A stretch of 64,000 nucleotides of DNA. Source: Gammaproteobacteria bacterium HGW-Gammaproteobacteria-1. GTDB lineage: Bacteria > Pseudomonadota > Gammaproteobacteria > Thiohalomonadales > Thiohalomonadaceae. Location: contig PGZL01000007.1 in NCBI GenBank assembly GCA_002840095.1, positions 62,001 to 126,000 of the forward strand. The letters are read 5' to 3'. The notes under the pieces are model-generated. The model did no database searches, was not told the origin of the DNA, and worked only from the letters and a program-made list of their open reading frames with translations. Positions 1 through 64,000 of this stretch are shown piece by piece (the first letter of the stretch is position 1; every line of letters begins with the position of its first letter). The translations under genes and the position numbers were made by a program.

Positions 1-310
1 TCATCCCGCCGGGCAGGTTCATACCCGCCGTCACGCCGGCCATGCGTTCCTGGCTGGTCTTTTCGATCTGGCGCACGGCATCGTTCACCGCCGCGGCGAT
101 CAGGTCTTCCAGCATCTCCTTGTCGTCCTGCATCAGGCTGGGATCGATGCCGACCCGCTTCACGTCGTGGCGGCCGTTCATCACCACCGTCACCATGCCG
201 CCGCCGGACTGGCCGGTCACTTCCATATTGGCCAGCTCTTCCTGCATGCGCTGCATATCGGCCTGCATCTTCTGCGCCTGCCGCATGAGATTGCCCAATC
301 CACCTTTCAT
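1..310 (-). CDS. ybaB: YbaB/EbfC nucleoid-associated protein (3' end outside window)
   Basis: The frame encodes 103 residues beginning [16 protein letters not shown] and runs off the window edge at NLPGGM. The family is about 109 residues, so only a few C-terminal residues are missing. The Met/Gln-rich N-terminal helix followed by [11 protein letters not shown] and the NGRHDVKRV strand are typical of YbaB/EbfC, a small dimeric DNA-binding protein of the nucleoid. A GAGGA Shine-Dalgarno motif lies about 10 bases before the ATG. It follows dnaX by 74 bases on the same strand, the usual dnaX-ybaB-recR order, so recR is expected just outside the window. Identity is secure; its exact cellular role is less settled in the literature. 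Confidence 0.93.
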
Positions 311-354
311 CTTCGCTTTTTCCTCAACAGGTTTGTTGCCGTAAATTCGTCTGT

Positions 355-382
355 CTGCCCGCGCCGCCGCCGGCGGGGGCAG
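355..382. other. GC-rich stem-loop between dnaX and ybaB
   Basis: CTGCCC plus CGCCG on the left arm pairs with CGGCG plus GGGCAG on the right arm, with one mismatch. It has no T-run, so it looks like an mRNA stability or attenuation structure inside the dnaX-ybaB transcript rather than a strong terminator. Confidence 0.3.
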
Positions 383-384
383 GA

Positions 385-2040
385 TCACTCCACCGGCTGG
401 ATCGAACCGGGCTCGATACGACCGTCGAAGCGATCCAGGATGGACTGCACGGTGGCGTCGCTTTCGATGGACGCCTGCGCCTCCGCCTGGCGTTCCTGGC
501 CGCGGCGCTGCTGCGCCGCCATGGGCGTCTCGCCGCCCCCTGCGCCCAATTGTATGGTGAGGCGAATCGGCTGTCCCAGGTGCTCGGACAAGGCCTTGGC
601 CAGGACCTCCTCCCATTTCTTGTTGTGCAGCGCACGCTGACCGGGATCGAGGGCCAGCTCGACGCTGTCGCCCTCGTGACGCAGCAGCGCACAGTTGAGC
701 GCCAGCTGGCGCGCCAACCCGCCCAAGGGCAAGGCGGCCGCCAGTGTGGTCCAGTCGATGGATACCGGCGCCGCGGCCGGTGCGGAACGGGCCGCCGGGG
801 CGGCATGCGCCTGCGGCGGCGGCTCGGCCACCGACGCCGGCACCGCCTCCGCGACCGCGGCTTGCGGCCGTGGAGGCGGTGCCGTGCGCGACGCTGCGGT
901 TGCCGGGGTGGTGCCTGATGAGGCGGCTGCCGCTGACACGGGTTGGGTGCCGACACCGGCCGGACGGAAGGCCAGCATGCGCAGCAGGATCATCTCGAAA
1001 CCGCCGCGCGGCTCCGGCGCCAGGGGCAGATCGCGCCGCCCGGCCAGGCCGATCTGGTAGCAGAGCTGCACGTCCTCGGGACCCATGGTGCGCGCCAGCT
1101 CGGCCAGCGCCGTGCGCTCCTCCACCTCGTCACCCAATACGCCAGGCACGGCCTGGGCCAGGGCGATGCGGGTCAGTGCACTGTTCAGTTCGTTCAGCAC
1201 GCCGCCGTAATCCGGCGACAGTTCCGCCAGGGCCGCCGCTTCCGCCAGCAATGCCGCGGCATCACCGGCCGCCAGGGCACGCAGCAGCGCCACCACCCGG
1301 GTCCGGTCGATGGTGCCCAGCATGGCACGCACACCGTCTGCCGCGAGCGAGCCGCCGCCGTGGGCGATGGCCTGGTCCAGCAGGCTGAGCGCATCGCGCA
1401 TGCTGCCGTCAGCGGCGCGGGATATCTCGCCCACGGCAGCGGCCTCTGCGCTGATCCCCTCGCTGGCGAGGATGGCGATCAGGTGGTCGCGGATCTGCTC
1501 CAGCGGCAGACGCTTGAGGTTGAACTGCAGGCAGCGCGACAGAATGGTCACCGGCAGCTTTTGCGGATCGGTGGTGGCCAGCAGGAATTTGACGTGCGGC
1601 GGCGGCTCCTCCAGCGTCTTCAACAGGGCGTTGAAGCTGTGGTTGGAGAGCATGTGCACTTCGTCGATGAGATATACCTTGTAGCGGCCGCGGCTGGGGG
1701 CGTACTGCACGTTGTCGAGGATTTCGCGCGTATCCTCCACCTTGGTGCGCGAGGCCGCGTCCACCTCGATCATGTCCACGAAGCGCCCCTCGTCGATTTC
1801 GCGGCAGGCGCTGCACACGCCGCAGGGCCGGGAGGAAACGCCCTGCTCGCAGTTGAGCGACTTGGCCAGGATGCGGGCGATGGTGGTCTTGCCGACACCG
1901 CGGGTGCCGGTAAACAGAAAGGCGTGATGCAGGCGGTCGTTGTCCAGCGCATTGATCAGGGCGCGCAACACATGCTCCTGTCCCACCATTTCAGGGAAGG
2001 AACGGGGACGCCATTTGCGGGCCAGGACCTGATAACTCAC
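385..2040 (-). CDS. dnaX: DNA polymerase III subunit gamma/tau
   Basis: The 551-residue protein is the clamp-loader ATPase of the replicative polymerase. It starts at a GTG codon ([15 protein letters not shown], the canonical N-terminus). Walker A GTRGVGKT is near residues 45-52. Four zinc-binding cysteines follow (NC, then CGVCSAC), then Walker B LIDEVHML and sensor 1 [10 protein letters not shown]. An Ala/Pro-rich linker at about residues 365-430 leads to the tau-specific C-terminal region that binds DnaB and the polymerase alpha subunit. No A-AAA-AAG slippery heptamer, used by E. coli to make gamma, is visible, so tau may be the only product or gamma may arise otherwise. It lies upstream of ybaB and downstream of the SRP RNA gene. 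Confidence 0.97.
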
Positions 2041-2144
2041 GGGCGGGCGGCTCTCTGCTTGGGTGGGCCGGACCAGCGTCCGGCAAAGGAGGCAGTATAC
2101 CCGATCAGGTGGCGGCGCAAGGACACGGCGGGTGAATCAGGAAA

Positions 2145-2260
2145 GGGTGGCGTCCCGTACCAGCCACACCCCGGCGCCCGATTCCACTGCTGCCGCTGCT
2201 CCCTTCCGGGCCTGACGGGGTTCACAGCTTGTCGTCGCGAGGGGACCGGCACGGTCCGCC
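2145..2260 (-). ncRNA. ffs: Signal recognition particle RNA (4.5S, small bacterial type)
   Basis: On the minus strand the conserved SRP domain IV is present: GTCAGGCCCGGAAGGGAGCA followed by GCGGCAG, almost identical to the E. coli Ffh-binding loop. The two ends pair: 5' GGCGGACCGTGCCGG against 3' GGTACGGGACGCC, using a few G-U pairs. This gives a rod of about 116 nucleotides, the size of enterobacterial 4.5S RNA. The ends are estimated from the pairing and could be off by a few bases. It sits between tRNA-Ser(GGA) and dnaX on the same strand. It would act with Ffh and FtsY in targeting membrane proteins. Confidence 0.93.
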
Positions 2261-2280
2261 ATTGAACACTGGGTGGAAAC

Positions 2281-2298
2281 CGCGCCGCAGGCGGCGCG
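2281..2298 (-). terminator. Perfect GC hairpin between tRNA-Ser(GGA) and ffs
   Basis: CGCGCCGC and GCGGCGCG form an 8-bp perfect inverted repeat separated by only 2 bases, so the outer 7 pairs can form. On the minus strand it is followed by GTTTCC, a poor U-tract. It may terminate or help process the tRNA transcript before ffs. Confidence 0.35.
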
Positions 2299-2322
2299 TT
2301 GGGGAAACTGCAAAGCGGAAAG

Positions 2323-2413
2323 TGGCGGAGAGGAAGGGATTCGAACCCTTGATACGCTTTTGACGTATACACACTTTCCAGGCGTGCTCCTTCAACCGCT
2401 CGGACACCTCTCC
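2323..2413 (-). tRNA. tRNA-Ser (anticodon GGA)
   Basis: A class II tRNA with a long variable arm. The acceptor GGAGAGG pairs with CCTCTCC, discriminator G and an encoded CCA end follow. The T arm reads GGGTTCGAATCCC. The anticodon loop is CTGGAAA between CACGC and GTGTG, giving anticodon GGA, which reads UCC/UCU. It lies upstream of ffs on the same strand. Confidence 0.96.
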
Positions 2414-2425
2414 GGAAAGCGCGCA

Positions 2426-2454
2426 AGGTTAAACCAGATTGGACGGGCACGCAA
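2426..2454 (-). promoter_or_regulatory. Sigma-70-type promoter for tRNA-Ser(GGA)
   Basis: On the minus strand TTGCGT (-35) and TAACCT (-10) are separated by 17 bases and end 12 bases before the mature tRNA 5' end. Spacing and position are right; the -10 matches consensus at 4 of 6 positions. Confidence 0.5.
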
Positions 2455-2498
2455 CAGAGGGGACGGCGAAAACGGCCTTTTTCACCGCCTGGCGGCTG

Positions 2499-3275
2499 TC
2501 AGAAACGGAAGTTGAGGTAGAAACCCACGGTATCCTGCTGGCTCTTGGGCTGGTATACGCTATATAGCGAACCGCCCCCGGTAACCGGCGCGCCGTCCGA
2601 CGCCCGGAAACGGTAGCTGTCGTAATACCCCCCCATGCTCCAGCGTGGATTGAGGCGGTAGCTCACCGTCGCATAGAGGCTGTAGTCAGGCTTGGGCTTG
2701 AGAGTGGGATCGCTGTCGAACCCGATGCGCGTCAGCCCCACCGACTCACTGGTATAAAACGGCAACTTGACGCCGCCCTGGACCGACCAGCCGTTGCCGC
2801 CGCTATAGACGGCGCCGAGCCGGCCAAACCCCACGTCATAACGTTCGTCGTAACCGGACACCCCGGCATTGTCGCGCAGCGAGCGCAACCACGAATCGTA
2901 CCCCACAGAAAGGGTAAGGCCCCAGGAGCCGGGAGCCGCCACGGTGGAGGTGAAGCGATGGGTAAAGTCCAGTTCCGCCGTCCAGCCCAGATAATCGGTA
3001 TCCGTCGTATGGGGCGTGCCGGACTGGGTCTGGCCATCGTACGCCACCCGTCCGAGGTACACGCGGCTGCGCAGCCCGTAAACCCAGTTGCTCGCCGGGA
3101 CCGACGCGGCATCCAGGCCGACGAAGTGACGCAGACCCGTTTCCTCCAGCAGCTTGTCGCTGCCGTCATACTCGCGCCAGGAGAAATACTCGCCGCCAAA
3201 GGTGACCGCCAGCTGCTCGGCCTGGGCCGGCAGCACGGCGGACAGCAACAGTATTCCGGCAGCAAATTGACGCAT
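2499..3275 (-). CDS. Outer-membrane beta-barrel protein, unknown function
   Basis: A 258-residue protein with a signal peptide (MRQFAAGILLLSAVLPAQA, cleavage predicted after AQA). A run of amphipathic, aromatic-rich beta strands follows (for example LGWTAELDF, WGLTLSVGYDSW, DYSLYATVSYRL, WSMGGYYDSYRF), and it ends in Phe (VGFYLNFRF), the classical C-terminal signature for BAM-dependent barrels. The ATG at 3275 is chosen because GGAG lies 6 bases upstream; an in-frame GTG at 3287 has no such site and would precede the signal peptide awkwardly. I do not recognise a specific family. It sits alone between two tRNA-Ser genes on the same strand. A role in adhesion, permeability or envelope structure is possible but unproven. 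Confidence 0.75.
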   Translation of the reverse strand: MRQFAAGILLLSAVLPAQAEQLAVTFGGEYFSWREYDGSDKLLEETGLRHFVGLDAASVPASNWVYGLRSRVYLGRVAYDGQTQSGTPHTTDTDYLGWTAELDFTHRFTSTVAAPGSWGLTLSVGYDSWLRSLRDNAGVSGYDERYDVGFGRLGAVYSGGNGWSVQGGVKLPFYTSESVGLTRIGFDSDPTLKPKPDYSLYATVSYRLNPRWSMGGYYDSYRFRASDGAPVTGGGSLYSVYQPKSQQDTVGFYLNFRF

Positions 3276-3671
3276 CCCAGGCTCCACGGCCGGTCCCGGC
3301 GAAATGCCGCGACGCTATCGTTAAAATGGATTCCCGTTCCCTAAAAAACAAGGAACTCCGGCACACTCCGGACAGATCGCCGCCGGAACTTTTTCCCCCA
3401 GAGAAAGACCAACCGGTAGCCGACAGTGCGAACACGATCACACTTCCGCCGTAACAGAATGATTCGAAAGAACTTATTACGTTGAAGGGAGAGTGTGCGG
3501 GGGGAAAGAGAGTTACTCGGGCAGGCATCTCCCTGCGAGGTTGCCACCTCGCGGCGGCGTTCTCCGGGCCGCTCCGCAGCCCTGCGTCGAACCCTCTGCC
3601 GGGTTCGCATCCCTCCCGGGGCGGGCATCGGCGGGGAACGGTGCCCTTCCGGCAGGATAAGCTTCGATATG
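3276..3671. other. Non-coding stretch between OMP gene and tRNA-Ser(CGA)
   Basis: No credible gene is seen here. It holds two clear hairpins: GCGAGGT/ACCTCGC with loop TGCC (3535-3552) and GAACCC/GGGTTC with a 6-base loop (3589-3606). Both lie downstream of tRNA-Ser(CGA) and may end its transcript, although no T-run follows. The part near 3340-3350 contains an A/T-rich patch that could carry the promoter of the OMP gene. Confidence 0.45.
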
Positions 3672-3764
3672 TGGCGGAGAGGGAGGGATTCGAACCCTCG
3701 TGGGGCGGTAAAGCCCCAACTCGATTTCGAGTCGAGCCCGTTATGACCGCTTCGGTACCCCTCC
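3672..3764 (-). tRNA. tRNA-Ser (anticodon CGA)
   Basis: A class II tRNA of 93 nucleotides with encoded CCA. The acceptor GGAGGGG pairs with CCTCTCC (one G-U). The anticodon stem CTCGA/TCGAG encloses loop CTCGAAA, giving anticodon CGA for the UCG codon. The variable arm is long (TTGGGGC/GCCCCA), and the T arm is GGGTTCGAATCCC. It lies about 400 bases upstream of the OMP gene. Confidence 0.96.
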
Positions 3765-3776
3765 GAAAGGGGGCTA

Positions 3777-3805
3777 AAGATACACTTCCCGCCGGATGAC
3801 GACAA
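3777..3805 (-). promoter_or_regulatory. Sigma-70-type promoter for tRNA-Ser(CGA)
   Basis: The minus strand shows TTGTCG (-35), a 17-base spacer and TATCTT (-10), with the expected start about 6 bases before the mature tRNA. Position and spacing support it well. Confidence 0.6.
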
Positions 3806-3853
3806 CCGGCAGGTGGTATATTTCCATCCCAGAGCAAATATGGGTCCCGCTGG

Positions 3854-5275
3854 ATGCGCCGACAACGACGACGATACGCCGCCGCCTTGGGTGGTCTGTT
3901 CCTGCTCCAGTTCATTGGCGGCTGCTCCCAGCCGCGCAACGAACTGGAGCAGGTGCTGGCCGACGGCGAATTGGTGGTGCTCACCCGCAACACCGCCACC
4001 ACCTATTACGAAGGGCCGGATGGCCCGACCGGCATGGAGTATGACCTCGCCCAGGGGTTCGCCGACATGCTGGGGGTGAAGCTGCGCCTGGTCGTGGCCG
4101 CCAACGTCGCCGACGTGCTGCGCCAGCTGGCGGAGGGCGATGCCCACCTCGCCGCCGCCGGCCTGACCGTCACCGAACCGCGCCGGCACTGGCTGCGTTT
4201 CACGCCCCCCTATCAGGAAATCACCCAACAGCTGATATACCGGCGGGGCACTGCACGTCCGGCCTCCGTCGGCCAGATGGAGGGGCACCTGGAGGTGCTT
4301 GCCGCCAGCAGCCATGCCGAACACCTGACCCACATCAAGACCGACCACCCCAACCTGGTCTGGACCGAAAACAGCGAGCTCAACAGTGAAGAACTGTTGT
4401 CGCTGCTGTACGAAGGCGTCATCGATTACACCGTCGCCGACTCCCATGAGGTGGCCATCAACCAGCGTTTTCTCCCTGAGCTGCGCATCGCCTTCGACCT
4501 GAGCGATCCGGAACCGCTGGCCTGGGCCTTCCCCCGCTTCCGTGACGACAGCCTGTTTCTCGCCGCGGAGGAATACTTCGACACGCTGCGCAAAAACGGA
4601 CGCCTCGCCCAACTGGTGGAAAAACACTACGGCCACGTCAATGACTTCGACTATGTAGGCACCCGCACCTTCATGCATCACATCGAGCAACGGCTGCCGC
4701 AGTTCCGCCCGCAGTTCGAAACCGCCGCCGGGAACAACGCCCTCGACTGGCGCCTGCTCGCCGCCATGGCCTACCAGGAGTCGCACTGGGATCCGCGCGC
4801 AGTCTCCCCGACCGGCGTGCGCGGCATAATGATGCTGACCCAGACCACCGCCCGCGACCTCGGCGTCGAACGGCGCAGCGATCCGGGACAGAGCATCGAA
4901 GGCGGCTCGCGCTACTTCAAGTCGCTGCTGGAAAGACTGCCCGAACGTATCGAGGGACGTGACCGCTACTGGCTGGCGCTGGCGTCCTACAACGTAGGCT
5001 ACGGTCATTTGGAAGACGCCCGCATCATCACGCAACAGCGCGGCGGCAATCCGGACAAATGGATGGACGTGAAGGAAAATCTGCCCCTGCTGCACAAGCG
5101 CAAGTGGTACGGCAAGACCCGGCACGGCTATGCCCGCGGCAACGAGGCGGTGCGCTATGTGGAAAACATCCGCAGTTACTACGATATCCTGGCCTGGACC
5201 ATCGAACGCAATGAACCGAAACCGCCGCCGGTAACCGTGCCCGCCGCCTTCATGTTCGCCAACCCCGCGCTCTGA
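3854..5275 (+). CDS. mltF: Membrane-bound lytic murein transglycosylase F
   Basis: This 473-residue lipoprotein cleaves the MurNAc-GlcNAc bond of peptidoglycan, forming 1,6-anhydro ends, and is held on the inner face of the outer membrane. A basic N-terminus and hydrophobic stretch end in the lipobox FIGGC. Residues of about 35-260 resemble a type-3 solute-binding regulatory domain (GELVVLTRN, GDAHLAAAGLTVT). The C-terminal SLT domain carries the catalytic Glu in YQESHWDPRAVSPTG and the GIMMLT and YNVGYGH motifs. This two-domain order is diagnostic of MltF. The ATG at 3854 gives the lipoprotein signal directly, although its ribosome-binding site is weak. No neighbouring cell-wall gene is present; the Mrp operon follows on the same strand after 116 bases. 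Confidence 0.95.
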   Translation: MRRQRRRYAAALGGLFLLQFIGGCSQPRNELEQVLADGELVVLTRNTATTYYEGPDGPTGMEYDLAQGFADMLGVKLRLVVAANVADVLRQLAEGDAHLAAAGLTVTEPRRHWLRFTPPYQEITQQLIYRRGTARPASVGQMEGHLEVLAASSHAEHLTHIKTDHPNLVWTENSELNSEELLSLLYEGVIDYTVADSHEVAINQRFLPELRIAFDLSDPEPLAWAFPRFRDDSLFLAAEEYFDTLRKNGRLAQLVEKHYGHVNDFDYVGTRTFMHHIEQRLPQFRPQFETAAGNNALDWRLLAAMAYQESHWDPRAVSPTGVRGIMMLTQTTARDLGVERRSDPGQSIEGGSRYFKSLLERLPERIEGRDRYWLALASYNVGYGHLEDARIITQQRGGNPDKWMDVKENLPLLHKRKWYGKTRHGYARGNEAVRYVENIRSYYDILAWTIERNEPKPPPVTVPAAFMFANPAL

Positions 5276-5280
5276 ATCCG

Positions 5281-5309
5281 CCCCGGCGGAAGCGCCCGCG
5301 GCGCCGGGG
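5281..5309 (+). terminator. Stem-loop just after mltF
   Basis: CCCCGGCG and CGCCGGGG form an 8-bp perfect stem with a 13-base loop, starting 6 bases after the mltF stop. It lacks a T-run, so it could be a weak or factor-dependent terminator separating mltF from the Mrp operon. Confidence 0.35.
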
Positions 5310-5391
5310 TGCCGCGCCCAGCCCCCAGCAAAGGTCAACTGTAGCGAGTACGCTATATGTATTGGCCCGATGCGACGTGGGACGAACGACC

Positions 5392-5868
5392 ATGACGGTG
5401 ATTGCGGCAGCATTATGGCGTGGCGTTGCCTTTGCCCTGCTCTGGTGGACCCTGGCGGAAGGCCGCACCGAAAATTGGGGGCTCGGCCTGGCCATCATAG
5501 GGCTGGCCACCTTGGCCAGCCTGCGGCTGCTGCCCGCCACCGCCCTCCGTCTGTCGCCCCGCGGACTGCTGGGCTTCGGTACCTTCTTCCTCGTGCAATC
5601 GATCCGGGCCGGCACCCAGGTGGCGATCATGGCGTTGCGCCATCGGCTCGATCTGGCGCCGGCCATGCTGGAGCTTCCCATCACACTGCCACCGGGAGCA
5701 GCACGGATCTGGCTGGCCAACACCCTGAGCCTGTTGCCGGGAACTCTCAGCGTGGACATCGGTGCGACGCATCTGCGCCTGCACGTGCTGGACCGTCGCC
5801 TGCCCATCGCCCATGAGGTGGCCCAGGTGGAGGCGCGCATCGCCGCCGTGCTGGGGATGGAAAAATGA
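5392..5868 (+). CDS. mnhE: Na+/H+ antiporter subunit E
   Basis: A protein of about 158 residues, normal MrpE/MnhE size. Two hydrophobic N-terminal segments (VAFALLWWTLAEG, LGLAIIGLATLASL) are followed by the FFLVQSIRAGTQVA segment and the conserved tail with LANTLSLLPGTLSVD and LRLHVLDR, typical of MrpE. Its role is in assembly and function of the multi-subunit Mrp Na+(K+)/H+ antiporter in the inner membrane. ATG 5392 is preferred to an upstream TTG at 5362 because the family begins close to this hydrophobic segment. It is the first gene of an eight-gene overlapping operon and overlaps mnhF by 4 bases (ATGA). Confidence 0.9.
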   Translation: MTVIAAALWRGVAFALLWWTLAEGRTENWGLGLAIIGLATLASLRLLPATALRLSPRGLLGFGTFFLVQSIRAGTQVAIMALRHRLDLAPAMLELPITLPPGAARIWLANTLSLLPGTLSVDIGATHLRLHVLDRRLPIAHEVAQVEARIAAVLGMEK

Positions 5869-6143
5869 CCGCGCTGGAATGGCCCCTTGCCCTGTTCCTG
5901 CTGGCCAACCTGTTGGCCGCCCTGCTCCGTGCCGCACGCGGCCCCACCGCAGCGGACCGCATGCTGGTGGCGCTGCTGTTCGGCACCGGCGGTGTCGGCA
6001 TCCTGCTGTTGCTCGGCCGGGCCGGCGGCAATCCCGCCCTGGTCGATGCCGCGCTGGTGCTGGCCCTGCTGGCCGCCATCGCCGGCGCCGCCTTCGCCCG
6101 GCGCGCCTGGACCGACGGAGACGCCGATGAGCGCCGTCCTTGA
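5865..6143 (+). CDS. mnhF: Na+/H+ antiporter subunit F
   Basis: A 92-residue membrane protein with three hydrophobic segments and the conserved RGPTAADRMLV motif after the first helix, the hallmark of MrpF, a bile-acid/Na+ exporter-like subunit of the Mrp complex. The start overlaps the mnhE stop (ATGA) and the end overlaps mnhG by 17 bases, so translation is tightly coupled. The C-terminus (WTDGDADERRP) is charged and cytoplasmic in family members. Confidence 0.9.
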   Translation: MTALEWPLALFLLANLLAALLRAARGPTAADRMLVALLFGTGGVGILLLLGRAGGNPALVDAALVLALLAAIAGAAFARRAWTDGDADERRP

Positions 6144-6441
6144 GGTGGCCAGCGCCCTGCTGCTCGTTGCCGGCGCCGCGTTCTATCTCGCCGGCACGGT
6201 GGGGCTGTTGCGCTTTCCTGACGTCTATGCGCGCCTCCACGCCCTGACCAAGGCCGACAACCTGGGCCTGGGCTGCGTCGTGCTGGGACTGAGTTTGCAG
6301 GCGGAGAGCCTGGCCGTCGCGGTGAAGCTGCTGCTGATCTGGCCGCTGGTGCTCGCTGCCAGCGCCACCCTCAGCTATTCCATCGCCCGCCGTGCCGACC
6401 GCCTCGGCATCACGCCGTGGCAGGGCAAGGAAGACCGATGA
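6127..6441 (+). CDS. mnhG: Na+/H+ antiporter subunit G
   Basis: A 104-residue protein with three transmembrane segments and the diagnostic MrpG/MnhG motif GLLRFPDVYARLHALTKADN after helix 1. It is part of the Mrp antiporter core between subunits E and F. It begins inside mnhF and its stop overlaps the next start (ATGA at 6438), continuing the coupled operon. The tail RRADRLGITPW is basic. Confidence 0.93.
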   Translation: MSAVLEVASALLLVAGAAFYLAGTVGLLRFPDVYARLHALTKADNLGLGCVVLGLSLQAESLAVAVKLLLIWPLVLAASATLSYSIARRADRLGITPWQGKEDR

Positions 6442-6698
6442 TGAGCCTCACCTTCGACCTGCTGCTGGGCGTCGCCCTGCTGTGGAGCGCCTGGCACACC
6501 CTGGCGACAGCGGACCTGATCCGCGCCGTGGTGTCGTTCATCGTCTTCGGCCTGCTGATGGTTCTGGCCTGGGCGCGGCTCGACGCCCCGGACATCGCTT
6601 TGGCCGAAGCGGCCATCGGCGCCGGGCTCACCGGCGCCCTGCTGCTCGACAGCGTCGGCCACCTGAGGGCTCGCCGGCGCCCGGGTGACAACGGGTGA
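6438..6698 (+). CDS. DUF4040 / MbhD-like antiporter subunit (detached MrpA C-terminal part)
   Basis: A protein of 86 residues from ATG 6438 with three predicted membrane helices (LLGVALLWSAWHTL, DLIRAVVSFIVFGLLMVLAWARL, ALAEAAIGAGLTGALLL). The motif LDAPDIALAEAAIGAGLTGAL matches the MbhD/DUF4040 domain that in canonical Mrp systems forms the C-terminal part of the large MrpA subunit. Here it is a separate gene. A good AAGGAAG site lies before the start, which overlaps mnhG by 4 bases. Its likely role is in the lateral ion path of the complex, inferred from MrpA and Mbh structures. Confidence 0.85.
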   Translation: MMSLTFDLLLGVALLWSAWHTLATADLIRAVVSFIVFGLLMVLAWARLDAPDIALAEAAIGAGLTGALLLDSVGHLRARRRPGDNG

Positions 6699-7357
6699 AC
6701 CGCGCCCTCCGCGCCGCCGTCGTTCTGGGCGCCGGCCTGCTGGCCGCCCTGCTGGTGGCCGCGATACTGGCGCTGCCGGTCCCCGCGGTGCGCCTGCCTG
6801 CCCTGGTCGCAGCCCATCTGCCTGCGAGCGGCGTGACGCACCCGGTCACGGCGGTACTGCTCAATTTCCGCGGTTACGACACCTTGTTGGAGGTGGCGGT
6901 CCTGGCGCTGGCCCTGGTGGGGTTGCTGGCGCAATCGCCGCCGCGGGAGCTGACGCATGCCCCATCGCCGGGCGAACCGGTATTGCCCCTGCTCGCCCGG
7001 GTGCTGGTTCCCTTCCTGATCCTGAGTGCCGGCTACCTGCTTTGGGCCGGCGCCCACCGTCCGGGCGGTGCGTTCCAGGCCGGGGCCGTGCTGGCGGCGG
7101 CGGCAGTCGTGCTGCACCTGGCGCGGTTGTGGCCCGCCTGGGACCGTCCCGGCCGCGGCCTGCGTCTTGGACTGGTCGGCGGGCTGCTGCTGTTCCTCGC
7201 CGTGGCCGCTGCCCTGCTGGCCGGCGGCACCCTGCTCCGCTATCCGCCGCAGCTGGCCGGGACGCTGATCCTGCTCATCGAGATCGGCCTGACCGTCTCG
7301 CTGGGCCTCCTGCTGGCAGGTCTGTTTCTGTTTCTCGCCGAGCCGAGGTCCCTGTGA
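6695..7357 (+). CDS. mnhB: Na+/H+ antiporter subunit B with MbhE-like N-terminal domain
   Basis: A 220-residue membrane protein starting at GTG 6695, overlapping the previous stop. The N-terminal half contains VTAVLLNFRGYDTLLE, the MbhE-like motif normally found at the end of MrpA. The second half is MnhB: ARVLVPFLILSAGYLLW and HRPGGAFQAGAVLAAA, the conserved PGGxFQxG loop. Thus two modules that bridge MrpA and MrpB in classical operons are fused here. About seven membrane segments are visible. It overlaps mnhC by one base. Confidence 0.88.
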   Translation: MNRALRAAVVLGAGLLAALLVAAILALPVPAVRLPALVAAHLPASGVTHPVTAVLLNFRGYDTLLEVAVLALALVGLLAQSPPRELTHAPSPGEPVLPLLARVLVPFLILSAGYLLWAGAHRPGGAFQAGAVLAAAAVVLHLARLWPAWDRPGRGLRLGLVGGLLLFLAVAAALLAGGTLLRYPPQLAGTLILLIEIGLTVSLGLLLAGLFLFLAEPRSL

Positions 7358-7662
7358 TGAGCAGCGGCCTGGTCTACGCCGTGGTCGGGGTGCTGCTGTT
7401 CGTCCTGGGGGCGGCCGGGATGCTGCTGCTGCCGCATCTGCTGCGCAAGATCCTCGCCTTCAACCTGTTGGGCAGCGGTGCCTTCCTCATCCTGGTGGGG
7501 CTGGCGCAACGCGACGGCGGCGTCGACCCCGTGCCCCACGCCATGGTTCTGACCGGCATCGTGGTCGCCGTGGCGGCTACCGCCCTGGCCCTGGCCCTGC
7601 TGCGCCGCCTGCACGCCTTGTCCGGGCGTACCCAGCTGGCCGACGAGTCCGCCGATGAATGA
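7357..7662 (+). CDS. mnhC: Na+/H+ antiporter subunit C (NuoK-like)
   Basis: A 101-residue, three-helix protein of the MrpC/NuoK family, with the family segments LLRKILAFNLLGSGAFLILVG and PVPHAMVLTGIVVAVAATA, including the conserved HAMVLTGIVV block. It would form part of the channel between antiporter-like subunits. It starts at ATG 7357, overlapping the mnhB stop, and overlaps mnhD by 8 bases. Confidence 0.92.
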   Translation: MSSGLVYAVVGVLLFVLGAAGMLLLPHLLRKILAFNLLGSGAFLILVGLAQRDGGVDPVPHAMVLTGIVVAVAATALALALLRRLHALSGRTQLADESADE

Positions 7663-9115
7663 CCCGGTCTACGACGTCGCACCGTGGCTGGTCCTCCTGC
7701 CCCTGGCCTGGGCGGGCCTGGCCTTCGTATGGGGGCCGGGGCGCGGCGCGCGACTGGCGCTGGCCGGCACCGCGCTGCAGTTGCTACTGACGCTGCGCCT
7801 GGCCGCGGAACTGTTGTCCCTGGGCGGTCGTCGCCACGCGGTGGGCGGGTGGGGAGCCCCACTGGGCATCGACCTGGCGGTCGATGGGCTGTCCATGACG
7901 ATGCTGCTGCTGACGCAGGCGGTGGCCTTCGCCGTGTTCATCTACGCCCGCGCCTATTTCACCGACCGCAGCGCCGATGGCGACGGCCACGGCGCCCGCA
8001 ACCACTTCTGGCCTCTCGCCGGTTTCCTGCTGGCGGCCATGAACGCCCTGTACCTTTCCGCCGATCTGTTCAATCTCTACGTCACGCTGGAACTCCTTGG
8101 GCTGGCCGCGGTGGGACTGGTCGCCGCCGGCGGCAATGCGGCCCAGGTGAGCGCGGCCCTGCGCTACCTGCTGGTCAGCCTGCTGGCCTCCGGCGCCTAC
8201 CTGCTGGGGGTGGCCCTGATCTACGGCAGCTACGGCACCGTTGCCCTCTCCGCTCTGCCCCTGATGTCGGCCGACGCGCCCCTGGCGGTTGCTCTGGCAG
8301 CCGCGCTGATGGGGGTCGCACTGCTGCTCAAGACCGCACTGTTTCCCTTTCACTTCTGGCTGCCTCCGGCCCACGGCGGCGCGCCGGCACCGGTCTCGGC
8401 CCTGCTGTCGGCCCTGGTGGTAAAGGCCACGTTCTACCTGTTCCTGCGCCTCGGCCTGGGCCTGTTTGCCCCCCTGGGGGAGACCATTGCCTGGCTGCCG
8501 GGACTGCTGGGCAGCGCCGCCATATTCTGGGGCTCCTGGCAGGCGCTGCGGGCGCAGCGGCTAAAGATGCTGGTGGCTTATTCCACGGTGGCCCAGCTGG
8601 GCTACTTATTCCTCATCTTTCCCCTGCTTGCGCCGGATGGTCTGGCGCTGCAGGCCGGGGTGATGCAGGCCCTGTCGCACGGCCTGGCCAAGGCCGCCAT
8701 GTTCATGACGGCCGGCGTATTCCTGCAGGTCAGCGGGCGTGATGCCGTCGCCGACCTGGCCGGTGTGGCAGGCCGCCTGCCCGTCACCCTGTTTGCCTTC
8801 GGCCTGGCCGGCGTCACCCTGATGGGGTTGCCGCCTTCCGGCGGTTTCCTGGCCAAGTGGCTGTTGATCGACGCCGCCCTGGCGCAGGGCCGGTGGGGAT
8901 GGGCTGCGGTAGTGATCGCCGGGGGCCTGTTAACCGCCCTCTACGTTTTTCGCGTGGTGCGCCAGGCCTTTGCGAGTACGGAGGCGAGGCCGCCGCTCGC
9001 GCCGGTCCCCCGCACCCTGGAATGGACCGCCTTCGCCCTGGCGGCCGCCAGCGTGCTGTTGGGGCTGCGCGGGATGGAGGTGCTGCACCTGCTGGACGTG
9101 GGGGCCGCGTCGTGA
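7655..9115 (+). CDS. mnhD: Na+/H+ antiporter subunit D (complex I-like ion pump)
   Basis: A 486-residue polytopic protein of the NuoL/M/N-MrpA/D family with roughly 14 helices. Key charged residues are visible inside helices: Glu in YVTLELLGLAAVG (helix 5), Lys in LLLKTALFPFHFWLP (helix 7) and Lys in ALVVKATFYLFLRL (helix 8). The PAHGGAPAPVSALLS loop is conserved. It is one of two such pump subunits encoded in tandem. It overlaps the next gene by 4 bases (GTGA). Confidence 0.93.
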   Translation: MNDPVYDVAPWLVLLPLAWAGLAFVWGPGRGARLALAGTALQLLLTLRLAAELLSLGGRRHAVGGWGAPLGIDLAVDGLSMTMLLLTQAVAFAVFIYARAYFTDRSADGDGHGARNHFWPLAGFLLAAMNALYLSADLFNLYVTLELLGLAAVGLVAAGGNAAQVSAALRYLLVSLLASGAYLLGVALIYGSYGTVALSALPLMSADAPLAVALAAALMGVALLLKTALFPFHFWLPPAHGGAPAPVSALLSALVVKATFYLFLRLGLGLFAPLGETIAWLPGLLGSAAIFWGSWQALRAQRLKMLVAYSTVAQLGYLFLIFPLLAPDGLALQAGVMQALSHGLAKAAMFMTAGVFLQVSGRDAVADLAGVAGRLPVTLFAFGLAGVTLMGLPPSGGFLAKWLLIDAALAQGRWGWAAVVIAGGLLTALYVFRVVRQAFASTEARPPLAPVPRTLEWTAFALAAASVLLGLRGMEVLHLLDVGAAS

Positions 9116-10623
9116 CCGCCAGCCAATGGCTGCCGTTGGCCGTACTGGCCTCCTCGCTCCTGCCGGGCCTGCTGATCTTCGCCCTGCCCGAGGAACGGAT
9201 CGGCCTGCGCACCGCCCTCAACCTGTTCGGCGCGGTGGCCAAGCTGACCCTGGTCGGCGTCCTGCTCGTCGGCGTGCAGGCGGGCAATACCTACAGCGTC
9301 GGCTACACCGTCCTGCCGGGGGTCGATCTGATGTTCAAGGCCGACGCCCTGGCACTGTTGTTCGTCTCACTCTCCAGCGTGCTGTGGCTGCTCACCACCC
9401 TGTATGCCATCGGCTATCTGGAGGGCTCGCCCCACCGCAGCCGTTTTTTTGGATTTTTCAGCCTCTGCGTCACCGCCACCATGGGTATCGCCATGGCCGC
9501 CAACCTGTTCACCTTCTTCGTGTTCTACGAGCTGCTCACCCTCTCCACCTATCCCCTGGTGGTCCACCGCGGCAGCGGCGCCGCGTTACGCGGCGGTACC
9601 ATTTATCTGGCTTACACCCTGGGCGGCGGCGCATTGTTGCTCACCGGGATCGTCTGGCTGCACAGCCTGGTGGGGCAGGTCGAGTTCACCCATCGCGGCG
9701 TATTGAGCCCCCTGAGTCCGCACTATGCCGACCAGCTGCGGATGATCTTCCTGCTGCTCATTGCCGGCGTCGGGGTCAAGGCCGCCCTGGTCCCCCTGCA
9801 CGGCTGGCTGCCCAATGCCATGGTGGCGCCGGCACCGGTCTCGGCCCTGCTGCACGCGGTGGCCGTGGTCAAGGCCGGCGCCTTCGGCATCATCCGCATC
9901 GTCTACGAAATCTACGGAGTGGAATTCGCCCAGTCGCTGAACCTCCTGCTGCCTCTGGCGGTGGCGGCCTCGGTCACCATCATCTGGGGTTCGCTGCGGG
10001 CCTTGGCACAGGACGACCTGAAGCGACGCCTGGCCTACTCCACGGTGAGCCAGGTGTCCTACATCACCCTCGGCGTGGCCCTGTTCGGACCCGTGGGGAC
10101 CATCGGCGGCCTGGTACATCTGGTGCACCAGGGCATCATGAAGATCACGCTGTTTTTCTGCGCCGGCAACTATGCCGAAACTCTGGGCACCCACAAGGTG
10201 AGCGAAATGAATGGGGCGGGACGACGCATGCCCGCCACCACTCTGGCCTTCAGCATCGCGGCATTAGGGATGATCGGCGCGCCGCTGACCGCCGGTGCGG
10301 TCAGCAAGGCCTGGCTGTCCGATGGTGCCCAGGCCCTCGGCCTGGAGTGGGTCGGCTGGGTGCTGCTGGCGTCCAGCCTGCTCAATGCCGCCTATTTCCT
10401 GCCAATTCTCTATCGCGTCTGGCTCAAACCGGCTCCCGCCCGCTGGCCGCAGGAACACAGCGCAGCGCAAGGCTGGCGTGAAACCACCTGGCTGCTGCTG
10501 CTGCCACCGCTGCTGACCGCAGCGGCGACCCTGGCCGCCGGCATCTATGCCGACAGTGAGTTCAGTCCGCTGGCGTGGGCACAGCTGATCGCCCGGCGCG
10601 AGTACCTGACGCCAGTGCCGTAA
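9112..10623 (+). CDS. Second antiporter-like subunit (short MrpA/MnhA-type, ND5 domain only)
   Basis: A 503-residue polytopic protein starting at GTG 9112. It has the ion-pump motifs FVFYELLTLSTYPLV (helix 5 Glu), GVGVKAALVPLHGWLP (helix 7 Lys) and LLHAVAVVKAGAFGIIR (helix 8 Lys). Its length covers only the ND5-like part of MrpA; the C-terminal MbhD/MbhE-like modules of classical 800-residue MrpA are encoded earlier as separate or fused genes. It therefore probably plays the MrpA role in a split complex, although a second MrpD-like assignment is possible. It ends the operon and is followed by a strong hairpin. Confidence 0.9.
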   Translation: MTASQWLPLAVLASSLLPGLLIFALPEERIGLRTALNLFGAVAKLTLVGVLLVGVQAGNTYSVGYTVLPGVDLMFKADALALLFVSLSSVLWLLTTLYAIGYLEGSPHRSRFFGFFSLCVTATMGIAMAANLFTFFVFYELLTLSTYPLVVHRGSGAALRGGTIYLAYTLGGGALLLTGIVWLHSLVGQVEFTHRGVLSPLSPHYADQLRMIFLLLIAGVGVKAALVPLHGWLPNAMVAPAPVSALLHAVAVVKAGAFGIIRIVYEIYGVEFAQSLNLLLPLAVAASVTIIWGSLRALAQDDLKRRLAYSTVSQVSYITLGVALFGPVGTIGGLVHLVHQGIMKITLFFCAGNYAETLGTHKVSEMNGAGRRMPATTLAFSIAALGMIGAPLTAGAVSKAWLSDGAQALGLEWVGWVLLASSLLNAAYFLPILYRVWLKPAPARWPQEHSAAQGWRETTWLLLLPPLLTAAATLAAGIYADSEFSPLAWAQLIARREYLTPVP

Positions 10624-10672
10624 CGGGCGCCGGTGCGGGGCGCTCCGATTTCCGACTCGATGGAATTTGCCT

Positions 10673-10705
10673 GGTCTGAGAAGTCCAGGATGGACCTCTC
10701 AGACC
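10673..10705. terminator. Long hairpin between convergent Mrp operon and tadA
   Basis: GGTCTGAGA pairs with TCTCAGACC, then one A/C mismatch, then GTCC with GGAC around loop AGGAT. It lies between the end of the Mrp operon and the tadA stop, so it can serve both strands. There is no T-run, so Rho-independent function is uncertain. Confidence 0.55.
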
Positions 10706-10708
10706 TGC

Positions 10709-12387
<1,679 letters not shown>

Positions 12388-12422
12388 GACTCGTACTCAA
12401 CGGATAGATATTTCGCCCCGAA

Positions 12423-12488
12423 GTGGAAAAGGGACGGCGCGAGGTACGTGCCATCCCTTTTCACCCTGCCCCGTCGGGTTGCCGACGG
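12423..12488 (-). terminator. Two consecutive stem-loops after guaA
   Basis: Directly after the guaA stop, CCGTCGG/CCGACGG forms a 7-bp stem with a 4-base loop (12471-12488). A second hairpin pairs AAAAGGGA with TCCCTTTT plus GTG/CAC (12423-12464). The lack of a clean U-tract makes the mechanism uncertain, but the pair probably separates guaA from serB. Confidence 0.45.
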
Positions 12489-12493
12489 CGCGG

Positions 12494-14071
12494 TTATTCC
12501 CATTCGATGGTGGCGGGCGGCTTGCTGGAGATATCGTAGGCGACGCGCGAAATGCCCTTCACCTCGTTGATGATGCGGCGCGACACGGTCTCCAGGAATT
12601 CATAGGGCAGATGTGCCCAACGAGCCGTCATGAAGTCGATGGTTTCCACCGCGCGCAGCGCCACCACGTATTCGTAGCGACGACCGTCGCCGGTAACGCC
12701 CACCGATTTCACCGGCAGGAACACGGTAAATGCCTGCGAGGTCTTGTCGTACAGCTCGGCCTTGCGCAGTTCCTCGATGAAGATGTGGTCGGCCAGACGC
12801 AGGATGTCGGCATATTCCTTCTTCACCTCGCCCAGGATACGCACGCCGAGGCCGGGGCCCGGGAAGGGGTGGCGGTAGACCATTTCATAGGGCAGGCCCA
12901 GTTCGACACCGATCTTGCGCACCTCGTCCTTGAACAGTTCGCGCAACGGCTCCAGCAGCTTGAGCTTCATGTGCTCGGGCAGGCCGCCGACGTTGTGGTG
13001 CGATTTGATCAGGTGGGCCTTGCCGCTCTTGGCGCCGGCCGACTCGATCACGTCGGGATAAATGGTGCCCTGCGCCAGCCACCCGGCGTTCTTGAGCTTG
13101 GCCGCCTCTTCCTCGAACACTTCCACGAACAGGTTGCCGATGATCTTGCGCTTCTTTTCCGGGTCGCTCACCCCCGCCAGCGCGTCCAGGAAACGCTGTT
13201 CGGCATCAACCCGAATCACGCGCACGCCCATATGCTCGGCGAAGGTGGCCATCACCTGGTCGCCTTCGCGGTAGCGCAGCAGGCCGTTGTCGACGAAGAC
13301 GCAGGTCAGCTGATCGCCGATGGCCTTGTGCAGCAGTGCCGCGACCACCGAGGAATCGACGCCGCCGGACAGCCCCAGCAGCACTTCGTCGGCCCCGACG
13401 CGTTCCCGCACCGTACGGATGGCGTCGTCGATGATCTGGTCCGGCGTCCACAGCGACGCACAGCCGCAAATATCGTGCACGAAGCGGTTGATGATGCGCA
13501 TGCCCTGGCGGGTGTGGGTCACTTCGGGGTGGAACTGGAGGCCGTAGAAGGCACGTGCCTCGTCGGCCATGCCGGCGATGGGGCAGGAATCGGTGCTGGC
13601 CATCAGGACGAATCCCGGCGGCAAGGCATGGACCTGGTCACCGTGGCTCATCCATACGTCCAGCAGACCGTAACCCTCGGCGCTGGTGTGGTCCTCGATT
13701 TCCTTCAGCAGGCGGGTATGGCCGCGGGCGCGAACCTGGGCGTAGCCGTATTCATGGTGATCCGCGGCCTCCACCGCGCCGCCCAGCTGCTGGGCCATGG
13801 TCTGCATGCCGTAGCAGATACCCAATACCGGCACCCCCAGCTCGAATACCGCCTGCGGCGCCCGGGGCGTATTCTCCTGCGTCACCGTCTCCGGACCGCC
13901 GGAAAGAATGATGCCGCGGGGATTGAATTCGCGGATATCCGCGTCGGACATATCACAGCTGTGCAGTTCGCAGTACACCCCGGCCTCGCGCACGCGGCGG
14001 GCGATGAGCTGGGTGTACTGGGAGCCAAAATCGAGGATCAGGAGGCGATCGGCGTGGATATTCATGGACAT
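12494..14071 (-). CDS. guaA: GMP synthase (glutamine-hydrolysing)
   Basis: A 525-residue enzyme that aminates XMP to GMP, using ammonia from glutamine. The N-terminal class I amidotransferase has [13 protein letters not shown], oxyanion-loop ILSGGPE and the nucleophile Cys in GICYGMQT (about residue 86), with the HPEVTHT triad segment. The central PP-loop is [16 protein letters not shown]. The C-terminal dimerisation domain ends in PPATIEWE, the canonical terminus. An in-frame ATG two codons later (MNIHADRL) is an alternative start. guaB lies about 6.4 kb away on the same strand rather than adjacent. Confidence 0.97.
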
Positions 14072-14153
14072 GGCGGGTGGCGTGCTCGGCTGACGGAATC
14101 GGGGTTACCAGGGAGTGCGATCTTCCGTGATCTGGCGGCCTCGTTCAAGCCTG

Positions 14154-17100
14154 TTACCGCTTTCCCCCCAGCACCAGTTCATCCAGCGGGATCGGCTTCT
14201 CGATGATGTAGCCCTGGCCGAAGTCCACCCCAATCTTGCGCAGCTTGTCCAGTGCCACCTCGTTTTCGATGTACTCGGCGATGGTGCGCTTGCCCAGGGC
14301 ATGGGCCATCTCGTGGATCGACTTGACCACCGAATAGTCGAATATGTTGGTGGCGATATTGCGGATGAACTGGCCGTCGATCTTGAGGTAATCGATGGGC
14401 ATCGACTTGAGATAGGAATAGGACGCATGGCCGGAACCGAAATCGTCCAGCGCCAGCTGGCAGCCGGCCTGGCGCAGGCGGCGCATATAGTACACCGCCC
14501 GGTCCAGGTTGCTGATCGCCGCCGTCTCGGTAATCTCGAAACATATCTGGTGGCTGGGAACCTCGGCATCCTCCAGTCGCTGTACCAGTTCATCCATGAA
14601 CGCTTCGTCGTCGATGGTGTGGCCGGACAGATTGACCGAGATGGAATTGATGTTGTTGAGCTTGCCGCGGTTGGCACGCAGCCAGTCGAACACCTTGTCC
14701 ACCACCCAGCGGTCGATATCCAGAATGCGGTTATAGATTTCCGCTGACAACACGAACTGGTCAAGGGAAACCAGTTCGCCCTGTTCGTTGTGCACATGCA
14801 GCAGGATTTCGTAGCGCGGATGCTCGTGGGCAAACTTGAGCGAGGCGATCTTCTGGCACTTGAGCTGGATCAGGCCCGCGTCAAACAGTTTGTTGATACG
14901 GCCGACCCACTCCATCACGCCCTGCCGCTTCATGATGATCTCGCTTTGCGGATCGTAGAACTGCACCCGGCCGCGCCCCGCATCCTTGGCGGCAAAACAG
15001 GCGGAGTCCACGGCGGCCAGCAAGGTGCGCACGGAATCGCGCTGCGGATCGATGGAAGCGACGCCAAAGCTGGCGTCGACCACGAATTCCTTGTTTTCGC
15101 AGCGGAAGTGATAATCGTTGATGGTGCGGCGAATGTCTTCGGAGCGCTTCATGCCGCGCTCGCGATCACACCCCTCCAGCAGGATGCCGAATTCGTCGCC
15201 GCCCAGGCGGGCAAACACCGTATCCGGCCCCAGCTTGCGGCGCAACAGATCCGCCAGATTGCCCAACAGTTCGTCGCCGGCCTCGTGCCCGCAGGTGACG
15301 TTGATGACGTTGAAGCGGTCAAGGTCGAAATAACACAGGACGTTATCGCTGCCGTCTCTCTTGGCACGATTCAGCAAGCCTTCCATGGCCCCCTCGAAGC
15401 CGCGGCGGTTCATCAGGCTGGTCAACGCATCATGGTTGGTCTGCTCGATCAACCGATCATGGATCGACTGCAGCATGGTGTAGGTGGCACGATCCATAAG
15501 CGGCCGATCCCACCCTTCCAGGATCAGCATGCGGCCGCGCGACATGGCGGCGGCCATTTCCTCCGGCCGCACATCAAGTCCCTTGTTACCTTCGCGATCG
15601 ACGAAAACGTAGCGGCCCCATTTGCGATCGGACCAGACCAGCTTCTGCTGCTGCAGATCTTCCTTGTCGCTCTTGTAGGACACCAGTTCGCCGTCACCCA
15701 GCGCCTCGGCGCGTTTCAGCCAGCGGCTCCATTCGGACTTCGACAGTTCCACCGGCTTCAGCGCCAGCTTTTCCTGCTCCCAGGATTGCAGCATCAGTTG
15801 CGCTATCGATCCCTTGCGGATCCGGCCGACCTTGGCCGGGTCCAGCTTGGCCTGCTCCAGGTCGGAGATCAGCTCCGACACCAGCACCAGACTACGTGTA
15901 TCATCCTTGTTCAGGCGCTCAAGAACCTTGCTGACCTCTTCCACCAGCTTGTGGTTCGGCCAGTCGGCCTTGATGCCCTTTTGCGGCTTGCCCTGCAACC
16001 GGGTCAGCAGTTGTTCCATGGTGGCGCGCGCTGCGCGATAACCGTCGCCGGCCATGCCGTCACGCTGGCTATGGCGCCACAGCAGGTTCTTCCACCCGGC
16101 ATCGAGCAACTCGAGTATCACCCGCGGGATCAGGCGCCCCTCGGCGAGATCGAACAGGCGATCGATGTCTTCCAGCATGTCCAGCGTCATCTGCCGCTGG
16201 TTGGGTTCCGCCTGACACTTGGCGATCACCTCATCCACTTTGCGGCGGTACTCCTCCGACTGCTCGCCATAGAGCTTGTTGAGCGAATTGACGGCTTCGT
16301 CCAGCACCGCCGGATCACCGCCCGACTCCTCGCTCAGGTTCTCCAGTGCCTTTTCCACCTTGCCGACCAATTGCTTGCGCAATTCGCTCTTCTCCGGCGG
16401 CAGCATCTGGAACAGCTGGTCGAGGGTATTGAACAGGTGGTGCACGGGATGGGAACGATCCTGCAACACCTGCTCGTTGTTGAGCGCCATCTTGATGAAC
16501 GGCAGTTCGACGCTCTCGAACCAGTCCTTCAGGTGGGTGTCGGCAATCGCATCGGTCTGGATGGACGACAACAGGCTTTCCGTCACTTCCAGCTTGTCGT
16601 GCATCTCCAGCGGCAACTGTTTGGACGGGTCACCGGACTGTTCCGCCAGGACCTCGGCCAGGCGCGATGCCAGGCTGCCGCCCTGCTGGCGCAGGTTGCG
16701 GACACTGACGCCCTGCTGCTGCAGACGATCCAGGCCGCTGTTCAGTTCCTGCGGTGAGAAGTGCACTACCGGGCCGGACGCCGCCGGCGCGGTTGCGGCT
16801 GTTTCGGCCGCGCCGGCGATACCCGCAGCCTGACCCGCCGCACCACGCGCCACGGCAGGCCGTGATTGCTGCGCGACGCGCTCCAGTTGCAGCAACTCGT
16901 TGGCCGCGGCATAGGGTGATTGTTCCGCCACATATCCCGTGCCGCCGACAGCCGTGCCGGCATATCCTGCCGCCGCGACAGCGGGTGTGCCACCAGCAGG
17001 TGCGGATGCAACACCGGCAGGCGCAGCGCCCGCCGGAGCAGAATAACCGCCACCTGCCTGGCCTCCTCCCGCTGCAGCGGCAGCGGGCGCCGCAGAGCCA

Positions 17101-18281
17101 CCGGCCTGACCTCCCGCGACAGCGCCGGGTCCGGCACCCGCACCGGCAGGTGCCGTCGCGGCAGAGCCAGCAGAGGCAGGCGCGGGAGCCGCACCGGCAT
17201 AGTCAGCGGCACCCTCCGGATGGGACGCTTCGGGTTCCGCAACCGGTGCGGACGGCGGCGGCCGGTGCGCAGCCCCCGGCTGCCTGACCAGGTGCAAATC
17301 CTTTTTCAAATCCGGCAGTACGCCTTGTTCCTTGAGGTAGCCGTTGATCTGTTCGTAAAAACGGCCGGTCTGATTGAGGGTAAAATCCTCGAAGGCTTTG
17401 AAGATGTAGGGTTGCATCTCCTCGTCGAGGCCGATGGCCTCGAAGCACTCATGGAAACGCTGTGCCAGCACGGTGGACCCGATGGGATTGCTCTGCCGGT
17501 TGAGCTGCCGGTTGAGCACCAGCCCCAGGCGCTGCTCCAGTTCGAACAACAGATTCTCGTTGTGGGCATCGAGCTTGGTCACCAACGCAGTGACGGTGAG
17601 CCAGGTCTGGAAATCCTGCTCGGCCACCAGGGACAGTTCCGTTGCGTCCTCCAGCGCGGGCTGCTGCTTGATCGGCGTACCCTTCTGGTCGAACTCATCC
17701 ATGATCGCCTTGATGTAGCAGCTGACCAGTTGCTGGCGGCCGGCACGCAGCTTCTGCTGCGCCTCGATAATTCCGCGCCAATTCTTTTTCGACAGTTCGT
17801 CGGCCTTGTCCAGATTGGCGGCGCCCTGAACGATGAACTCCTCCGCCAGCCGCTCCAGAAATACCTTGGTTTTGTCGCGGCAACCGCTGCCGAGCATGGC
17901 ATAGCGGGCATCGGGCGGCGCGGACCGGGAGGGCGCAGCTGCAGCGCCCTGCTGGACCCGGCTCATCAAATATTGAAAGGCGGCACCGTCCACCTGGCTG
18001 AAGCTGACGCCGACGCCGATGTCGACCACGCGGGCCACGGTTCCCCGCAACACAAAACCACGCACCGTCGGTCCCGCCGCCTGTGGAAAACGCACTTCGA
18101 TGGGATCGCCGCTGCGCCAGTGCACGGCATGGGCAACCTGGGGATAAAAAGTGACGAGCATTCCGCCCTGGCAGAAATCCTCAACCACGCAGTTCAGGGG
18201 ACCGCCCTGGGGGGAAACGGCAAGGGCATCAAGCCGCAGGGGAAAACGGGGGTAGGCGCGCTTATTGTTACCTGACGTCAT
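14154..18281 (-). CDS. PilZ-DUF1631-GGDEF-EAL cyclic-di-GMP signalling protein
   Basis: A 1375-residue cytoplasmic protein. ATG 18281 is chosen because AGTGGAG precedes it by about 12 bases and the PilZ-like segment RAYPRFPLRLDALAV follows at once; the longer reading frame upstream is not needed. Order: PilZ-like domain (about 8-115); DUF1631 region (about 150-430 and resumed about 570-860), split by an Ala/Gly/Pro-rich low-complexity linker; GGDEF domain with intact RLGGDEFGILL at about 1027; EAL domain from about 1120. The EAL signature reads EIL at 1158, while NLSG, FEITET, LDDFGSG, DYLKIDG and the GQGY glutamine are kept, so hydrolase activity remains possible. The GGDEF inhibitory site is LGPD rather than RxxD, implying no product inhibition. 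The gene stands alone, divergent from cmoA. DUF1631 function is not established to my knowledge. Confidence 0.88.
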   Translation of the reverse strand: MTSGNNKRAYPRFPLRLDALAVSPQGGPLNCVVEDFCQGGMLVTFYPQVAHAVHWRSGDPIEVRFPQAAGPTVRGFVLRGTVARVVDIGVGVSFSQVDGAAFQYLMSRVQQGAAAAPSRSAPPDARYAMLGSGCRDKTKVFLERLAEEFIVQGAANLDKADELSKKNWRGIIEAQQKLRAGRQQLVSCYIKAIMDEFDQKGTPIKQQPALEDATELSLVAEQDFQTWLTVTALVTKLDAHNENLLFELEQRLGLVLNRQLNRQSNPIGSTVLAQRFHECFEAIGLDEEMQPYIFKAFEDFTLNQTGRFYEQINGYLKEQGVLPDLKKDLHLVRQPGAAHRPPPSAPVAEPEASHPEGAADYAGAAPAPASAGSAATAPAGAGAGPGAVAGGQAGGSAAPAAAAAGGGQAGGGYSAPAGAAPAGVASAPAGGTPAVAAAGYAGTAVGGTGYVAEQSPYAAANELLQLERVAQQSRPAVARGAAGQAAGIAGAAETAATAPAASGPVVHFSPQELNSGLDRLQQQGVSVRNLRQQGGSLASRLAEVLAEQSGDPSKQLPLEMHDKLEVTESLLSSIQTDAIADTHLKDWFESVELPFIKMALNNEQVLQDRSHPVHHLFNTLDQLFQMLPPEKSELRKQLVGKVEKALENLSEESGGDPAVLDEAVNSLNKLYGEQSEEYRRKVDEVIAKCQAEPNQRQMTLDMLEDIDRLFDLAEGRLIPRVILELLDAGWKNLLWRHSQRDGMAGDGYRAARATMEQLLTRLQGKPQKGIKADWPNHKLVEEVSKVLERLNKDDTRSLVLVSELISDLEQAKLDPAKVGRIRKGSIAQLMLQSWEQEKLALKPVELSKSEWSRWLKRAEALGDGELVSYKSDKEDLQQQKLVWSDRKWGRYVFVDREGNKGLDVRPEEMAAAMSRGRMLILEGWDRPLMDRATYTMLQSIHDRLIEQTNHDALTSLMNRRGFEGAMEGLLNRAKRDGSDNVLCYFDLDRFNVINVTCGHEAGDELLGNLADLLRRKLGPDTVFARLGGDEFGILLEGCDRERGMKRSEDIRRTINDYHFRCENKEFVVDASFGVASIDPQRDSVRTLLAAVDSACFAAKDAGRGRVQFYDPQSEIIMKRQGVMEWVGRINKLFDAGLIQLKCQKIASLKFAHEHPRYEILLHVHNEQGELVSLDQFVLSAEIYNRILDIDRWVVDKVFDWLRANRGKLNNINSISVNLSGHTIDDEAFMDELVQRLEDAEVPSHQICFEITETAAISNLDRAVYYMRRLRQAGCQLALDDFGSGHASYSYLKSMPIDYLKIDGQFIRNIATNIFDYSVVKSIHEMAHALGKRTIAEYIENEVALDKLRKIGVDFGQGYIIEKPIPLDELVLGGKR

Positions 18282-18370
18282 GTCACGGCGACTCCACTGT
18301 AGTTTTTTCCCGAGTATACCGGAAAGACGCCTATTCGGAGCCCCCCGCAAAATGCCATGGGGCCGGGTGA

Positions 18371-18376
18371 TATAAT
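18371..18376 (+). promoter_or_regulatory. cmoA: Perfect TATAAT -10 element before cmoA
   Basis: TATAAT lies 28 bases before the chosen cmoA ATG. No good -35 is visible 17 bases upstream, so only the -10 is claimed. Confidence 0.35.
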
Positions 18377-18404
18377 TGGCTTTTCCCTTACCAAACGCAT
18401 GGCT

Positions 18405-19142
18405 ATGAGCAGCGAACGCCGCACGGACACCCTCTATTCCATCCCGCACGAGCCGCTGGCGGACTTCGCCTTCGACGCGGAGGTAGCGGCGGTGTTTCCC
18501 GACATGATACGGCGCTCCGTGCCCGGTTACGGCACCCTCAGCGGACTGCTGGGCCTCATCGCCGGGGAATACGCCCAGGCCGGCAGCCGGCTCTACGACC
18601 TGGGCTGCTCACTCGGTACCGCCACCCTCGCCATGCGCCGCCGCATCAGCCGGCCCGGCTGCCGGATCGTGGCCGTCGACAACTCCGCCGCCATGGTCGA
18701 GCGCTGCCGCGAGAATATCGAGGCGGACCAGGCGCCGACTCCGGTGGAAGTGGTATGCGCCGACATCCGCGACACCGTCATCGAACAGGCCTCGGTGGTG
18801 GCCATGAATTTCACCCTGCAGTTCATCGAACCGGAACAGCGCCTGCCCCTGCTGCGCAACGTCCATCAGGGCCTGCTGCCCGGCGGCGTGCTCATCCTGG
18901 CGGAAAAGCTGCGCTTTGCCGACGCCGCCGAGCAGGCCGTGCAGGAACGCCTGCACCTGGCCTTCAAGCGCGCCAACGGCTATTCGGAACTGGAGATCAG
19001 CCAGAAACGCGCGGCCCTGGAAAAGGTGCTGCTGCCCGACACCCTGGACGAGCACCGCCGGCGATTGCAGGCGGCGGGCTTCAGCCAGGTCACCCCCTGG
19101 TTCCAGGCGTTCAACTTTGCGGCCTTTCTCGCCGTCCGATGA
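18405..19142 (+). CDS. cmoA: Carboxy-S-adenosyl-L-methionine synthase
   Basis: A 245-residue Rossmann-fold enzyme that makes carboxy-SAM from SAM and prephenate for the wobble modification cmo5U34 of tRNA. Motifs match the E. coli enzyme throughout: DTLYS near the start, VAAVFPDMIRRSVPGYG, YDLGCSLGTATLAMRR (SAM loop), VAVDNSAAMVERC, MNFTLQFI, and HLAFKRANGYSELEISQKR. ATG 18405 (MSSERRTDTL) gives the E. coli-like length; the in-frame ATG at 18399 is the alternative. It overlaps cmoB by 4 bases. Confidence 0.96.
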   Translation: MSSERRTDTLYSIPHEPLADFAFDAEVAAVFPDMIRRSVPGYGTLSGLLGLIAGEYAQAGSRLYDLGCSLGTATLAMRRRISRPGCRIVAVDNSAAMVERCRENIEADQAPTPVEVVCADIRDTVIEQASVVAMNFTLQFIEPEQRLPLLRNVHQGLLPGGVLILAEKLRFADAAEQAVQERLHLAFKRANGYSELEISQKRAALEKVLLPDTLDEHRRRLQAAGFSQVTPWFQAFNFAAFLAVR

Positions 19143-20110
19143 TCGACTACGACGGACTGTGGCACGCGCTGGCGCCGACGCCACTCGCCGGCTGGCACGC
19201 CAGGCTGCTGCCGCTGTTGCACCAGAAACTGGACCCCGCCGGCCACGGCGACCTGGCCCATTGGTATCAGACCGTGGCTGCCCTGCCGCCCCTCACTCCG
19301 ACCAGCGTCGACCTCTCTGCCGATTGCCTGGACATCGGCGCCGCCGACCCGCTCGAGCCGGCAATCCGTGAGGAGCTTGCCCGCCGGTTGCGGGAACTGC
19401 ACCCCTGGCGCAAGGGCCCCTTCTGCCTGTTCGGGCTGCACCTGGATACCGAGTGGCGCTCCGACTGGAAATGGAACCGCATACGCGATCAGGTGGATCT
19501 GCGCGGCAAGACCGTGCTCGACGTGGGCTGCGGCAACGGCTATTACGGCTGGCGCATGCTGGGCGCGGGCGCGGCCCTGGTGCTGGGTGTCGACCCCACG
19601 CTGCGTTACGTCATGCAGTACGCCGCACTGCGCCGTTATCTGGGAGATCGGGCCAACTACGTCCTGCCGCTGAAGCTGGAAGACCTGCCGGAGGCCGGTG
19701 CCGCGTTCGACGTGGCCTTTTCCATGGGGGTTATCTACCACCGCAAGGATCCGCTGGAACACTTGCAGCGCCTGCATGGCCAGCTCAAGCCGGGGGGCTG
19801 TCTGGTGCTGGAAGGACTGGTGATTGAGGGCGACGGTCACACGGCGCTGCACCCGGCAGGCCGCTATGCCAAGATGAAGAACGTGCACGCGATCCCCACC
19901 CTGGGGTTGCTGCAATATTGGCTGCAGGAATCAGGCTATGACGAGATTGCGTTGCTGGATGTTTCGGCCACCACGGTGGCGGAGCAGCGCCGCACGGAAT
20001 GGATGCACTTCGAATCCCTGGCGGATTTTCTCGATCCGGACGACCCGACCCTGACCGTCGAGGGCCACCCGGCGCCGATCAGGGCGAGCATCCGTGCCCG
20101 CAAGGCCTGA
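19139..20110 (+). CDS. cmoB: tRNA U34 carboxymethyltransferase
   Basis: A 323-residue protein, the same length as E. coli CmoB. It transfers the carboxymethyl group from carboxy-SAM to 5-hydroxyuridine-34 of tRNAs, producing cmo5U. Visible motifs are WRKGPFCLFGLHLDTEWRSD, KWNRI, VLDVGCGNGYYGWRM (SAM loop), FSMGVIYHRKDP and RYAKMKNVHAIPT. The start ATGA overlaps the cmoA stop, confirming a two-gene operon. Confidence 0.96.
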   Translation: MIDYDGLWHALAPTPLAGWHARLLPLLHQKLDPAGHGDLAHWYQTVAALPPLTPTSVDLSADCLDIGAADPLEPAIREELARRLRELHPWRKGPFCLFGLHLDTEWRSDWKWNRIRDQVDLRGKTVLDVGCGNGYYGWRMLGAGAALVLGVDPTLRYVMQYAALRRYLGDRANYVLPLKLEDLPEAGAAFDVAFSMGVIYHRKDPLEHLQRLHGQLKPGGCLVLEGLVIEGDGHTALHPAGRYAKMKNVHAIPTLGLLQYWLQESGYDEIALLDVSATTVAEQRRTEWMHFESLADFLDPDDPTLTVEGHPAPIRASIRARKA

Positions 20111-20121
20111 AAGGCGACGGC

Positions 20122-20277
20122 CTAGGCCGTGGTAAAGCTGGGCAGCTGGGGGGTATCCCAGTCTTCCGGCGACAAATCGTCCGCCAGCAGTTCATACAGC
20201 GAGTCTTCCGCGGAATGGTCACCGAGGGAAGGAACGCCCGTGGGGGCGAGGTTGGCGTGCTGCTCGTACCGGTTCAT
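20122..20277 (-). CDS. Small acidic protein of 51 residues, unknown
   Basis: An open frame beginning MNRYEQHANLAPTG and ending QLPSFTTA. It is supported by an excellent ribosome-binding site (AACAGGAGATGAC directly before the ATG, AGGAG six bases upstream). The middle is rich in Asp, Glu and Leu (DSLYELLADDLSPEDW). No signal peptide, membrane helix or cysteine is present, and I recognise no family. It lies after cmoB on the opposite strand and downstream of the guaB terminator, so it should have its own promoter; an ATTTCGCGAAAT palindrome lies about 150 bases upstream. It could be a regulatory or adaptor peptide; a chance ORF with a good Shine-Dalgarno cannot be excluded. Confidence 0.5.
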   Translation of the reverse strand: MNRYEQHANLAPTGVPSLGDHSAEDSLYELLADDLSPEDWDTPQLPSFTTA

Positions 20278-20425
20278 GTCATCTCCTGTTACGGGTGGAG
20301 ATCCATATCGCTGAGAGTGGATGTACGCCTATTCCTTACAGGCATATTTTTCATACGGGACAATGTGTTCCCGGGTGAAACACTACTCCGGCAATGCGGC
20401 AATGTCCATACTTTTAGTGTGATTA

Positions 20426-20437
20426 ATTTCGCGAAAT
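20426..20437. promoter_or_regulatory. 12-base perfect palindrome ATTTCGCGAAAT
   Basis: The palindrome lies in an AT-richer stretch between the guaB terminator and the small ORF ending at 20122. It could be an operator for a dimeric repressor, but no partner is identified. Confidence 0.25.
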
Positions 20438-20452
20438 GCACGATATCGGTGC

Positions 20453-20485
20453 AAAAAAAAAACCGCCCCAGGGGGCGGCTTTTTT
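20453..20485. terminator. guaB: Bidirectional intrinsic terminator of guaB
   Basis: CCGCCCC/GGGGCGG forms a 7-bp GC stem (20463-20478). It is flanked by ten A residues on the left (a T-run on the minus strand, serving guaB) and six T residues on the right (serving plus-strand transcripts). Confidence 0.9.
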
Positions 20486-20505
20486 GTCGTGCGCTGAGGT
20501 GGCAA

Positions 20506-21966
20506 TCAGACGCGATAGTTCGGCGCTTCCTTGGTGATCTGCACGTCATGCACGTGGCTCTCGCTGATGCCGGCGCCGGTGATGCGCACGAACTCAGGCT
20601 TGGTACGCATCTCGTCGATGTTCCGGCAGCCGGTGTAGCCCATGGAGGAGCGCAGGCCGCCCATCAGCTGATGGATGACCGGCGACAGCGGGCCCTTGAA
20701 CGGCACGCGGCCCTCGATGCCTTCCGGCACCAGCTTGTCGGCCTCGTTGCCTTCCTGGAAATAACGGTCGGAGGAGCCCTGGGAGGAAGCCATGGCACCC
20801 AGCGAACCCATGCCGCGGTAGGACTTGTAGGAACGCCCCTGGAACAGTTCGACCTCGCCCGGGGCCTCCTCGGTGCCGGCGAACATGCCGCCCAGCATCA
20901 CCGAATAGGCGCCGGCCACGATGGCCTTGGACAGGTCGCCGGAGTAGCGGATGCCGCCGTCGGCGATGAGCGGTACGCCGCTGCCGGCCAGCGCCTCGGC
21001 CACATTGGCCACAGCGGTGATCTGCGGCACGCCGACACCGGCGACGATGCGGGTGGTGCAGATGGAGCCGGGGCCGATGCCGACCTTGACGCCGTCGGCG
21101 CCGGCCTCGACCAGGGCCAGGGCGGCGGCACCGGTGGCGATGTTGCCGCCAATGACCTGCAAGTCGGGGAAGTTCTGCTTGGCCCAGCGCACGCGGTCCA
21201 GCACGCCCTGGGAGTGGCCGTGGGCGGTATCGACCACGATGACGTCCACGCCGGCCTCGACCAGGGCGGCGATGCGCTCGTCAGTGCCGGCGCCGACACC
21301 GACGGCGGCGCCGACGCGCAGGCGGCCCTGCTCGTCCTTGCAGGCATTGGGCTTGTCGGTGGCCTTCTGGATGTCCTTGACGGTGACCATGCCCTTGAGG
21401 CGGAACTGATCGTCCACCACCAGAATCTTCTCGATACGGTGCTCGTGCAGCAGGCGCTTAATCTCTTCCTTATCAGCGCCTTCCTTCACCGTCACCAGCT
21501 TGGCCTTGGGGGTCATGATGGTGGAGACGGGGGCGTCGTAGCGGGTTTCGAAACGCACGTCGCGATGGGTCACGATGCCCACCAGGTTGGTGCCGTCGAC
21601 CACCGGCACGCCGGAAATGCCGTAGGCACGGGTCAGTTCCAGCACCTCACGGATGGTGGCGGTGGGTCCGACGGTGATGGGGTCCTTGATCACGCCGCTC
21701 TCGAACTTCTTGACCTTGCGCACTTCGGTCGCCTGCTGCTCGACAGTCATGTTCTTGTGGATGATGCCGATACCGCCTTCCTGCGCCATCGCGATGGCCA
21801 GCCGGGCCTCTGTCACGGTATCCATGGCGGCGGACACCAGCGGCAGGTTCAGGGTGATGTTGCGGGTCAGCAGGGTCTTGAGGTCCACTTCCTTGGGCAG
21901 GACGATGGAGTGCGCCGGGACCAGCAAAACGTCGTCGAAGGTAAGGGCTTCCTGAACAATGCGCAT
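20506..21966 (-). CDS. guaB: Inosine-5'-monophosphate dehydrogenase
   Basis: A 486-residue enzyme catalysing NAD-dependent oxidation of IMP to XMP, the committed step to guanine nucleotides. ATG 21966 ([17 protein letters not shown]) is the standard start. The catalytic barrel is interrupted by two CBS domains (about residues 95-205, with [20 protein letters not shown]). The catalytic Cys is about 303 in [13 protein letters not shown], and the mobile flap follows ([18 protein letters not shown]). It ends in a strong terminator and is driven by a clear promoter. guaA is not adjacent; it lies some 6 kb downstream. Confidence 0.97.
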
Positions 21967-22008
21967 AGACGATCCGCCTTGGAGATGTGTCGGTGAGATA
22001 AACGCGCG

Positions 22009-22037
22009 ATTATACGTTTCCGGCCAGCCCCGGTAAA
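22009..22037 (-). promoter_or_regulatory. guaB: guaB promoter with GC-rich discriminator
   Basis: The minus strand shows TTTACC (-35), a 17-base spacer and a perfect TATAAT (-10), followed by CGCGCG in the discriminator. A GC-rich discriminator is known to favour negative control by ppGpp and DksA, in keeping with stringent control of guaB in E. coli. Regulation here is inferred. Confidence 0.75.
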
Positions 22038-22132
22038 CAGGGCGATACCCGCGCGTGAAACGTGGAATAATCGTCGCCGTTGCAGCCACTTATCCCTAGT
22101 CCCTGCACAATAAAACCACTGGAGGAATAAAG

Positions 22133-22432
22133 ATGCGCAAGACTATCCTGGCCCTCGCAGCCGCCACCCTGATCGGCACCGGCTGCGCCACCCAGACGAC
22201 CGGCAAGGCCGCCGACGCCGATCAGGCGGCCGCCGCCATCGCCGCCGCCGAGTCCAGCCGCGCCGCGGCCGCCGCCGTCGGCTACGAATGGCGCGACACC
22301 GCCCAGATGATCGAAGACGCCCGCAAGGCCGTCGAAGAGAAGGACTACAACAAGGCCGTGAAGCTGGCGCACCAGGCCGAGCAGCAGGGCAAGGCCGCCG
22401 TCACCCAGTACCATCAGCAGGCCGAAAAGTAA
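22133..22432 (+). CDS. Small lipoprotein, SoxXA-binding-protein-like
   Basis: A 99-residue protein with a strong GGAGGAA ribosome-binding site and a lipoprotein signal ending in the lipobox IGTGC. The mature part is an Ala-rich helix, then GYEWRDTAQMIEDARKAVEE and YNKAVKLAHQAEQQGKAAV. The EWRDT and AVKLAxxAxxQG pattern resembles small SoxXA-binding proteins (SoxK/SAXB type) of sulfur oxidisers, and more generally DUF4398-like helical lipoproteins. No sox genes are nearby, so a specific sulfur role is tentative. It is convergent with the next gene, with a hairpin between them. Confidence 0.7.
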   Translation: MRKTILALAAATLIGTGCATQTTGKAADADQAAAAIAAAESSRAAAAAVGYEWRDTAQMIEDARKAVEEKDYNKAVKLAHQAEQQGKAAVTQYHQQAEK

Positions 22433-22444
22433 GCCGGAACGCGC

Positions 22445-22473
22445 AGGCAAAGGCCGCGAGGCGGCCTTTGCCT
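22445..22473. terminator. 13-bp perfect hairpin between convergent genes
   Basis: AGGCAAAGGCCGC and GCGGCCTTTGCCT pair perfectly around the loop GAG, between the lipoprotein gene and the flavoprotein gene on the opposite strand. It probably terminates both, although only a short pyrimidine-rich tract follows. Confidence 0.6.
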
Positions 22474-23705
22474 CACTCCTCCCGGCCCAACCAGGCCAGC
22501 ACGCCCTTCCCCGCCGCCAGACCGCTGGCAAAGCAGGCGGTCAGCAGATAGCCGCCGGTCGGCGCCTCCCAGTCCAGCATTTCCCCGGCGCAGAAGACCC
22601 CGGGCAGATCGCGCAGCATCAGTCCCCCGTCCAGCGCCTCGAACCGTACGCCCCCGGCACTACTGATGGCCTCGTCCAGGGGACGCGGCGCCATGAGCGG
22701 CAGCGGCAGGGACTTGAGCGCCGCCGCCAGCCGCGCCGGCGAGACCAGTTCTTCCCCGGCGGCGAACTCGCGCAGCAGCCCGGCCTTGACGCCGCTGATA
22801 CCAGCGCAACGGTGCAGGTGCTTGGCCAGGCTGTCGCGGCCGCGGGGCCGCGACAATGCCGCCGTAAGCTGCTCCAGGTCGCGCCCCGGCACCAGATCGA
22901 GGTGCAGCAGGACCTGGCCCTGCGTCGCGATGGCGTCGCGCAGCGCCGCCGACAGCGCGTAGATCACGCCGCCTTCCACACCGTAGCCGGTCACCGTCAG
23001 CTCGCCCTGGCGGCGCTCGCCGGCGAAGCTCGCCACCACCGGCTTGACCGGCTGTCCGGCATGGCGGCTGCGGAAATGTTCGCTCCACGCGACATCGAAA
23101 CCGCAATTGGCCGGCTGCAGCGGCGCCACATCGGCACCGCGCTGTGCCAGCAGGGGCACCCAGGCGCCGTCGGAGCCCAGCCGCGCCCAGCTGCCGCCGC
23201 CCAGGGCCAGCACCACGGCATCCGCCTGCACCCGCCGCTCGCCTTCCGGCGTCATCAAGCGCAAAGCGCCTGTCGCATCCCAGCCCAGCCAACGGTGGCG
23301 GACATGAAAGCGTACGCCCGCGCCACGCAGGCGATGCAGCCAGGCGCGCAGCAGCGGTGCGGCTTTCATTTCGGTGGGAAACACGCGGCCCGAGGAGCCG
23401 ACGAAGGTGTCGATGCCCAGGCCGTGGATCCACGCCCGCAGGGCATCGGGACCGAAGGCCGTCAGCAATGGCGCCAGGTTTTCGCGGCGGATCCCGTAAC
23501 GGGCGAGGAAACGCTCGAACGGTTCGGAATGAGTGATATTCATGCCGCCCCTGCCCGCCATCAGGAACTTGCGTCCCGGCGACGGCATGGCATCGTACAC
23601 ATCGACCTGCACGCCGCCGGCCGCCAGGGCTTCCGCCGCCATCAGCCCGGCGGGGCCGCCGCCGACGACGGCAACGGCAGGGGTGGGTATGCGGGAGGAT
23701 GGCAT
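22473..23705 (-). CDS. HI0933/YhiN-type flavoprotein (TIGR03862-like oxidoreductase)
   Basis: A 410-residue NAD(P)/FAD-dependent protein. The N-terminal dinucleotide-binding fold VAVVGGGPAGLMAAEAL is followed by GRKFLMAGRGGMNITHSE, the characteristic loop of the HI0933 family. Further features are VLALGGGSWARLGSDG and the C-terminal FAD contact GVFCAGEMLDWEAPTGGYLL. The substrate is unknown. The ribosome-binding site before ATG 23705 is weak. It stands alone, downstream of nothing obvious, and divergent from tRNA-Leu. Confidence 0.88.
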   Translation of the reverse strand: MPSSRIPTPAVAVVGGGPAGLMAAEALAAGGVQVDVYDAMPSPGRKFLMAGRGGMNITHSEPFERFLARYGIRRENLAPLLTAFGPDALRAWIHGLGIDTFVGSSGRVFPTEMKAAPLLRAWLHRLRGAGVRFHVRHRWLGWDATGALRLMTPEGERRVQADAVVLALGGGSWARLGSDGAWVPLLAQRGADVAPLQPANCGFDVAWSEHFRSRHAGQPVKPVVASFAGERRQGELTVTGYGVEGGVIYALSAALRDAIATQGQVLLHLDLVPGRDLEQLTAALSRPRGRDSLAKHLHRCAGISGVKAGLLREFAAGEELVSPARLAAALKSLPLPLMAPRPLDEAISSAGGVRFEALDGGLMLRDLPGVFCAGEMLDWEAPTGGYLLTACFASGLAAGKGVLAWLGREE

Positions 23706-23795
23706 GGACTAATCCGGATTCAGGGCGGTGGTGAAATGAAAACGGCGGCCAGTGTACCCCATGACGCCGCTGCATTCGCCAGCCCCCTGCCCCCG

Positions 23796-23825
23796 TTGAC
23801 AAGTCCCCGGTGCTCCGGGTAAAGT
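23796..23825 (+). promoter_or_regulatory. Promoter of tRNA-Leu(CAG)
   Basis: A perfect TTGACA (-35) and TAAAGT (-10, 4 of 6) lie 18 bases apart and end 19 bases before the mature tRNA. A GC-rich GCGCGCC discriminator follows, as is usual for stable RNA genes. Confidence 0.7.
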
Positions 23826-23844
23826 GCGCGCCTTCGCATCACCC

Positions 23845-23931
23845 GCCCAGGTGGTGAAATTGGTAGACACGCTAGCTTCAGGTGCTAGTGGGGGAAACTC
23901 CGTGGAGGTTCGAGTCCTCTCCTGGGCACCA
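23845..23931 (+). tRNA. tRNA-Leu (anticodon CAG)
   Basis: A class II tRNA of 87 nucleotides with encoded CCA. The acceptor GCCCAGG pairs with CCTGGGC, discriminator A. The anticodon stem CTAGC/GCTAG encloses loop TTCAGGT, giving CAG for the CUG codon, a major Leu codon in this GC-rich genome. The T arm is AGGTTCGAGTCCT. Confidence 0.97.
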
Positions 23932-23935
23932 ATAC

Positions 23936-23970
23936 AAAAAAGGGGCTTCCCGTCGGGAAGCCCCTTTTTT
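23936..23970. terminator. Strong bidirectional terminator after tRNA-Leu and purA
   Basis: GGGGCTTCCC pairs perfectly with GGGAAGCCCC around loop GTC, with six T residues on the right for tRNA-Leu and six A residues on the left for the convergent purA transcript. Confidence 0.95.
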
Positions 23971-24029
23971 ATTGCCGCCGACCCGGCCGGGGAAAACGCC
24001 CGCACGGTGCGGGCGCCCCCAGTCCGCGA

Positions 24030-25394
<1,365 letters not shown>

Positions 25395-25437
25395 TCATGA
25401 AATTAGATTTACGGGAAAACTCGAAAACGCGACGAAA

Positions 25438-26619
25438 TCAGCCGAGTGCCACCACCTGCCAGCAGCCGTCACGCAAGGCCAGTTGGCGGTCACACCCCAT
25501 CGCCGCCGCATCGCCCTGTTGCCCCGGCAGGGCACAGACCACCCGTTCGCCGCCCGCCCGCAGATGGTCCACCTGCTGCGCCAGCGCCGGGTCATCGGCA
25601 CAGGGCGCAAAGATACCACGAACCCTGGGTAGGTTGGCAGTCGACAAGGCCAACAGGGTCTTCAGGTCGGCGGAGAACCCGGTGGCGGGACGGGCCCGGC
25701 CGAAGACCCGCCCGATGTCGTCATAGCGCCCGCCCTGGGCCAGCGCCTGGCCGCTGCCCGGCGCATAGGCGGCAAATACCGCCCCGGTGTGGTAGTGATA
25801 GCCGCGCAGCTCCGCCAGATCGAAATGCAGCGGCACGTCGGGCAGGACCCGGCGCACGGCACCGGCGATGGCCTCGAGGTTGTCCAGCGCCGCTTGCACC
25901 TCGGCGCTGGCCGGCGCCAGTACCTTGCGTGCGGCAACCAGTGCCTCCTCACCGCCGTTGAGTTCGGCCAGTTGCACCAGCATGCCGCGCATCTCGTCGG
26001 TCAGGACCAGGGTGGCGAGCAGCGCGGCAATGTCGGGCCGCGACTTGCGCTGCAGCGCATCGAACAACTGCGCCTCCTGTCCCGGCGTGAGCCCGGCCTG
26101 GCGCGTCAGGCCGCGGAAGATGCCCACGTGGCCCAAATCGAGGTAGAGCTGGTCGAGTCCGGCGGCGTGCAGGGTGGCCAGCATCAGGCGCAGGACCTCC
26201 ACGTCGCTGTCGATCCCACCGTGGCCATACAGCTCGGCCCCCACCTGTAACGGGCTGCGGCTGCCGCCGTGGCCTTCCGGCCGGGTGCGCAGCACGGTGC
26301 CGAGATAGCACAGGCGGGTTGGCGTCTCGCGCTTGAGGTGATGGGCGTCGATGCGCGCCACCTGCGGCGTCATGTCGGCGCGCACCCCCATCATGCGGCC
26401 GCTCAGCTGATCGGTCAGCTTGAAGGTCTGCAGGTCCAGATCGTTGCCGGTACCGGTGAGCAGCGATTCCATGTACTCGATAAACGGCGGCAGCACCAGC
26501 TCATAGCCCCAGGTACCGAACAGATCGAGCAGGCGCCGGCGCAACAGCTCCAGTCGCCAGGCACCTTCCGGCAATACTTCTTCGATGCCTTCCGGCAACA
26601 ACCAGCGTTCGTTTTCCAT
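25438..26619 (-). CDS. hisZ: ATP phosphoribosyltransferase regulatory subunit
   Basis: A 393-residue paralogue of histidyl-tRNA synthetase without synthetase function. Together with a short HisG it forms the first enzyme of histidine synthesis and mediates feedback inhibition. HisRS-like core motifs are visible: [47 protein letters not shown] and [13 protein letters not shown] with [21 protein letters not shown]. The anticodon-binding domain is lacking; a short alpha/beta tail remains. It implies a HisZ-dependent short HisG elsewhere. The ATG shares a base with the DUF2065 stop. E. coli lacks it at this position. Confidence 0.94.
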
Positions 26620-26807
26620 CAGTGTTTCAACCAGTAGACCAGAACCGCACCGGCGACCATCAGCACCAGCCCGGCGCTGCGGATGGAACGATCATCCAGT
26701 TGCACCAGGCTCAGCATGGCCTTGCGGTAATTACGGGGCGACAGCGCGGGCAACACCCCTTCCAGCACCAGCAGCAGGGCCAGCGCCACCCACAAATCAG
26801 ACCACAT
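26619..26807 (-). CDS. yjeT: DUF2065 small membrane protein (YjeT family)
   Basis: A 62-residue protein with two membrane helices, [18 protein letters not shown] and [17 protein letters not shown], joined by the [11 protein letters not shown] linker seen in YjeT/DUF2065. It sits between hflC and purA in many gammaproteobacteria, as here with hisZ following. Function is unknown. A terminator separates it from hflC, so it probably heads the hisZ-purA transcript. Confidence 0.88.
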
Positions 26808-26818
26808 TGCCGCCTCTC

Positions 26819-26846
26819 AAAAAAAACGGGTGGCTTGCGCCACCCG
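26819..26846 (-). terminator. Intrinsic terminator after hflC
   Basis: CGGGTGGC/GCCACCCG forms a perfect 8-bp stem with a 4-base loop, followed on the minus strand by eight T residues. It ends the hflX-hflK-hflC transcript before the DUF2065 gene. Confidence 0.9.
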
Positions 26847-26863
26847 GGATGTATTTGCTGCGC

Positions 26864-27736
26864 TTACTTGCGCGTACCAGCGGCGTTGCCGAAGTACTGG
26901 AAGAACTCCGCGCTCGGATCCAGCACCAGCATGTCCTGTTCCTTGTTGAACACGTTGCGGTAGGCATCCAGGCTACGGTACAGCGAGTAGAACTCGGCGT
27001 TGCGGCCGAAGGCCTTGGCGTAGATTTCTGCAGCACGGCCGTCGCCCTCACCGCGCAGCCGCTCGGCGTCGCGGTAGGCCTCGGCCAGGGTGACCGTACG
27101 CTGGCGATCGGCATCGGCACGGATGCGTTCCGCCGCCTCGGCGCCGCGCGAGCGCAGGTCCTTGGCGACGCGGGAACGTTCCGCCTCCATGCGCAGATAC
27201 ACCGAGGTGGACACCTCGGCCGGCAGTTCGATGCGCTTGATGCGCACGTCCACCACCTCGATACCGAACTGGCCCGCCTGCTCGCTCATCTGGGCCGTGA
27301 TGATGGCCATGATTTCGGAGCGCTCGCCGGAGATGGCCTCCTGCATGGTGCGCTTGCCGAACTCGCTGCGCAGGCCATCCTTGATGATCTGTGCCAGACG
27401 CATGGCGGCCTGGCGCTCGTCACCGCGCATGGTCACGTAATAGGTGGAAACGTCCTTGATGCGCCACTTGATGAAGGAGTCGACGATGACGTTTTTCTTC
27501 TCCTGGGTCAGGTAGCGCTCGGAATCGACCTCCAGCGTCAGGATGCGCTTGTCGAAAAAGCGCACGTTGTTGATGAAGGGCAGCTTCAGGTACAGGCCCG
27601 GCGTGTAATCGGCACGCACGAACTCGCCCAGGCGGAACTTGATCGCCAGTTCACGTTCGTTCACCACGAAGACCGACATGGAGCCGATCCACAGCGCCGC
27701 CAGCAGGGCGACGAGAGACATCATTCCGCGGGACAT
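26864..27736 (-). CDS. hflC: FtsH protease modulator HflC
   Basis: A 290-residue SPFH/prohibitin-domain protein with one N-terminal membrane anchor (MSLVALLAALWIGSMSVFVV). The bulk is periplasmic and forms, with HflK, the large cage around FtsH. Visible motifs are NERELAIKFRLGEF, GLYLKLPFINNVRFFDKR, the IKDVSTYYVT segment and RIKRIELPAEVSTSVYLRMEAER, then an alpha-helical tail. It abuts hflK with no gap. Confidence 0.96.
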   Translation of the reverse strand: MSRGMMSLVALLAALWIGSMSVFVVNERELAIKFRLGEFVRADYTPGLYLKLPFINNVRFFDKRILTLEVDSERYLTQEKKNVIVDSFIKWRIKDVSTYYVTMRGDERQAAMRLAQIIKDGLRSEFGKRTMQEAISGERSEIMAIITAQMSEQAGQFGIEVVDVRIKRIELPAEVSTSVYLRMEAERSRVAKDLRSRGAEAAERIRADADRQRTVTLAEAYRDAERLRGEGDGRAAEIYAKAFGRNAEFYSLYRSLDAYRNVFNKEQDMLVLDPSAEFFQYFGNAAGTRK

Positions 27737-28885
27737 TTAGCGCACCTCCCGTTGACGTACGGCATCACGCAGGCGGGCGTCCGTACGCTGCTGCTGCGTC
27801 TGCGTCTGCGGCAATGCAAGAGGGTCGGCCGTTCCCATGGAGGTAAGGGGCAAATCACGCTGCATCAGCTTGTCCAAGGGCAGATAGAGCAGATTGTTGC
27901 CCCCCTTGGTATCCACCATCACTTTGCTGCTCTGGCTCAATACCGACTCCATCGATTCAAGATACAGGCGCTTGCGGGTTACCGCCGGCGCCTTTTCGTA
28001 CTGCGCCAGCACGCTGAGGAAGCGGGCCGTCTCACCTTCCGCCTGGGCGATGACCTGCTCGCGGTAGGCATTGGCCTCCTCGATCAGGCGCGCCGCGGCG
28101 CCGCGGGCACGGGGCAGGACGTCGTTGGAATAGGCCTCGGCCTCATTTTTCAGGCGCTGCTCGTCCTCGCGGGCCTTGACCGCGTCGGCAAAGGCACCCT
28201 GCACCTGTTCCGGCGCCTGGGCATCCTGCATATTGAGATTGACCACGGTCAGACCGGCACGGTAACGGTCGAGGATTTCCTGCACCAGGACCTTGACGCG
28301 CTCCACCACTTCGCTGCGGCCGCCGGTGATGACGAAATCCATCTCGCTCTGGCCGATGATCTCGCGTACCGCGCTCTCGGTGGCCTCGCGCAGGGTCTGG
28401 TCCGGGTCACGCACGTTGAACAGGTAGTCGCGCGCGTCCTTCACCTGGTATTGCACCGTGAACTTCACGTCGACGATGTTTTCGTCCTGGGTCAGCATCA
28501 GCGCCTCGTCGGCGCGGCGGCCCAGTTCGATGGAACGCACGCTGGAAATATCCACCTCTTCCACCGAGTGGATGAAACGCGGATACCAGTTGAGGCCCGG
28601 CATGGTGGTGTCCTTGTAGGCGCCGAACTGCAACACCACGCCGCGCTGGCCTTCGTCGACGGTGTAGATGCCGGACAGCGCCCACAGCGCCAGTGCCAGC
28701 ACCAGCACCATGCCGATGGAGCCGGCCGATGCCCCGCCGCCGGTGCCGCGGCCCCGGCCGAACAGGCCGCCGAACTTGTCCTGCAGCTTGCGCACCACCT
28801 CGTCGAGGTCGGGCGGTCCCTGCTCGCTGTTGCGGCCGCCCCAGGGGTCTTTGCCCCCGGAATTACCCGGTTCGTTCCAAGCCAT
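27737..28885 (-). CDS. hflK: FtsH protease activity modulator HflK
   Basis: A 382-residue partner of HflC. The N-terminus is Gly/Asn-rich and cytoplasmic (MAWNEPGNSGGKDPWGG, typical of HflK). One membrane helix (IGMVLVLALALWALSGIY) is followed by the SPFH domain (EGQRGVVLQFG, GLNWYPRFIHSVE, LNMQDAQAPEQVQGAF) and a long coiled-coil. The C-terminus is basic and Gln-rich. Its stop lies immediately before the hflC ATG, so the two are made together. Confidence 0.96.
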   Translation of the reverse strand: MAWNEPGNSGGKDPWGGRNSEQGPPDLDEVVRKLQDKFGGLFGRGRGTGGGASAGSIGMVLVLALALWALSGIYTVDEGQRGVVLQFGAYKDTTMPGLNWYPRFIHSVEEVDISSVRSIELGRRADEALMLTQDENIVDVKFTVQYQVKDARDYLFNVRDPDQTLREATESAVREIIGQSEMDFVITGGRSEVVERVKVLVQEILDRYRAGLTVVNLNMQDAQAPEQVQGAFADAVKAREDEQRLKNEAEAYSNDVLPRARGAAARLIEEANAYREQVIAQAEGETARFLSVLAQYEKAPAVTRKRLYLESMESVLSQSSKVMVDTKGGNNLLYLPLDKLMQRDLPLTSMGTADPLALPQTQTQQQRTDARLRDAVRQREVR

Positions 28886-28939
28886 GAGTGTCTGTACCTG
28901 TCGTTATCGTGAATTTGGTCGCGCACCAAGGGGCAAAGT

Positions 28940-30235
28940 TTAGCCCTCAGTCCGCAAGCTCGGCAACAATGGTGCAAAATCCTGCTGTTTGCGCAACACC
29001 GCCAGATTGTGCGCCTTGATCTCCACATCCAGCAGCCAGTCGCCGCTTTCCTCCACCTGTTCGCGCCGCACCGCGTCGATGGCGTACAGCGCGGCGCGCA
29101 GGCGCCCGGCACTGGGCGGCAGGAGCAGACGGCTCTGCACCGTCTCCTCGCGGAAGAAATCGGCCAGCCCCTGCAACAACAACTCCATGCCGGCCCCGCT
29201 CATGGCCGATAGATAGGCCCGCAGCGGATTGCCTTCGCCGTCGCGCTCCAGCTGCGGCATACCCTGCTCCAGCAGATCGATTTTGTTGTACACCTCGATC
29301 TGCGGTACCTCATCGGCGCCGATTTCCGTCAGGACCGCCCGCACCTGCTCGATCTTCGCCTGCCGCTCCGGGTCGTTGGTGTCGATGACGTGCAGCAACA
29401 GATCGGCATCGCGCGTCTCCTGCAGGGTGGAACGGAACGCCGCCACCAAATCGTGCGGCAGGTGGCGGATGAAACCGACGGTATCGGCCAGCACGATGGC
29501 CTTGCCGCCCGGCAGCTGCACGCGGCGCAGCGTCGGATCCAGAGTGGCGAACAGCTGATCGGCGGCATACACCTGCGCCGTGGTCAGCCGGTTGAACAGA
29601 GTGGACTTGCCGGCGTTGGTATAGCCCACCAGGGAGACGGTGGGCAGTTCGGCACGTCGCCGTGCCCGCCGGCCCTGTTCCCGCTGACGGTTGACCTTCT
29701 CCAGCCGCTTCTCCAGCTGGCGGATGCGATCGGACAGCAGGCGGCGGTCTGTTTCCAGCTGGGTTTCGCCGGGGCCGCGCAGACCGATACCACCCTTCTG
29801 CCGCTCCAGGTGAGTCCAGCCGCGCACCAGGCGGGTGGCGAGATGCCGCAGCTGCGCCAGCTCCACCTGCAGCTTGCCCTCATGGGAACGGGCGCGCTGG
29901 GCGAAGATGTCGAGAATCAGCCCGGTGCGATCCAGCACGCGGCATTGCAGAACGCGCTCCAGATTACGTTCCTGCGCCGGTGTCAGGGCGTGGTTGAACA
30001 ACACCAGCTCCGCCTCGTGCGCCTGTACGGCGGCCAACACCTCTTCCGCCTTGCCGCTGCCGATGAACAGCTTGGCATCGGGACTCTTGCGGGTGCCGGT
30101 GACGATGGCCACCGGCAGGGCTCCGGCGGATATCGCCAGTTCCTCAATTTCCTGCAGGTCCTCCTGATCGCCCTCCTGGGGCAGTTCAAGATGGACCAGG
30201 ACAGCACGCTCACCGCTCTTCGGCCGCTCAAACAC
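28940..30235 (-). CDS. hflX: GTPase HflX (ribosome-associated)
   Basis: A 431-residue GTPase that splits or rescues 50S-containing ribosomes under stress. GTG 30235 is chosen: it is preceded by GGAG seven bases upstream and yields MFERPKSGERAVLVHL, matching the E. coli N-terminus; an upstream TTG (30289) would add 18 unrelated residues. The HflX domain shows GSGKAEEV, LFNHALTPAQERNLE, DRTGLILDIFAQRARSHEGK and GPGETQLETDRRLL. The G domain has GYTNAGKSTLFN (G1), ATLDPTLR (G2), ADTVGFI (G3) and NKIDLL (G4). It lies between hfq and hflK, as in E. coli. Confidence 0.96.
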   Translation of the reverse strand: MFERPKSGERAVLVHLELPQEGDQEDLQEIEELAISAGALPVAIVTGTRKSPDAKLFIGSGKAEEVLAAVQAHEAELVLFNHALTPAQERNLERVLQCRVLDRTGLILDIFAQRARSHEGKLQVELAQLRHLATRLVRGWTHLERQKGGIGLRGPGETQLETDRRLLSDRIRQLEKRLEKVNRQREQGRRARRRAELPTVSLVGYTNAGKSTLFNRLTTAQVYAADQLFATLDPTLRRVQLPGGKAIVLADTVGFIRHLPHDLVAAFRSTLQETRDADLLLHVIDTNDPERQAKIEQVRAVLTEIGADEVPQIEVYNKIDLLEQGMPQLERDGEGNPLRAYLSAMSGAGMELLLQGLADFFREETVQSRLLLPPSAGRLRAALYAIDAVRREQVEESGDWLLDVEIKAHNLAVLRKQQDFAPLLPSLRTEG

Positions 30236-30304
30236 GTGCGTAGCTCCACCCCGCCGCTCCAAATCGCCTGGAGGACGGGACAAAATCAACCGGAATTACA
30301 TATT

Positions 30305-30325
30305 CGCCGCAGGGACGCATGAAAA
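30305..30325 (+). repeat. Half-copy of dispersed GCCGCAGAGACGC repeat
   Basis: CGCCGCAGGGACGCATGAAAA resembles the left arm of the repeat seen in full at 33458 and 62814, and shares ATTCGCCGCAG with the 33458 copy. No right arm is visible. It lies in the 213-base hfq-hflX spacer, which holds no other recognisable element. Confidence 0.4.
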
Positions 30326-30448
30326 TCAGTGGCATGGGAATGCGGTACAGGCCTGCGATATCGGTCCGGCAACCGGCCGGGCAAACACTCGGATGGCACT
30401 AGCCCCACACACCCTGCATCTCGGCGGCAAACTCTTGAACCACCCGCG

Positions 30449-30718
30449 TCAGATACGGTTGCCCGGCTCGGCGGCGGCGGGCACGGGCATATCGTCCGGC
30501 CCCAGGTTCAGCTTGACGTTGCGCGCGGGCACAACGGTGGAAATGGCGTGCTTGTAGACCATCTGGCTGACGGAGTTCTTCAGCAGCACGACGAACTGAT
30601 CAAAGGATTCGATCTGGCCTTGCAACTTGATTCCGTTCACCAGGTAGATCGAGACAGGGATGCGCTCCTTGCGCAGGGCGTTCAGGTACGGATCCTGTAG
30701 GGCTTGCCCTTTGCTCAT
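30449..30718 (-). CDS. hfq: RNA chaperone Hfq
   Basis: An 89-residue Sm-like protein forming hexamers that pair small RNAs with mRNAs. The N-terminus [20 protein letters not shown] and Sm motifs [21 protein letters not shown] and [10 protein letters not shown] are canonical. The proximal RNA face (Q8, F42, YKH) is intact. The C-terminal tail is short (about 20 residues). AAGGAGAAACACC precedes the ATG. It lies between miaA and hflX. Confidence 0.98.
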
Positions 30719-30837
30719 GGTGTTTCTCCTTTATTGTTATCCGCAACATGCGGTATAGCGGCCAAAACCGGCCAAGTATCCAATTGTTTAAATGCGACTT
30801 CCCTGATCGAAACCCAGTGTAGCATAGGGCCCGAAAC

Positions 30838-31782
30838 TCAGTTAATGGCGTTCTGTCCAAGCAGTTTCAACACCCTGTCCAGCAAAAACCGGTCGGCGCT
30901 GTCGAACCAGTGGCTGTCCGGCTCGCTGCGCAGCCAGGTGAACTGGCGCTTGGCCAGCTGCCGGGTGGCGGCGATGCCCTGCTCCACCATGGCGGCATAG
31001 TCCGTCTCGCCGGCCAGATGACTCCACACCTGGCGATAGCCCACGCAACGGATCGACGGCTTGTCGGGCGACAGGTCGCCGCGCCGGTACAGCTCTTCGA
31101 CCTCGGCCACCAGGCCGCGTTCCAGCATGATATGGAAACGATCGCGGATGCGTCCGTGCAGCAGTTCGCGCTCGGGAGCCAACGCCAGGGCCAGCACCCG
31201 GTAGGGCAAGGCCTCGCCGCCGCCCTTCTGCTGCTCGCTCAGGGGCCGACCGGTGAGTTCGTACACTTCCAGTGCCCGTTGCAGGCGCTGCGGGTCATTG
31301 GGGTGGATGCGTTCGGCCGCCACCGGGTCGACTGCATGCAGACGCCGGTGCAGCGCCTCCCAGCCCTGTTCCGCCGCCTCCTGCTCCAGGCGGGCACGCA
31401 GCTGCGGATCGGCCGGCGGCAGGTCGGACAGGCCCCGGCGCAGGGCGCGGAAATACAGCCCGGTGCCGCCCACCAGCAGGGGGATGCGGCCGGCGGCGGT
31501 AATTTCGGCCATCTCGCGCAGGGCGTCGGCGCGAAAGCGGGCGGCGGAATAGGCCTCGGCGGGGTCGAGGATATCGATGAGGCGGTGCGGCGCCCGCGCC
31601 AGTAGTTCGGCATCGGGCTTGGCGGTGCCGATGTCCATGCTGCGGTACACCAGGGCCGAATCGACGCTGATGATGTCGCAGGGCAGCCGTTCCACCAGGG
31701 CCGCCGCCAGGTCGGTCTTGCCCGAGGCGGTGGGCCCCATCAGCAGGATTGCCGGCGGCAGGGGATTGGAATGTGGAGACAT
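30838..31782 (-). CDS. miaA: tRNA dimethylallyltransferase
   Basis: A 314-residue enzyme adding the dimethylallyl group to A37 of tRNAs reading UNN codons. The P-loop is [63 protein letters not shown] and [11 protein letters not shown] are family motifs. ATG 31782 is ten bases after the mutL stop. A frame extending upstream into mutL is not the start. Confidence 0.97.
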
Positions 31783-31792
31783 GGTCCGTCTC

Positions 31793-33400
31793 TCACCCCG
31801 CCAGCAGACGGGCCAGGTCGGCAGGCGCCAACAGGGTGGAGACCCCGGCCGTTGGATGGGCCACGGCGGCGGCGACCAGGCCGTCCCACTCGCCGCGCTC
31901 CGGCAATGGCCCGCCGTCGACGACCACCAACGCCGCCACCAGCGCATCGGTGTCCGCGCCGGCCGCCAGGCTGTCCAGCGCAGTGCGCGCCAGCACTTCC
32001 GGGGGGAGGTGGCGCAGCAGCGCCGGCACCTGGCGCAGCACCAGTTGCAGGGGGCCGAGCAATTCCAGATCGAACCCCAGCCGGGTGAGCAGGGCCGCGC
32101 CCTGTTGCAGGGCAACACTCTGCGCCGCGCTCAGGGAAAGCGTTACCGGCAGCAGCAGGGGCTGCGAGCGCAGGTTCTCCCCGGCGGTGAGCGTCGCATG
32201 TGCGACGCGGGAAGCCTGCAGGGCACGGGCCGCCGGCAAATCCACCAGGCGCAGACCACGTTCACCTTCATCCACCAATAAATAGCGCCCGGCCACCACC
32301 CCGAGCTGGCGGGTCGCCGTGCCGGTTGCACCGGCATCCGTTGCGGCGGACTGATACGCCGCCGTCGCCTCCCGCACCGCCAGCGTGCCAGACGGCGCGG
32401 CGGCGGCCTCGTCCACCGCCGCGCGCAGGGCGCGGTAGAGAAAGTCGTGCACCTGCCGCGTCTCGCGAAAACGCACCTCATGCTTGGTGGGGTGGACGTT
32501 GACGTCCACCTGGGCCGGGTCCATTTCCAGGTACAGCACGTAGGCGGGATGGCGGCCGGGATATACCTTGTCGCCGTAGGCTTGGCGCACCGCATGGGTC
32601 ACCACCCGATCGCGGATCGCCCGGCCGTTGATGAAAAAATATTGCATGTCGGCCTGGGCCCGGGCCGCTTCCGGCCGCAACAGCCAGCCCCACAGGCGCA
32701 GGCCCGGCAGGGTGAATTCCACCGCCACCGCCTGCTGCACGAAGGGCCGCCCGCAGATGGCGGCCAGCCGCTGCTCCCGCTGCCGATCATCGTGGGCCGG
32801 GCGTACTGCGAGCACCTGGCGCTGATTGTGGTGCAGAGTCAGGGCCACGTCGAAACGACTCAGCGCGACCCGTTTTGCCACCTCGGCCAGATGCTCGAAC
32901 TCGGTGCGTTCCGCGCGCAGGAACTTGCGCCGCGCCGGCGTGTTGTAAAACAGATCGCGCACCTCAACGGTGGTGCCGCGCGGATGGGCGCAGGGCGCGG
33001 GCGCACCCTGGCCGCTGATGCGGCAGCCGTGCTCTTCGGCGGCGGAACGGCTGCTCAGGATCAGGCGCGACACCGACGAGATACTGGCCAGCGCCTCGCC
33101 GCGAAAGCCCAGGCTCATGACCCGTACCAGTTCGTCCTGGCTGTAGACCTTGCTGGTGGCGTGGCGCGCCAGCGCCAGGGGCAGGTCGGCGGCGGCGATG
33201 CCGCTGCCGTCGTCGCGCACCCGGATCAGCGCCACCCCGCCCTGCTCCACCTCCACGGTGATGGCGGCGGCACCGGCGTCGAGACTGTTTTCCAGCAGCT
33301 CCTTCATCACCGAGGCAGGCCGTTCCACCACCTCGCCGGCGGCGATCTGGTTGGCGAGCAGGAGGTCGAGCTGGCGTATGCGCCGGGGGACAGAAGTCAT
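31793..33400 (-). CDS. mutL: DNA mismatch repair protein MutL
   Basis: A 535-residue GHKL ATPase linking MutS to strand incision. ATG 33400 ([28 protein letters not shown]) gives the standard start. Motifs: [12 protein letters not shown] (I), RVRDDGSGI (II), [25 protein letters not shown] (III), and the [20 protein letters not shown] loop. The linker is Ala-rich and short. No DQHAXXEXXXXE endonuclease motif is seen in the C-terminal part, consistent with the Dam/MutH-type MutL of gammaproteobacteria. It overlaps no neighbour; miaA follows at ten bases. Confidence 0.97.
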
Positions 33401-33457
33401 GGCGCGCAGATTACCCCGAACAGGGGCGCCGAACAAACGGCAGATATAAAACCATTC

Positions 33458-33533
33458 GCCGCAGAGACGCGGAGACACAGAGTTAATTGAGTGTGTAGTT
33501 CTCTGCGCCTCCGCGTCTCCGCGGCAGGTGTTC
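33458..33533 (-). repeat. Dispersed inverted repeat, full copy A
   Basis: The arms 33458-33482 and 33501-33525 are 25 bases each and differ from perfect pairing at three places; in minus-strand RNA these become G-U pairs, so a long hairpin can form. The right side continues AGGTGTTC, shared with the copy at 62814. It lies between amiB and mutL. Confidence 0.8.
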
Positions 33534-33576
33534 GCTGTTGATCCTTTGGCGCTCTTGCGCCTTTACGGTGAGTGCG

Positions 33577-34908
33577 TTAACCGTCGCTGGAGCGGGGGAT
33601 GTTGAGCACGTCGCCGACACGCAGCTGATCGTTGCGCAACGCGTTGCTGGAGCGCAGCAGTTCCAGGCTCACCTGATACTGGCGCGCGATGCCGGACAGC
33701 GTGTCGCCGCGGCCGATGACGTGCTGCTGGCCGCGCGATTCCTGGCGCACCGCCAGCAGGGTTCCCGGCGGCGGATTCTGGCGGAAATAACTGCGCACAC
33801 CGTCCATCACGCTGCGCGCCAGCGCATATTGATGATTGGGATCGCGCAGCTTGCGCTCTTCCTGCGGATTGGAGATGAAGGCGGTTTCCACCAGGATCGA
33901 AGGCACGTTGGGCGATTTCAGCACCCGGAAGCCCGCCTGTTCCACCCGGCTCCGGTGCAGCCGCGCCACCTGGCCCAGACCGGACAGGACGCGTCCCGCC
34001 ACGTCGGTGCTCGCCTCCATGGTGCCGGTGAGCGACAGATCCAGCAACACCGAGGCCAGCAGATCGTCCTTGTCGTCCAGGCTGACGCCACCGATGATAT
34101 CGGAAGCATTTTCCTTGTCCGCCAGCAGGCGCGCATGCTCGCTGGTGGCGCCGCGATGCGACAGCGTGTAGACCGATGCGCCGTGGGCGCGCGGATCGCC
34201 AAAGGCGTCGGCGTGGATGGAGATGAACAGATCGGCACGGTGCTCGCGCGCCATTTCAACGCGACGGCGCAAGGGGATGAAATAGTCGCCGTCGCGGACC
34301 ATCACCGCACGCATGCCGGGCTCGCGCGCCACCAGTTCGCGCAAGCGTTGCGCCACCGCCAGGGTCACTTCCTTTTCGCGCGTGCCGCGCGGTCCGATGG
34401 CCCCGGGATCTTCGCCGCCGTGACCGGGGTCGATGGCGATGATGATCTCGCGCGGCGCATTGGCCGCGGCCGGCGCCGACGGCGCCGCGCGCGTGTCGGC
34501 GGACGGCGCGGCGCCGCGCTCGTCGTACAGGTCGATCACCAGGCGATGGCCGTATTCGTTGTTGGGACGCAGGGCAAAACTCTTGGGGCGCACTGCACCC
34601 TTCAGATCCAGCACCACCCGCAGATCGCTGTCGTTGCGCGGGGCGGAACGGATGTCGCGTATCAGGCTGGGACCGAGATCGAGACCGACAAAGGGCTTGT
34701 CGAGACGGGTATTCTTGAGATCGATGACCAGGCGGTCGGGATTCTTCAGCACGAAGAGGCTGTGCTCGATGTCGGCGGTGACGTCGAACACCAACCGGGT
34801 GTTGTCCGGCGCCGGCCACATGCGTACGCCGCGGATATTGACCGGTTCGGCGCAGACCGTGGCGGTCAGCAGCACGAGCAGCAGCGTGGTAAAGGCTGTT
34901 TTTATCAT
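33577..34908 (-). CDS. amiB: N-acetylmuramoyl-L-alanine amidase (AMIN-Amidase_3-LysM)
   Basis: A 443-residue periplasmic enzyme that splits septal peptidoglycan. ATG 34908 gives a clean signal peptide MIKTAFTTLLLVLLTATVCA; GAGGGG lies 9 bases upstream. Order: AMIN domain (about 25-130, targets the septum), Ala/Pro linker, Amidase_3 catalytic domain (about 160-380: IAIDPGHGGEDPGAIG, FISIHADAF, PSILVETAFISNPQEE with zinc ligands His, Glu, His and catalytic Glu), and a C-terminal LysM (HVIGRGDTLSGIARQYQVS). The position between tsaE and mutL matches amiB; the domain set is the AmiB/AmiC type activated by EnvC or NlpD. Confidence 0.95.
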   Translation of the reverse strand: MIKTAFTTLLLVLLTATVCAEPVNIRGVRMWPAPDNTRLVFDVTADIEHSLFVLKNPDRLVIDLKNTRLDKPFVGLDLGPSLIRDIRSAPRNDSDLRVVLDLKGAVRPKSFALRPNNEYGHRLVIDLYDERGAAPSADTRAAPSAPAAANAPREIIIAIDPGHGGEDPGAIGPRGTREKEVTLAVAQRLRELVAREPGMRAVMVRDGDYFIPLRRRVEMAREHRADLFISIHADAFGDPRAHGASVYTLSHRGATSEHARLLADKENASDIIGGVSLDDKDDLLASVLLDLSLTGTMEASTDVAGRVLSGLGQVARLHRSRVEQAGFRVLKSPNVPSILVETAFISNPQEERKLRDPNHQYALARSVMDGVRSYFRQNPPPGTLLAVRQESRGQQHVIGRGDTLSGIARQYQVSLELLRSSNALRNDQLRVGDVLNIPRSSDG

Positions 34909-35037
34909 TTCGCGCCCCCTCGGCAGCCCCATGCCCCGTCAAACATCCATATTTATCATGAAGATACAGCTCATTCCTTTGATCACTTCTCAGGATATAT
35001 GGGTAACTTAATACCGAACAAGCGAAAAATCAACCTC

Positions 35038-35514
35038 CTACCCAATCCGGCGGAGGCATTCCAGCACCCCGCCCCCTCTTGCCGTCCTTGATTCCAGCCG
35101 AGCCAGACGGCCTTCGGCCCGGTAATCCAGGGTCAGATCCAGATCGGGGGCGGGCAGCACCCCCTGGCCCCGTTCCGGCCATTCCACCAGGCACTGGGCG
35201 TCGGCATCGAGATAGTCGCGTATGCCGAGAAACTCCAGTTCCTCCGGGTCACCCAGACGGTAGAGATCGAAGTGGTAGACCGCATGGCCGGCCAGTTCAT
35301 AGGGCTCGACCAGGGTGTAGGTGGGGCTCTTCACTGCGCCGCCGTGTCCCAGGCGGTGCAGATAGCCGCGCACCAGCGTGGTCTTGCCGGCGCCGAGGTT
35401 GCCGTGCAGAAACAGCAGCAATCCGTCCGTCCCGGCGCAGGCGGCGATGGCCGCCCCCAGCGCCTCGGTGGCGACGCTGTCGGCCAGGGCCAGGTCCAGC
35501 GTGGCCGCTGTCAT
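35038..35514 (-). CDS. tsaE: tRNA t6A synthesis ATPase TsaE
   Basis: A 158-residue ATPase needed with TsaB, TsaC and TsaD for t6A37 of tRNA. P-loop [17 protein letters not shown], switch [17 protein letters not shown] and [11 protein letters not shown], and LVEWPERG are all present. The ATG overlaps the nnr stop (ATGA), so it is translationally coupled to nnr, as yjeF-yjeE are in E. coli. Confidence 0.96.
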
Positions 35515-36983
35515 GACCGGGACGGATTGGCCAGGCGGCGCAGGTGGGGGAACAGATCGGAGGCCAGCAGGCCGCGTTCGCCCTCCACCGCGGCGGCGTC
35601 GGCCGCCGCCGCATGCAGGCAGACCCCGGCCGCTGCCGCCTCGCGCAGCCCCCAACCCTGGGCGATGAGCGCGGCAATCACGCCGCTCAGCACATCGCCC
35701 ATGCCGCCGCTGGCCATGCCCGGATTGCCGCCGCTGCACACTCCGGGCATGCCGTCATCACCCAGCACCAGGGTGCCCGGTCCCTTCAGGACCACCACCC
35801 CGCCGAAGCTGGCCTGCAAACCGGCGGCGGCGGCAAAGCGGTTTTGCTGTACCTGCGCCGCGTCCTCACCCAACAGGCGGCCCGCCTCACCGGGATGGGG
35901 CGTCAGCACCCAGTCCTCGCGCCGCACCGGGTCCAGCGCCAACAGATTGAGGGCGTCGGCGTCGACCACCAGCGGCTGGCGTACCTGCAGCAGGCGCCCC
36001 AGCAGGCGCTGTCCCCACCCCCCCAGGCCCAGGCCGGGACCGGCGACGATCACGGTGGCCCGGCGCAGCAGCGGCTCCAGCTCCGCCGCGGTTTCCACCC
36101 CGTGGCACATCAGCTCCGGCCGTGCGGCGGCGATGGCGGCGGCATGCGCGGGCCGCGTCGCCACACTGACCAGGCCGGCCCCCACGCGGGCAGCCGCCTC
36201 GGCCGCCAGACGCGCAGCACCGGAAAAGCCCGCCTCGCCCCCCACCACCAGCACGTGGCCGAAGTCGCCCTTGTGGGCATCGCGGGCGCGCGGCGCCAAC
36301 GTCGCCGCGAAGTGCGCCCAATCCAGCCGCCGTGCGGCGGCCGGCACGCGCTGATAGATCGCCCCGGGCACGGCCAGATCATCGAAATACAGATCGCCGC
36401 ACAATGCCGGGCCGCTGCCGGTGAGCAGCCCCTGCTTCAGGCCGATGAAGGTAATGGTCGCCGCCGCGCGCACGGCGCAGCCCAGGACGGCACCCGTATC
36501 CGCGTCCAGGCCCGACGGAATGTCCAGTGCCAGCACCGGTCGGCCGCTTTCATTGATCGCCGCAACGGCCTGGCGCCAGGCATCGCGCACCTCGCCCGTG
36601 AGGCCGGTGCCCAGCAGCGCATCGACCACCACCTCGCAATGGCGCAGGTCTCCTGCCGCCAGCGGCTTGGCCGCCAACCCGGCGGCCGCGGCCAGCGCAT
36701 CACCGCGCAGGTGTGCCGGATCGCCCACCTGGTACAAGGCCACCTCTAGCCCGGCCTCGCTGGCCAGCCGCGCCAGCACGAAACCGTCGCCGCCGTTGTT
36801 GCCGGTGCCGCACACCACGGCGATGCGTCGCGCCGCCGGCCAGCGCTGCCGCAGCAGTGCGTAGGCTGCGCCGCCGGCGCGCGCCATGAGCGCGGCACCG
36901 GGAATACCGAACTCCTCAATGGCGAGGCGGTCCAGTTCGCGCACCTGCGCGGCGCGATAAAGATCAGGAGGTAAGGTTTGCAT
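35511..36983 (-). CDS. nnr: Bifunctional NAD(P)H-hydrate epimerase / dehydratase
   Basis: A 490-residue metabolite-repair enzyme. The N-terminal YjeF epimerase domain (about 1-215) has [18 protein letters not shown] and [10 protein letters not shown]. The C-terminal ribokinase-like dehydratase domain (about 225-485) has [45 protein letters not shown] and [15 protein letters not shown]. It is divergent from queG with only 19 bases between the start codons; TATGAT, a -10-like element, lies in that gap, so a very short leader or leaderless mRNA is likely. Confidence 0.95.
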
Positions 36984-37002
36984 AGGCGGGTATCATAGCG
37001 GC

Positions 37003-38079
37003 ATGCAGGAACCGCCGCACAGTGACCACCGTGACTACACCGCCCTGGTCCAGCAAATCCGCCAGTGGGGCGCGGCCCTGGGCTTTCAGCACGTGGGCAT
37101 CGGCCACACGGATCTGGCCGCGGCGGAAACGGAACTGAACCACTGGCTCGCCGCCGGCCGTCACGGCGAGATGGCGTATATGGCGCAGCACGGCAGCAAA
37201 CGCAGCCGGCCACAGGAACTGGTGCCGGGCACCCTCAGCATCATCTCGGCGCGTATGGATTATCTGCCGCCGGCGGCGGAACCCTGGGGCGTGCTGCACG
37301 ACGGCAGCAGGGGCTATATCGCGCGCTATGCCCTGGGCCGCGACTACCACAAGCTGATCCGCGGGCGCCTGCAAAAACTGGCCATGCAGATCGCGGCGGC
37401 CATCGGCCCCTACGGTTACCGCGTGTTCAGCGACAGTGCGCCGGTGCTGGAAAAGCCCATTGCCGCCCAGGCCGGCCTCGGCTGGGTGGGCAAGCACAGC
37501 AACCTGCTCACCCGCGGTAACGGCTCGTGGTTTTTTCTCGGCGAAATCTATACCGATCTGCCCTTGCCGCCCGACGCTGCGGTTAGCGCCCACTGCGGCC
37601 GCTGCACCGCCTGCATCGACGTCTGCCCCACCCGCGCCATCGTCGCGCCCTACACGGTGGATGCGCGCCTGTGCATCTCCTACCTGACCATCGAACTGCA
37701 CGGCGCCATTCCCGAACCACTGCGCCCCCTGCTCGGCAACCGCATCTACGGCTGCGACGACTGCCAGCTGGTCTGCCCCTGGAACCGCCACGCCCGGACC
37801 ACGCCGGAAACGGACTTCCTGCCGCGCCACGGCCTCGATGCCCCGCAGCTGACAGAGCTGTTTGCCTGGAGCGAAGAGGAATTCCTGCAACGCACCGAGG
37901 GCAGTGCCCTGCGCCGCCTGGGCCACGAACGCTGGCTGCGCAACATTGCCGTCGCCCTGGGCAACGCGCCGCCCGGCGACAAAATCACCGCCGCGCTGCA
38001 GTCGCGCAGCGACCATCCCTCGGTCCTGGTACGGGAACACGTCGCCTGGGCCCTGCACCGACGGTCGACGGCACGCTGA
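37003..38079 (+). CDS. queG: Epoxyqueuosine reductase
   Basis: A 358-residue cobalamin-dependent iron-sulfur enzyme converting epoxyqueuosine to queuosine in tRNA. The N-terminal domain carries RYALGRDYHKLIRGRL and SDSAPVLEKPIAAQAGLGWVGKHS, the family signatures. Two 4Fe-4S motifs follow: CGRCTACIDVCPTRAI and YGCDDCQLVCPWN. A HEAT-like tail ends the protein. It is divergent from nnr, as in E. coli (yjeS-yjeF). TATCAT 7 bases before the ATG suggests a near-leaderless transcript. Confidence 0.96.
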   Translation: MQEPPHSDHRDYTALVQQIRQWGAALGFQHVGIGHTDLAAAETELNHWLAAGRHGEMAYMAQHGSKRSRPQELVPGTLSIISARMDYLPPAAEPWGVLHDGSRGYIARYALGRDYHKLIRGRLQKLAMQIAAAIGPYGYRVFSDSAPVLEKPIAAQAGLGWVGKHSNLLTRGNGSWFFLGEIYTDLPLPPDAAVSAHCGRCTACIDVCPTRAIVAPYTVDARLCISYLTIELHGAIPEPLRPLLGNRIYGCDDCQLVCPWNRHARTTPETDFLPRHGLDAPQLTELFAWSEEEFLQRTEGSALRRLGHERWLRNIAVALGNAPPGDKITAALQSRSDHPSVLVREHVAWALHRRSTAR

Positions 38080-38163
38080 GTTTCGCCATGCTGTGACCGC
38101 GGTGGCGAAATGCCGCCGCCTTCGGATATAAACTACGCCCCCTCGCAGCACCGGAACGAAACC

Positions 38164-39033
38164 ATGGCCCGCATACTTGCCGTCGGCATCGCCACCCTGG
38201 ACATCATCAACCTGGTCGAAGACTACCCGGCCGAAGACGCCGAAGTGCGCGCCCTGGAGCAGGAGCTGCGCCGCGGCGGCAACGCCACCAACACCCTGGT
38301 GGTATTGAGCCAGTTCGGCCACCAGTGCAGCTGGGCCGGCACCCTGGCCGACGAACCGGATGCCCGCATCATCCGTGCCGATCTGGCGCACCACGCGGTC
38401 GACGTCAGTGCGGTGGAACTGCTCCCCCGCGGCAAGGTGCCCACCTCCTACATCACCCTGAGCCAACGCACCGGCTCGCGCACCATCGTGCACTACCGCG
38501 ACCTGCCCGAGTACAGCTTCGAGCATTTCCGTGCCATCGATCTCGCCCGTTTCGACTGGGTGCATTTCGAAGGGCGCAACGTGGAGGCGACGCTGCGCAT
38601 GCTGCAACGCCTCAAGGAGTTGCACCCCGCGCTGCCCTGCTCCCTGGAAATTGAAAAGCCGCGCCCCGGCATCGAGCAGTTGCTGCCCTATCCCGACCTG
38701 CTGATCTTTTCCCGAGTCTACGCCCGTGCCCGGGGCTTCCAGCGCGCGGAGGGGCTGTTCGAGCGGGTGCGGGCGGTGGCGCCCCATGCGCAAATGGTCT
38801 GCGGCTGGGGCGAAGGCGGCGCCTATGCACGGGACCGCGACAACCGCGGCTATCACACGCCGGCCTTCCCGCCGCCGCGGCTGGTGGATACGCTGGCGGC
38901 CGGCGACGTCTTCAATGCCGGCATCATTCACGGCCTGGTGCGCAGGCGTTCGCTGGAGCTGACGCTGATCGAAGCGGCACGCCTGGCAGGCCGCAAATGC
39001 GGACAACAGGGGATAGAGCGACTGGCAGGCTAG
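38164..39033 (+). CDS. PfkB-family sugar kinase (ketohexokinase-like)
   Basis: A 289-residue ribokinase-fold enzyme. ATG 38164 (MARILAVGIATLDIIN) matches the usual start. The sugar-binding loop is RRGGNATNTLVVLSQFG, and the C-terminal ATP/catalytic signature reads LVDTLAAGDVFNAGIIHGL, with Ala in place of the more usual Gly in DTxGAGD. The TIVHYRDLPEYSFEHF segment resembles ketohexokinase-type members. The substrate is unknown; the Asp of AAGD, the catalytic base, is kept. It follows queG on the same strand after 84 bases. Confidence 0.85.
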   Translation: MARILAVGIATLDIINLVEDYPAEDAEVRALEQELRRGGNATNTLVVLSQFGHQCSWAGTLADEPDARIIRADLAHHAVDVSAVELLPRGKVPTSYITLSQRTGSRTIVHYRDLPEYSFEHFRAIDLARFDWVHFEGRNVEATLRMLQRLKELHPALPCSLEIEKPRPGIEQLLPYPDLLIFSRVYARARGFQRAEGLFERVRAVAPHAQMVCGWGEGGAYARDRDNRGYHTPAFPPPRLVDTLAAGDVFNAGIIHGLVRRRSLELTLIEAARLAGRKCGQQGIERLAG

Positions 39034-39060
39034 TGCCGCAGGGCGCGGCAGGATTGCGAC

Positions 39061-40260
39061 CTAGAGAAAGCAGGCGATTTCGGGGTAGGCCCGCGCCTGA
39101 TTGCGTCCGTTGTGCTTGCCGAAGTAGAGCGCCTGATCGGCCTCGCTGATCAGCCGTTCCAAAATCACCTGGGCATCGCCGCTGTCCGTCTCCAACAGAC
39201 TGGCGATGCCGATGCTGACCGTGGTCTTGATGCTGTGCCCCTCGATTTCGAACACGGCATCCTGCACTGCGCCGCGCACGCGCTCCGCCAGCAGTTTGGC
39301 CCCCTCCAGATCGGTATCCGGCAGGGCAATGATGAATTCCTCGCCGCCGAAGCGCGCCAGCACGTCAACCTCCCGAATCTGTTCACGGAACAGTTCCGCG
39401 CAGCGGCACAGCACCTCGTCACCCAGGCGATGGCCATGCACGTCATTGATGCGCTTGAAATGGTCGATGTCCAGCAGCAGCAGACAGAAGCCCTTTTTAT
39501 AGCGCAGGCTGCGCGCCAGCGCAGAGCGTGACTCGGGAAAGAAAAAACGGCGGTTGTGCAGCCCGGTCAGCTCGTCGATTACCGACAGCTCGGCATAGCG
39601 CCGCTTGAGCGCCTCGGCGTCGGCCAGGGTCAGCTCCAGCTGGCGGGTGCGCTCCCGCACCAGGTGTTCCATGCTGTTGAGCAGCCGGTTGTTGACCAGC
39701 ATCTGCCCCAGAAAATTGGCAAATATCACCAAGGAGCGCTCGTGCGCCTCGGTGAAAAAGTCGACGTGCGGATGGGACACGTTGAGTACGCCGAGAATTT
39801 CGCCGCTGGCCTTGATGGGCAGGCTGATCAGCGAGCCGATGGCCATGGAACTGGGACTGATGCCGCGGCAATTGCGTTCGAAGCGCGGGTCGTGCTCGCA
39901 GTTGCGGCTGTGCTGCAGGGTGCCGGTCTGGGCGGCGACGCCGACCAAGCCCTCGCCCACTTCAAAGCTGGCAAATTTCGGAACGTGGCTGTTCTTCTGG
40001 CCGCGCTCCAGGCCGATCATGTCCGCCCAGTCCATGCCGGCGGAATTCACCAGCTTGCCGTCCTTGAGCAGGTAGACCGAGCAACGCTCCAGGTCCTGGT
40101 TCTGCATCAGCACATCGAGCGAACTGCCGAGCAACTGCGTATCGCTCTGGCCGTAGACGCGCAGCGACGACAGGCCGCGCAAGGCCGAAAGCGAATCGAT
40201 CAGCTTGAGGAAGCTGTCGTTGAGTTCGCGGAACGAGTCGATGAACGGCGAGGTATCCAT
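39061..40260 (-). CDS. GAF-domain diguanylate cyclase
   Basis: A 399-residue soluble cyclase for c-di-GMP. ATG 40260 (MDTSPFIDSFRELND) has AGGA 7 bases upstream. GAF domain about 45-200 (with ERCSVYLLKDGKLVNSAG and IGSLISLPIKASGEILGVLNVSHP), then a short coiled helix, then GGDEF domain about 225-395 with FGGEEFIIALPDTD at 305-309 and an intact inhibitory RxxD (REVD) just before. It probably forms an active, product-inhibited cyclase. It is 11 bases downstream of the HDOD gene, a likely two-gene unit. Confidence 0.92.
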   Translation of the reverse strand: MDTSPFIDSFRELNDSFLKLIDSLSALRGLSSLRVYGQSDTQLLGSSLDVLMQNQDLERCSVYLLKDGKLVNSAGMDWADMIGLERGQKNSHVPKFASFEVGEGLVGVAAQTGTLQHSRNCEHDPRFERNCRGISPSSMAIGSLISLPIKASGEILGVLNVSHPHVDFFTEAHERSLVIFANFLGQMLVNNRLLNSMEHLVRERTRQLELTLADAEALKRRYAELSVIDELTGLHNRRFFFPESRSALARSLRYKKGFCLLLLDIDHFKRINDVHGHRLGDEVLCRCAELFREQIREVDVLARFGGEEFIIALPDTDLEGAKLLAERVRGAVQDAVFEIEGHSIKTTVSIGIASLLETDSGDAQVILERLISEADQALYFGKHNGRNQARAYPEIACFL

Positions 40261-40271
40261 GGCAGTCCTGG

Positions 40272-41141
40272 TCAGTGGCCGGCCAGCATTTTGGCCAACT
40301 GGACGATTTCGTCGCGCTTGCCGAGCATTTCGCCCAATACCGCTTCGGCCTCCGCCGCAGGGATACCCAGCCGCGCCAGTATGCCGAGATCGGCGCTCGC
40401 TTCGCTGCGTTGCAGGCCATCGGCCCACTGCGCGCAAAATCCGATGAGCTGCACCAGCGGCCAGTGTTCGCCGCCGTATCCCGGCGCGCGATGATTTTCA
40501 ATTGCCGCCACCGCAAACCCCGGCAGATGCCACTTGCGCCCCAGCCAGCCGCCCACCTGCAGATGATCGGCCCCCAGCAGCTTCAGCTCGGCCTCCGCCA
40601 AATGCTGTTCCGGGTTTTCCTCAAGCTGACGGAACGCCTGCGTCATTTCATCCGGATAAAGATGCACCAGGGCCAGCAGGCCGAGATTGTGCAGCAGACC
40701 GGCCAGATAGGCGTTGCCGCCTTGGGGACGCGGTTCAACCATGATGTGGCGCGACAGACGCTGCGCCAGGGTCGCCGCCACCATGGCGCCGGTCCAGTAC
40801 TGGTCGACGTGGAATGCAGGACAGTGCGCAGTGCGGAAGGGACCGGCCAGAACCATGCTGAAGGCCAGGTTACGGGCGATATTGAGGCCGAGCACCTTGA
40901 ATATGGCGTCTTCGGCGCTGGATACCCGTTCGGGGTATCCGAAATAGGCGGAGTTGGCCAGGCCGATGATACGGGCCAGCAGGGCGGGATCTTTTTCGAT
41001 GATGGTCGCAATGCGGTGCACGTCGAGATCGCTGCTGCCGAACACCGTCAGCAGCTCCTGGGCCACCAAAGACATGGGCGGAAGCGCATTCAGCTTCTGA
41101 ATCTCAAGCCGGGTCTCGGTTACCGTATGACTGCCATGCAC
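40272..41141 (-). CDS. HDOD-domain signalling protein
   Basis: A 289-residue protein starting at GTG 41141 (GAGGA upstream). The HDOD domain spans about 15-215: LNALPPMSLVAQELLTVF, DVHRIATIIEKDPALLARIIGLANSAYFG, NAYLAGLLHNLGLLALVHLYPDE. The HD pair seen in phosphohydrolases is altered (HNLG), as is normal for HDOD proteins, which act as adaptors in signalling. Coupling to the downstream diguanylate cyclase suggests a joint role in c-di-GMP or motility control. Confidence 0.9.
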   Translation of the reverse strand: MHGSHTVTETRLEIQKLNALPPMSLVAQELLTVFGSSDLDVHRIATIIEKDPALLARIIGLANSAYFGYPERVSSAEDAIFKVLGLNIARNLAFSMVLAGPFRTAHCPAFHVDQYWTGAMVAATLAQRLSRHIMVEPRPQGGNAYLAGLLHNLGLLALVHLYPDEMTQAFRQLEENPEQHLAEAELKLLGADHLQVGGWLGRKWHLPGFAVAAIENHRAPGYGGEHWPLVQLIGFCAQWADGLQRSEASADLGILARLGIPAAEAEAVLGEMLGKRDEIVQLAKMLAGH

Positions 41142-41263
41142 GGGTGTTCTTCCTCGCTTGCGGCTCCGGCCAGCATATGGCCACGCTCATCAACAAGCGC
41201 ACAGTATATTGAAAAAGGGGAACTTGTGGAGCCTGAAATGCGGCAGTGCGCCGCCGGGGTTTC

Positions 41264-41292
41264 CCGTCCCCCCGCGCTACGGGGAGGGACGG
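41264..41292 (-). terminator. Hairpin after the mini flagellar-like gene
   Basis: CCGTCCC pairs with GGGACGG, with an inner CCCG/CGGG extension around a 5-base loop. It lies 25 bases past the stop of the gene ending at 41317. No T-run follows. Confidence 0.4.
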
Positions 41293-41316
41293 CGCCCCGA
41301 GGGCGTGCTCAATACC

Positions 41317-41547
41317 TCAGGCCTTGTCGTCGAACAGGCTGCCGACGGCCTCGTCGATGGTGCGCATAACCTTGCCGCTGGCCTCGACCTGCAGCCGGTT
41401 GACCTTGCTCTCGACCAGCGGCTGCAGCGGCGAGTCCTCGCCGCGCATCTGCGCCGCACTGGCGATGCGGGCCGAATTGCGATCCAGCCCCTCCATGCCA
41501 CGGCGGATGCCTTGCAGGGCATTGCTGAATACGGAAGATATCTTCAT
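41317..41547 (-). CDS. 76-residue protein resembling flagellar rod/hook D0 ends
   Basis: The sequence has an N-terminal amphipathic helix (SSVFSNALQGIRRGMEGLDRN) and a C-terminal helix (SKVNRLQVEASGKVMRTIDEAVGSLFD). The ALxGIxxGxxxLxxNAxxIA and VEASxKVxxTxDExxGSL patterns resemble the two terminal D0 helices of FlgB/FlgC/FlgE-type axial proteins, here joined without the middle domain. No flagellar genes are in the window. ATG 41547 is preferred to a longer frame (41589). It sits between nudF and the HDOD gene on the same strand. It could be a minimal axial-protein relative or an unrelated coiled-coil protein. Confidence 0.65.
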   Translation of the reverse strand: MKISSVFSNALQGIRRGMEGLDRNSARIASAAQMRGEDSPLQPLVESKVNRLQVEASGKVMRTIDEAVGSLFDDKA

Positions 41548-41601
41548 GGGTGTGGGTCCTGCGTACAGTCTTATCCTACTATCGTCCATTCAGGAATTTT
41601 T

Positions 41602-42237
41602 TCAAGGGCACCATTGCCGACGCAAGCGCTCACGGTGGAGTTGCAGCCATTGCAGGGCAATGATGGGGCTGGCGGAATTGATGCGACCGGCATGGAGCAG
41701 CGCCAGCGCCTCCTCGAAACTGACCGAACCGACACGGATATCCTCGCCCTCGGCGGCCAGGCCGTGGATCCCGCCGGCGGCAGAGGCGTCCACCCGCCCG
41801 CAGAACAGGCTGATGCGCTCCGACGTTCCGCCCGGACTCACCAGATAGTCGCAGATAGGCTCCAGGTCCAGCAGAGCGCACCCTGCCTCCTCCTGTATTT
41901 CCCGTCGCACCACATCCGCCGGGGTTTCACCGTCCTCAATGATCCCCGCCACGATTTCCAGCAGCCAGGGGCCGCCCGGCATGTCCAGTGCACCGATGCG
42001 AAACTGCTCCAGCAACACGATGCGGTCCAGTAGCGGATCGTAGGGCAGCACCGCCGCCGCATGGCCACGCTCGAACAGTTCACGGCTGAGCAGCCGGCTC
42101 ATGCCGCCGTCATACAGGCGGTGGCGCAGGCGGTAGTGCTCCATGCGGAAAAAACCCTGATAGCACACCTGCTGCTCCACCACCTCGACCGTGGGTTGTT
42201 CCGGCCCGCCCCACATGCCGCGCTCGGTCTCGTCCAC
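41602..42237 (-). CDS. nudF: ADP-ribose pyrophosphatase (Nudix)
   Basis: A 211-residue hydrolase cutting ADP-ribose to AMP and ribose-5-phosphate. GTG 42237 is chosen for its GGAGG site 7 bases upstream. Family motifs: RHRLYDGGMSRLLSRELFERGHAAAVLPYDP, WLLEIVAGIIEDGE followed by the Nudix helix (REIQEEAG), SPGGTSERISLFCG, and GIHGLAAEGEDIRV with PIIALQWLQLH at the end, close to E. coli NudF in order and length. It is divergent from mobA. Confidence 0.95.
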   Translation of the reverse strand: MDETERGMWGGPEQPTVEVVEQQVCYQGFFRMEHYRLRHRLYDGGMSRLLSRELFERGHAAAVLPYDPLLDRIVLLEQFRIGALDMPGGPWLLEIVAGIIEDGETPADVVRREIQEEAGCALLDLEPICDYLVSPGGTSERISLFCGRVDASAAGGIHGLAAEGEDIRVGSVSFEEALALLHAGRINSASPIIALQWLQLHRERLRRQWCP

Positions 42238-42313
42238 GCTACCACCTCCGCATCGTTGTCCTGCCCTTTCCCCATGGTACGATGGCTGCACCAACCGCGA
42301 TACCCGGGAACAC

Positions 42314-42928
42314 ATGCCTGCCCCAATCCCTCGCCCCGACATCACCGCCGTAATCCTTGCCGGCGGCAAGGCGCGCCGCATGGACGGTGCGGACAAGGCG
42401 CTGCTGACGCTGGCCGGCCAACCGTTGCTGGCGCATATCATCGCCGTGCTGCAGCCGCAGGTGACGGAAATATTGCTGAATAGCAATCGCCCCGCCGAGT
42501 GTTACGCACATTTCAGCCTGCCGGTGATCGCCGATGCCATTGCCGACCAGCCCGGCCCCCTGGCCGGCCTGCTCAGTGCCCTGCTCGCCCGCGACAGCGA
42601 TCTGGTCCTCGCCGTCCCCTGCGACACGCCCTGCCTGCCCGCCGATCTGGTCACGCGCATGTACGCGGCACTGGAAGCGGAGCACGCCGATGTGTGCAGC
42701 GTGAGCGACGGCGCACAACTGCACGCCGCCTTCATGCTGGCACGACGCAGCGTCATCCCGGCATTGCAGTCCTATCTTGCGGCGGGCAAGCGCAAGGTCC
42801 AGGACTGGCTGCATGAACAGAAGCTGGCCGTCGCCGATTTTTCCGACCGGCCCGAAGCCTTCAGCAACGTCAACACGGCGCAGGACCTGCACCGGCTGGA
42901 ACAGAGGTTCAATTCACATGAGTGCTGA
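42314..42928 (+). CDS. mobA: Molybdenum cofactor guanylyltransferase
   Basis: A 204-residue enzyme adding GMP to molybdopterin. The nucleotide-binding loop AVILAGGKARRMDGADKALL, the NSNRP segment and LAVPCDTPCLPADLV are present; AGLLSALLARDSDLVL lies between. It starts the mobA-mobB-moeA series and overlaps mobB by 11 bases. Confidence 0.95.
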   Translation: MPAPIPRPDITAVILAGGKARRMDGADKALLTLAGQPLLAHIIAVLQPQVTEILLNSNRPAECYAHFSLPVIADAIADQPGPLAGLLSALLARDSDLVLAVPCDTPCLPADLVTRMYAALEAEHADVCSVSDGAQLHAAFMLARRSVIPALQSYLAAGKRKVQDWLHEQKLAVADFSDRPEAFSNVNTAQDLHRLEQRFNSHEC

Positions 42929-43445
42929 GCATATGCCCCCGCTGCTCGCCTTCGTCGCCGCCAGCGGCACCGGCAAGACGACCCTGCTGGAGCAGCTCAT
43001 TCCTTTGCTGCGCGCCCGGGGACTGCGCCTCGCGGTAATCAAGCATACCCACCATGACTTCGACGTCGATCAGCCGGGCAAGGACAGCTACCGCATGCGC
43101 GCCGCCGGCGCACAACAGGTGATGCTCGCCTCGCGCCGGCGCTGGGCTCTGCTGACCGAACACGCCGACGGGCGCGAGGAACCGCGGCTGGCGGAACTGG
43201 TGCAGGCGCTGGATCGGCGTGCGCTGGACCTGATCCTGGTGGAAGGCTTCAAACACGAAACCGTGCGCAAGATTGAATTGCATCGGCCAGCCCTGGGGAA
43301 GGCAGCGCTGTTTCCCGCCGACCCGCAAATCATCGCCGTGGCCTGCGATGCGCCGCCGGCCGAAGGCAGCGCGATCCCGCTGCTTGATCTCAACAACCCG
43401 GAAGAAGTTGCGGCATTTGTGCTGCGCACCATCGGCCGGCAATAA
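42918..43445 (+). CDS. mobB: Molybdopterin-guanine dinucleotide biosynthesis adaptor MobB
   Basis: A 175-residue GTP-binding P-loop protein assisting MobA. P-loop FVAASGTGKTTLLEQLIP, switch VIKHTHHDFDVDQPGKDSYR (conserved in MobB), and LILVEGFKHE. ATG 42918 has AGAGG upstream; ATG 42933 is an alternative. Its overlap with mobA and 38-base distance to moeA support one operon. Confidence 0.94.
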   Translation: MSAEHMPPLLAFVAASGTGKTTLLEQLIPLLRARGLRLAVIKHTHHDFDVDQPGKDSYRMRAAGAQQVMLASRRRWALLTEHADGREEPRLAELVQALDRRALDLILVEGFKHETVRKIELHRPALGKAALFPADPQIIAVACDAPPAEGSAIPLLDLNNPEEVAAFVLRTIGRQ

Positions 43446-43483
43446 TTCGACCAACAATACCCAGCCAAGGAGTCGCAACAGCG

Positions 43484-44731
43484 ATGCCCCAGGACAAGAA
43501 CGCCACACCCCGCGCCCCCCTGCTCACCGTCGAACAGGCGCTGGGCTACATCCGTGACAACCTGCAACCCATCGAGGGCTACGAACAACTGGCCCTGCGC
43601 GAAGCCCTGGGCCGCGTCCTCGCCGCCGACGTGCTTTCCCCCATCGACGTGCCGCCGCACGCCAACTCGGCCATGGACGGCTACGCCCTGCGCGCCGCGG
43701 ATCTGCCCGCCGGCGGCGAGGTGACCCTGCGGGTCACCGGCACCGCCCTCGCCGGTCACCCGTTCAGCGGCAGCGTCGGCGACGGGCAATGCGTGCGCAT
43801 CATGACCGGCGCCAACGTACCGGCCGGCGCGAACACCGTGGTCATGCAGGAAGATGTGCGACGCGAGGGCGATGTCATTCATGTCGGTGGCGGGCACAGA
43901 CAGGGCGCGAACGTGCGCCTGCCCGGTGAGGATATCGCCACCGGTGCCACCGTGCTGGCCCGGGGCCGGCAGCTGACGCCCGCCGATCTGGGCCTGCTCG
44001 CCTCGCTCGGCATCGCCGAGGTCCGCGTGGTGCGCCGCCTGCGGGTGGCGTTCTTCTCCACCGGCGACGAGCTGTGCTCTTTGGGAGAAATCCCCCGCGA
44101 AGGGCAAATCTACGACAGCAACCGTTACACGCTGCACGGCATGTTGCGCCGTCTCGGCGTCGAGATCATCGACATGGGTGTGGTGCGCGACCGGCGCGAG
44201 GACATCGCCGCCGCCTTCCGCCAGGGCGCTGCTGCGGCGGATGTCCTGATGACTTCCGGCGGTGTTTCCGTGGGCGACGCCGACTTCGTCAAGGAAACCC
44301 TGGATGCGCTGGGCAAGGTCAATTTCTGGAAGATCGCCATGAAGCCGGGCAAACCCCTGGCCTTCGGCCTGCTCGATCGCACGGCATTTTTCGGCCTGCC
44401 GGGAAATCCCGTGTCCTCCATGGCCACGTTCTACCAGATCGTCCAGCCGGCGCTGCGCCGATTGACGGGACAGCAGGATCAGGCGCCTCTGCGCCTGCGT
44501 GTGCCCTGTGCAAGCCCGCTCAAGAAATCGGCGGGACGCGCCGACTTTCAGCGCGGCATTCTGGAATATGACGGCGCAGGTCAGCTGACCGTGCGCAGCA
44601 CCGGTCCGCAAGGGTCACACGTATTGAGTTCCATGAGCCGGGCAAACTGCTTCATCATTCTGCCGGCGGAATGGGAAAATGTGGAGGCGGGAACAACAGT
44701 GGAAGTGGAACCCTTCGCCGGCCTGATTTGA
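43484..44731 (+). CDS. moeA: Molybdopterin molybdenumtransferase
   Basis: A 415-residue enzyme inserting molybdate into adenylated molybdopterin. Visible features: PIDVPPHANSAMDGYALRAADLP, RIMTGANVPAGANTVVMQED, and the MPT-binding domain with FFSTGDELCSLGE, YDSNRYTLHGML, MTSGGVSVGDADFVKETL, MKPGKPLAFGLL and GLPGNPVSSM. AAGGAG precedes the start. It ends the Mo-cofactor set, implying that molybdoenzymes are used by this organism. Confidence 0.96.
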   Translation: MPQDKNATPRAPLLTVEQALGYIRDNLQPIEGYEQLALREALGRVLAADVLSPIDVPPHANSAMDGYALRAADLPAGGEVTLRVTGTALAGHPFSGSVGDGQCVRIMTGANVPAGANTVVMQEDVRREGDVIHVGGGHRQGANVRLPGEDIATGATVLARGRQLTPADLGLLASLGIAEVRVVRRLRVAFFSTGDELCSLGEIPREGQIYDSNRYTLHGMLRRLGVEIIDMGVVRDRREDIAAAFRQGAAAADVLMTSGGVSVGDADFVKETLDALGKVNFWKIAMKPGKPLAFGLLDRTAFFGLPGNPVSSMATFYQIVQPALRRLTGQQDQAPLRLRVPCASPLKKSAGRADFQRGILEYDGAGQLTVRSTGPQGSHVLSSMSRANCFIILPAEWENVEAGTTVEVEPFAGLI

Positions 44732-44757
44732 CCGGGCGCGGGGACCACAAAGAAGAA

Positions 44758-44781
44758 GGCCACCGTCCGAAGACGGTGGCC
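44758..44781. terminator. Terminator between moeA and H1-like gene
   Basis: GGCCACCGTC pairs perfectly with GACGGTGGCC around the stable tetraloop CGAA. On the minus strand it is followed by a T-rich tract (TTCTTCTTT), serving the H1-like gene; on the plus strand it may stop moeA transcripts. Confidence 0.75.
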
Positions 44782-44788
44782 TGGTTCA

Positions 44789-45217
44789 TCAAGCGGCCGC
44801 TTTAACGACGCGCTTTTTACGCGCCGGCTTGCGCTTGGCCTTCTTTGCCGCAACCTTGGCGTGCTTCTTGTCGTAAGCAGCCACGGCCTTGGCGATGACG
44901 GCCTGACGACCCTCATAAGCCTTTTCTTCATCCAGCACTGCCTTCAGGCGTGCCTTGGCTTCCGCCACGGCAGCACGCAACTTGGCGCGCATGACCTTCT
45001 CCGCCTGGTCTGCCTTCTTCTTCTGGGCAACCAGACGAGTCTTCACGGCCTTGGCCTGTGCATTCATCTTCTTCACGGTAGCCCGGACCGCCTTCTTGCT
45101 CGCGGTCTTGACGGTGGAGCGGCGCACTGCCTTCTTCGGCGCAGCGGCCTTGGCAGTGGCAGCCTTCTTGGTACGAACGCTTTTCTTGGCAACGGCACGT
45201 CGTGCAACTTTCGGCAT
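44789..45217 (-). CDS. Histone H1-like lysine/alanine-rich protein
   Basis: A 142-residue, very basic protein (MPKVARRAVAKKSVRTKKAA start). Lys/Ala/Arg-rich blocks with AAPKKAVRR, SKKAVRATVKK and AKKAKRKPARKKR surround a central, more acidic helix (DQAEKVMRAKL to VLDEEKAYEGRQ). This resembles bacterial H1-like proteins that compact DNA (for example AlgP- or HctB-like low-complexity proteins), though low complexity makes orthology uncertain. The AAGAAG-like site GGAGAAG lies before the ATG. A near-consensus promoter in an AT-rich stretch implies strong expression. It is divergent from lon. Confidence 0.8.
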   Translation of the reverse strand: MPKVARRAVAKKSVRTKKAATAKAAAPKKAVRRSTVKTASKKAVRATVKKMNAQAKAVKTRLVAQKKKADQAEKVMRAKLRAAVAEAKARLKAVLDEEKAYEGRQAVIAKAVAAYDKKHAKVAAKKAKRKPARKKRVVKAAA

Positions 45218-45261
45218 GGCAACTCTTCTCCTTGTGTTAGTAGAGACACATGTCGAAAAAC

Positions 45262-45289
45262 ATTATAAACATAAACTTAAATGTAACAA
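45262..45289 (-). promoter_or_regulatory. Strong sigma-70 promoter of H1-like gene
   Basis: The minus strand carries TTGTTA (-35), a 16-base spacer and a perfect TATAAT (-10), about 45 bases before the ATG. The surrounding AT-rich island contrasts sharply with the GC-rich genome and is itself a likely site for nucleoid proteins. Confidence 0.75.
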
Positions 45290-45384
45290 GCAAACTTGCA
45301 ATATTTTTTCAAGCAAAAAATGATCTGCATCGCACCGGCCGCGTCGCTGACGCATGTGATGTCCGTCGTTCGACACCTCACGGA

Positions 45385-45415
45385 CTTGTGCAACCGGTGC
45401 TCCGCACCCTATATA
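45385..45415 (+). promoter_or_regulatory. lon: Possible heat-shock (sigma-32-like) promoter of lon
   Basis: CTTGTG, a 16-base spacer and CCCTATAT resemble CTTGAA-N13..16-CCCCATNT about 80 bases before the lon ATG. The same stretch can be read as a sigma-70 site (TTGTGC, 17-19 bases, TATATA). Heat-shock control of lon is well known in E. coli; here it is inferred. Confidence 0.4.
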
Positions 45416-45495
45416 TTGATCTGTACAGTTATGCGACAGACTGGAAATTTCTGAGTCCCACGACTGCCGTTGGGCCGCAACAAGGAACAACAATC

Positions 45496-47904
45496 ATGGC
45501 CGACAATGAACCGCTCGAACCGGAAATACTGCCCCAGAAAGGCGCCGGCACCGTCTCCTCGGAGCTGGCGATCAGCGCCGGCGTGCTGCCCACCACGCTC
45601 TATCTTCTGCCGCTGAACGACCGCCCGTTCTTTCCCGCGCAGGCGTTTCCGGTAGTGATGGACGAACAGCCCTGGCTCGAAACCATCGAGCACGTCGGCG
45701 ATCACCCCCATCACATGGCCGGACTGGTGCTCACCCGCGGCGGCGATCCGGAACACCTCACGCCGGAAGATTTCTACCGCATCGGCAGCATGGTGCGCGT
45801 CCACAACCCGACCCGATCCGGAGGAAAAATCCAGTTCATCGCCGAGGGTATCCAGCGCTTCCGTATCGTCAAATGGCTGTCGCACAAGCCGCCGTTCATG
45901 GTCCAGGTGGAATATCCGGCGGAAAAGCAGCTCAAAAACGACGATAAGCTCAAGGCCTACGCCATGGCCATCATCAACACGCTGAAGGAGCTGATTCCGC
46001 TCAATCCGCTCTACAGCGAGGAGCTGAAATACTTCCTCAGCCGCTTCAGCCCCAATGAACCCTCGCCGCTGGCCGATTTCGCCGCCGCACTCACCACCGC
46101 CAAGGCCGAGGAGCTGCAGCAGGTGCTGGAACTGTTCCCAGTGCTGCCGCGCATGGAAAAGGTGCTGGTGCTGATCAAGAAGGAGCTGGACGTGGCCCGC
46201 CTGCAATCGCAGATCCGCGAACGGGTGGATGAGCGCATGAGCGAGCAGCAGCGAAAATTCTTCCTGCGCGAACAGCTCAAGGAGATACAGAAGGAACTGG
46301 GCCTGGAAAAGGACGACCGCACCGCCGATGTGGACCGGTTTCGGGCCCGTCTGGCCAAGCTGACCCTGCCCGCGGCGGCGCGCAAGCGGATCGACGACGA
46401 GTTGCAGAAGCTTTCCATCCTGGAGGTGGGCTCGCCGGAATACACCGTTACCCGCAACTACCTGGACTGGGTGACCGCCCTGCCCTGGGGGGTGTATTCG
46501 ACCGATAGGCTGGAGCTGAAGCGGGCCCGCCGCATCCTCGACCAGGATCACGACGGCCTCGAGGAAGTGAAGCAGCGCATCATCGAGTTTCTTGCCGTCG
46601 GAGTGCTCCGGGGCGAAGTGGCGGGTTCCATCCTGCTGCTGGTCGGCCCGCCCGGCGTAGGCAAGACCTCCATCGGCCGCTCCATCGCCAACACCCTGGG
46701 GCGCAAGTTCTTTCGGTTCTCCCTCGGCGGCATGCGCGACGAGGCCGAAATAAAGGGACATCGCCGCACCTACATCGGCGCCATGCCGGGCAAATTCGTG
46801 CAGGCCATCAAGGAGGCTGAGACGGCCAATCCGGTAATCATGCTGGATGAAATCGACAAGATCGGGGCATCCTACCAGGGCGATCCCGCCTCGGCCCTGC
46901 TGGAGGTGCTCGATCCGGAGCAGAACAGTGACTTTCTCGATCACTATCTGGATCTGCGCTTCGATCTGTCCAAGGTGCTGTTCGTCTGCACCGCCAACCA
47001 GCTCGATACGATACCGCCGCCCCTGCTCGACCGCATGGAGGTGATACGCCTCTCCGGTTACATCACTGAAGAAAAGCTGGCCATCGCCACCCACCACCTG
47101 TGGCCGAAGCAGCTGCAAAAGGCGGGGCTGAAGCCCAGCCAGCTGAAGATATCCGACAGTGCATTACGCAAGGTGATCGAGGGCTATGCGCGCGAGGCCG
47201 GTGTGCGCAACCTGGAGAAGCAACTGGGCCGTATCGTGCGCAAGGCGGTGGTGCGCATCGTGGGGGGCGAGAAAGGTCCGATCCGTGTCGGCCCCAAGAG
47301 CATCGAGGATTTACTGGGCAAGCCGGTGTTCCACCGTGAAAAGCCGCTCACCGGCATCGGCGTGGTGACCGGGCTGGCCTGGACCGCCATGGGCGGTGCC
47401 ACCCTCAGCATCGAGGCGACGTTGGTCCACAGCAAGAATCGCGGCTTCAAACTGACTGGAAAGCTGGGCGAGGTGATGCGCGAGTCGGCCGAAATCGCCT
47501 ACAGCTACATCGCCTCGCATCTGAAGCAGTACGAGGGTGATCCGGCCTTCTTCGACGAGGCCTTCGTCCACCTGCACGTGCCGGAAGGCGCCACGCCCAA
47601 GGACGGTCCCAGTGCCGGCGTCACCATGGCCACCGCCCTGCTGTCGCTGGCGCGCAAGGAGCGCATCAAACGTCCCCTCGCCATGACCGGCGAGCTTACC
47701 CTGACCGGTCAGGTGCTGCCGGTGGGCGGCATAAGGGAAAAGGTGATCGCCGCCCGGCGCATCGGGGTGATGGAGCTGATTCTGCCGGAAGCCAACCGCG
47801 GCGATTTCGAGGAGCTTCCCGCCCACATCCGCAAGGGGGTCACCGTCCACTTCGCCCACCACTACCGCGACGTAGCCGGGGTGGTGTTCGGCATCGGAAC
47901 CTAA
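45496..47904 (+). CDS. lon: ATP-dependent protease Lon (endopeptidase La)
   Basis: An 802-residue serine protease with N-terminal substrate-binding domain (about 30-240), AAA+ domain with Walker A GPPGVGKTSIG at 384-391 and Walker B VIMLDEIDKIG, and C-terminal protease domain. The catalytic Ser706 (PKDGPSAGVTM) and Lys749 (GGIREKV) are 43 residues apart, as in E. coli (679/722). An extra N-terminal segment (MADNEPLEPEILPQKGAG...) and the absence of clpX, clpP or hupB neighbours, which flank the main lon in many proteobacteria, suggest a second Lon of the AsrA type; this is not certain. ATG 45496 has AAGGAA upstream. Confidence 0.94.
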   Translation: MADNEPLEPEILPQKGAGTVSSELAISAGVLPTTLYLLPLNDRPFFPAQAFPVVMDEQPWLETIEHVGDHPHHMAGLVLTRGGDPEHLTPEDFYRIGSMVRVHNPTRSGGKIQFIAEGIQRFRIVKWLSHKPPFMVQVEYPAEKQLKNDDKLKAYAMAIINTLKELIPLNPLYSEELKYFLSRFSPNEPSPLADFAAALTTAKAEELQQVLELFPVLPRMEKVLVLIKKELDVARLQSQIRERVDERMSEQQRKFFLREQLKEIQKELGLEKDDRTADVDRFRARLAKLTLPAAARKRIDDELQKLSILEVGSPEYTVTRNYLDWVTALPWGVYSTDRLELKRARRILDQDHDGLEEVKQRIIEFLAVGVLRGEVAGSILLLVGPPGVGKTSIGRSIANTLGRKFFRFSLGGMRDEAEIKGHRRTYIGAMPGKFVQAIKEAETANPVIMLDEIDKIGASYQGDPASALLEVLDPEQNSDFLDHYLDLRFDLSKVLFVCTANQLDTIPPPLLDRMEVIRLSGYITEEKLAIATHHLWPKQLQKAGLKPSQLKISDSALRKVIEGYAREAGVRNLEKQLGRIVRKAVVRIVGGEKGPIRVGPKSIEDLLGKPVFHREKPLTGIGVVTGLAWTAMGGATLSIEATLVHSKNRGFKLTGKLGEVMRESAEIAYSYIASHLKQYEGDPAFFDEAFVHLHVPEGATPKDGPSAGVTMATALLSLARKERIKRPLAMTGELTLTGQVLPVGGIREKVIAARRIGVMELILPEANRGDFEELPAHIRKGVTVHFAHHYRDVAGVVFGIGT

Positions 47905-47914
47905 AAACCGATCT

Positions 47915-47969
47915 GCCGCGGAGACGCAGAGAACACAGAAATTTCTCTGCGCCTCTGCGGCTCTGCGAC
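47915..47969. repeat. Dispersed inverted repeat, copy B
   Basis: Left arm GCCGCGGAGACGCAGAG and right arm CTCTGCGGCTCTGCGAC belong to the same family as the copies at 33458 and 62814. The copy lies between convergent lon and hemH, where a hairpin could end both transcripts. Confidence 0.75.
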
Positions 47970-47987
47970 AGTGGGTTTAATTCATAC

Positions 47988-48980
47988 CTACCCCAGGCAC
48001 AGCTCCTGCGCCACGACGGCGGCCAGGGCGGCGATGTGGTCGGGGCGATCGTTGAGGGCGGGGATGTAGTGGAACGCCTCGCCGCCGGCGTGCAGGAACA
48101 CCTCGCGGTTCTCTTCGGCGATCTCTTCCAGGGTTTCCAGGCAGTCGGCGGAAAAGCCGGGGCAGATCACCTGCACCCGTTTGACGCCGGCGGCGGGCAA
48201 CTGCCGGAGCACTTCGTCGGTATAGGGTTGCAGCCAGGGTTCGCGGCCGAAGCGGGACTGGAAGGTCACCTGCCAGGCATCCTCCGCCAGGCCGAGACGT
48301 TCCGCCGTGAGGCGGGCGGTGGCGAGGCATTGCCGGTAATAGGGATCGCCCTCGCTGCGAAAGCGCTCGGGCGTGCCGTGGAAGGAAAACAGTAGGCGCT
48401 GCACGGGTTCAGCGTTCTGCCGCGCCTCGCGTATCGAGGCGGCCAGGGCATCGATATAGGCCGGCCCGGTATGGTAGTCGGCCACGAAACGCAATGCGGG
48501 GACGTCGCGTCGCGCGCGCAACGCCGCCGCCACGGCATCGAGGGTGGAGGCAGTGGTGGAACAGGAATTCTGCGGATAAAGCGGCAACACCAACACCTGC
48601 TGCACACCGGCGGCGCGCAACTCCTCCAGCGCCGCCGCAATGGACGGATTGCCGTAGCGCATGCCGAGAACCACCTGGGTGCGCCCCGGCCAGCGGGCCT
48701 CCAGCAGCTGTTGCAGCAGCTCACGCTGCCGCCGGGCGATGCTCAACAGCGGCGAACCGTCGGCGGTCCACACCTTGCGATACAGCGCGGCCGAACGGGC
48801 CGGCCGGGTACGCAGGATGACGCCGTGCAGGATCAGCCACCACAGCGGCCGCGGCACGTCCACCACGCGGCGGTCCCAGAGGAATTCGGCCAGATAGCGG
48901 CGTAAAGCGGACGGTGTCGGCGCGTCCGGCGTGCCCAGATTGGTCAGCAGTATGCCGAGCGGTGCGGTCGAGTCAGTCAT
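47988..48980 (-). CDS. hemH: Ferrochelatase
   Basis: A 330-residue enzyme inserting Fe2+ into protoporphyrin IX. Family motifs: GILLTNLGTPDAP, SAALYRKVW, GMRYGNPSI, LPLYPQNSCSTTAS, the catalytic His in LLFSFHGTPERF, TFQSRFGREPWLQPYT, and CPGFSADCLETLEEIAEENRE with its conserved Glu cluster. It lies convergent to lon and is followed upstream by a half-copy of the dispersed repeat. Confidence 0.97.
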   Translation of the reverse strand: MTDSTAPLGILLTNLGTPDAPTPSALRRYLAEFLWDRRVVDVPRPLWWLILHGVILRTRPARSAALYRKVWTADGSPLLSIARRQRELLQQLLEARWPGRTQVVLGMRYGNPSIAAALEELRAAGVQQVLVLPLYPQNSCSTTASTLDAVAAALRARRDVPALRFVADYHTGPAYIDALAASIREARQNAEPVQRLLFSFHGTPERFRSEGDPYYRQCLATARLTAERLGLAEDAWQVTFQSRFGREPWLQPYTDEVLRQLPAAGVKRVQVICPGFSADCLETLEEIAEENREVFLHAGGEAFHYIPALNDRPDHIAALAAVVAQELCLG

Positions 48981-48998
48981 GTGGGGAAATCTTACTCC

Positions 48999-49024
48999 CT
49001 CTGCGTCCTCTGCGTCTCTGCGAC
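48999..49024. repeat. Dispersed repeat, half copy C
   Basis: CTCTGCGTCCTCTGCGTCTC followed by TGCGAC matches the right arm of the repeat family; no matching left arm is present. It lies in the 60-base gap between hemH and the DsrS-like gene. Confidence 0.6.
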
Positions 49025-49040
49025 GAATTCTTTGAATTTG

Positions 49041-50156
49041 CTATGACAGTCGCCCGCGCAACACGGCGAATTGCTGCAGGATCGGCGTCACCACCGGCTC
49101 GATCTTCTTGCGCATCACGGTACCGACGGCGTCGCTGTGGGCGAAGATCGGCGTGATGATGGCCTCGTCGATATGCGCCAGGAACATCATGGCGCGCACT
49201 TCGGCCGCCAGTTCCGGCACGGCCTGCAACAGCTGGCACAACGGGCCGCCGGTCACGCCGCACAATGATTCGACACTGGCGTTGATGGCCTCGATCTCGC
49301 GCAGGCCGGGGCCGACCGGCCGTGCGGCGCGAAAATAGCTGCCGATGGCATTGACCAGCGCGGTGACGACATCCTGATCCGCCGGCCGTTGCAGCACATC
49401 GGCCCCCACCTCCAGAAAGGTCTGTCCCGGGCTGTCCAGCAATTTGAGCAGCAGGGCGGCATAGGGATTATCCGTCACCAGCGGCGCCAGCACCGGCCGA
49501 TACTGTTCCAGGTCCGGGCGCGCCGCGACGGGATCGGGCAGCACATCAGGCAGGGTGGCGAGAAAGCCGACGCGATAGGTCTTGCGGGTACGGCCGCTGT
49601 CCCACAGTTTTTTACGGGTCGCGCTGCCGATCAGCCCCGGCTGCAACACCAGCCTCACGGTATCCAGCATGTCCTGGTGCTCGCTCTCGAAGGGCAGGTG
49701 CTCCACCAGAAACTCCGCCAACACCGGTCCCATGCGGCCGGCCACCACCACCGGATTTTCCAGCATGCGCCGGGCATTCTCCGAATAGGGCGCCACCCAC
49801 CAGGCGCGCCGCGCCAGTTCATCGGTCAGCTGGCGCGAACGGCTCACCGCCACCACCGCCTCCGGCTCGCCGATCATCAGCAGTTTGTCCAGGTCTTCGT
49901 TATTGATCTGGCCCATGCGGGTCCAGCGGCGCAGAAACACCGGATAACCACCGGGTGAGCCAAGCACCTGCCCCGACAGCAACTCGCGCACCTGTTGCAG
50001 GTACTGTTCGTTGCGGCAGTTGGGGTTAAGCGTGACCTTGACCTCGCGCTCTCCCTGAAGTCCGTACACGGTAAGGGTGTTTTCGTCGATACGGATCGCC
50101 TCGACGTTGGCGATGAGTACGTTGAGACGCAGGGCGTCTTCATTGGTCAACGACAT
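49041..50156 (-). CDS. DsrS-like protein (tentative sulfur-oxidation accessory)
   Basis: A 371-residue soluble protein with no signal peptide or membrane helix. It begins MSLTNEDALRLNVLIANVEAI and continues YGLQGEREVKVTLNPNCRNEQYLQQVRELLSGQVLGSPGGYPVFLRRWTRMGQ, which I associate from memory with DsrS, a cytoplasmic protein encoded near the dsr genes of purple sulfur bacteria. The C-terminal half is helical. No cofactor motif is visible; a few cysteines are scattered. ATG 50156 has GGGAG upstream, and the longer frame (50207) is not preferred. No dsr genes lie in the window, so the assignment rests on sequence likeness alone. Confidence 0.55.
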   Translation of the reverse strand: MSLTNEDALRLNVLIANVEAIRIDENTLTVYGLQGEREVKVTLNPNCRNEQYLQQVRELLSGQVLGSPGGYPVFLRRWTRMGQINNEDLDKLLMIGEPEAVVAVSRSRQLTDELARRAWWVAPYSENARRMLENPVVVAGRMGPVLAEFLVEHLPFESEHQDMLDTVRLVLQPGLIGSATRKKLWDSGRTRKTYRVGFLATLPDVLPDPVAARPDLEQYRPVLAPLVTDNPYAALLLKLLDSPGQTFLEVGADVLQRPADQDVVTALVNAIGSYFRAARPVGPGLREIEAINASVESLCGVTGGPLCQLLQAVPELAAEVRAMMFLAHIDEAIITPIFAHSDAVGTVMRKKIEPVVTPILQQFAVLRGRLS

Positions 50157-50274
50157 GCCTACTCCCGGAGCGGTGTCTGTGCGGCGCGCCGGTCCAGGCG
50201 CAACCATCCTCCCGGCCCGCGGATAAAATGGAGATGACCCGCCGGAACTTCAAGTGTTCCGCCCGGTACGGGCT

Positions 50275-52794
50275 TCATTCAGTGACCAGGGTCCACGCGG
50301 GACGGTCCGCCGGCGCCACCGGGTCCAGGGAGTCCAGGGGCCGCGGCTTGGCTACCCAGTAGCCTTGCGCATAGTCGACGCCGATAGCACGCAGGGCGTG
50401 AAAGATATCCTCGCTTTCGACGAATTCGGCGATGGTCTTGAGGCCGATCACCTGCGCCACTTCGTTGATCGAGCGCACCATGGCATGATCGACACTGTCC
50501 TCGACGATGTCCTTCACGAACACGCCGTCGATCTTGAGGTAGTCCACCGGCAGGGCCTTGAGGTAGGCGAAGGAGGACATGCCGCTGCCGAAGTCATCCA
50601 GGGCGAAGTAGCAGCCGCGCCGCTTGAATCGGCGCATGAAATCCGTCGCCTTGCCCAGATTGGTGATGGCGGCAGTCTCGGTGATCTCGAAGCAAATCTT
50701 CGAGGCCGGCACGCTGGTTCCGTTCAACTGCTCGTCGAGAAACTCGTGGAAATACTCGTCGCCCAGAGATTTTCCCGACAGGTTGATGGTGCAAAGATGC
50801 AGGCGCTGGTGGCGTGCCGGGTCCGCCTCCAGCCAATCCAGGGCATTACGGATCACCCATCGGTCCATGGTCGAGGCCAGCCCGTAGCGCTCTACGGCGG
50901 GCAGGAAGAATCCCGGCGGGACCAGGCCGCCGTCTTCGTCGATCATGCGGATCAACAGCTCATAGTGCTCGCCCTCCTCCACGTCGTTCACCGGCGCGAT
51001 GCGCTGGGCAAACAGGCGGAAGCGGTTTTCCTCGAAGGCCTGGTTCACCTTGGAGACCCACCGCATCTCGCCGTGGCGTTGTACCAGTTCGCCGTCGTCG
51101 CGGTGATACACGTGGATACGGTTGCGGCCGCCCTCCTTGGCCAGATAACAGGCCGCATCCGCGGTGCTGAGCACGTCGTCCAGTCCCGCGCTTTCAGCCG
51201 TCACCGGCACCATACCGATGCTGACCCCGATGGTGAACAGATTGTCTTCCCACTTGAAACGGAAGTCCTGCAATGCCTTGCGCGTCTCGTCCGCCACACG
51301 GTAGGCCTTTTCGATGCTGCAGTTCTCGAGCAGGATACCGAATTCGTCGCCGCCGAGGCGGGCCAGGGTATCGCTCACCCGCACCTGGCGCTGCAGGATC
51401 ACCGCCACCTGCTGCAGCAACTGATCCCCGGCACCGTGGCCGCTGGTGTCGTTGACCACCTTGAACTGGTCGAGATCGAGGTAGCACATGACGTGCTCGC
51501 CGCCGTTTTGCCGCGCGTCGTCCAGGGCATGCGCCAGACGGCGATCGAACTCGGAACGGTTGATCAGTCCGGTCAGGCTGTCATGGGACGCCTGGTAGGA
51601 CAATTGCCGGTTCAGCTTGCGCGCCTCGGTCACGTCGCGGAACACCAGCACCGCTCCGGTGATGACGCCGACGACGTCCCGGATCGGCGCCACCGACTCG
51701 GTGATGGCGATCTCGCTGCCGTTGCGATGGATCAGCAGGCCGTGCGAGTCCATATCCCGCGCGCGCCCTTCGGCTATGCAGAGCTGGATCGGATCGGGAG
51801 CATCCTGGTGGGAAAACTCGCTCACCACGCGGAACACTTCGGTCAGCGGTCTGCCGCAGGCCTCCACGTTGGTCCAGCCGGTCAGGCGCTCGGCCACCGG
51901 GTTGATATATTCGATTACACCGTTGCAGTCGGCGGTGATCACGCCGTCGCCTATGGATTCCAGCGTCACCAGCGCCCGGCCCTTTTCGCGGTTGAGCGCC
52001 AGGAACTGTGCGGCGAACTGCTGATTGCTGATCATGTAGTCTTCGCGGCGGGCTGCGATCTCGCATACCCGGCGCAGCTGCTCGGAGCGGAACGGCTTGG
52101 CGATGAAATCCGCCGCCCCACCCAACACCAGCTCGGCGGCCCGCTGCGGCGTGCCGTCCGCCGTCATGATTACCACGGTCTGGTGCGGATGCTCGGCCAG
52201 GATCGCCTTCAACACCTCGGGGCCGGACAATTCGGGCAGCATGACGTCGAGCAACACCAGGCTGTGGCGCCGGGCACGCCATGCCTCCAGGCCCGTGAGC
52301 CCGTCCGTTGCCGCTTCAATCTCGAAGCGGCGGTCCAGCACGCGCTGCACGATACGCTGAATATCCGCGTCATCCTCGATCACCAGCAGCGACGGGCGCT
52401 GCGGCAGCCCTCCGCCGCTGAGTGCATCGCGCAGGGTGTGGGGCAGTTGGTGACGCTGCTCAAAGGTGAAAAACCGATTGATTTCGTACTCTTTCGCGGT
52501 CACCTCCGCGATGTGCTCGGAGTAGCTGCGTGACACCACCAGTATCGGGATATCGGCGGGACAGGGGAAAACCCCGGAACGAACCAGGCGCGCAAGGCGC
52601 CAGCCGTCCAGCGTGCCGAGAGGGATGTCGGTCACCAATGCATCGATGGTGCCGTTGTTGAGGTGCTGTATTGCAGCGACGCCGTCGTTCGCCTCGGTGA
52701 CGCGCGCAAAACCCGCCGTATCCAGCGTCTCCCGCAGCGCGCCGCGCAGTTCGGGATCCCGATTGACCAACAGTATGTGCGTCTGATCGATCAT
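50275..52794 (-). CDS. Double receiver-PAS-GGDEF-EAL response regulator
   Basis: An 839-residue cytoplasmic regulator. Order: REC1 (about 1-125; Asp in LVTDIPLGT but no clear switch Lys), REC2 (about 140-265; full set LLVIEDD, LVLLDVMLPELSG, MTADG, IAKPF), PAS (about 285-400; LESIGDGVITAD, NGSEIAITESVAPI), GGDEF (about 415-570; RLGGDEFGILL at 481-485 with inhibitory RVSD), EAL (about 590-825). The EAL signature reads ELL at 612, with NLSG, FEITET, LDDFGSG, DYLKIDG, and the AQGY glutamine kept. Both activities are thus possible. The EAL part closely resembles that of the DUF1631 protein at 14154. It is divergent from the ThDP gene. Its cognate kinase may be the one at 58776. Confidence 0.93.
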   Translation of the reverse strand: MIDQTHILLVNRDPELRGALRETLDTAGFARVTEANDGVAAIQHLNNGTIDALVTDIPLGTLDGWRLARLVRSGVFPCPADIPILVVSRSYSEHIAEVTAKEYEINRFFTFEQRHQLPHTLRDALSGGGLPQRPSLLVIEDDADIQRIVQRVLDRRFEIEAATDGLTGLEAWRARRHSLVLLDVMLPELSGPEVLKAILAEHPHQTVVIMTADGTPQRAAELVLGGAADFIAKPFRSEQLRRVCEIAARREDYMISNQQFAAQFLALNREKGRALVTLESIGDGVITADCNGVIEYINPVAERLTGWTNVEACGRPLTEVFRVVSEFSHQDAPDPIQLCIAEGRARDMDSHGLLIHRNGSEIAITESVAPIRDVVGVITGAVLVFRDVTEARKLNRQLSYQASHDSLTGLINRSEFDRRLAHALDDARQNGGEHVMCYLDLDQFKVVNDTSGHGAGDQLLQQVAVILQRQVRVSDTLARLGGDEFGILLENCSIEKAYRVADETRKALQDFRFKWEDNLFTIGVSIGMVPVTAESAGLDDVLSTADAACYLAKEGGRNRIHVYHRDDGELVQRHGEMRWVSKVNQAFEENRFRLFAQRIAPVNDVEEGEHYELLIRMIDEDGGLVPPGFFLPAVERYGLASTMDRWVIRNALDWLEADPARHQRLHLCTINLSGKSLGDEYFHEFLDEQLNGTSVPASKICFEITETAAITNLGKATDFMRRFKRRGCYFALDDFGSGMSSFAYLKALPVDYLKIDGVFVKDIVEDSVDHAMVRSINEVAQVIGLKTIAEFVESEDIFHALRAIGVDYAQGYWVAKPRPLDSLDPVAPADRPAWTLVTE

Positions 52795-53046
52795 CAATTG
52801 CCGCTTTGCGTTGTCCGGTTCTGTTGTTATTTGAACGCCATCACACAATTCCACTCCGCCTTGCACTGCCGGCAGCGAAGGCGCAGAATCGCCGCAGCCC
52901 ACGCAGATACTACGCGGCGTCGGCGTTTAATAACAAGCCATACCCGGAAACAACCAAGCCCGGATCATTCATTTTTTCATGGACGACAGCCGTCGCGGCA
53001 TTCGCGGCGGCGCCACCCGGCAGGACGCCATTGCCTGGGGGTCACC

Positions 53047-54867
53047 ATGACCATGGAACATCGGCATCCTGTCCCGCCCGCTCCGCGCGCTGAACTCGGA
53101 GACCTGCTGGTGCACTATCTAGACCAGATCGGCGTCGAATTCATCTTCGGCGTCCCCGGCGGCGCCATTGAACCTCTTTATAACGCCCTGGCCCGCAGCG
53201 CCCGCAGCGGCGGCCCGCGCGCGGTGGTCGCGCGTCACGAATGCGGGGCTGCCTACATGGCAGACGGCTACACTCGGGAAACCGGACGTCTCGGCGTTTG
53301 TTGCGCCACCACCGGCCCCGGCGCCACCAATCTGATCACCGGCGTCGCCTCCGCCTATGCCGACAAGATCCCGATGCTGGTCATCACCGCACAGACCGCC
53401 CTGCCCTATTTCGGCCGCGGCGCATTGCAGGAATCTTCCTGCACCGCGGTCAACACGGTGGGCATGTTCCAGCACTGCACCGTCTACAACACCCTGGTGT
53501 CGCACCCGGATCAGCTGGAGGGCAAGCTCATCACGGCCATCATGACGGCATTCCAGTCACCGTGCGGACCGGCCCACATCAGCGTGCCGCGCGACGTGCT
53601 GTGTGCCCCCTGGTCCGGCAACAACCCGATATCGAGGCTCGGGACGCTGCTGCGTACACCCAATCTGGTGGACCCGCATGCCGTCGAGGCGCTGTGTGAA
53701 CAATTGACCGATGCGGCGCGCGTGGTGATTCTGGTGGGCGCCGACTGCGGCGATGCCATCGACGCCATCACCAGGTTCGCGGAAGTGATCGGCGCCGAAG
53801 TGGTGACCACGCCGCAGGGCAAGCCGTGGATGGACGCCTACCACCCCCAGTACCGCGGCGTGTTCGGCTTCGCCGGCCATGCCAGCGCCCGCCGGGCGCT
53901 GCTGTCCGAACATACCGATCTGATCCTGGCGGTGGGCACCGACCTGGACGAGTTCGCCACCAGCGGCTGGGATCGTGCCGCGCTGCTCAATGACAAGTTG
54001 ATCCACGTCGACGAAACACTGACCCATTTCAGCCGCTCGCCTATGGCCCGCACCCACCTCTACGGACGCATCAAGACCGTGTTCGAGATGCTGGCGCAGC
54101 GGGCGCAGCAGGCGCAGGATCTGGGCCGCGCCTGTGTCAGCATCCCGGCCGGGGACGGTGCGCCGCCCGACGCCGCCAGCACCCAGTTGCCGGAACAGGA
54201 GCGACGCAACGACAGCAGCCGGCGCTGCGCGCCGCGTCACATCGAACTGGAAGACCCCGCCAAATACCGCCACGAAGGAGCGCCGCTCAAACCGCAGCGC
54301 CTGGTGTGCGAACTCACCCGGCTGTTTCCCGCCGAAACCCGCTTTTTCGCCGACGCCGGCAACAGCTTTGTCTGGACCACCCACTATCTGCACACCCGGC
54401 AACGCGGCACCTATCGCGTGGCCATGGGTTTCGGCGCAATGGCCTGGGCGGTGGGTGCCGCCGTCGGCGGCGCCCTCGGCTGCCGCGGCACACCGGTGGT
54501 GTGCATCACCGGCGACGGCAGCTTCCTGATGAGCGGCCAGGAGATCACCGTGGCGGTGCAGGAACGCCTGCCCGTGATCTACGTGGTGCTCAACGATCGG
54601 GCCCTCGGCATGGTCAAGCATGGCCAGCGCCTGTCCGGCGCCGAGCAGACCGCCATCGAACTGCCGCCGGTGGACTTCGCCGCCATGGGACGGGCAATGG
54701 GCGCCGCCGGATACACCATTACCTCCCTCGCCGACCTTTACGACCTGGATATCGAAGCCCTGTGCGCACGGCCGGGACCGGCGATACTGGACGTATACAT
54801 CGATGGCGAAGAAGTGCCGCCCATGGACATGCGCGTGCGCACGCTCAATCTGCAGCCGGGGATATAG
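53047..54867 (+). CDS. Acetolactate synthase-like ThDP-dependent enzyme
   Basis: A 606-residue member of the acetolactate synthase/glyoxylate carboligase/oxalyl-CoA decarboxylase superfamily. Order: PYR domain with catalytic Glu65 (RHECGAAYMADGY) and CATTGPGATNLITGVASAYADKIP split as in the family; central domain (about 200-330); PP domain with the ThDP motif GDGSFLM at 489 and LNDRALGMVKHG. An unusual hydrophilic insert (about 365-420) precedes the PP domain. No ilvH-type small subunit is adjacent, so it is probably not the housekeeping enzyme. It ends 3 bases from the convergent citrate-synthase-like gene. Substrate unknown. Confidence 0.85.
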   Translation: MTMEHRHPVPPAPRAELGDLLVHYLDQIGVEFIFGVPGGAIEPLYNALARSARSGGPRAVVARHECGAAYMADGYTRETGRLGVCCATTGPGATNLITGVASAYADKIPMLVITAQTALPYFGRGALQESSCTAVNTVGMFQHCTVYNTLVSHPDQLEGKLITAIMTAFQSPCGPAHISVPRDVLCAPWSGNNPISRLGTLLRTPNLVDPHAVEALCEQLTDAARVVILVGADCGDAIDAITRFAEVIGAEVVTTPQGKPWMDAYHPQYRGVFGFAGHASARRALLSEHTDLILAVGTDLDEFATSGWDRAALLNDKLIHVDETLTHFSRSPMARTHLYGRIKTVFEMLAQRAQQAQDLGRACVSIPAGDGAPPDAASTQLPEQERRNDSSRRCAPRHIELEDPAKYRHEGAPLKPQRLVCELTRLFPAETRFFADAGNSFVWTTHYLHTRQRGTYRVAMGFGAMAWAVGAAVGGALGCRGTPVVCITGDGSFLMSGQEITVAVQERLPVIYVVLNDRALGMVKHGQRLSGAEQTAIELPPVDFAAMGRAMGAAGYTITSLADLYDLDIEALCARPGPAILDVYIDGEEVPPMDMRVRTLNLQPGI

Positions 54868-54870
54868 AAC

Positions 54871-55680
54871 TCAGGGAACGTCGCGCGGCGGCGGCCCCTG
54901 GTAGTCGATGTCGTCGCAGCGCAGGGGAAGAAAGGTTTCAGCGGGGCGTTCAAGGGTGTCGACATAGCAGGCCGTCACGCCGCTCATCACGACCATCGCG
55001 AACAAGCGGTAGATTTGCTCCGCATTAAATCCTTGGTCGGACAAAAAGGCAGACACATAGCCGTTGATGTTCATGCTCTCCTTGTAGTCGAGCCGTAACA
55101 CCTCCTCAATGGCGTAGGCCAGGGTCAAGTGTGGACCATGCTCGAACCCAAGGCGAGTGGTAAGCTGCTCCATCGGAGGAATGCGCTCGTCGCCGCTGGC
55201 CAGGGGCCGTGCATAGCCGGTGATGCGTACCTTGCCGCGGTGTTTCTGCACCTCGCGTTGCACGATCTCTGCGGCAGACAGGCCATCCTGATGATCACGC
55301 AAGGCCTGCTGGATGAACGCCACCCCGTCCAGCAAGGGACGGCTGCCGTACATGGTCGAATCCGCGGCCAGCACGCCGGCTGAAGTTGCCGCCACGACCG
55401 ACGCGCGCGCGGTACCGGCCAGGGCGCCAATCTGATTGCACCAAATCCGCGGGTCCGGCCAACTCAGACAAATATGAACGGCTTCCAACCAGTCCGCCAA
55501 GCGACGCTCGGGAAGAACTCCGAGCACGTTCAGCGTGAGCATTTGAAAATAAGATGCCTCGCCAACCAGCTCTTCCAGAATCGAATAGCCGTGACTGAAG
55601 GCCCCCTTGCCGGCGAACCAACCGCCCTTGCGGCTGCGGATCACGCCGCGCTGCCTGTCCCAAGTCTCCCTATTTTTCAT
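54871..55680 (-). CDS. Citrate synthase/citryl-CoA lyase-like protein 2 (active site altered)
   Basis: A 269-residue protein, the size of a citryl-CoA lyase. Fold markers are visible (ASVVAATSAGVLAAD, MNINGYVSAFLSDQGFNAEQIYRLFAMV, final YQGPPPRDVP). The two places where citrate synthases and lyases carry His are changed: the HGGA-like site reads MYGSRP (Tyr111) and the GFGH-like site reads TGYARPLASGDER (Ala157). It overlaps the previous gene by 11 bases, so the two are made together, probably as a hetero-oligomer. It may be a structural or regulatory partner, or have a different chemistry. The superfamily call is from pattern likeness; exact function is unknown. Confidence 0.75.
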   Translation of the reverse strand: MKNRETWDRQRGVIRSRKGGWFAGKGAFSHGYSILEELVGEASYFQMLTLNVLGVLPERRLADWLEAVHICLSWPDPRIWCNQIGALAGTARASVVAATSAGVLAADSTMYGSRPLLDGVAFIQQALRDHQDGLSAAEIVQREVQKHRGKVRITGYARPLASGDERIPPMEQLTTRLGFEHGPHLTLAYAIEEVLRLDYKESMNINGYVSAFLSDQGFNAEQIYRLFAMVVMSGVTACYVDTLERPAETFLPLRCDDIDYQGPPPRDVP

Positions 55681-56500
55681 CTTCGATCACGTAGTCGTCG
55701 TCAGATATCCAGGGCAGGGCCGTGACCGGCTTGTTGGCCAGCTCCACGCCATGGGCCAGCAGTCCCGGCGCGCACAGCAACTGGAACAAGCCCGCCGCAG
55801 CCCGCGGCATGAAGCCAAGGTCGCAGAACGCCGCCGCCGCCACCCCGGTTGCCAGCCAGCCCATCTGGTGTTCGCGCAACTGGGCAGCGAAATCCCGTCC
55901 CCATGCCAACACCGAGCCTACACCCGCGATCGCGATCAGTTCATCGGCGATACCTGCCGCCAGGACATCAGCTGAGCCAAAGCGGCGCCCGAAACCTGCC
56001 ACCAGGTGACGATCGGGATCCCCGGGCAGCTCTTCATACTGCGCCATGAGCTCGACAGCCACCTGTTGCGGGGGGCGGTCCACCGCCTTGCGCAGGAACC
56101 GCATGCTCGGCTCAACCTCCGCGGCTCCCAGGTGCCCTCCCCCCAGGACCATCAACGCGATAGGCAGGACATGCGATGCATCGGTCTTGCCCACGCCAGC
56201 ATTCATGGCGGCCCGCGTGGCCGGGTGCCGCGGACCTGGATTGATCAAGCCGATCATCAGGCGCTCAAGCAGTTGCGTCTGGCGGACGTCGGGCAACTCG
56301 CCGCGAAACAGCAGGAACAACACCTGGGGAAAACTGCAGCGCTGCATCAGCTGCGACAGCTCATAGCCATGACAGCGCGCCGCAACGGCGAGGTAGGGAT
56401 TGTCGGCGGCGGGCTCTTCGTGCCAGATGCGGGTCGCTGCGCGCTCCGTGAAACGGTCTGCCCGCCGCTCGACCCGGTGCTGATCCGTAGGTTCGGTCAC
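55670..56500 (-). CDS. Citrate synthase/citryl-CoA lyase-like protein 1
   Basis: A 276-residue protein starting at GTG 56500, which overlaps the TonB-receptor stop (GTGA). Markers: RIWHEEPAADNPY, LFLLFRGELP, GLINPGPRHPATRAAM, the lyase-like GGGHLGAAEVEPSMRFL with His123 kept, VAGFGRRFGSADVLA where the usual GFGH His is Arg172, and GLFQLLCAPGLLAHGVEL. One catalytic His position is therefore kept and the other replaced. Together with the next gene it forms a paralogous pair of citryl-CoA-lyase-sized proteins. Coupling with a TonB receptor gene is unusual. Confidence 0.78.
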   Translation of the reverse strand: MTEPTDQHRVERRADRFTERAATRIWHEEPAADNPYLAVAARCHGYELSQLMQRCSFPQVLFLLFRGELPDVRQTQLLERLMIGLINPGPRHPATRAAMNAGVGKTDASHVLPIALMVLGGGHLGAAEVEPSMRFLRKAVDRPPQQVAVELMAQYEELPGDPDRHLVAGFGRRFGSADVLAAGIADELIAIAGVGSVLAWGRDFAAQLREHQMGWLATGVAAAAFCDLGFMPRAAAGLFQLLCAPGLLAHGVELANKPVTALPWISDDDYVIEDEK

Positions 56501-58626
56501 AGGTCGAATCTCGCCTGGGCATACAGGCTGCGGCTCGGCAGCCGGTAATCGCCGGGAATGGCCGGGTCGCTGGGTTCGTAGGCCCTGGCATCGAACAGAT
56601 TGTGGATGCTCAGGGTGAATCCCCAGCCCGTAGCCGCATTGTCGTGACGCAGGGTCAGGTGGGCCAGCGAGTAGTCGGGTACCGGGTCGCGGTCGTCGCC
56701 GGCGGCACGTTTTCGATCGGCCACCCAGCTGCCCTGCAGGGCCGCCTTCCAGTTGGCGACGAACTCCCACTCCAGCCCCGCATAGATCTGCTGGCCGGGC
56801 GCATCGGGCACCGTGTCGCCGCCGGTCTTGTACTCCGCGCGCTGCACGGCGTAGCTGCCGAACAGGCGGACGCGCGGCGTAGGTTTCCAGTCCGCCTCCA
56901 GTTCCAGTCCCTGGCCGGTCTGGCCGGACGTATTGGTGGCGATTTGGGCCCCGGTGCCGGGGTCGACAACGAAATCGATCAAATCCTTGGCATCGTAATG
57001 GAACAGCGACAGGCCCACGCGGGAGGAAAACGTCACGCGGTAGTCGAATGCGAGCTCGGCCGTGTCGATGGTTTCCGGCTTCACGTCGACATTGCCCACC
57101 AGGGAGGGGTTGTTGATGAAATAGAGTTCGGACAATGAGGGCGCGCGAAACGCATGCCCGTAGAGAAGCTTGGTGGTGAGCTTGTGCGTGGTCGACCAGA
57201 CCAGGGCGGCGCGGGGATTGGTGGTCGAACCGAAATCCGAATAGCGGTCGTAGCGTATGCCGGCGGTAAGCTCCCAATCGGGTGCCAGGGCCCATTCATC
57301 CTGGGCCGAGACAAACCAGAGATCCCGCTGTCGATCCTTCATGAAGACGAAATCGGTGGCGCTTACGTCGGTAAGGGAGCCATCCACCGGCGAGACACTG
57401 CCGTCAATCACACCGGGACCAAAATTTTTGCTTTCGCTGGTATCAATCTCTTGTCGCGTGACACCAGTCCCTAGTCTAAGCGTATGGCCTTCCCAGCCTC
57501 GGAAGACTCCGGTTACATTCATCGAGTAACTCTTATCGATCCCAGAGGGGGCTCCTATTACACCGTCGGTAAAGGTCACCAGCGCACAACCGCCACCACA
57601 GGAAAACAGGTTGCCGTCGGTCCCCACCAGCACCGTGGCGCCCGCCGGCAGTACGGTGAACCGGTTGCTGTCCTTGAGGTATTGATAGGTGAGATGGGTG
57701 GTCACGTCCCAGTTCTGCGCCCAGTCATCGGCGCGGTAACTGAGATCGACCAGATACTTCTCTTCGTCGGTCCGTCCCTCCGGGTCCAGGGCCTGGGCCG
57801 AACCAGGACCGACGCCGGCGTCATACTGACGCCAGCCCCAGAAACTGAGGTTCCAGCGATCACGCGCCAGGTTCAGATGGGTATCGAGGATGTCGTAGCG
57901 GGTACTGAGCGCAGCGGGCGCGCGGGAGGCGTCGGTGCTGAAACTGGCATCGAACGTCGATTGCAGATCGGAATCGACGGTACGCTTGCTGTCGCCGTCG
58001 CTCTTCAGCCACTCGACGCTGGCGGCTACCTGCCAGCCGCCGGCTTCGCCGCCGTACTGGGCAAACACGTCGGTGGTGGAAAAAGAGCCCGCGCCGACGC
58101 CGGCCCTGGTGCCTGCGATGTCGGCGGCCTTCTTGGTAATCACGTTGATCACGCCGGCATAGGCGTCGGCGCCGTACACTGCCGAACCCGGTCCGCGCAT
58201 CACTTCCACGCGGACAATGGCCGCCACCGGCAGACGAAAGGTATTCGGGCGGCCGCCGGTGGTGAACTGGGTGATGGGAATACCGTCGATCAGCATCAAC
58301 ACCTGCGGGTTCTGCCCGGTATGGATGCCGCGGATGGAGTAGATGGAATTCAGTCGGTTGAAAGATGAGGACACGTGCAGACCCGGCACCATCTCCAGCA
58401 CCTGGTCCAGGTCGGTGGCCCCGTGCGCTGCAATGTCGTCCGCGGTGATGATCGATGCCACGGCGGGAGCCAGACGCACCGACTTGCTGAGGCCGGTGGC
58501 GATACTGACGCTTTCCTCGTCACCGTAAAGCAGGGCCAGTTCGCCGTCGTCGCCTTGTGCCCAGGCCAGCCCCTGGTACTGGCAGATAAGCAACACGCCG
58601 ACGGATACCGCATGACGCATGTTCAT
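56497..58626 (-). CDS. TonB-dependent outer-membrane receptor
   Basis: A 709-residue receptor. Signal peptide MNMRHAVSVGVLLICQYQGLAWAQG, then a plug domain (about 45-160: SIITADDIAAHGATDLDQVLEMVPGLHV, RGIHTGQNPQVLMLIDGIPI, RVEVMRGPGSAVYGADAYAGVINVITK), then a 22-strand barrel ending RSLYAQARFDL with terminal aromatic-X-hydrophobic pattern. The ligand could be a siderophore, cobalamin, haem or small acid; sequence alone does not tell. ATG 58626 has GGGAG upstream. It is coupled to the citrate-synthase-like gene and lies 149 bases after the histidine kinase gene. Confidence 0.92.
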   Translation of the reverse strand: MNMRHAVSVGVLLICQYQGLAWAQGDDGELALLYGDEESVSIATGLSKSVRLAPAVASIITADDIAAHGATDLDQVLEMVPGLHVSSSFNRLNSIYSIRGIHTGQNPQVLMLIDGIPITQFTTGGRPNTFRLPVAAIVRVEVMRGPGSAVYGADAYAGVINVITKKAADIAGTRAGVGAGSFSTTDVFAQYGGEAGGWQVAASVEWLKSDGDSKRTVDSDLQSTFDASFSTDASRAPAALSTRYDILDTHLNLARDRWNLSFWGWRQYDAGVGPGSAQALDPEGRTDEEKYLVDLSYRADDWAQNWDVTTHLTYQYLKDSNRFTVLPAGATVLVGTDGNLFSCGGGCALVTFTDGVIGAPSGIDKSYSMNVTGVFRGWEGHTLRLGTGVTRQEIDTSESKNFGPGVIDGSVSPVDGSLTDVSATDFVFMKDRQRDLWFVSAQDEWALAPDWELTAGIRYDRYSDFGSTTNPRAALVWSTTHKLTTKLLYGHAFRAPSLSELYFINNPSLVGNVDVKPETIDTAELAFDYRVTFSSRVGLSLFHYDAKDLIDFVVDPGTGAQIATNTSGQTGQGLELEADWKPTPRVRLFGSYAVQRAEYKTGGDTVPDAPGQQIYAGLEWEFVANWKAALQGSWVADRKRAAGDDRDPVPDYSLAHLTLRHDNAATGWGFTLSIHNLFDARAYEPSDPAIPGDYRLPSRSLYAQARFDL

Positions 58627-58775
58627 GATCGCCCGACTCCCAGACGCCGCGCCCCCCTGACCCGGAGTCCGTTTTTGGTGTGACCAGTTTACGCTGTCCT
58701 TCGTCAACCGGAGTCCAAGAATACCGGGCTTCGCGTGGATACGGAAGCGCGCGCCGCATTGTTTTATTCTATCCG

Positions 58776-60356
58776 TCATGTTTTCTTGATCGGCAGCGGG
58801 ATGGTAACGGTGAACACGGAGCCTTTACCCGGAGCACTGCTCAGGGTCACGTCGCCGCCCATCAAGCGGGACAACTGGCGTGTGATGGCCAGACCGAGAC
58901 CGCTGCCCTCGAAGCGGCGCTTGGCTCCGCTGTCCACCTGGCGGAACTGTTCAAATACCACCTGCTGCTGTTCCTCGCTCATGCCGACGCCGGTATCGGC
59001 GATCTGTATCGACAACAGGTGGGGACGATGTTCGGCAATCACGGCGATGCGGCCCTGCTCGGTGAACTTGGCGGCGTTGCTCATCAAGTTGAGCAGGATT
59101 TGTACCAGGCGCCCGCGATCGATCTGCAATGGCCCGGCCTCGTCGATGATCTCGATGTCCAGCTGATCCCCGTTCTGCACCACCAGCGGCCTGACCGTAG
59201 CCTCCGCCTCTTCCAGCACCTCGGCCAGCGCCACCGGCTCCAGATGCAGTTCCATGCGGCCGGCCTCGATCTTCGCCAGGTCCAACACCTCGTTGATCAG
59301 ATTGAGCAAATGCTGCGCACTGCGCTGGATTCGATCCAGATCGTCCATGTGATCGTCGAGTCCCTCGTCCTGCAGGGACTCCGCCACCACATCGGTGTAG
59401 CCGATGATCGCCTGCAACGGCGTGCGCAGTTCATGGGTCACGTTGGCCAGGAACTCGGATTTGTGACGGCTCGCCGCCTCGGCCACGTCGCGCGCAAGCA
59501 CCAGCTCCTTGGTGCGCAAATCCACCTCCGATTCCAGCCGCTCGTTCTGCTGTCGCAAGCGGCGGTCGCGCTCCGCCAATGCCTGGATCATGGCATTGAA
59601 CACGGCGGCGATACGCGCCACCTCACGCGGGCCATCCAGCGTCGCCTGCACGCCGGTTTCACCCTGCTCGGTGCGCTGCATCAAGGCGGACAAGGCCAGC
59701 AGCGGCCGCGTCAGGCGCGCCAGGATCAGGTTCAACACCAGCAACAGCACCAATGCGAACAACAGGGCAATGGCGATATTGTTCCGGAACACCCCCAGCT
59801 GGATTGCGCGCAGGTCATCCTTGCTGATGGCTACGTAGGCATGGCCGAGCAGTTCGCTCGACGTGTGTTCGACCGCGTAGGCCGGCAACTCCGATTCCGC
59901 ATGCTCTCCGGGCGCATACACCGGCGCCATGAAATGCCAGGCGGCGTTGTCCTCATGGATCAATGCAACCCGCTCGGCCGGCCAGCGCAGCAGGCTGCGG
60001 GCGAGTAGCGGCGCCTCTGCGGTCCCGCGCGTGACGATGGCGTTGTGGCGCAGGTCGAACAGCACCACCCGCTTCACCCCCGGGAACGCCATGCTGGCCT
60101 GGATGGAATCGTCGGCACTCTCGCCGCTGGCGTAGAGCAGAGCCAACACGCTGCGCTGCGCCAGGTCTTCGGTGACCTGCAGGCCTTGCGCAACCGACAA
60201 CTCGCGATAGTGGTTGGCGGTGACCCAGGCCGTAGCGACGGAAACGGTCACCGCGAGAGCCGCCACGCCAAGCGAAAACGCCAGGAACAACTGGCGACGG
60301 AAACTGAGCTTGCGGGAAAAAAACCAGCGGATGCGTGCGACTGCGGGCGCCATCAT
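58776..60356 (-). CDS. Membrane sensor histidine kinase
   Basis: A 526-residue kinase. Two membrane helices (LFLAFSLGVAALAVTVSVATAWV and AIALLFALVLLLVLNLIL) flank a periplasmic sensor domain (about 48-190). HAMP (about 210-265), HisKA with phospho-acceptor His308 (ANVTHELRTPLQAIIGY), and HATPase_c (NLMSNAAKFT N-box, IADTGVGM G1, GSGLGLAITRQL G2). No response regulator is adjacent; the double-REC protein at 50275 is a candidate partner. It starts 6 bases after the upstream binding-protein gene, with GGGGG very close to ATG 60356, so ATG 60353 may be used. Confidence 0.93.
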   Translation of the reverse strand: MMAPAVARIRWFFSRKLSFRRQLFLAFSLGVAALAVTVSVATAWVTANHYRELSVAQGLQVTEDLAQRSVLALLYASGESADDSIQASMAFPGVKRVVLFDLRHNAIVTRGTAEAPLLARSLLRWPAERVALIHEDNAAWHFMAPVYAPGEHAESELPAYAVEHTSSELLGHAYVAISKDDLRAIQLGVFRNNIAIALLFALVLLLVLNLILARLTRPLLALSALMQRTEQGETGVQATLDGPREVARIAAVFNAMIQALAERDRRLRQQNERLESEVDLRTKELVLARDVAEAASRHKSEFLANVTHELRTPLQAIIGYTDVVAESLQDEGLDDHMDDLDRIQRSAQHLLNLINEVLDLAKIEAGRMELHLEPVALAEVLEEAEATVRPLVVQNGDQLDIEIIDEAGPLQIDRGRLVQILLNLMSNAAKFTEQGRIAVIAEHRPHLLSIQIADTGVGMSEEQQQVVFEQFRQVDSGAKRRFEGSGLGLAITRQLSRLMGGDVTLSSAPGKGSVFTVTIPLPIKKT

Positions 60357-60362
60357 TCCCCC

Positions 60363-61301
60363 TTACCTGCTCGGGAACACCAGGGCGAAATCGCGCTCCT
60401 GGCTGGGTGTGTAGAGCATGCCGAGGTGGGAGGCCGTACGCAGGTTGACCGCAATCCTGAGATCACGCAGGGGCTCAACGCCGGGATCGGTCCGGCCGTG
60501 CTGCGCCATCCCCAGGGCCATGTTCGCCAGGCGCCGCCCCATGCCCTCATGATCGGGGTAGAGTGAAAACAACGCGCCTTTCTCGGCGTGGGACGGATTG
60601 TCGGAGAACACCACCAGGCGTTTTTTCCAGGCGGCCTCGAGTATCAGCGGCAACACCGTCTTGTCCGGCGCGACGATATCCAGCGGCAACCAGATTGCGT
60701 CCTGCTGCTCACGCACGGCATCGAGCACATCCAGGTAATTTTTCACGGCCGTGCGCATATCGGCGGCCTCGGAGGCGAGCAACTGTATGCCGTACCGCTC
60801 GGCCAGGCGTTCGGCCCGCCGCACCAGCCAGCCGTTGTGCTTTTCGCTGTACACCACGAAGACCCGCTTGACCCGGGGAGTCAGCTCGCCGAGGCGGCGC
60901 AGGAACTGCTCCGGGTCCGCGGCCAGGCTGATGCCGGACACGCCGTCGGGCGCCATCAGCGTGGCACCCACCACCACCGGTGTATCCGCCGCGAGGCCCT
61001 TGGCAATGTTGTAGCCGCGCTGCCCCAGGGCGATGACTGCGTCGGGCCGCTCATCATTCAGCCAGGCCTGCACCTCGTCGCCTTGGGCGGCGCTGGCCAG
61101 GGCGCGCGGCAACACGCGCACCCCCGGCGTCTGCTGCACGCCGGCGATGATGCTTTCGAACACTTGGGAATAGGCGCCGGAGGTTTCGGGGTAGATCACC
61201 GCGATGGTAGCTGCATGTCCGGTCGGCGCCATCAGCCACAGTGCCAACAGCGTTGTCCATGCCGATAGTCCCGTTCGCCTGCTGCAGAGACTCCGCCGCA
61301 T
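60363..61301 (-). CDS. ABC-type substrate-binding protein (PF04392-like)
   Basis: A 312-residue periplasmic protein. Signal peptide at the N-terminus (MRRSLCSRRTG, then SAWTTLLALWLMAPTGHA). The binding fold has IAVIYPETSGAYSQVFESIIAG, RPDAVIALGQRGYNIAKGL, and VKRVFVVYSEKHNGWLV motifs of the ABC_sub_bind (TrpX-like) family. No permease or ATPase genes lie nearby. With the sensor kinase immediately downstream it may act as a ligand-presenting partner for signalling rather than in transport. ATG 61301 is chosen because it opens the signal peptide. Confidence 0.87.
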   Translation of the reverse strand: MRRSLCSRRTGLSAWTTLLALWLMAPTGHAATIAVIYPETSGAYSQVFESIIAGVQQTPGVRVLPRALASAAQGDEVQAWLNDERPDAVIALGQRGYNIAKGLAADTPVVVGATLMAPDGVSGISLAADPEQFLRRLGELTPRVKRVFVVYSEKHNGWLVRRAERLAERYGIQLLASEAADMRTAVKNYLDVLDAVREQQDAIWLPLDIVAPDKTVLPLILEAAWKKRLVVFSDNPSHAEKGALFSLYPDHEGMGRRLANMALGMAQHGRTDPGVEPLRDLRIAVNLRTASHLGMLYTPSQERDFALVFPSR

Positions 61302-61554
61302 TATCTGATCCCTGTTGTTGCGCTCTCCACGCCTGGCGGCATCGTGGTCGCACCCAGAATTTCCGCCGCCAGTATACACGAGCCGCCCCTGCGGGTAGCG
61401 GCTCCCGCGGAAGGGATAGCGGCCGTCTTGGAAGAACAAAACACAAAGATTTGACCACAAGGACGCGGAGGCACGGGCTTTACCTGGCGAAACTCATCAC
61501 ATGGCCGGTGTTCCCCGTGGTTTGCCTGCCTGGCTTTCGGGCGTAGGGGGGCGA

Positions 61555-62799
61555 CTAGTTGAGTTGCACCCGTTGCCCCCAGGGCACCTTCGCCTTGCCC
61601 TTGACCAGCCAGATCACGGGAAATCCTGGCTCCTGCGTCGGAAACTCCCCATCCGCGTCGGTGAAGTAGACCAGCAGGTCAGGTTGGCGGTCTTCGCGCT
61701 CCAGCCAGTCGAACACCGGCCGGAACGAGGTGCCGCCGCCGCCGGTGAACTCGCGCGGTAGCTTGAACTCCTCCCACGGTTCGTAGCTCCACGGCCCGTC
61801 CGCCGCCAGCTGCGCGTCGCAGGCATGCAGAGTGACGCGGGCCCGCACCTGTCCCTTGATGGCGTCGATCTCGGCCAGGAATTCACCCATCTCCTTGTCG
61901 CTGACGGAGCCGCTGGTATCCAGCGCCACCACGATGTCGATTTCCGAGGACCGCAGACTGGGGAATATGGCGTCACCTTCACGACGTGAGGGGCGCGAAT
62001 AGTTGTAGTCGTCGCGGGCGGTGGCCGTCATGTAGCGGGCCAGCAGCATGCGCCAGGGCAGTTGCGGCTGCAGCAGGTGATCGATGAGCCGCGCCAGCGC
62101 CCCGCCCATTTTTCCCGCCTGCAGCGCCTGCTGTGCCGCGCCGGCCATGCGCTGGCGCCACTGCACCGACAGGCGCTCGCGCTCTTCATGGGACAACGGC
62201 TCGGGCCTGGGTGCGCCACCCTTGCCGTCCTGCGGCCGCTCTTGCGGTTTGCCGCCGCCGCCCTTGTTGTCCTTGTCCTCCTGCGTCGCCTTGCCGGCGC
62301 CGCCTTCACCCTTGTCGCCGCCGCTGCCGGGCGTGCCGCCCTGATCGCCGCTGTCCTGATCATAGACATGCTCGTCGTGCGGCTGCATCGACTCGGCCTC
62401 GTCCAGACAGGGATAGATCTCCTCCGCCGTCATGCCCTTGTATTCATCGAGGAACAGCGCATCCTGTACCGGGGTGAGCCCTTCGTCGATGAGCAGCGGA
62501 TTGATGGCCAGATCACAGGCCACGTCCCAGCGATGGCGATCGCGGTGCTGACGGCGGGCAAAATGGGACAGCGCGCAGTGCAGGGCCTCGTGGGCCAGGG
62601 CGAACTGGGTCTGATCGAGGGTCAACGCATCCATGTACTCGGCGTTGTAGTAGAACGCGCGCGCATCCGTGGCGGTGGTCTTGCACCAGCGCGGATCGGC
62701 GGCCACCAGCGGCAGGCGCAACACCAGCGCGCCGAGAAACGGCTTGTCCAGGATCAGCCTGGTGCGCGCGGCACTGAGTTTGGTTTCGAGATCAGACAT
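61555..62799 (-). CDS. DUF2201 VWA-like metallopeptidase protein
   Basis: A 414-residue protein. The N-terminal putative metallopeptidase region has the zinc motif HEALH (His70, Glu71, His74), followed by HRWDVACDLAINPLL. A Gly/Asp/Lys/Gln-rich linker (about 150-205) leads to a C-terminal VWA-like domain with a MIDAS-type DTSGSVS and FTDADGEFP. Such proteins pair with MoxR ATPases, as here: the ATPase gene lies upstream on the same strand, with a dispersed repeat in the 105-base gap. It may act as a chaperone or protease-like assembly factor. Confidence 0.9.
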   Translation of the reverse strand: MSDLETKLSAARTRLILDKPFLGALVLRLPLVAADPRWCKTTATDARAFYYNAEYMDALTLDQTQFALAHEALHCALSHFARRQHRDRHRWDVACDLAINPLLIDEGLTPVQDALFLDEYKGMTAEEIYPCLDEAESMQPHDEHVYDQDSGDQGGTPGSGGDKGEGGAGKATQEDKDNKGGGGKPQERPQDGKGGAPRPEPLSHEERERLSVQWRQRMAGAAQQALQAGKMGGALARLIDHLLQPQLPWRMLLARYMTATARDDYNYSRPSRREGDAIFPSLRSSEIDIVVALDTSGSVSDKEMGEFLAEIDAIKGQVRARVTLHACDAQLAADGPWSYEPWEEFKLPREFTGGGGTSFRPVFDWLEREDRQPDLLVYFTDADGEFPTQEPGFPVIWLVKGKAKVPWGQRVQLN

Positions 62800-62813
62800 C
62801 AGAACAAAACACC

Positions 62814-62900
62814 GCCGCAGAGACGCAGGGGCGCAGAGATGCGCGAGTACGGTTCAGTATTTTTATCCTCTGCGCCTCCGCGCCTCTGCGGCAGGTGTTC
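62814..62900 (-). repeat. Dispersed inverted repeat, full copy E
   Basis: Arms at 62814-62838 and 62868-62892 (GCCGCAGAGACGCAGG... and ...GCGCCTCTGCGGC) pair with a few mismatches, and the right side continues AGGTGTTC as in the 33458 copy. It sits inside the MoxR-DUF2201 operon. Confidence 0.8.
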
Positions 62901-62904
62901 CATC

Positions 62905-63948
62905 TTATTCGTATAACATCACGTCGGCCACGGCCTGGGCCCAGGGGGCAAACTCGGGTATGTTGAAAATATCCTGGCCGATGGCGCGGTGCATGTCGGA
63001 CACCAGCATCACGCCCATCTCGCGCTGGCTGAAGCGGCCGGCGAACTCCAGGATCGGGCCGTATACCTCGGCGCCCTTTTTCTCGGCCTTGGCGCGCAGG
63101 GCGCGGGCCACCAACGCGGAGGCGACGGCGTATTGCAGATCGATCTCGCGCGGTACCGGCACCGGCTCGCGGCGCAGGATGGCATCGAGGTCGGGCAGCT
63201 TGTCCAGGTTGCGCACGAAGGCGGCGGCCTCGATACCGGCCGCCGGACCGACGCAGGCTTGCAGGGTCTCCACCAGCAACTGGTGCGCCTCACCGAACTT
63301 TTTCAGCGCGCGATGGGCGAACTCCCAGGAACGCGGCGAGGGAAAGGCGATGGGATTGTGCGCCGGGTCGAAATCGAACAGCAGCTCGGGGCGGAAGCGC
63401 AGGAAAGCGATGACGCGCTCGTCGATGCCGCTGCGGTAGGCCCACAGTACCCAGTCGTCGAGATGGGTTTCCACCTCGAAGTGGGCGAAGCGGTTGGCCA
63501 GCGGCGCCGGCATGGCATAGGTGACGCCGCGATCGCCCTGGCGGTTGCCGGCAGCGAAGATGGCCCAGCCCTCGGGCACGCGGTATTCACCCAGGCGGCG
63601 ATCCAGGATCAGCTGATAGGCGGCGGCGGACACCGACGGCGGCGCCGAGGTGATTTCGTCGAGGAACAGGATGCCGGCCGGGCCATGACGCCCGGCATCG
63701 GGCAGCATGGCGGGCACCGCCCATTCCACCTGGCCGTCGCTGCGGAACGGGATGCCGCGCAGATCGCTGGGTTCCATCTGCGACAGGCGGATGTCGATGA
63801 CGGGCACCGCGTTGTGCTGCGCCACCTGCGCCACCATCTGCGATTTGCCGACGCCGGGCGGACCCCACAGCATCACCGGCGTGTGATGGCCGTCGCGCGT
63901 GCTCGCAAATTCCCGCTCCAGAACCTCGGTGATGTGTGCCGGACGCAT
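62905..63948 (-). CDS. MoxR-family AAA+ ATPase
   Basis: A 347-residue ATPase. Walker A GPPGVGKS at 29-36, then DIRLSQMEPSDLRGIPF, Walker [24 protein letters not shown], sensor-1 FAAGNRQGDRG, and arginine-finger region LANRFAHFEVE. ATG 63948 has GGGAG six bases upstream; a TTG one codon earlier is less likely. It forms a unit with the DUF2201 protein downstream. Known MoxR ATPases help mature protein complexes; the client here is unknown. Confidence 0.92.
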   Translation of the reverse strand: MRPAHITEVLEREFASTRDGHHTPVMLWGPPGVGKSQMVAQVAQHNAVPVIDIRLSQMEPSDLRGIPFRSDGQVEWAVPAMLPDAGRHGPAGILFLDEITSAPPSVSAAAYQLILDRRLGEYRVPEGWAIFAAGNRQGDRGVTYAMPAPLANRFAHFEVETHLDDWVLWAYRSGIDERVIAFLRFRPELLFDFDPAHNPIAFPSPRSWEFAHRALKKFGEAHQLLVETLQACVGPAAGIEAAAFVRNLDKLPDLDAILRREPVPVPREIDLQYAVASALVARALRAKAEKKGAEVYGPILEFAGRFSQREMGVMLVSDMHRAIGQDIFNIPEFAPWAQAVADVMLYE

Positions 63949-64000
63949 CAAAACTCCCCGTTACATGGCAAAGGACAATAGCTTACTGCATTTGTCGGAT

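Follow-up and report, generated by a model that had tools for sequence, protein, structure and literature searches.

What do two overlapping genes for citrate-synthase-fold proteins do once the residues of classical citrate chemistry have been replaced? The locus that raises this question lies in a 64,000-nucleotide stretch of contig PGZL01000007.1 of Gammaproteobacteria bacterium HGW-Gammaproteobacteria-1, hereafter the window. The initial annotation had described overlapping reading frames of 276 and 269 residues, and both are present as claimed, on the minus strand and sharing 11 bp; we call their products P1 and P2, and the overlap would likely couple their translation. That annotation covered these two genes out of an island of seven in the window, which comprises the following features:

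50275..52902, minus strand: REC-REC-PAS-GGDEF-EAL protein that has the GGDEF motif and is oriented divergently to the ThDP gene; its start is likely the Met near 52794, judged by eye
53047..54867, plus strand: ThDP-dependent carboligase-like enzyme of the acetolactate-synthase superfamily, convergent with P2
54871..55680, minus strand: P2, citrate-synthase-fold protein of 269 aa, ATG at 55680; by alignment it carries WPDPRxWCN, Tyr111, Arg158 in GYARP, Asp164/Arg166 in DER, and Asn206 where the catalytic Asp would be
55670..55680, minus strand: 11-bp overlap of the P1 stop and P2 start
55670..56500, minus strand: P1, citrate-synthase-fold protein of 276 aa, GTG start at 56500; it has an NPGPR motif and, by alignment, His123, Arg172 and Thr218 at the three catalytic positions
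56497..58626, minus strand: TonB-dependent outer-membrane receptor, plug and barrel, its stop overlapping the P1 GTG by 4 bp; start set by eye at the signal-peptide Met, with the frame open to 58779
58776..60356, minus strand: sensor histidine kinase of 526 aa with HAMP, HisKA and HATPase_c domains
60363..61460, minus strand: PF04392 periplasmic binding protein with a remote likeness to TrpX, lying 6 bp ahead of the kinase

The citrate synthase/citryl-CoA lyase pattern recognised earlier in both proteins is borne out by profile searches and structural models. AlphaFold models of P1 and P2 reached a pLDDT of 94 and 93, respectively, and the top Foldseek match for both was the citryl-CoA lyase 6hxp (prob 1.00; E 2.4e-11, TMq 0.74 for P1; E 1.4e-11, TMq 0.78 for P2). 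Sequence searches matched 6hxp in the PDB (E 1.1e-15 for P1, 1.2e-10 for P2) and the NCBIfam citryl-CoA lyase models (E 2.2e-23 and 6.3e-16), and at the level of predicted structure P1 and P2 are confirmed as citryl-CoA-lyase-fold proteins. The NCBIfam scores nevertheless fall far under the cut-offs (82.7 bits against 261 for P1, 58.3 against 245 for P2), and Pfam PF00285 matched each protein at E 2.3e-4, under its gathering score. Because aligned relatives are 33-59% identical to the window's P1 (72 rows) and 42-65% identical to its P2 (77 rows), the reading frames and their family are not products of chance. A plasmid search with P1 gave 28 records, the best 20 of 28 being 25-33% identical and citryl-CoA-lyase-like; the plasmid search with P2 gave no match. 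Citryl-CoA lyases (PRK06224 family; 6hxp, from Hydrogenobacter thermophilus; the CCL module of ATP-citrate lyase) share the fold and length, and P2 has the C-terminal 'Y.G...R' tail and a DPR-type arginine. Unlike citryl-CoA lyase, a single protein, the locus encodes two paired, low-scoring paralogues in which neither the GFGH His nor the catalytic Asp remains at its column, with a Tyr in P2 at or beside the other His.

Loss of the classical catalytic set is supported by the aligned relatives. None of the 99 P1 and 104 P2 rows has His in the GFGH column, where all 104 P2 rows have Arg, and none has Asp in the NxDG column. As controls, four of four CCL-like rows kept the GFGH His and three of four the Asp (L224 being the exception); the window genome has a separate citrate synthase (L225) with both intact. 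The missing Asp, shared by P1 and P2, had been absent from the earlier list of changes. In P1 of the window, His123 (GGGHLGAAEV) and Arg172 (GFGR) were both found as described, but position 123 varies across the family (50 of 74 rows have His, 15 Tyr and 4 Phe): its HGGA-type column holds His in 49/73 rows of clade 1, 1/24 of clade 2 and 0/2 of clade 3. A His stands one column past the GFGH place in 18/24 clade-2 and 5/73 clade-1 P1 rows, so the P1 of other lineages may have relocated a catalytic residue. For P2, the motifs MYGSRP (Tyr111) and TGYARP (Ala157-Arg158) are present, but the GFGH-His column corresponds to Arg158 and not, as first assigned, to Ala157. On residues and scores together, we reject an ordinary citryl-CoA lyase.

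Closer inspection of the P2 alignment revealed eleven invariant positions in 81/81 rows (Pro75, Asp76, Arg78, Trp80, Cys81, Asn82, Tyr111, Arg158, Pro159, Asp164 and Arg166), with Tyr111 at the HGGA-type His place or one residue off; Arg158 and Arg166 extend to 104/104 rows across three clades. Judged by these alignments, the P2 replacements are fixed and not decay. The pocket residues of P1 are variable, so P1 may be purely structural. These alignments, like those of ThDP and TonB, omit L064, which shares a 173,906-base contig with L006 and represents the same genome (it is kept among the 80 clade-1 loci below); a partial P1 (L016), an over-long P2 (L046) and two cut P2 rows (L081, L084) were dropped as well.

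We next consider whether the two proteins belong together. Each formed its own clade (P1, 34 rows, 100/99; P2, 34 rows, 100/100) in a tree for which 73 rows were drawn at random, group by group, from the 208 aligned. This P1/P2/CCL tree has no firm root, and the citrate-synthase row and CCL-like L224 are long-branched, which makes the joining of L224 to P2 suspect. Across 369 genomes of the window's class, P1 and P2 occurred together in 41 of the 43 having either, with one genome holding each alone and 326 holding neither, counts that are uncorrected for shared ancestry; P2 was present in 42 of the 369. The window's own family had the pair in 2/20 genomes. One apparent P1-only genome (G372) was rejected, since its gene encodes a citryl-CoA lyase that keeps GDIH, GFGH and NIDG. 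P1 was not found in the genomes of loci L066, L069, L070 and L023, the last of which has a P1 tail at a contig edge. The near 1:1 co-occurrence, the overlapping genes and the separate clade for each protein make a P1/P2 hetero-oligomer plausible.

To place the pair in its genomic context, we profiled 108 loci: 80 of clade 1 (the best 80 of 85 confirmed), 24 of clade 2 and four of clade 3. Clade 2 was drawn from 28 medium-score genomes, of which 26 were taken (G211 and G274 left out) and two more excluded, G053 for broken genes and G154 for a P2 apart from ThDP-P1. Most loci combine the pair with the ThDP enzyme, TonB receptor, PF04392 protein, kinase and GGDEF-EAL protein, in shuffled order and sometimes as an incomplete set. 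For 35 clade-1 loci both 10-kb flanks were available, and there P1 was found in 35, TonB in 33, ThDP in 31, kinase/EAL in 25 and the binding protein in 19, so that at the thresholds used the binding protein is missing from 16/35 and kinase/EAL from 10/35. The 24 clade-2 loci held ThDP in 24, P1 in 23, kinase/EAL in 19, TonB in 18 and the binding protein in 17, and all four clade-3 loci had TonB-P1-P2-ThDP-binding protein-kinase. A gene set that recurs in 108 loci, albeit not every gene everywhere, dismisses random neighbours as an explanation. Candidate synthesis genes are thereby linked to a periplasm-reading kinase in the window and in many, not all, loci, and in two (L141, L159) the binding protein directly adjoins a fused HK-REC-Hpt-REC-GGDEF-EAL protein, which ties sensing to c-di-GMP. 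Four Magnetococcales loci (L056, L061, L067, L072) have neither TonB nor the binding protein; in three loci of this kind the genes after ThDP-P1-P2 encode a 1.7-kaa Ser/Thr kinase-AAA-GAF-histidine kinase and a LuxR-type response regulator. This large kinase, seen as three-locus clusters and checked for domains in L067, is by its domains another sensor beside ThDP-P1-P2. Companion enzymes vary among loci and include an SDR and a sulfotransferase, named from BLAST clusters, with Pfam checks on three and two, respectively.

We turn now to the ThDP enzyme. Its best solved relatives are BbmA (E 6.4e-88) and CsmA (E 1.1e-78), and it has three TPP-enzyme domains, the catalytic Glu and a GDG...N motif, with Glu68, Gly-Asp-Gly 492-494 and Asn519 invariant in 35 aligned rows picked by hand with the distant type excluded. 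Against curated acetolactate-synthase models it scored at best 299.6 bits (cut-off 538.35), and it stayed under the cut-off of every one among the 25 NCBIfam models listed. In the 369 genomes, again uncorrected for ancestry, P2 and ThDP were both present in 40, P2 only in two, ThDP only in eight and neither in 319. The two co-occur even when at least 10 kb apart, by 265 kb in G090 and on separate contigs, not near contig ends, in G219 and G324. Two of the ThDP-only genomes (G083, G224) were set aside since contig ends cut them, G083 showing a P2 tail at the contig end; the other six (G052, G094, G150, G221, G222, G223) have no P2 anywhere in the genome, and four of their ThDP genes (L216-L219) also lack a TonB or binding-protein neighbor. 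Twenty-one clade-1 genomes have no ThDP gene at the locus, and at E 1e-100 none was found in 8 of them (MAGs, completeness not given). About ten loci carry a distant-type ThDP gene (319-360 bits versus >500). In L233 and L234 the ThDP gene lies away from P1/P2 and directly adjoins a GGDEF-EAL gene, and in one locus ThDP and P1 are naturally fused in an 886-aa ORF.

Given that P1 and P2 travel with the ThDP enzyme, TonB receptor and c-di-GMP sensors, they may contribute to the synthesis of a small molecule, one that the cell would also sense. We regard it as evenly balanced whether they constitute a remodelled heteromeric citrate-synthase-fold enzyme whose pathway yields a compound that is sensed, with the signal passed on mostly to c-di-GMP. 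P1 and P2 would be long-diverged paired subunits that have abandoned classical citrate/citryl-CoA chemistry and act beside the ThDP carboligase-like enzyme in a short small-molecule pathway. P1/P2 would serve as the scaffold on which its product, probably an acyloin or alpha-hydroxy-beta-keto acid, is further joined or trimmed. The P2 active site would retain the DPR-type Arg166, with Arg158 replacing the GFGH His and Tyr111 standing on or beside the other catalytic His position. For the form in the window, we propose that the product enters via the TonB receptor and is bound by the PF04392 protein, and that the histidine kinase reads it and passes phosphate to the REC-GGDEF-EAL protein, altering c-di-GMP. 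We infer the P1/P2 complex, its status as an enzyme, the identity of the product and that the cell's own product, not an outside compound, is sensed. Points against this reading are the absence of a recurring exporter and the loci and genomes, listed above, in which parts of the set are missing. A regulatory function had also been suggested for the pair; the ThDP neighbor and the polar residues invariant in P2 suggest a remodelled pathway enzyme instead.

The alternative that survives best, possible though unlikely, is that the module senses and consumes: a compound from outside would come in through TonB and be detected by the binding protein and kinase, and the ThDP enzyme and P1/P2 would degrade it by retro-Claisen or retro-aldol cleavage. 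This accords with the nearest relative, citryl-CoA lyase, which cleaves, with scarce-nutrient import as the normal job of a TonB receptor, and with a kinase and binding protein that read the periplasm. Against it, no inner-membrane transporter recurs widely among the neighbor clusters listed, where the largest transporter-like one (ABC-ATPase-like by eye) covers 7/81 loci and a permease-like one three; certain companion enzymes are of tailoring type, and the output is c-di-GMP instead of a catabolic regulator.

We consider a metallophore system improbable, in which the enzymes' hydroxy-carboxylate product would chelate metal and return through the TonB receptor. That receptor is similar to PDB structures of colicin I, B12 and enterobactin receptors and to haem/siderophore receptor models, and alpha-hydroxy acids are products of citrate-synthase-type chemistry. 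However, the best Fur-type 19-mer matches upstream of the TonB, ThDP, binding-protein and P1 genes showed no enrichment over background in a comparison of low power, no exporter or inner-membrane transporter recurs widely among the neighbor clusters listed, a kinase with a GGDEF-EAL protein is unusual for such systems, and a TonB-less form exists. The lack of Fur enrichment, at that power, and of a widely recurring transporter led us to reject an iron-siderophore operon as first choice.

Next in rank, and also improbable, P1 and P2 could together bind a ligand without catalysing a reaction, serving to regulate the ThDP enzyme or to report the level of a metabolite. Acetolactate synthase is regulated by small subunits, P2 has lost the classical catalytic residues and the window's P1 two of the three, and the natural ThDP-P1 fusion fits such a role. 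Set against this are the invariant polar residues of P2, which suit chemistry or tight binding, and two ThDP-TonB operons without the pair, in which KAS III or a methyltransferase (one case each) takes its place. Finally, decayed, functionless citryl-CoA lyase duplicates would account for the lost catalytic residues, a reading with almost no likelihood that we reject on the residues invariant over three clades and several phyla, frames open in nearly all P1/P2 rows and the 41/43 co-occurrence.

Returning to the remodelled, sensed pathway, one extension, which we advance tentatively, is a new class of chemical signalling: ThDP and P1/P2 would make a signal that TonB re-imports and the binding protein and kinase sense, with c-di-GMP output, dialects set by interchangeable companion enzymes, and a large cytoplasmic-type kinase in charge of sensing in Magnetococcales. 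Such a signal would possibly be of aryl- or indole-acyloin type because of the kinship with ScyA, BbmA and CsmA and the remotely TrpX-like binding protein. The ThDP enzyme shares three ThDP domains, the catalytic Glu and the GDG motif with the carboligases BbmA, CsmA and ScyA; what sets it apart is its gene company, P1/P2 and a sensing module. The kinase of LuxPQ receives its input from a periplasmic binding protein, and here such a protein likewise stands alongside a kinase. FecA-type cell-surface signalling also ties a TonB receptor to signal transduction, but Pfam found no N-terminal signalling domain in the window's receptor, which has kinase and c-di-GMP genes beside it. As in alpha-hydroxyketone quorum sensing (CqsA/CqsS, LqsA/LqsS), synthase genes neighbor a sensor-kinase gene, although CqsA and LqsA (PMC3376566) are PLP enzymes acting on acyl-CoA, whereas the genes here are for a ThDP enzyme with a citrate-synthase-fold pair, a TonB receptor and a GGDEF-EAL output, a set not known to respond to cell density. 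NzsH and ScyA chemistry, described in PMC9822442, belongs with the ThDP carboligases of the acetolactate-synthase superfamily. Literature searches on the pair with the ThDP/TonB/sensor set, on BbmA/CsmA and on acyloin signals named this gene set nowhere among the matches listed.

Weak similarity invites a citryl-CoA lyase label for P1 and P2 that their residues contradict, and the pair would be a natural citrate-synthase fold working without the catalytic His/His/Asp set. The undescribed pathway would be widespread, given the share of sampled genomes that carry P2. The signalling reading, if true, would add new synthesis chemistry, a TonB-gated return route and a c-di-GMP output to bacterial communication.

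Close spacing and overlaps place P1 and P2, the two neighbouring citryl-CoA-lyase-like proteins under study, in a minus-strand run of five genes encoding a binding protein, a histidine kinase, a TonB receptor, P1 and P2. The two overlapping reading frames of 276 and 269 residues proposed by the initial annotation are present as described, sharing 11 bp, and the stop of the TonB receptor gene, which lies before P1, shares 4 bp with the P1 GTG. The genes of this island are arranged as follows:

60363-61460, minus strand, PF04392 binding protein, 6 bp from the histidine kinase gene
58776-60356, minus strand, histidine kinase, preceding the TonB receptor gene together with the binding protein
55670-56500, minus strand, P1, 276 aa, GTG start
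54871-55680, minus strand, P2, 269 aa
ending at 54867, plus strand, ThDP carboligase-like enzyme, facing the five-gene run
50275-52902, minus strand, REC-REC-PAS-GGDEF-EAL protein, divergent from the ThDP gene

A 388-aa ORF returning no Pfam match (49041-50207) adjoins the GGDEF-EAL gene, and a DUF2201 putative metallopeptidase/VWA-like protein (61555-62799) adjoins the island.

Sequence models assigned both P1 and P2 to the citryl-CoA lyase (CCL) group with scores far under the cut-offs, and profile comparison of P1 with P2 gave a probability of 98.1 over 220 columns. AlphaFold models built from natural alignments of 73 (P1) and 78 (P2) rows reached mean pLDDT values of 93.9 and 93.3, respectively, and Foldseek ranked the citryl-CoA lyase 6hxp first for both, with ATP-citrate lyase modules and then citrate synthases ranking next. 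These approaches agree on the citrate synthase/citryl-CoA lyase pattern suggested earlier for both proteins.

To compare catalytic positions we aligned 99 P1 and 104 P2 rows jointly with four CCL-like proteins and the citrate synthase that this genome encodes. All five references carry the GFGH His; it was found in none of the 99 P1 or 104 P2 rows, with Arg occupying this column in all 104 P2 rows. Likewise, the catalytic Asp was absent from all 203 P1 and P2 rows and kept in the citrate synthase and three of the four CCL-like rows, the exception (L224) also lacking the HGGA His. The HGGA His was retained in 49/73 clade-1 P1 rows (50/74 in a separate alignment), 1/24 in clade 2 and 0/2 in clade 3, these clades being the three lineages of pair loci. 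The proposed loss of the catalytic histidines therefore stands at the GFGH position itself but is qualified by clade-2 P1, where a His sits one column past the GFGH place in 18/24 rows (PGFDPH; 5/73 in clade 1). An additional His lies five columns past the HGGA place in 16/24 clade-2 P1 rows, and it is possible that in this clade the catalytic His has moved rather than simply been lost. In P2, no row has a His at the GFGH place or up to two columns to either side.

Profile alignment pairs P2 Tyr111 with the HGGA His column whereas MAFFT sets it one residue on, so we place Tyr111 only at or next to this His; it is unvarying in the clade-1 P2 rows (81/81). The DPR arginine, the citrate binder of the citrate synthase/CCL family, is found in 104/104 P2 rows and in 2/73, 0/24 and 2/2 P1 rows of clades 1, 2 and 3, respectively. 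The conservation of the fixed Arg, Tyr111 and the DPR arginine, residues that the alignment predicts to line the pocket, thus points to a P2 pocket that is conserved and rebuilt, not decayed, and that may be catalytic. We class P1 and P2 not as citryl-CoA lyases but as a novel version of the citrate-synthase fold.

In a tree of 73 rows chosen at random within groups, the P1 sequences of the three clades grouped together (34 rows, 100/99), as did, separately, the P2 sequences (34 rows, 100/100), indicating that the P1/P2 split predates those clades. To the question whether the pair forms its own clade, the tree answers that each partner does so separately; its root among CCL, P1 and P2 is tentative. 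Distribution is patchy, with the pair in 2/20 genomes of the window's family and P2 in 42 of 369 genomes sampled from its class (strong scores in 14, medium in 28; G053, whose P2 gene is in pieces, is among the medium ones). By record labels, a contig scan found loci in Gammaproteobacteria, Gallionellaceae, Desulfuromonadales, Desulfobulbaceae and Magnetococcales, and a few further loci labelled otherwise, such as Nitrospirae and Chloroflexi MAGs; clade 3 occurs in a different class of the window's phylum. One contig labelled as a Klebsiella pneumoniae MAG (L082) has its island arranged as in L086, from an uncultured gammaproteobacterium, and its label is perhaps a binning or naming error.

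Across the 369 genomes, profiles detected both P1 and P2 in 41, P1 only in 1, P2 only in 1 (G197) and neither in 326. The sole P1-only genome was rejected as a pairing exception, its protein being a true CCL. With a ThDP threshold of E 1e-150, P2 and ThDP were both present in 40 genomes, P2 alone in 2, ThDP alone in 8 and neither in 319 (Fisher p about 5e-43, counting genomes as independent of shared ancestry). The two P2-only genomes have broken genes (G053) or a contig end (G146), and contig ends truncate two of the eight ThDP-only genomes. The two genes can also lie apart: 265 kb separates them in G090, and they occupy separate contigs in G197, G211, G215, G219, G324 and G362, where contig ends leave adjacency possible in some of G197, G211, G215 and G362, and the P2 flank in G219 and G324 extends at least about 9 kb without ThDP. 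Where clade-1 loci lack a ThDP gene, one is found elsewhere in 13/21 genomes, and in L137 (6776-9436) ThDP and P1 are fused in a single 886-aa ORF (one genome). P1 is present in 4 of 8 genomes whose locus has a missing or cut P1. P2 has no adjoining P1 in L066, L068, L069 and L070, and of these four genomes that of L068 alone has P1 elsewhere.

Besides P1/P2, ORF clusters in 81 loci comprised the TonB receptor (75), kinase/GGDEF-EAL (58), ThDP (56), the PF04392 binding protein (38) and an SDR (17), all others occurring in at most 9 loci. Profile counts, many of them from loci truncated by contig ends, were as follows:

Island partners by profile search
Clade 1 (n=80): P1 73, TonB 74, ThDP 58, binding protein 40, kinase or EAL 46
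Clade 1 with both 10-kb flanks (n=35): P1 35, TonB 33, ThDP 31, binding protein 19, kinase/EAL 25
Clade 2 (n=24): P1 23, TonB 18, ThDP 24, binding protein 17, kinase or EAL 19

The CCL-like controls, four loci in all (L213, L222-L224), showed no island partners. Gene order and strand differ from lineage to lineage; all four clade-3 loci (L211, L212, L231, L232) read TonB-P1-P2-ThDP-binding protein-kinase, with the L231 and L232 calls resting on low profile scores. Kinase-GGDEF-EAL fusions were scored in 6/24 clade-2 and 2/80 clade-1 loci; domain checks upheld two such fusions, and a third large kinase (L140) carried no GGDEF-EAL. Four Magnetococcales loci (L056, L061, L067, L072; also L227-L230) carry ThDP-P1-P2 without TonB or binding protein; in three of the four, the genes that come next encode a Ser/Thr kinase-AAA-GAF-histidine kinase of 1.7 kaa and a response regulator of the LuxR family. 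In two Cellvibrio-type genomes (L233, L234), ThDP is separate from P1/P2 and adjoins the GGDEF-EAL gene.

Some loci add enzymes. An SDR gene lies within 330 bp of P2 in 11/81 loci (10 genomes; same strand in 9), and a sulfotransferase-type gene within 0.9 kb in 4/81 (L040, L051, L052, L058); a Pfam check upheld three SDR and two sulfotransferase genes (L040, L052). Six genomes carry ThDP but lack P2. Two of them retain the TonB receptor, the binding protein and the kinase, and between ThDP and TonB they encode either a KAS III-like protein plus a 131-aa protein without Pfam match (G052, L220) or a methyltransferase (G150, L215); in the remaining four, neither TonB nor a binding protein adjoins ThDP. 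The G052 and G150 genes occupy the position expected of P1/P2. In G053 (L156), TonB, P2 and ThDP are frame-broken, which may be an assembly error, and the genes for binding protein, kinase and EAL are intact, a pattern that would fit loss of the maker with retention of the sensor.

Across the 35 rows aligned, the catalytic Glu and the metal motif of the ThDP enzyme are conserved; a more distant ThDP type, seen in about 10 loci, lies outside this alignment. The closest solved relatives of the ThDP enzyme are BbmA and CsmA, which carry out a coupling similar to that of ScyA and NzsH, and the NCBIfam ranking places a ScyA-related model fourth, behind acetolactate-synthase models. The binding protein has a remote likeness to TrpX (E 4e-7) and to PDB 3lkv/3lft, all of which we take to be aromatic-amino-acid binders. 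ScyA and NzsH are reported to join two alpha-keto acids, giving acyloins or beta-keto acids (PMC9822442). Kinship of the ThDP enzyme to ScyA, BbmA and CsmA, together with the TrpX-like binding protein, leads us to guess that the island's product may be an aryl acyloin signal. Alpha-hydroxyketones such as CAI-1 and LAI-1 are known signals; CqsA/LqsA, which are PLP enzymes, make them and kinases detect them (PMC3376566), whereas the island encodes a ThDP enzyme. Among the matches listed from the open-access literature, no title or abstract start named this gene set. We do not claim membership of a quorum-sensing family; as we read it, the island operates as a synthase-plus-sensor circuit.
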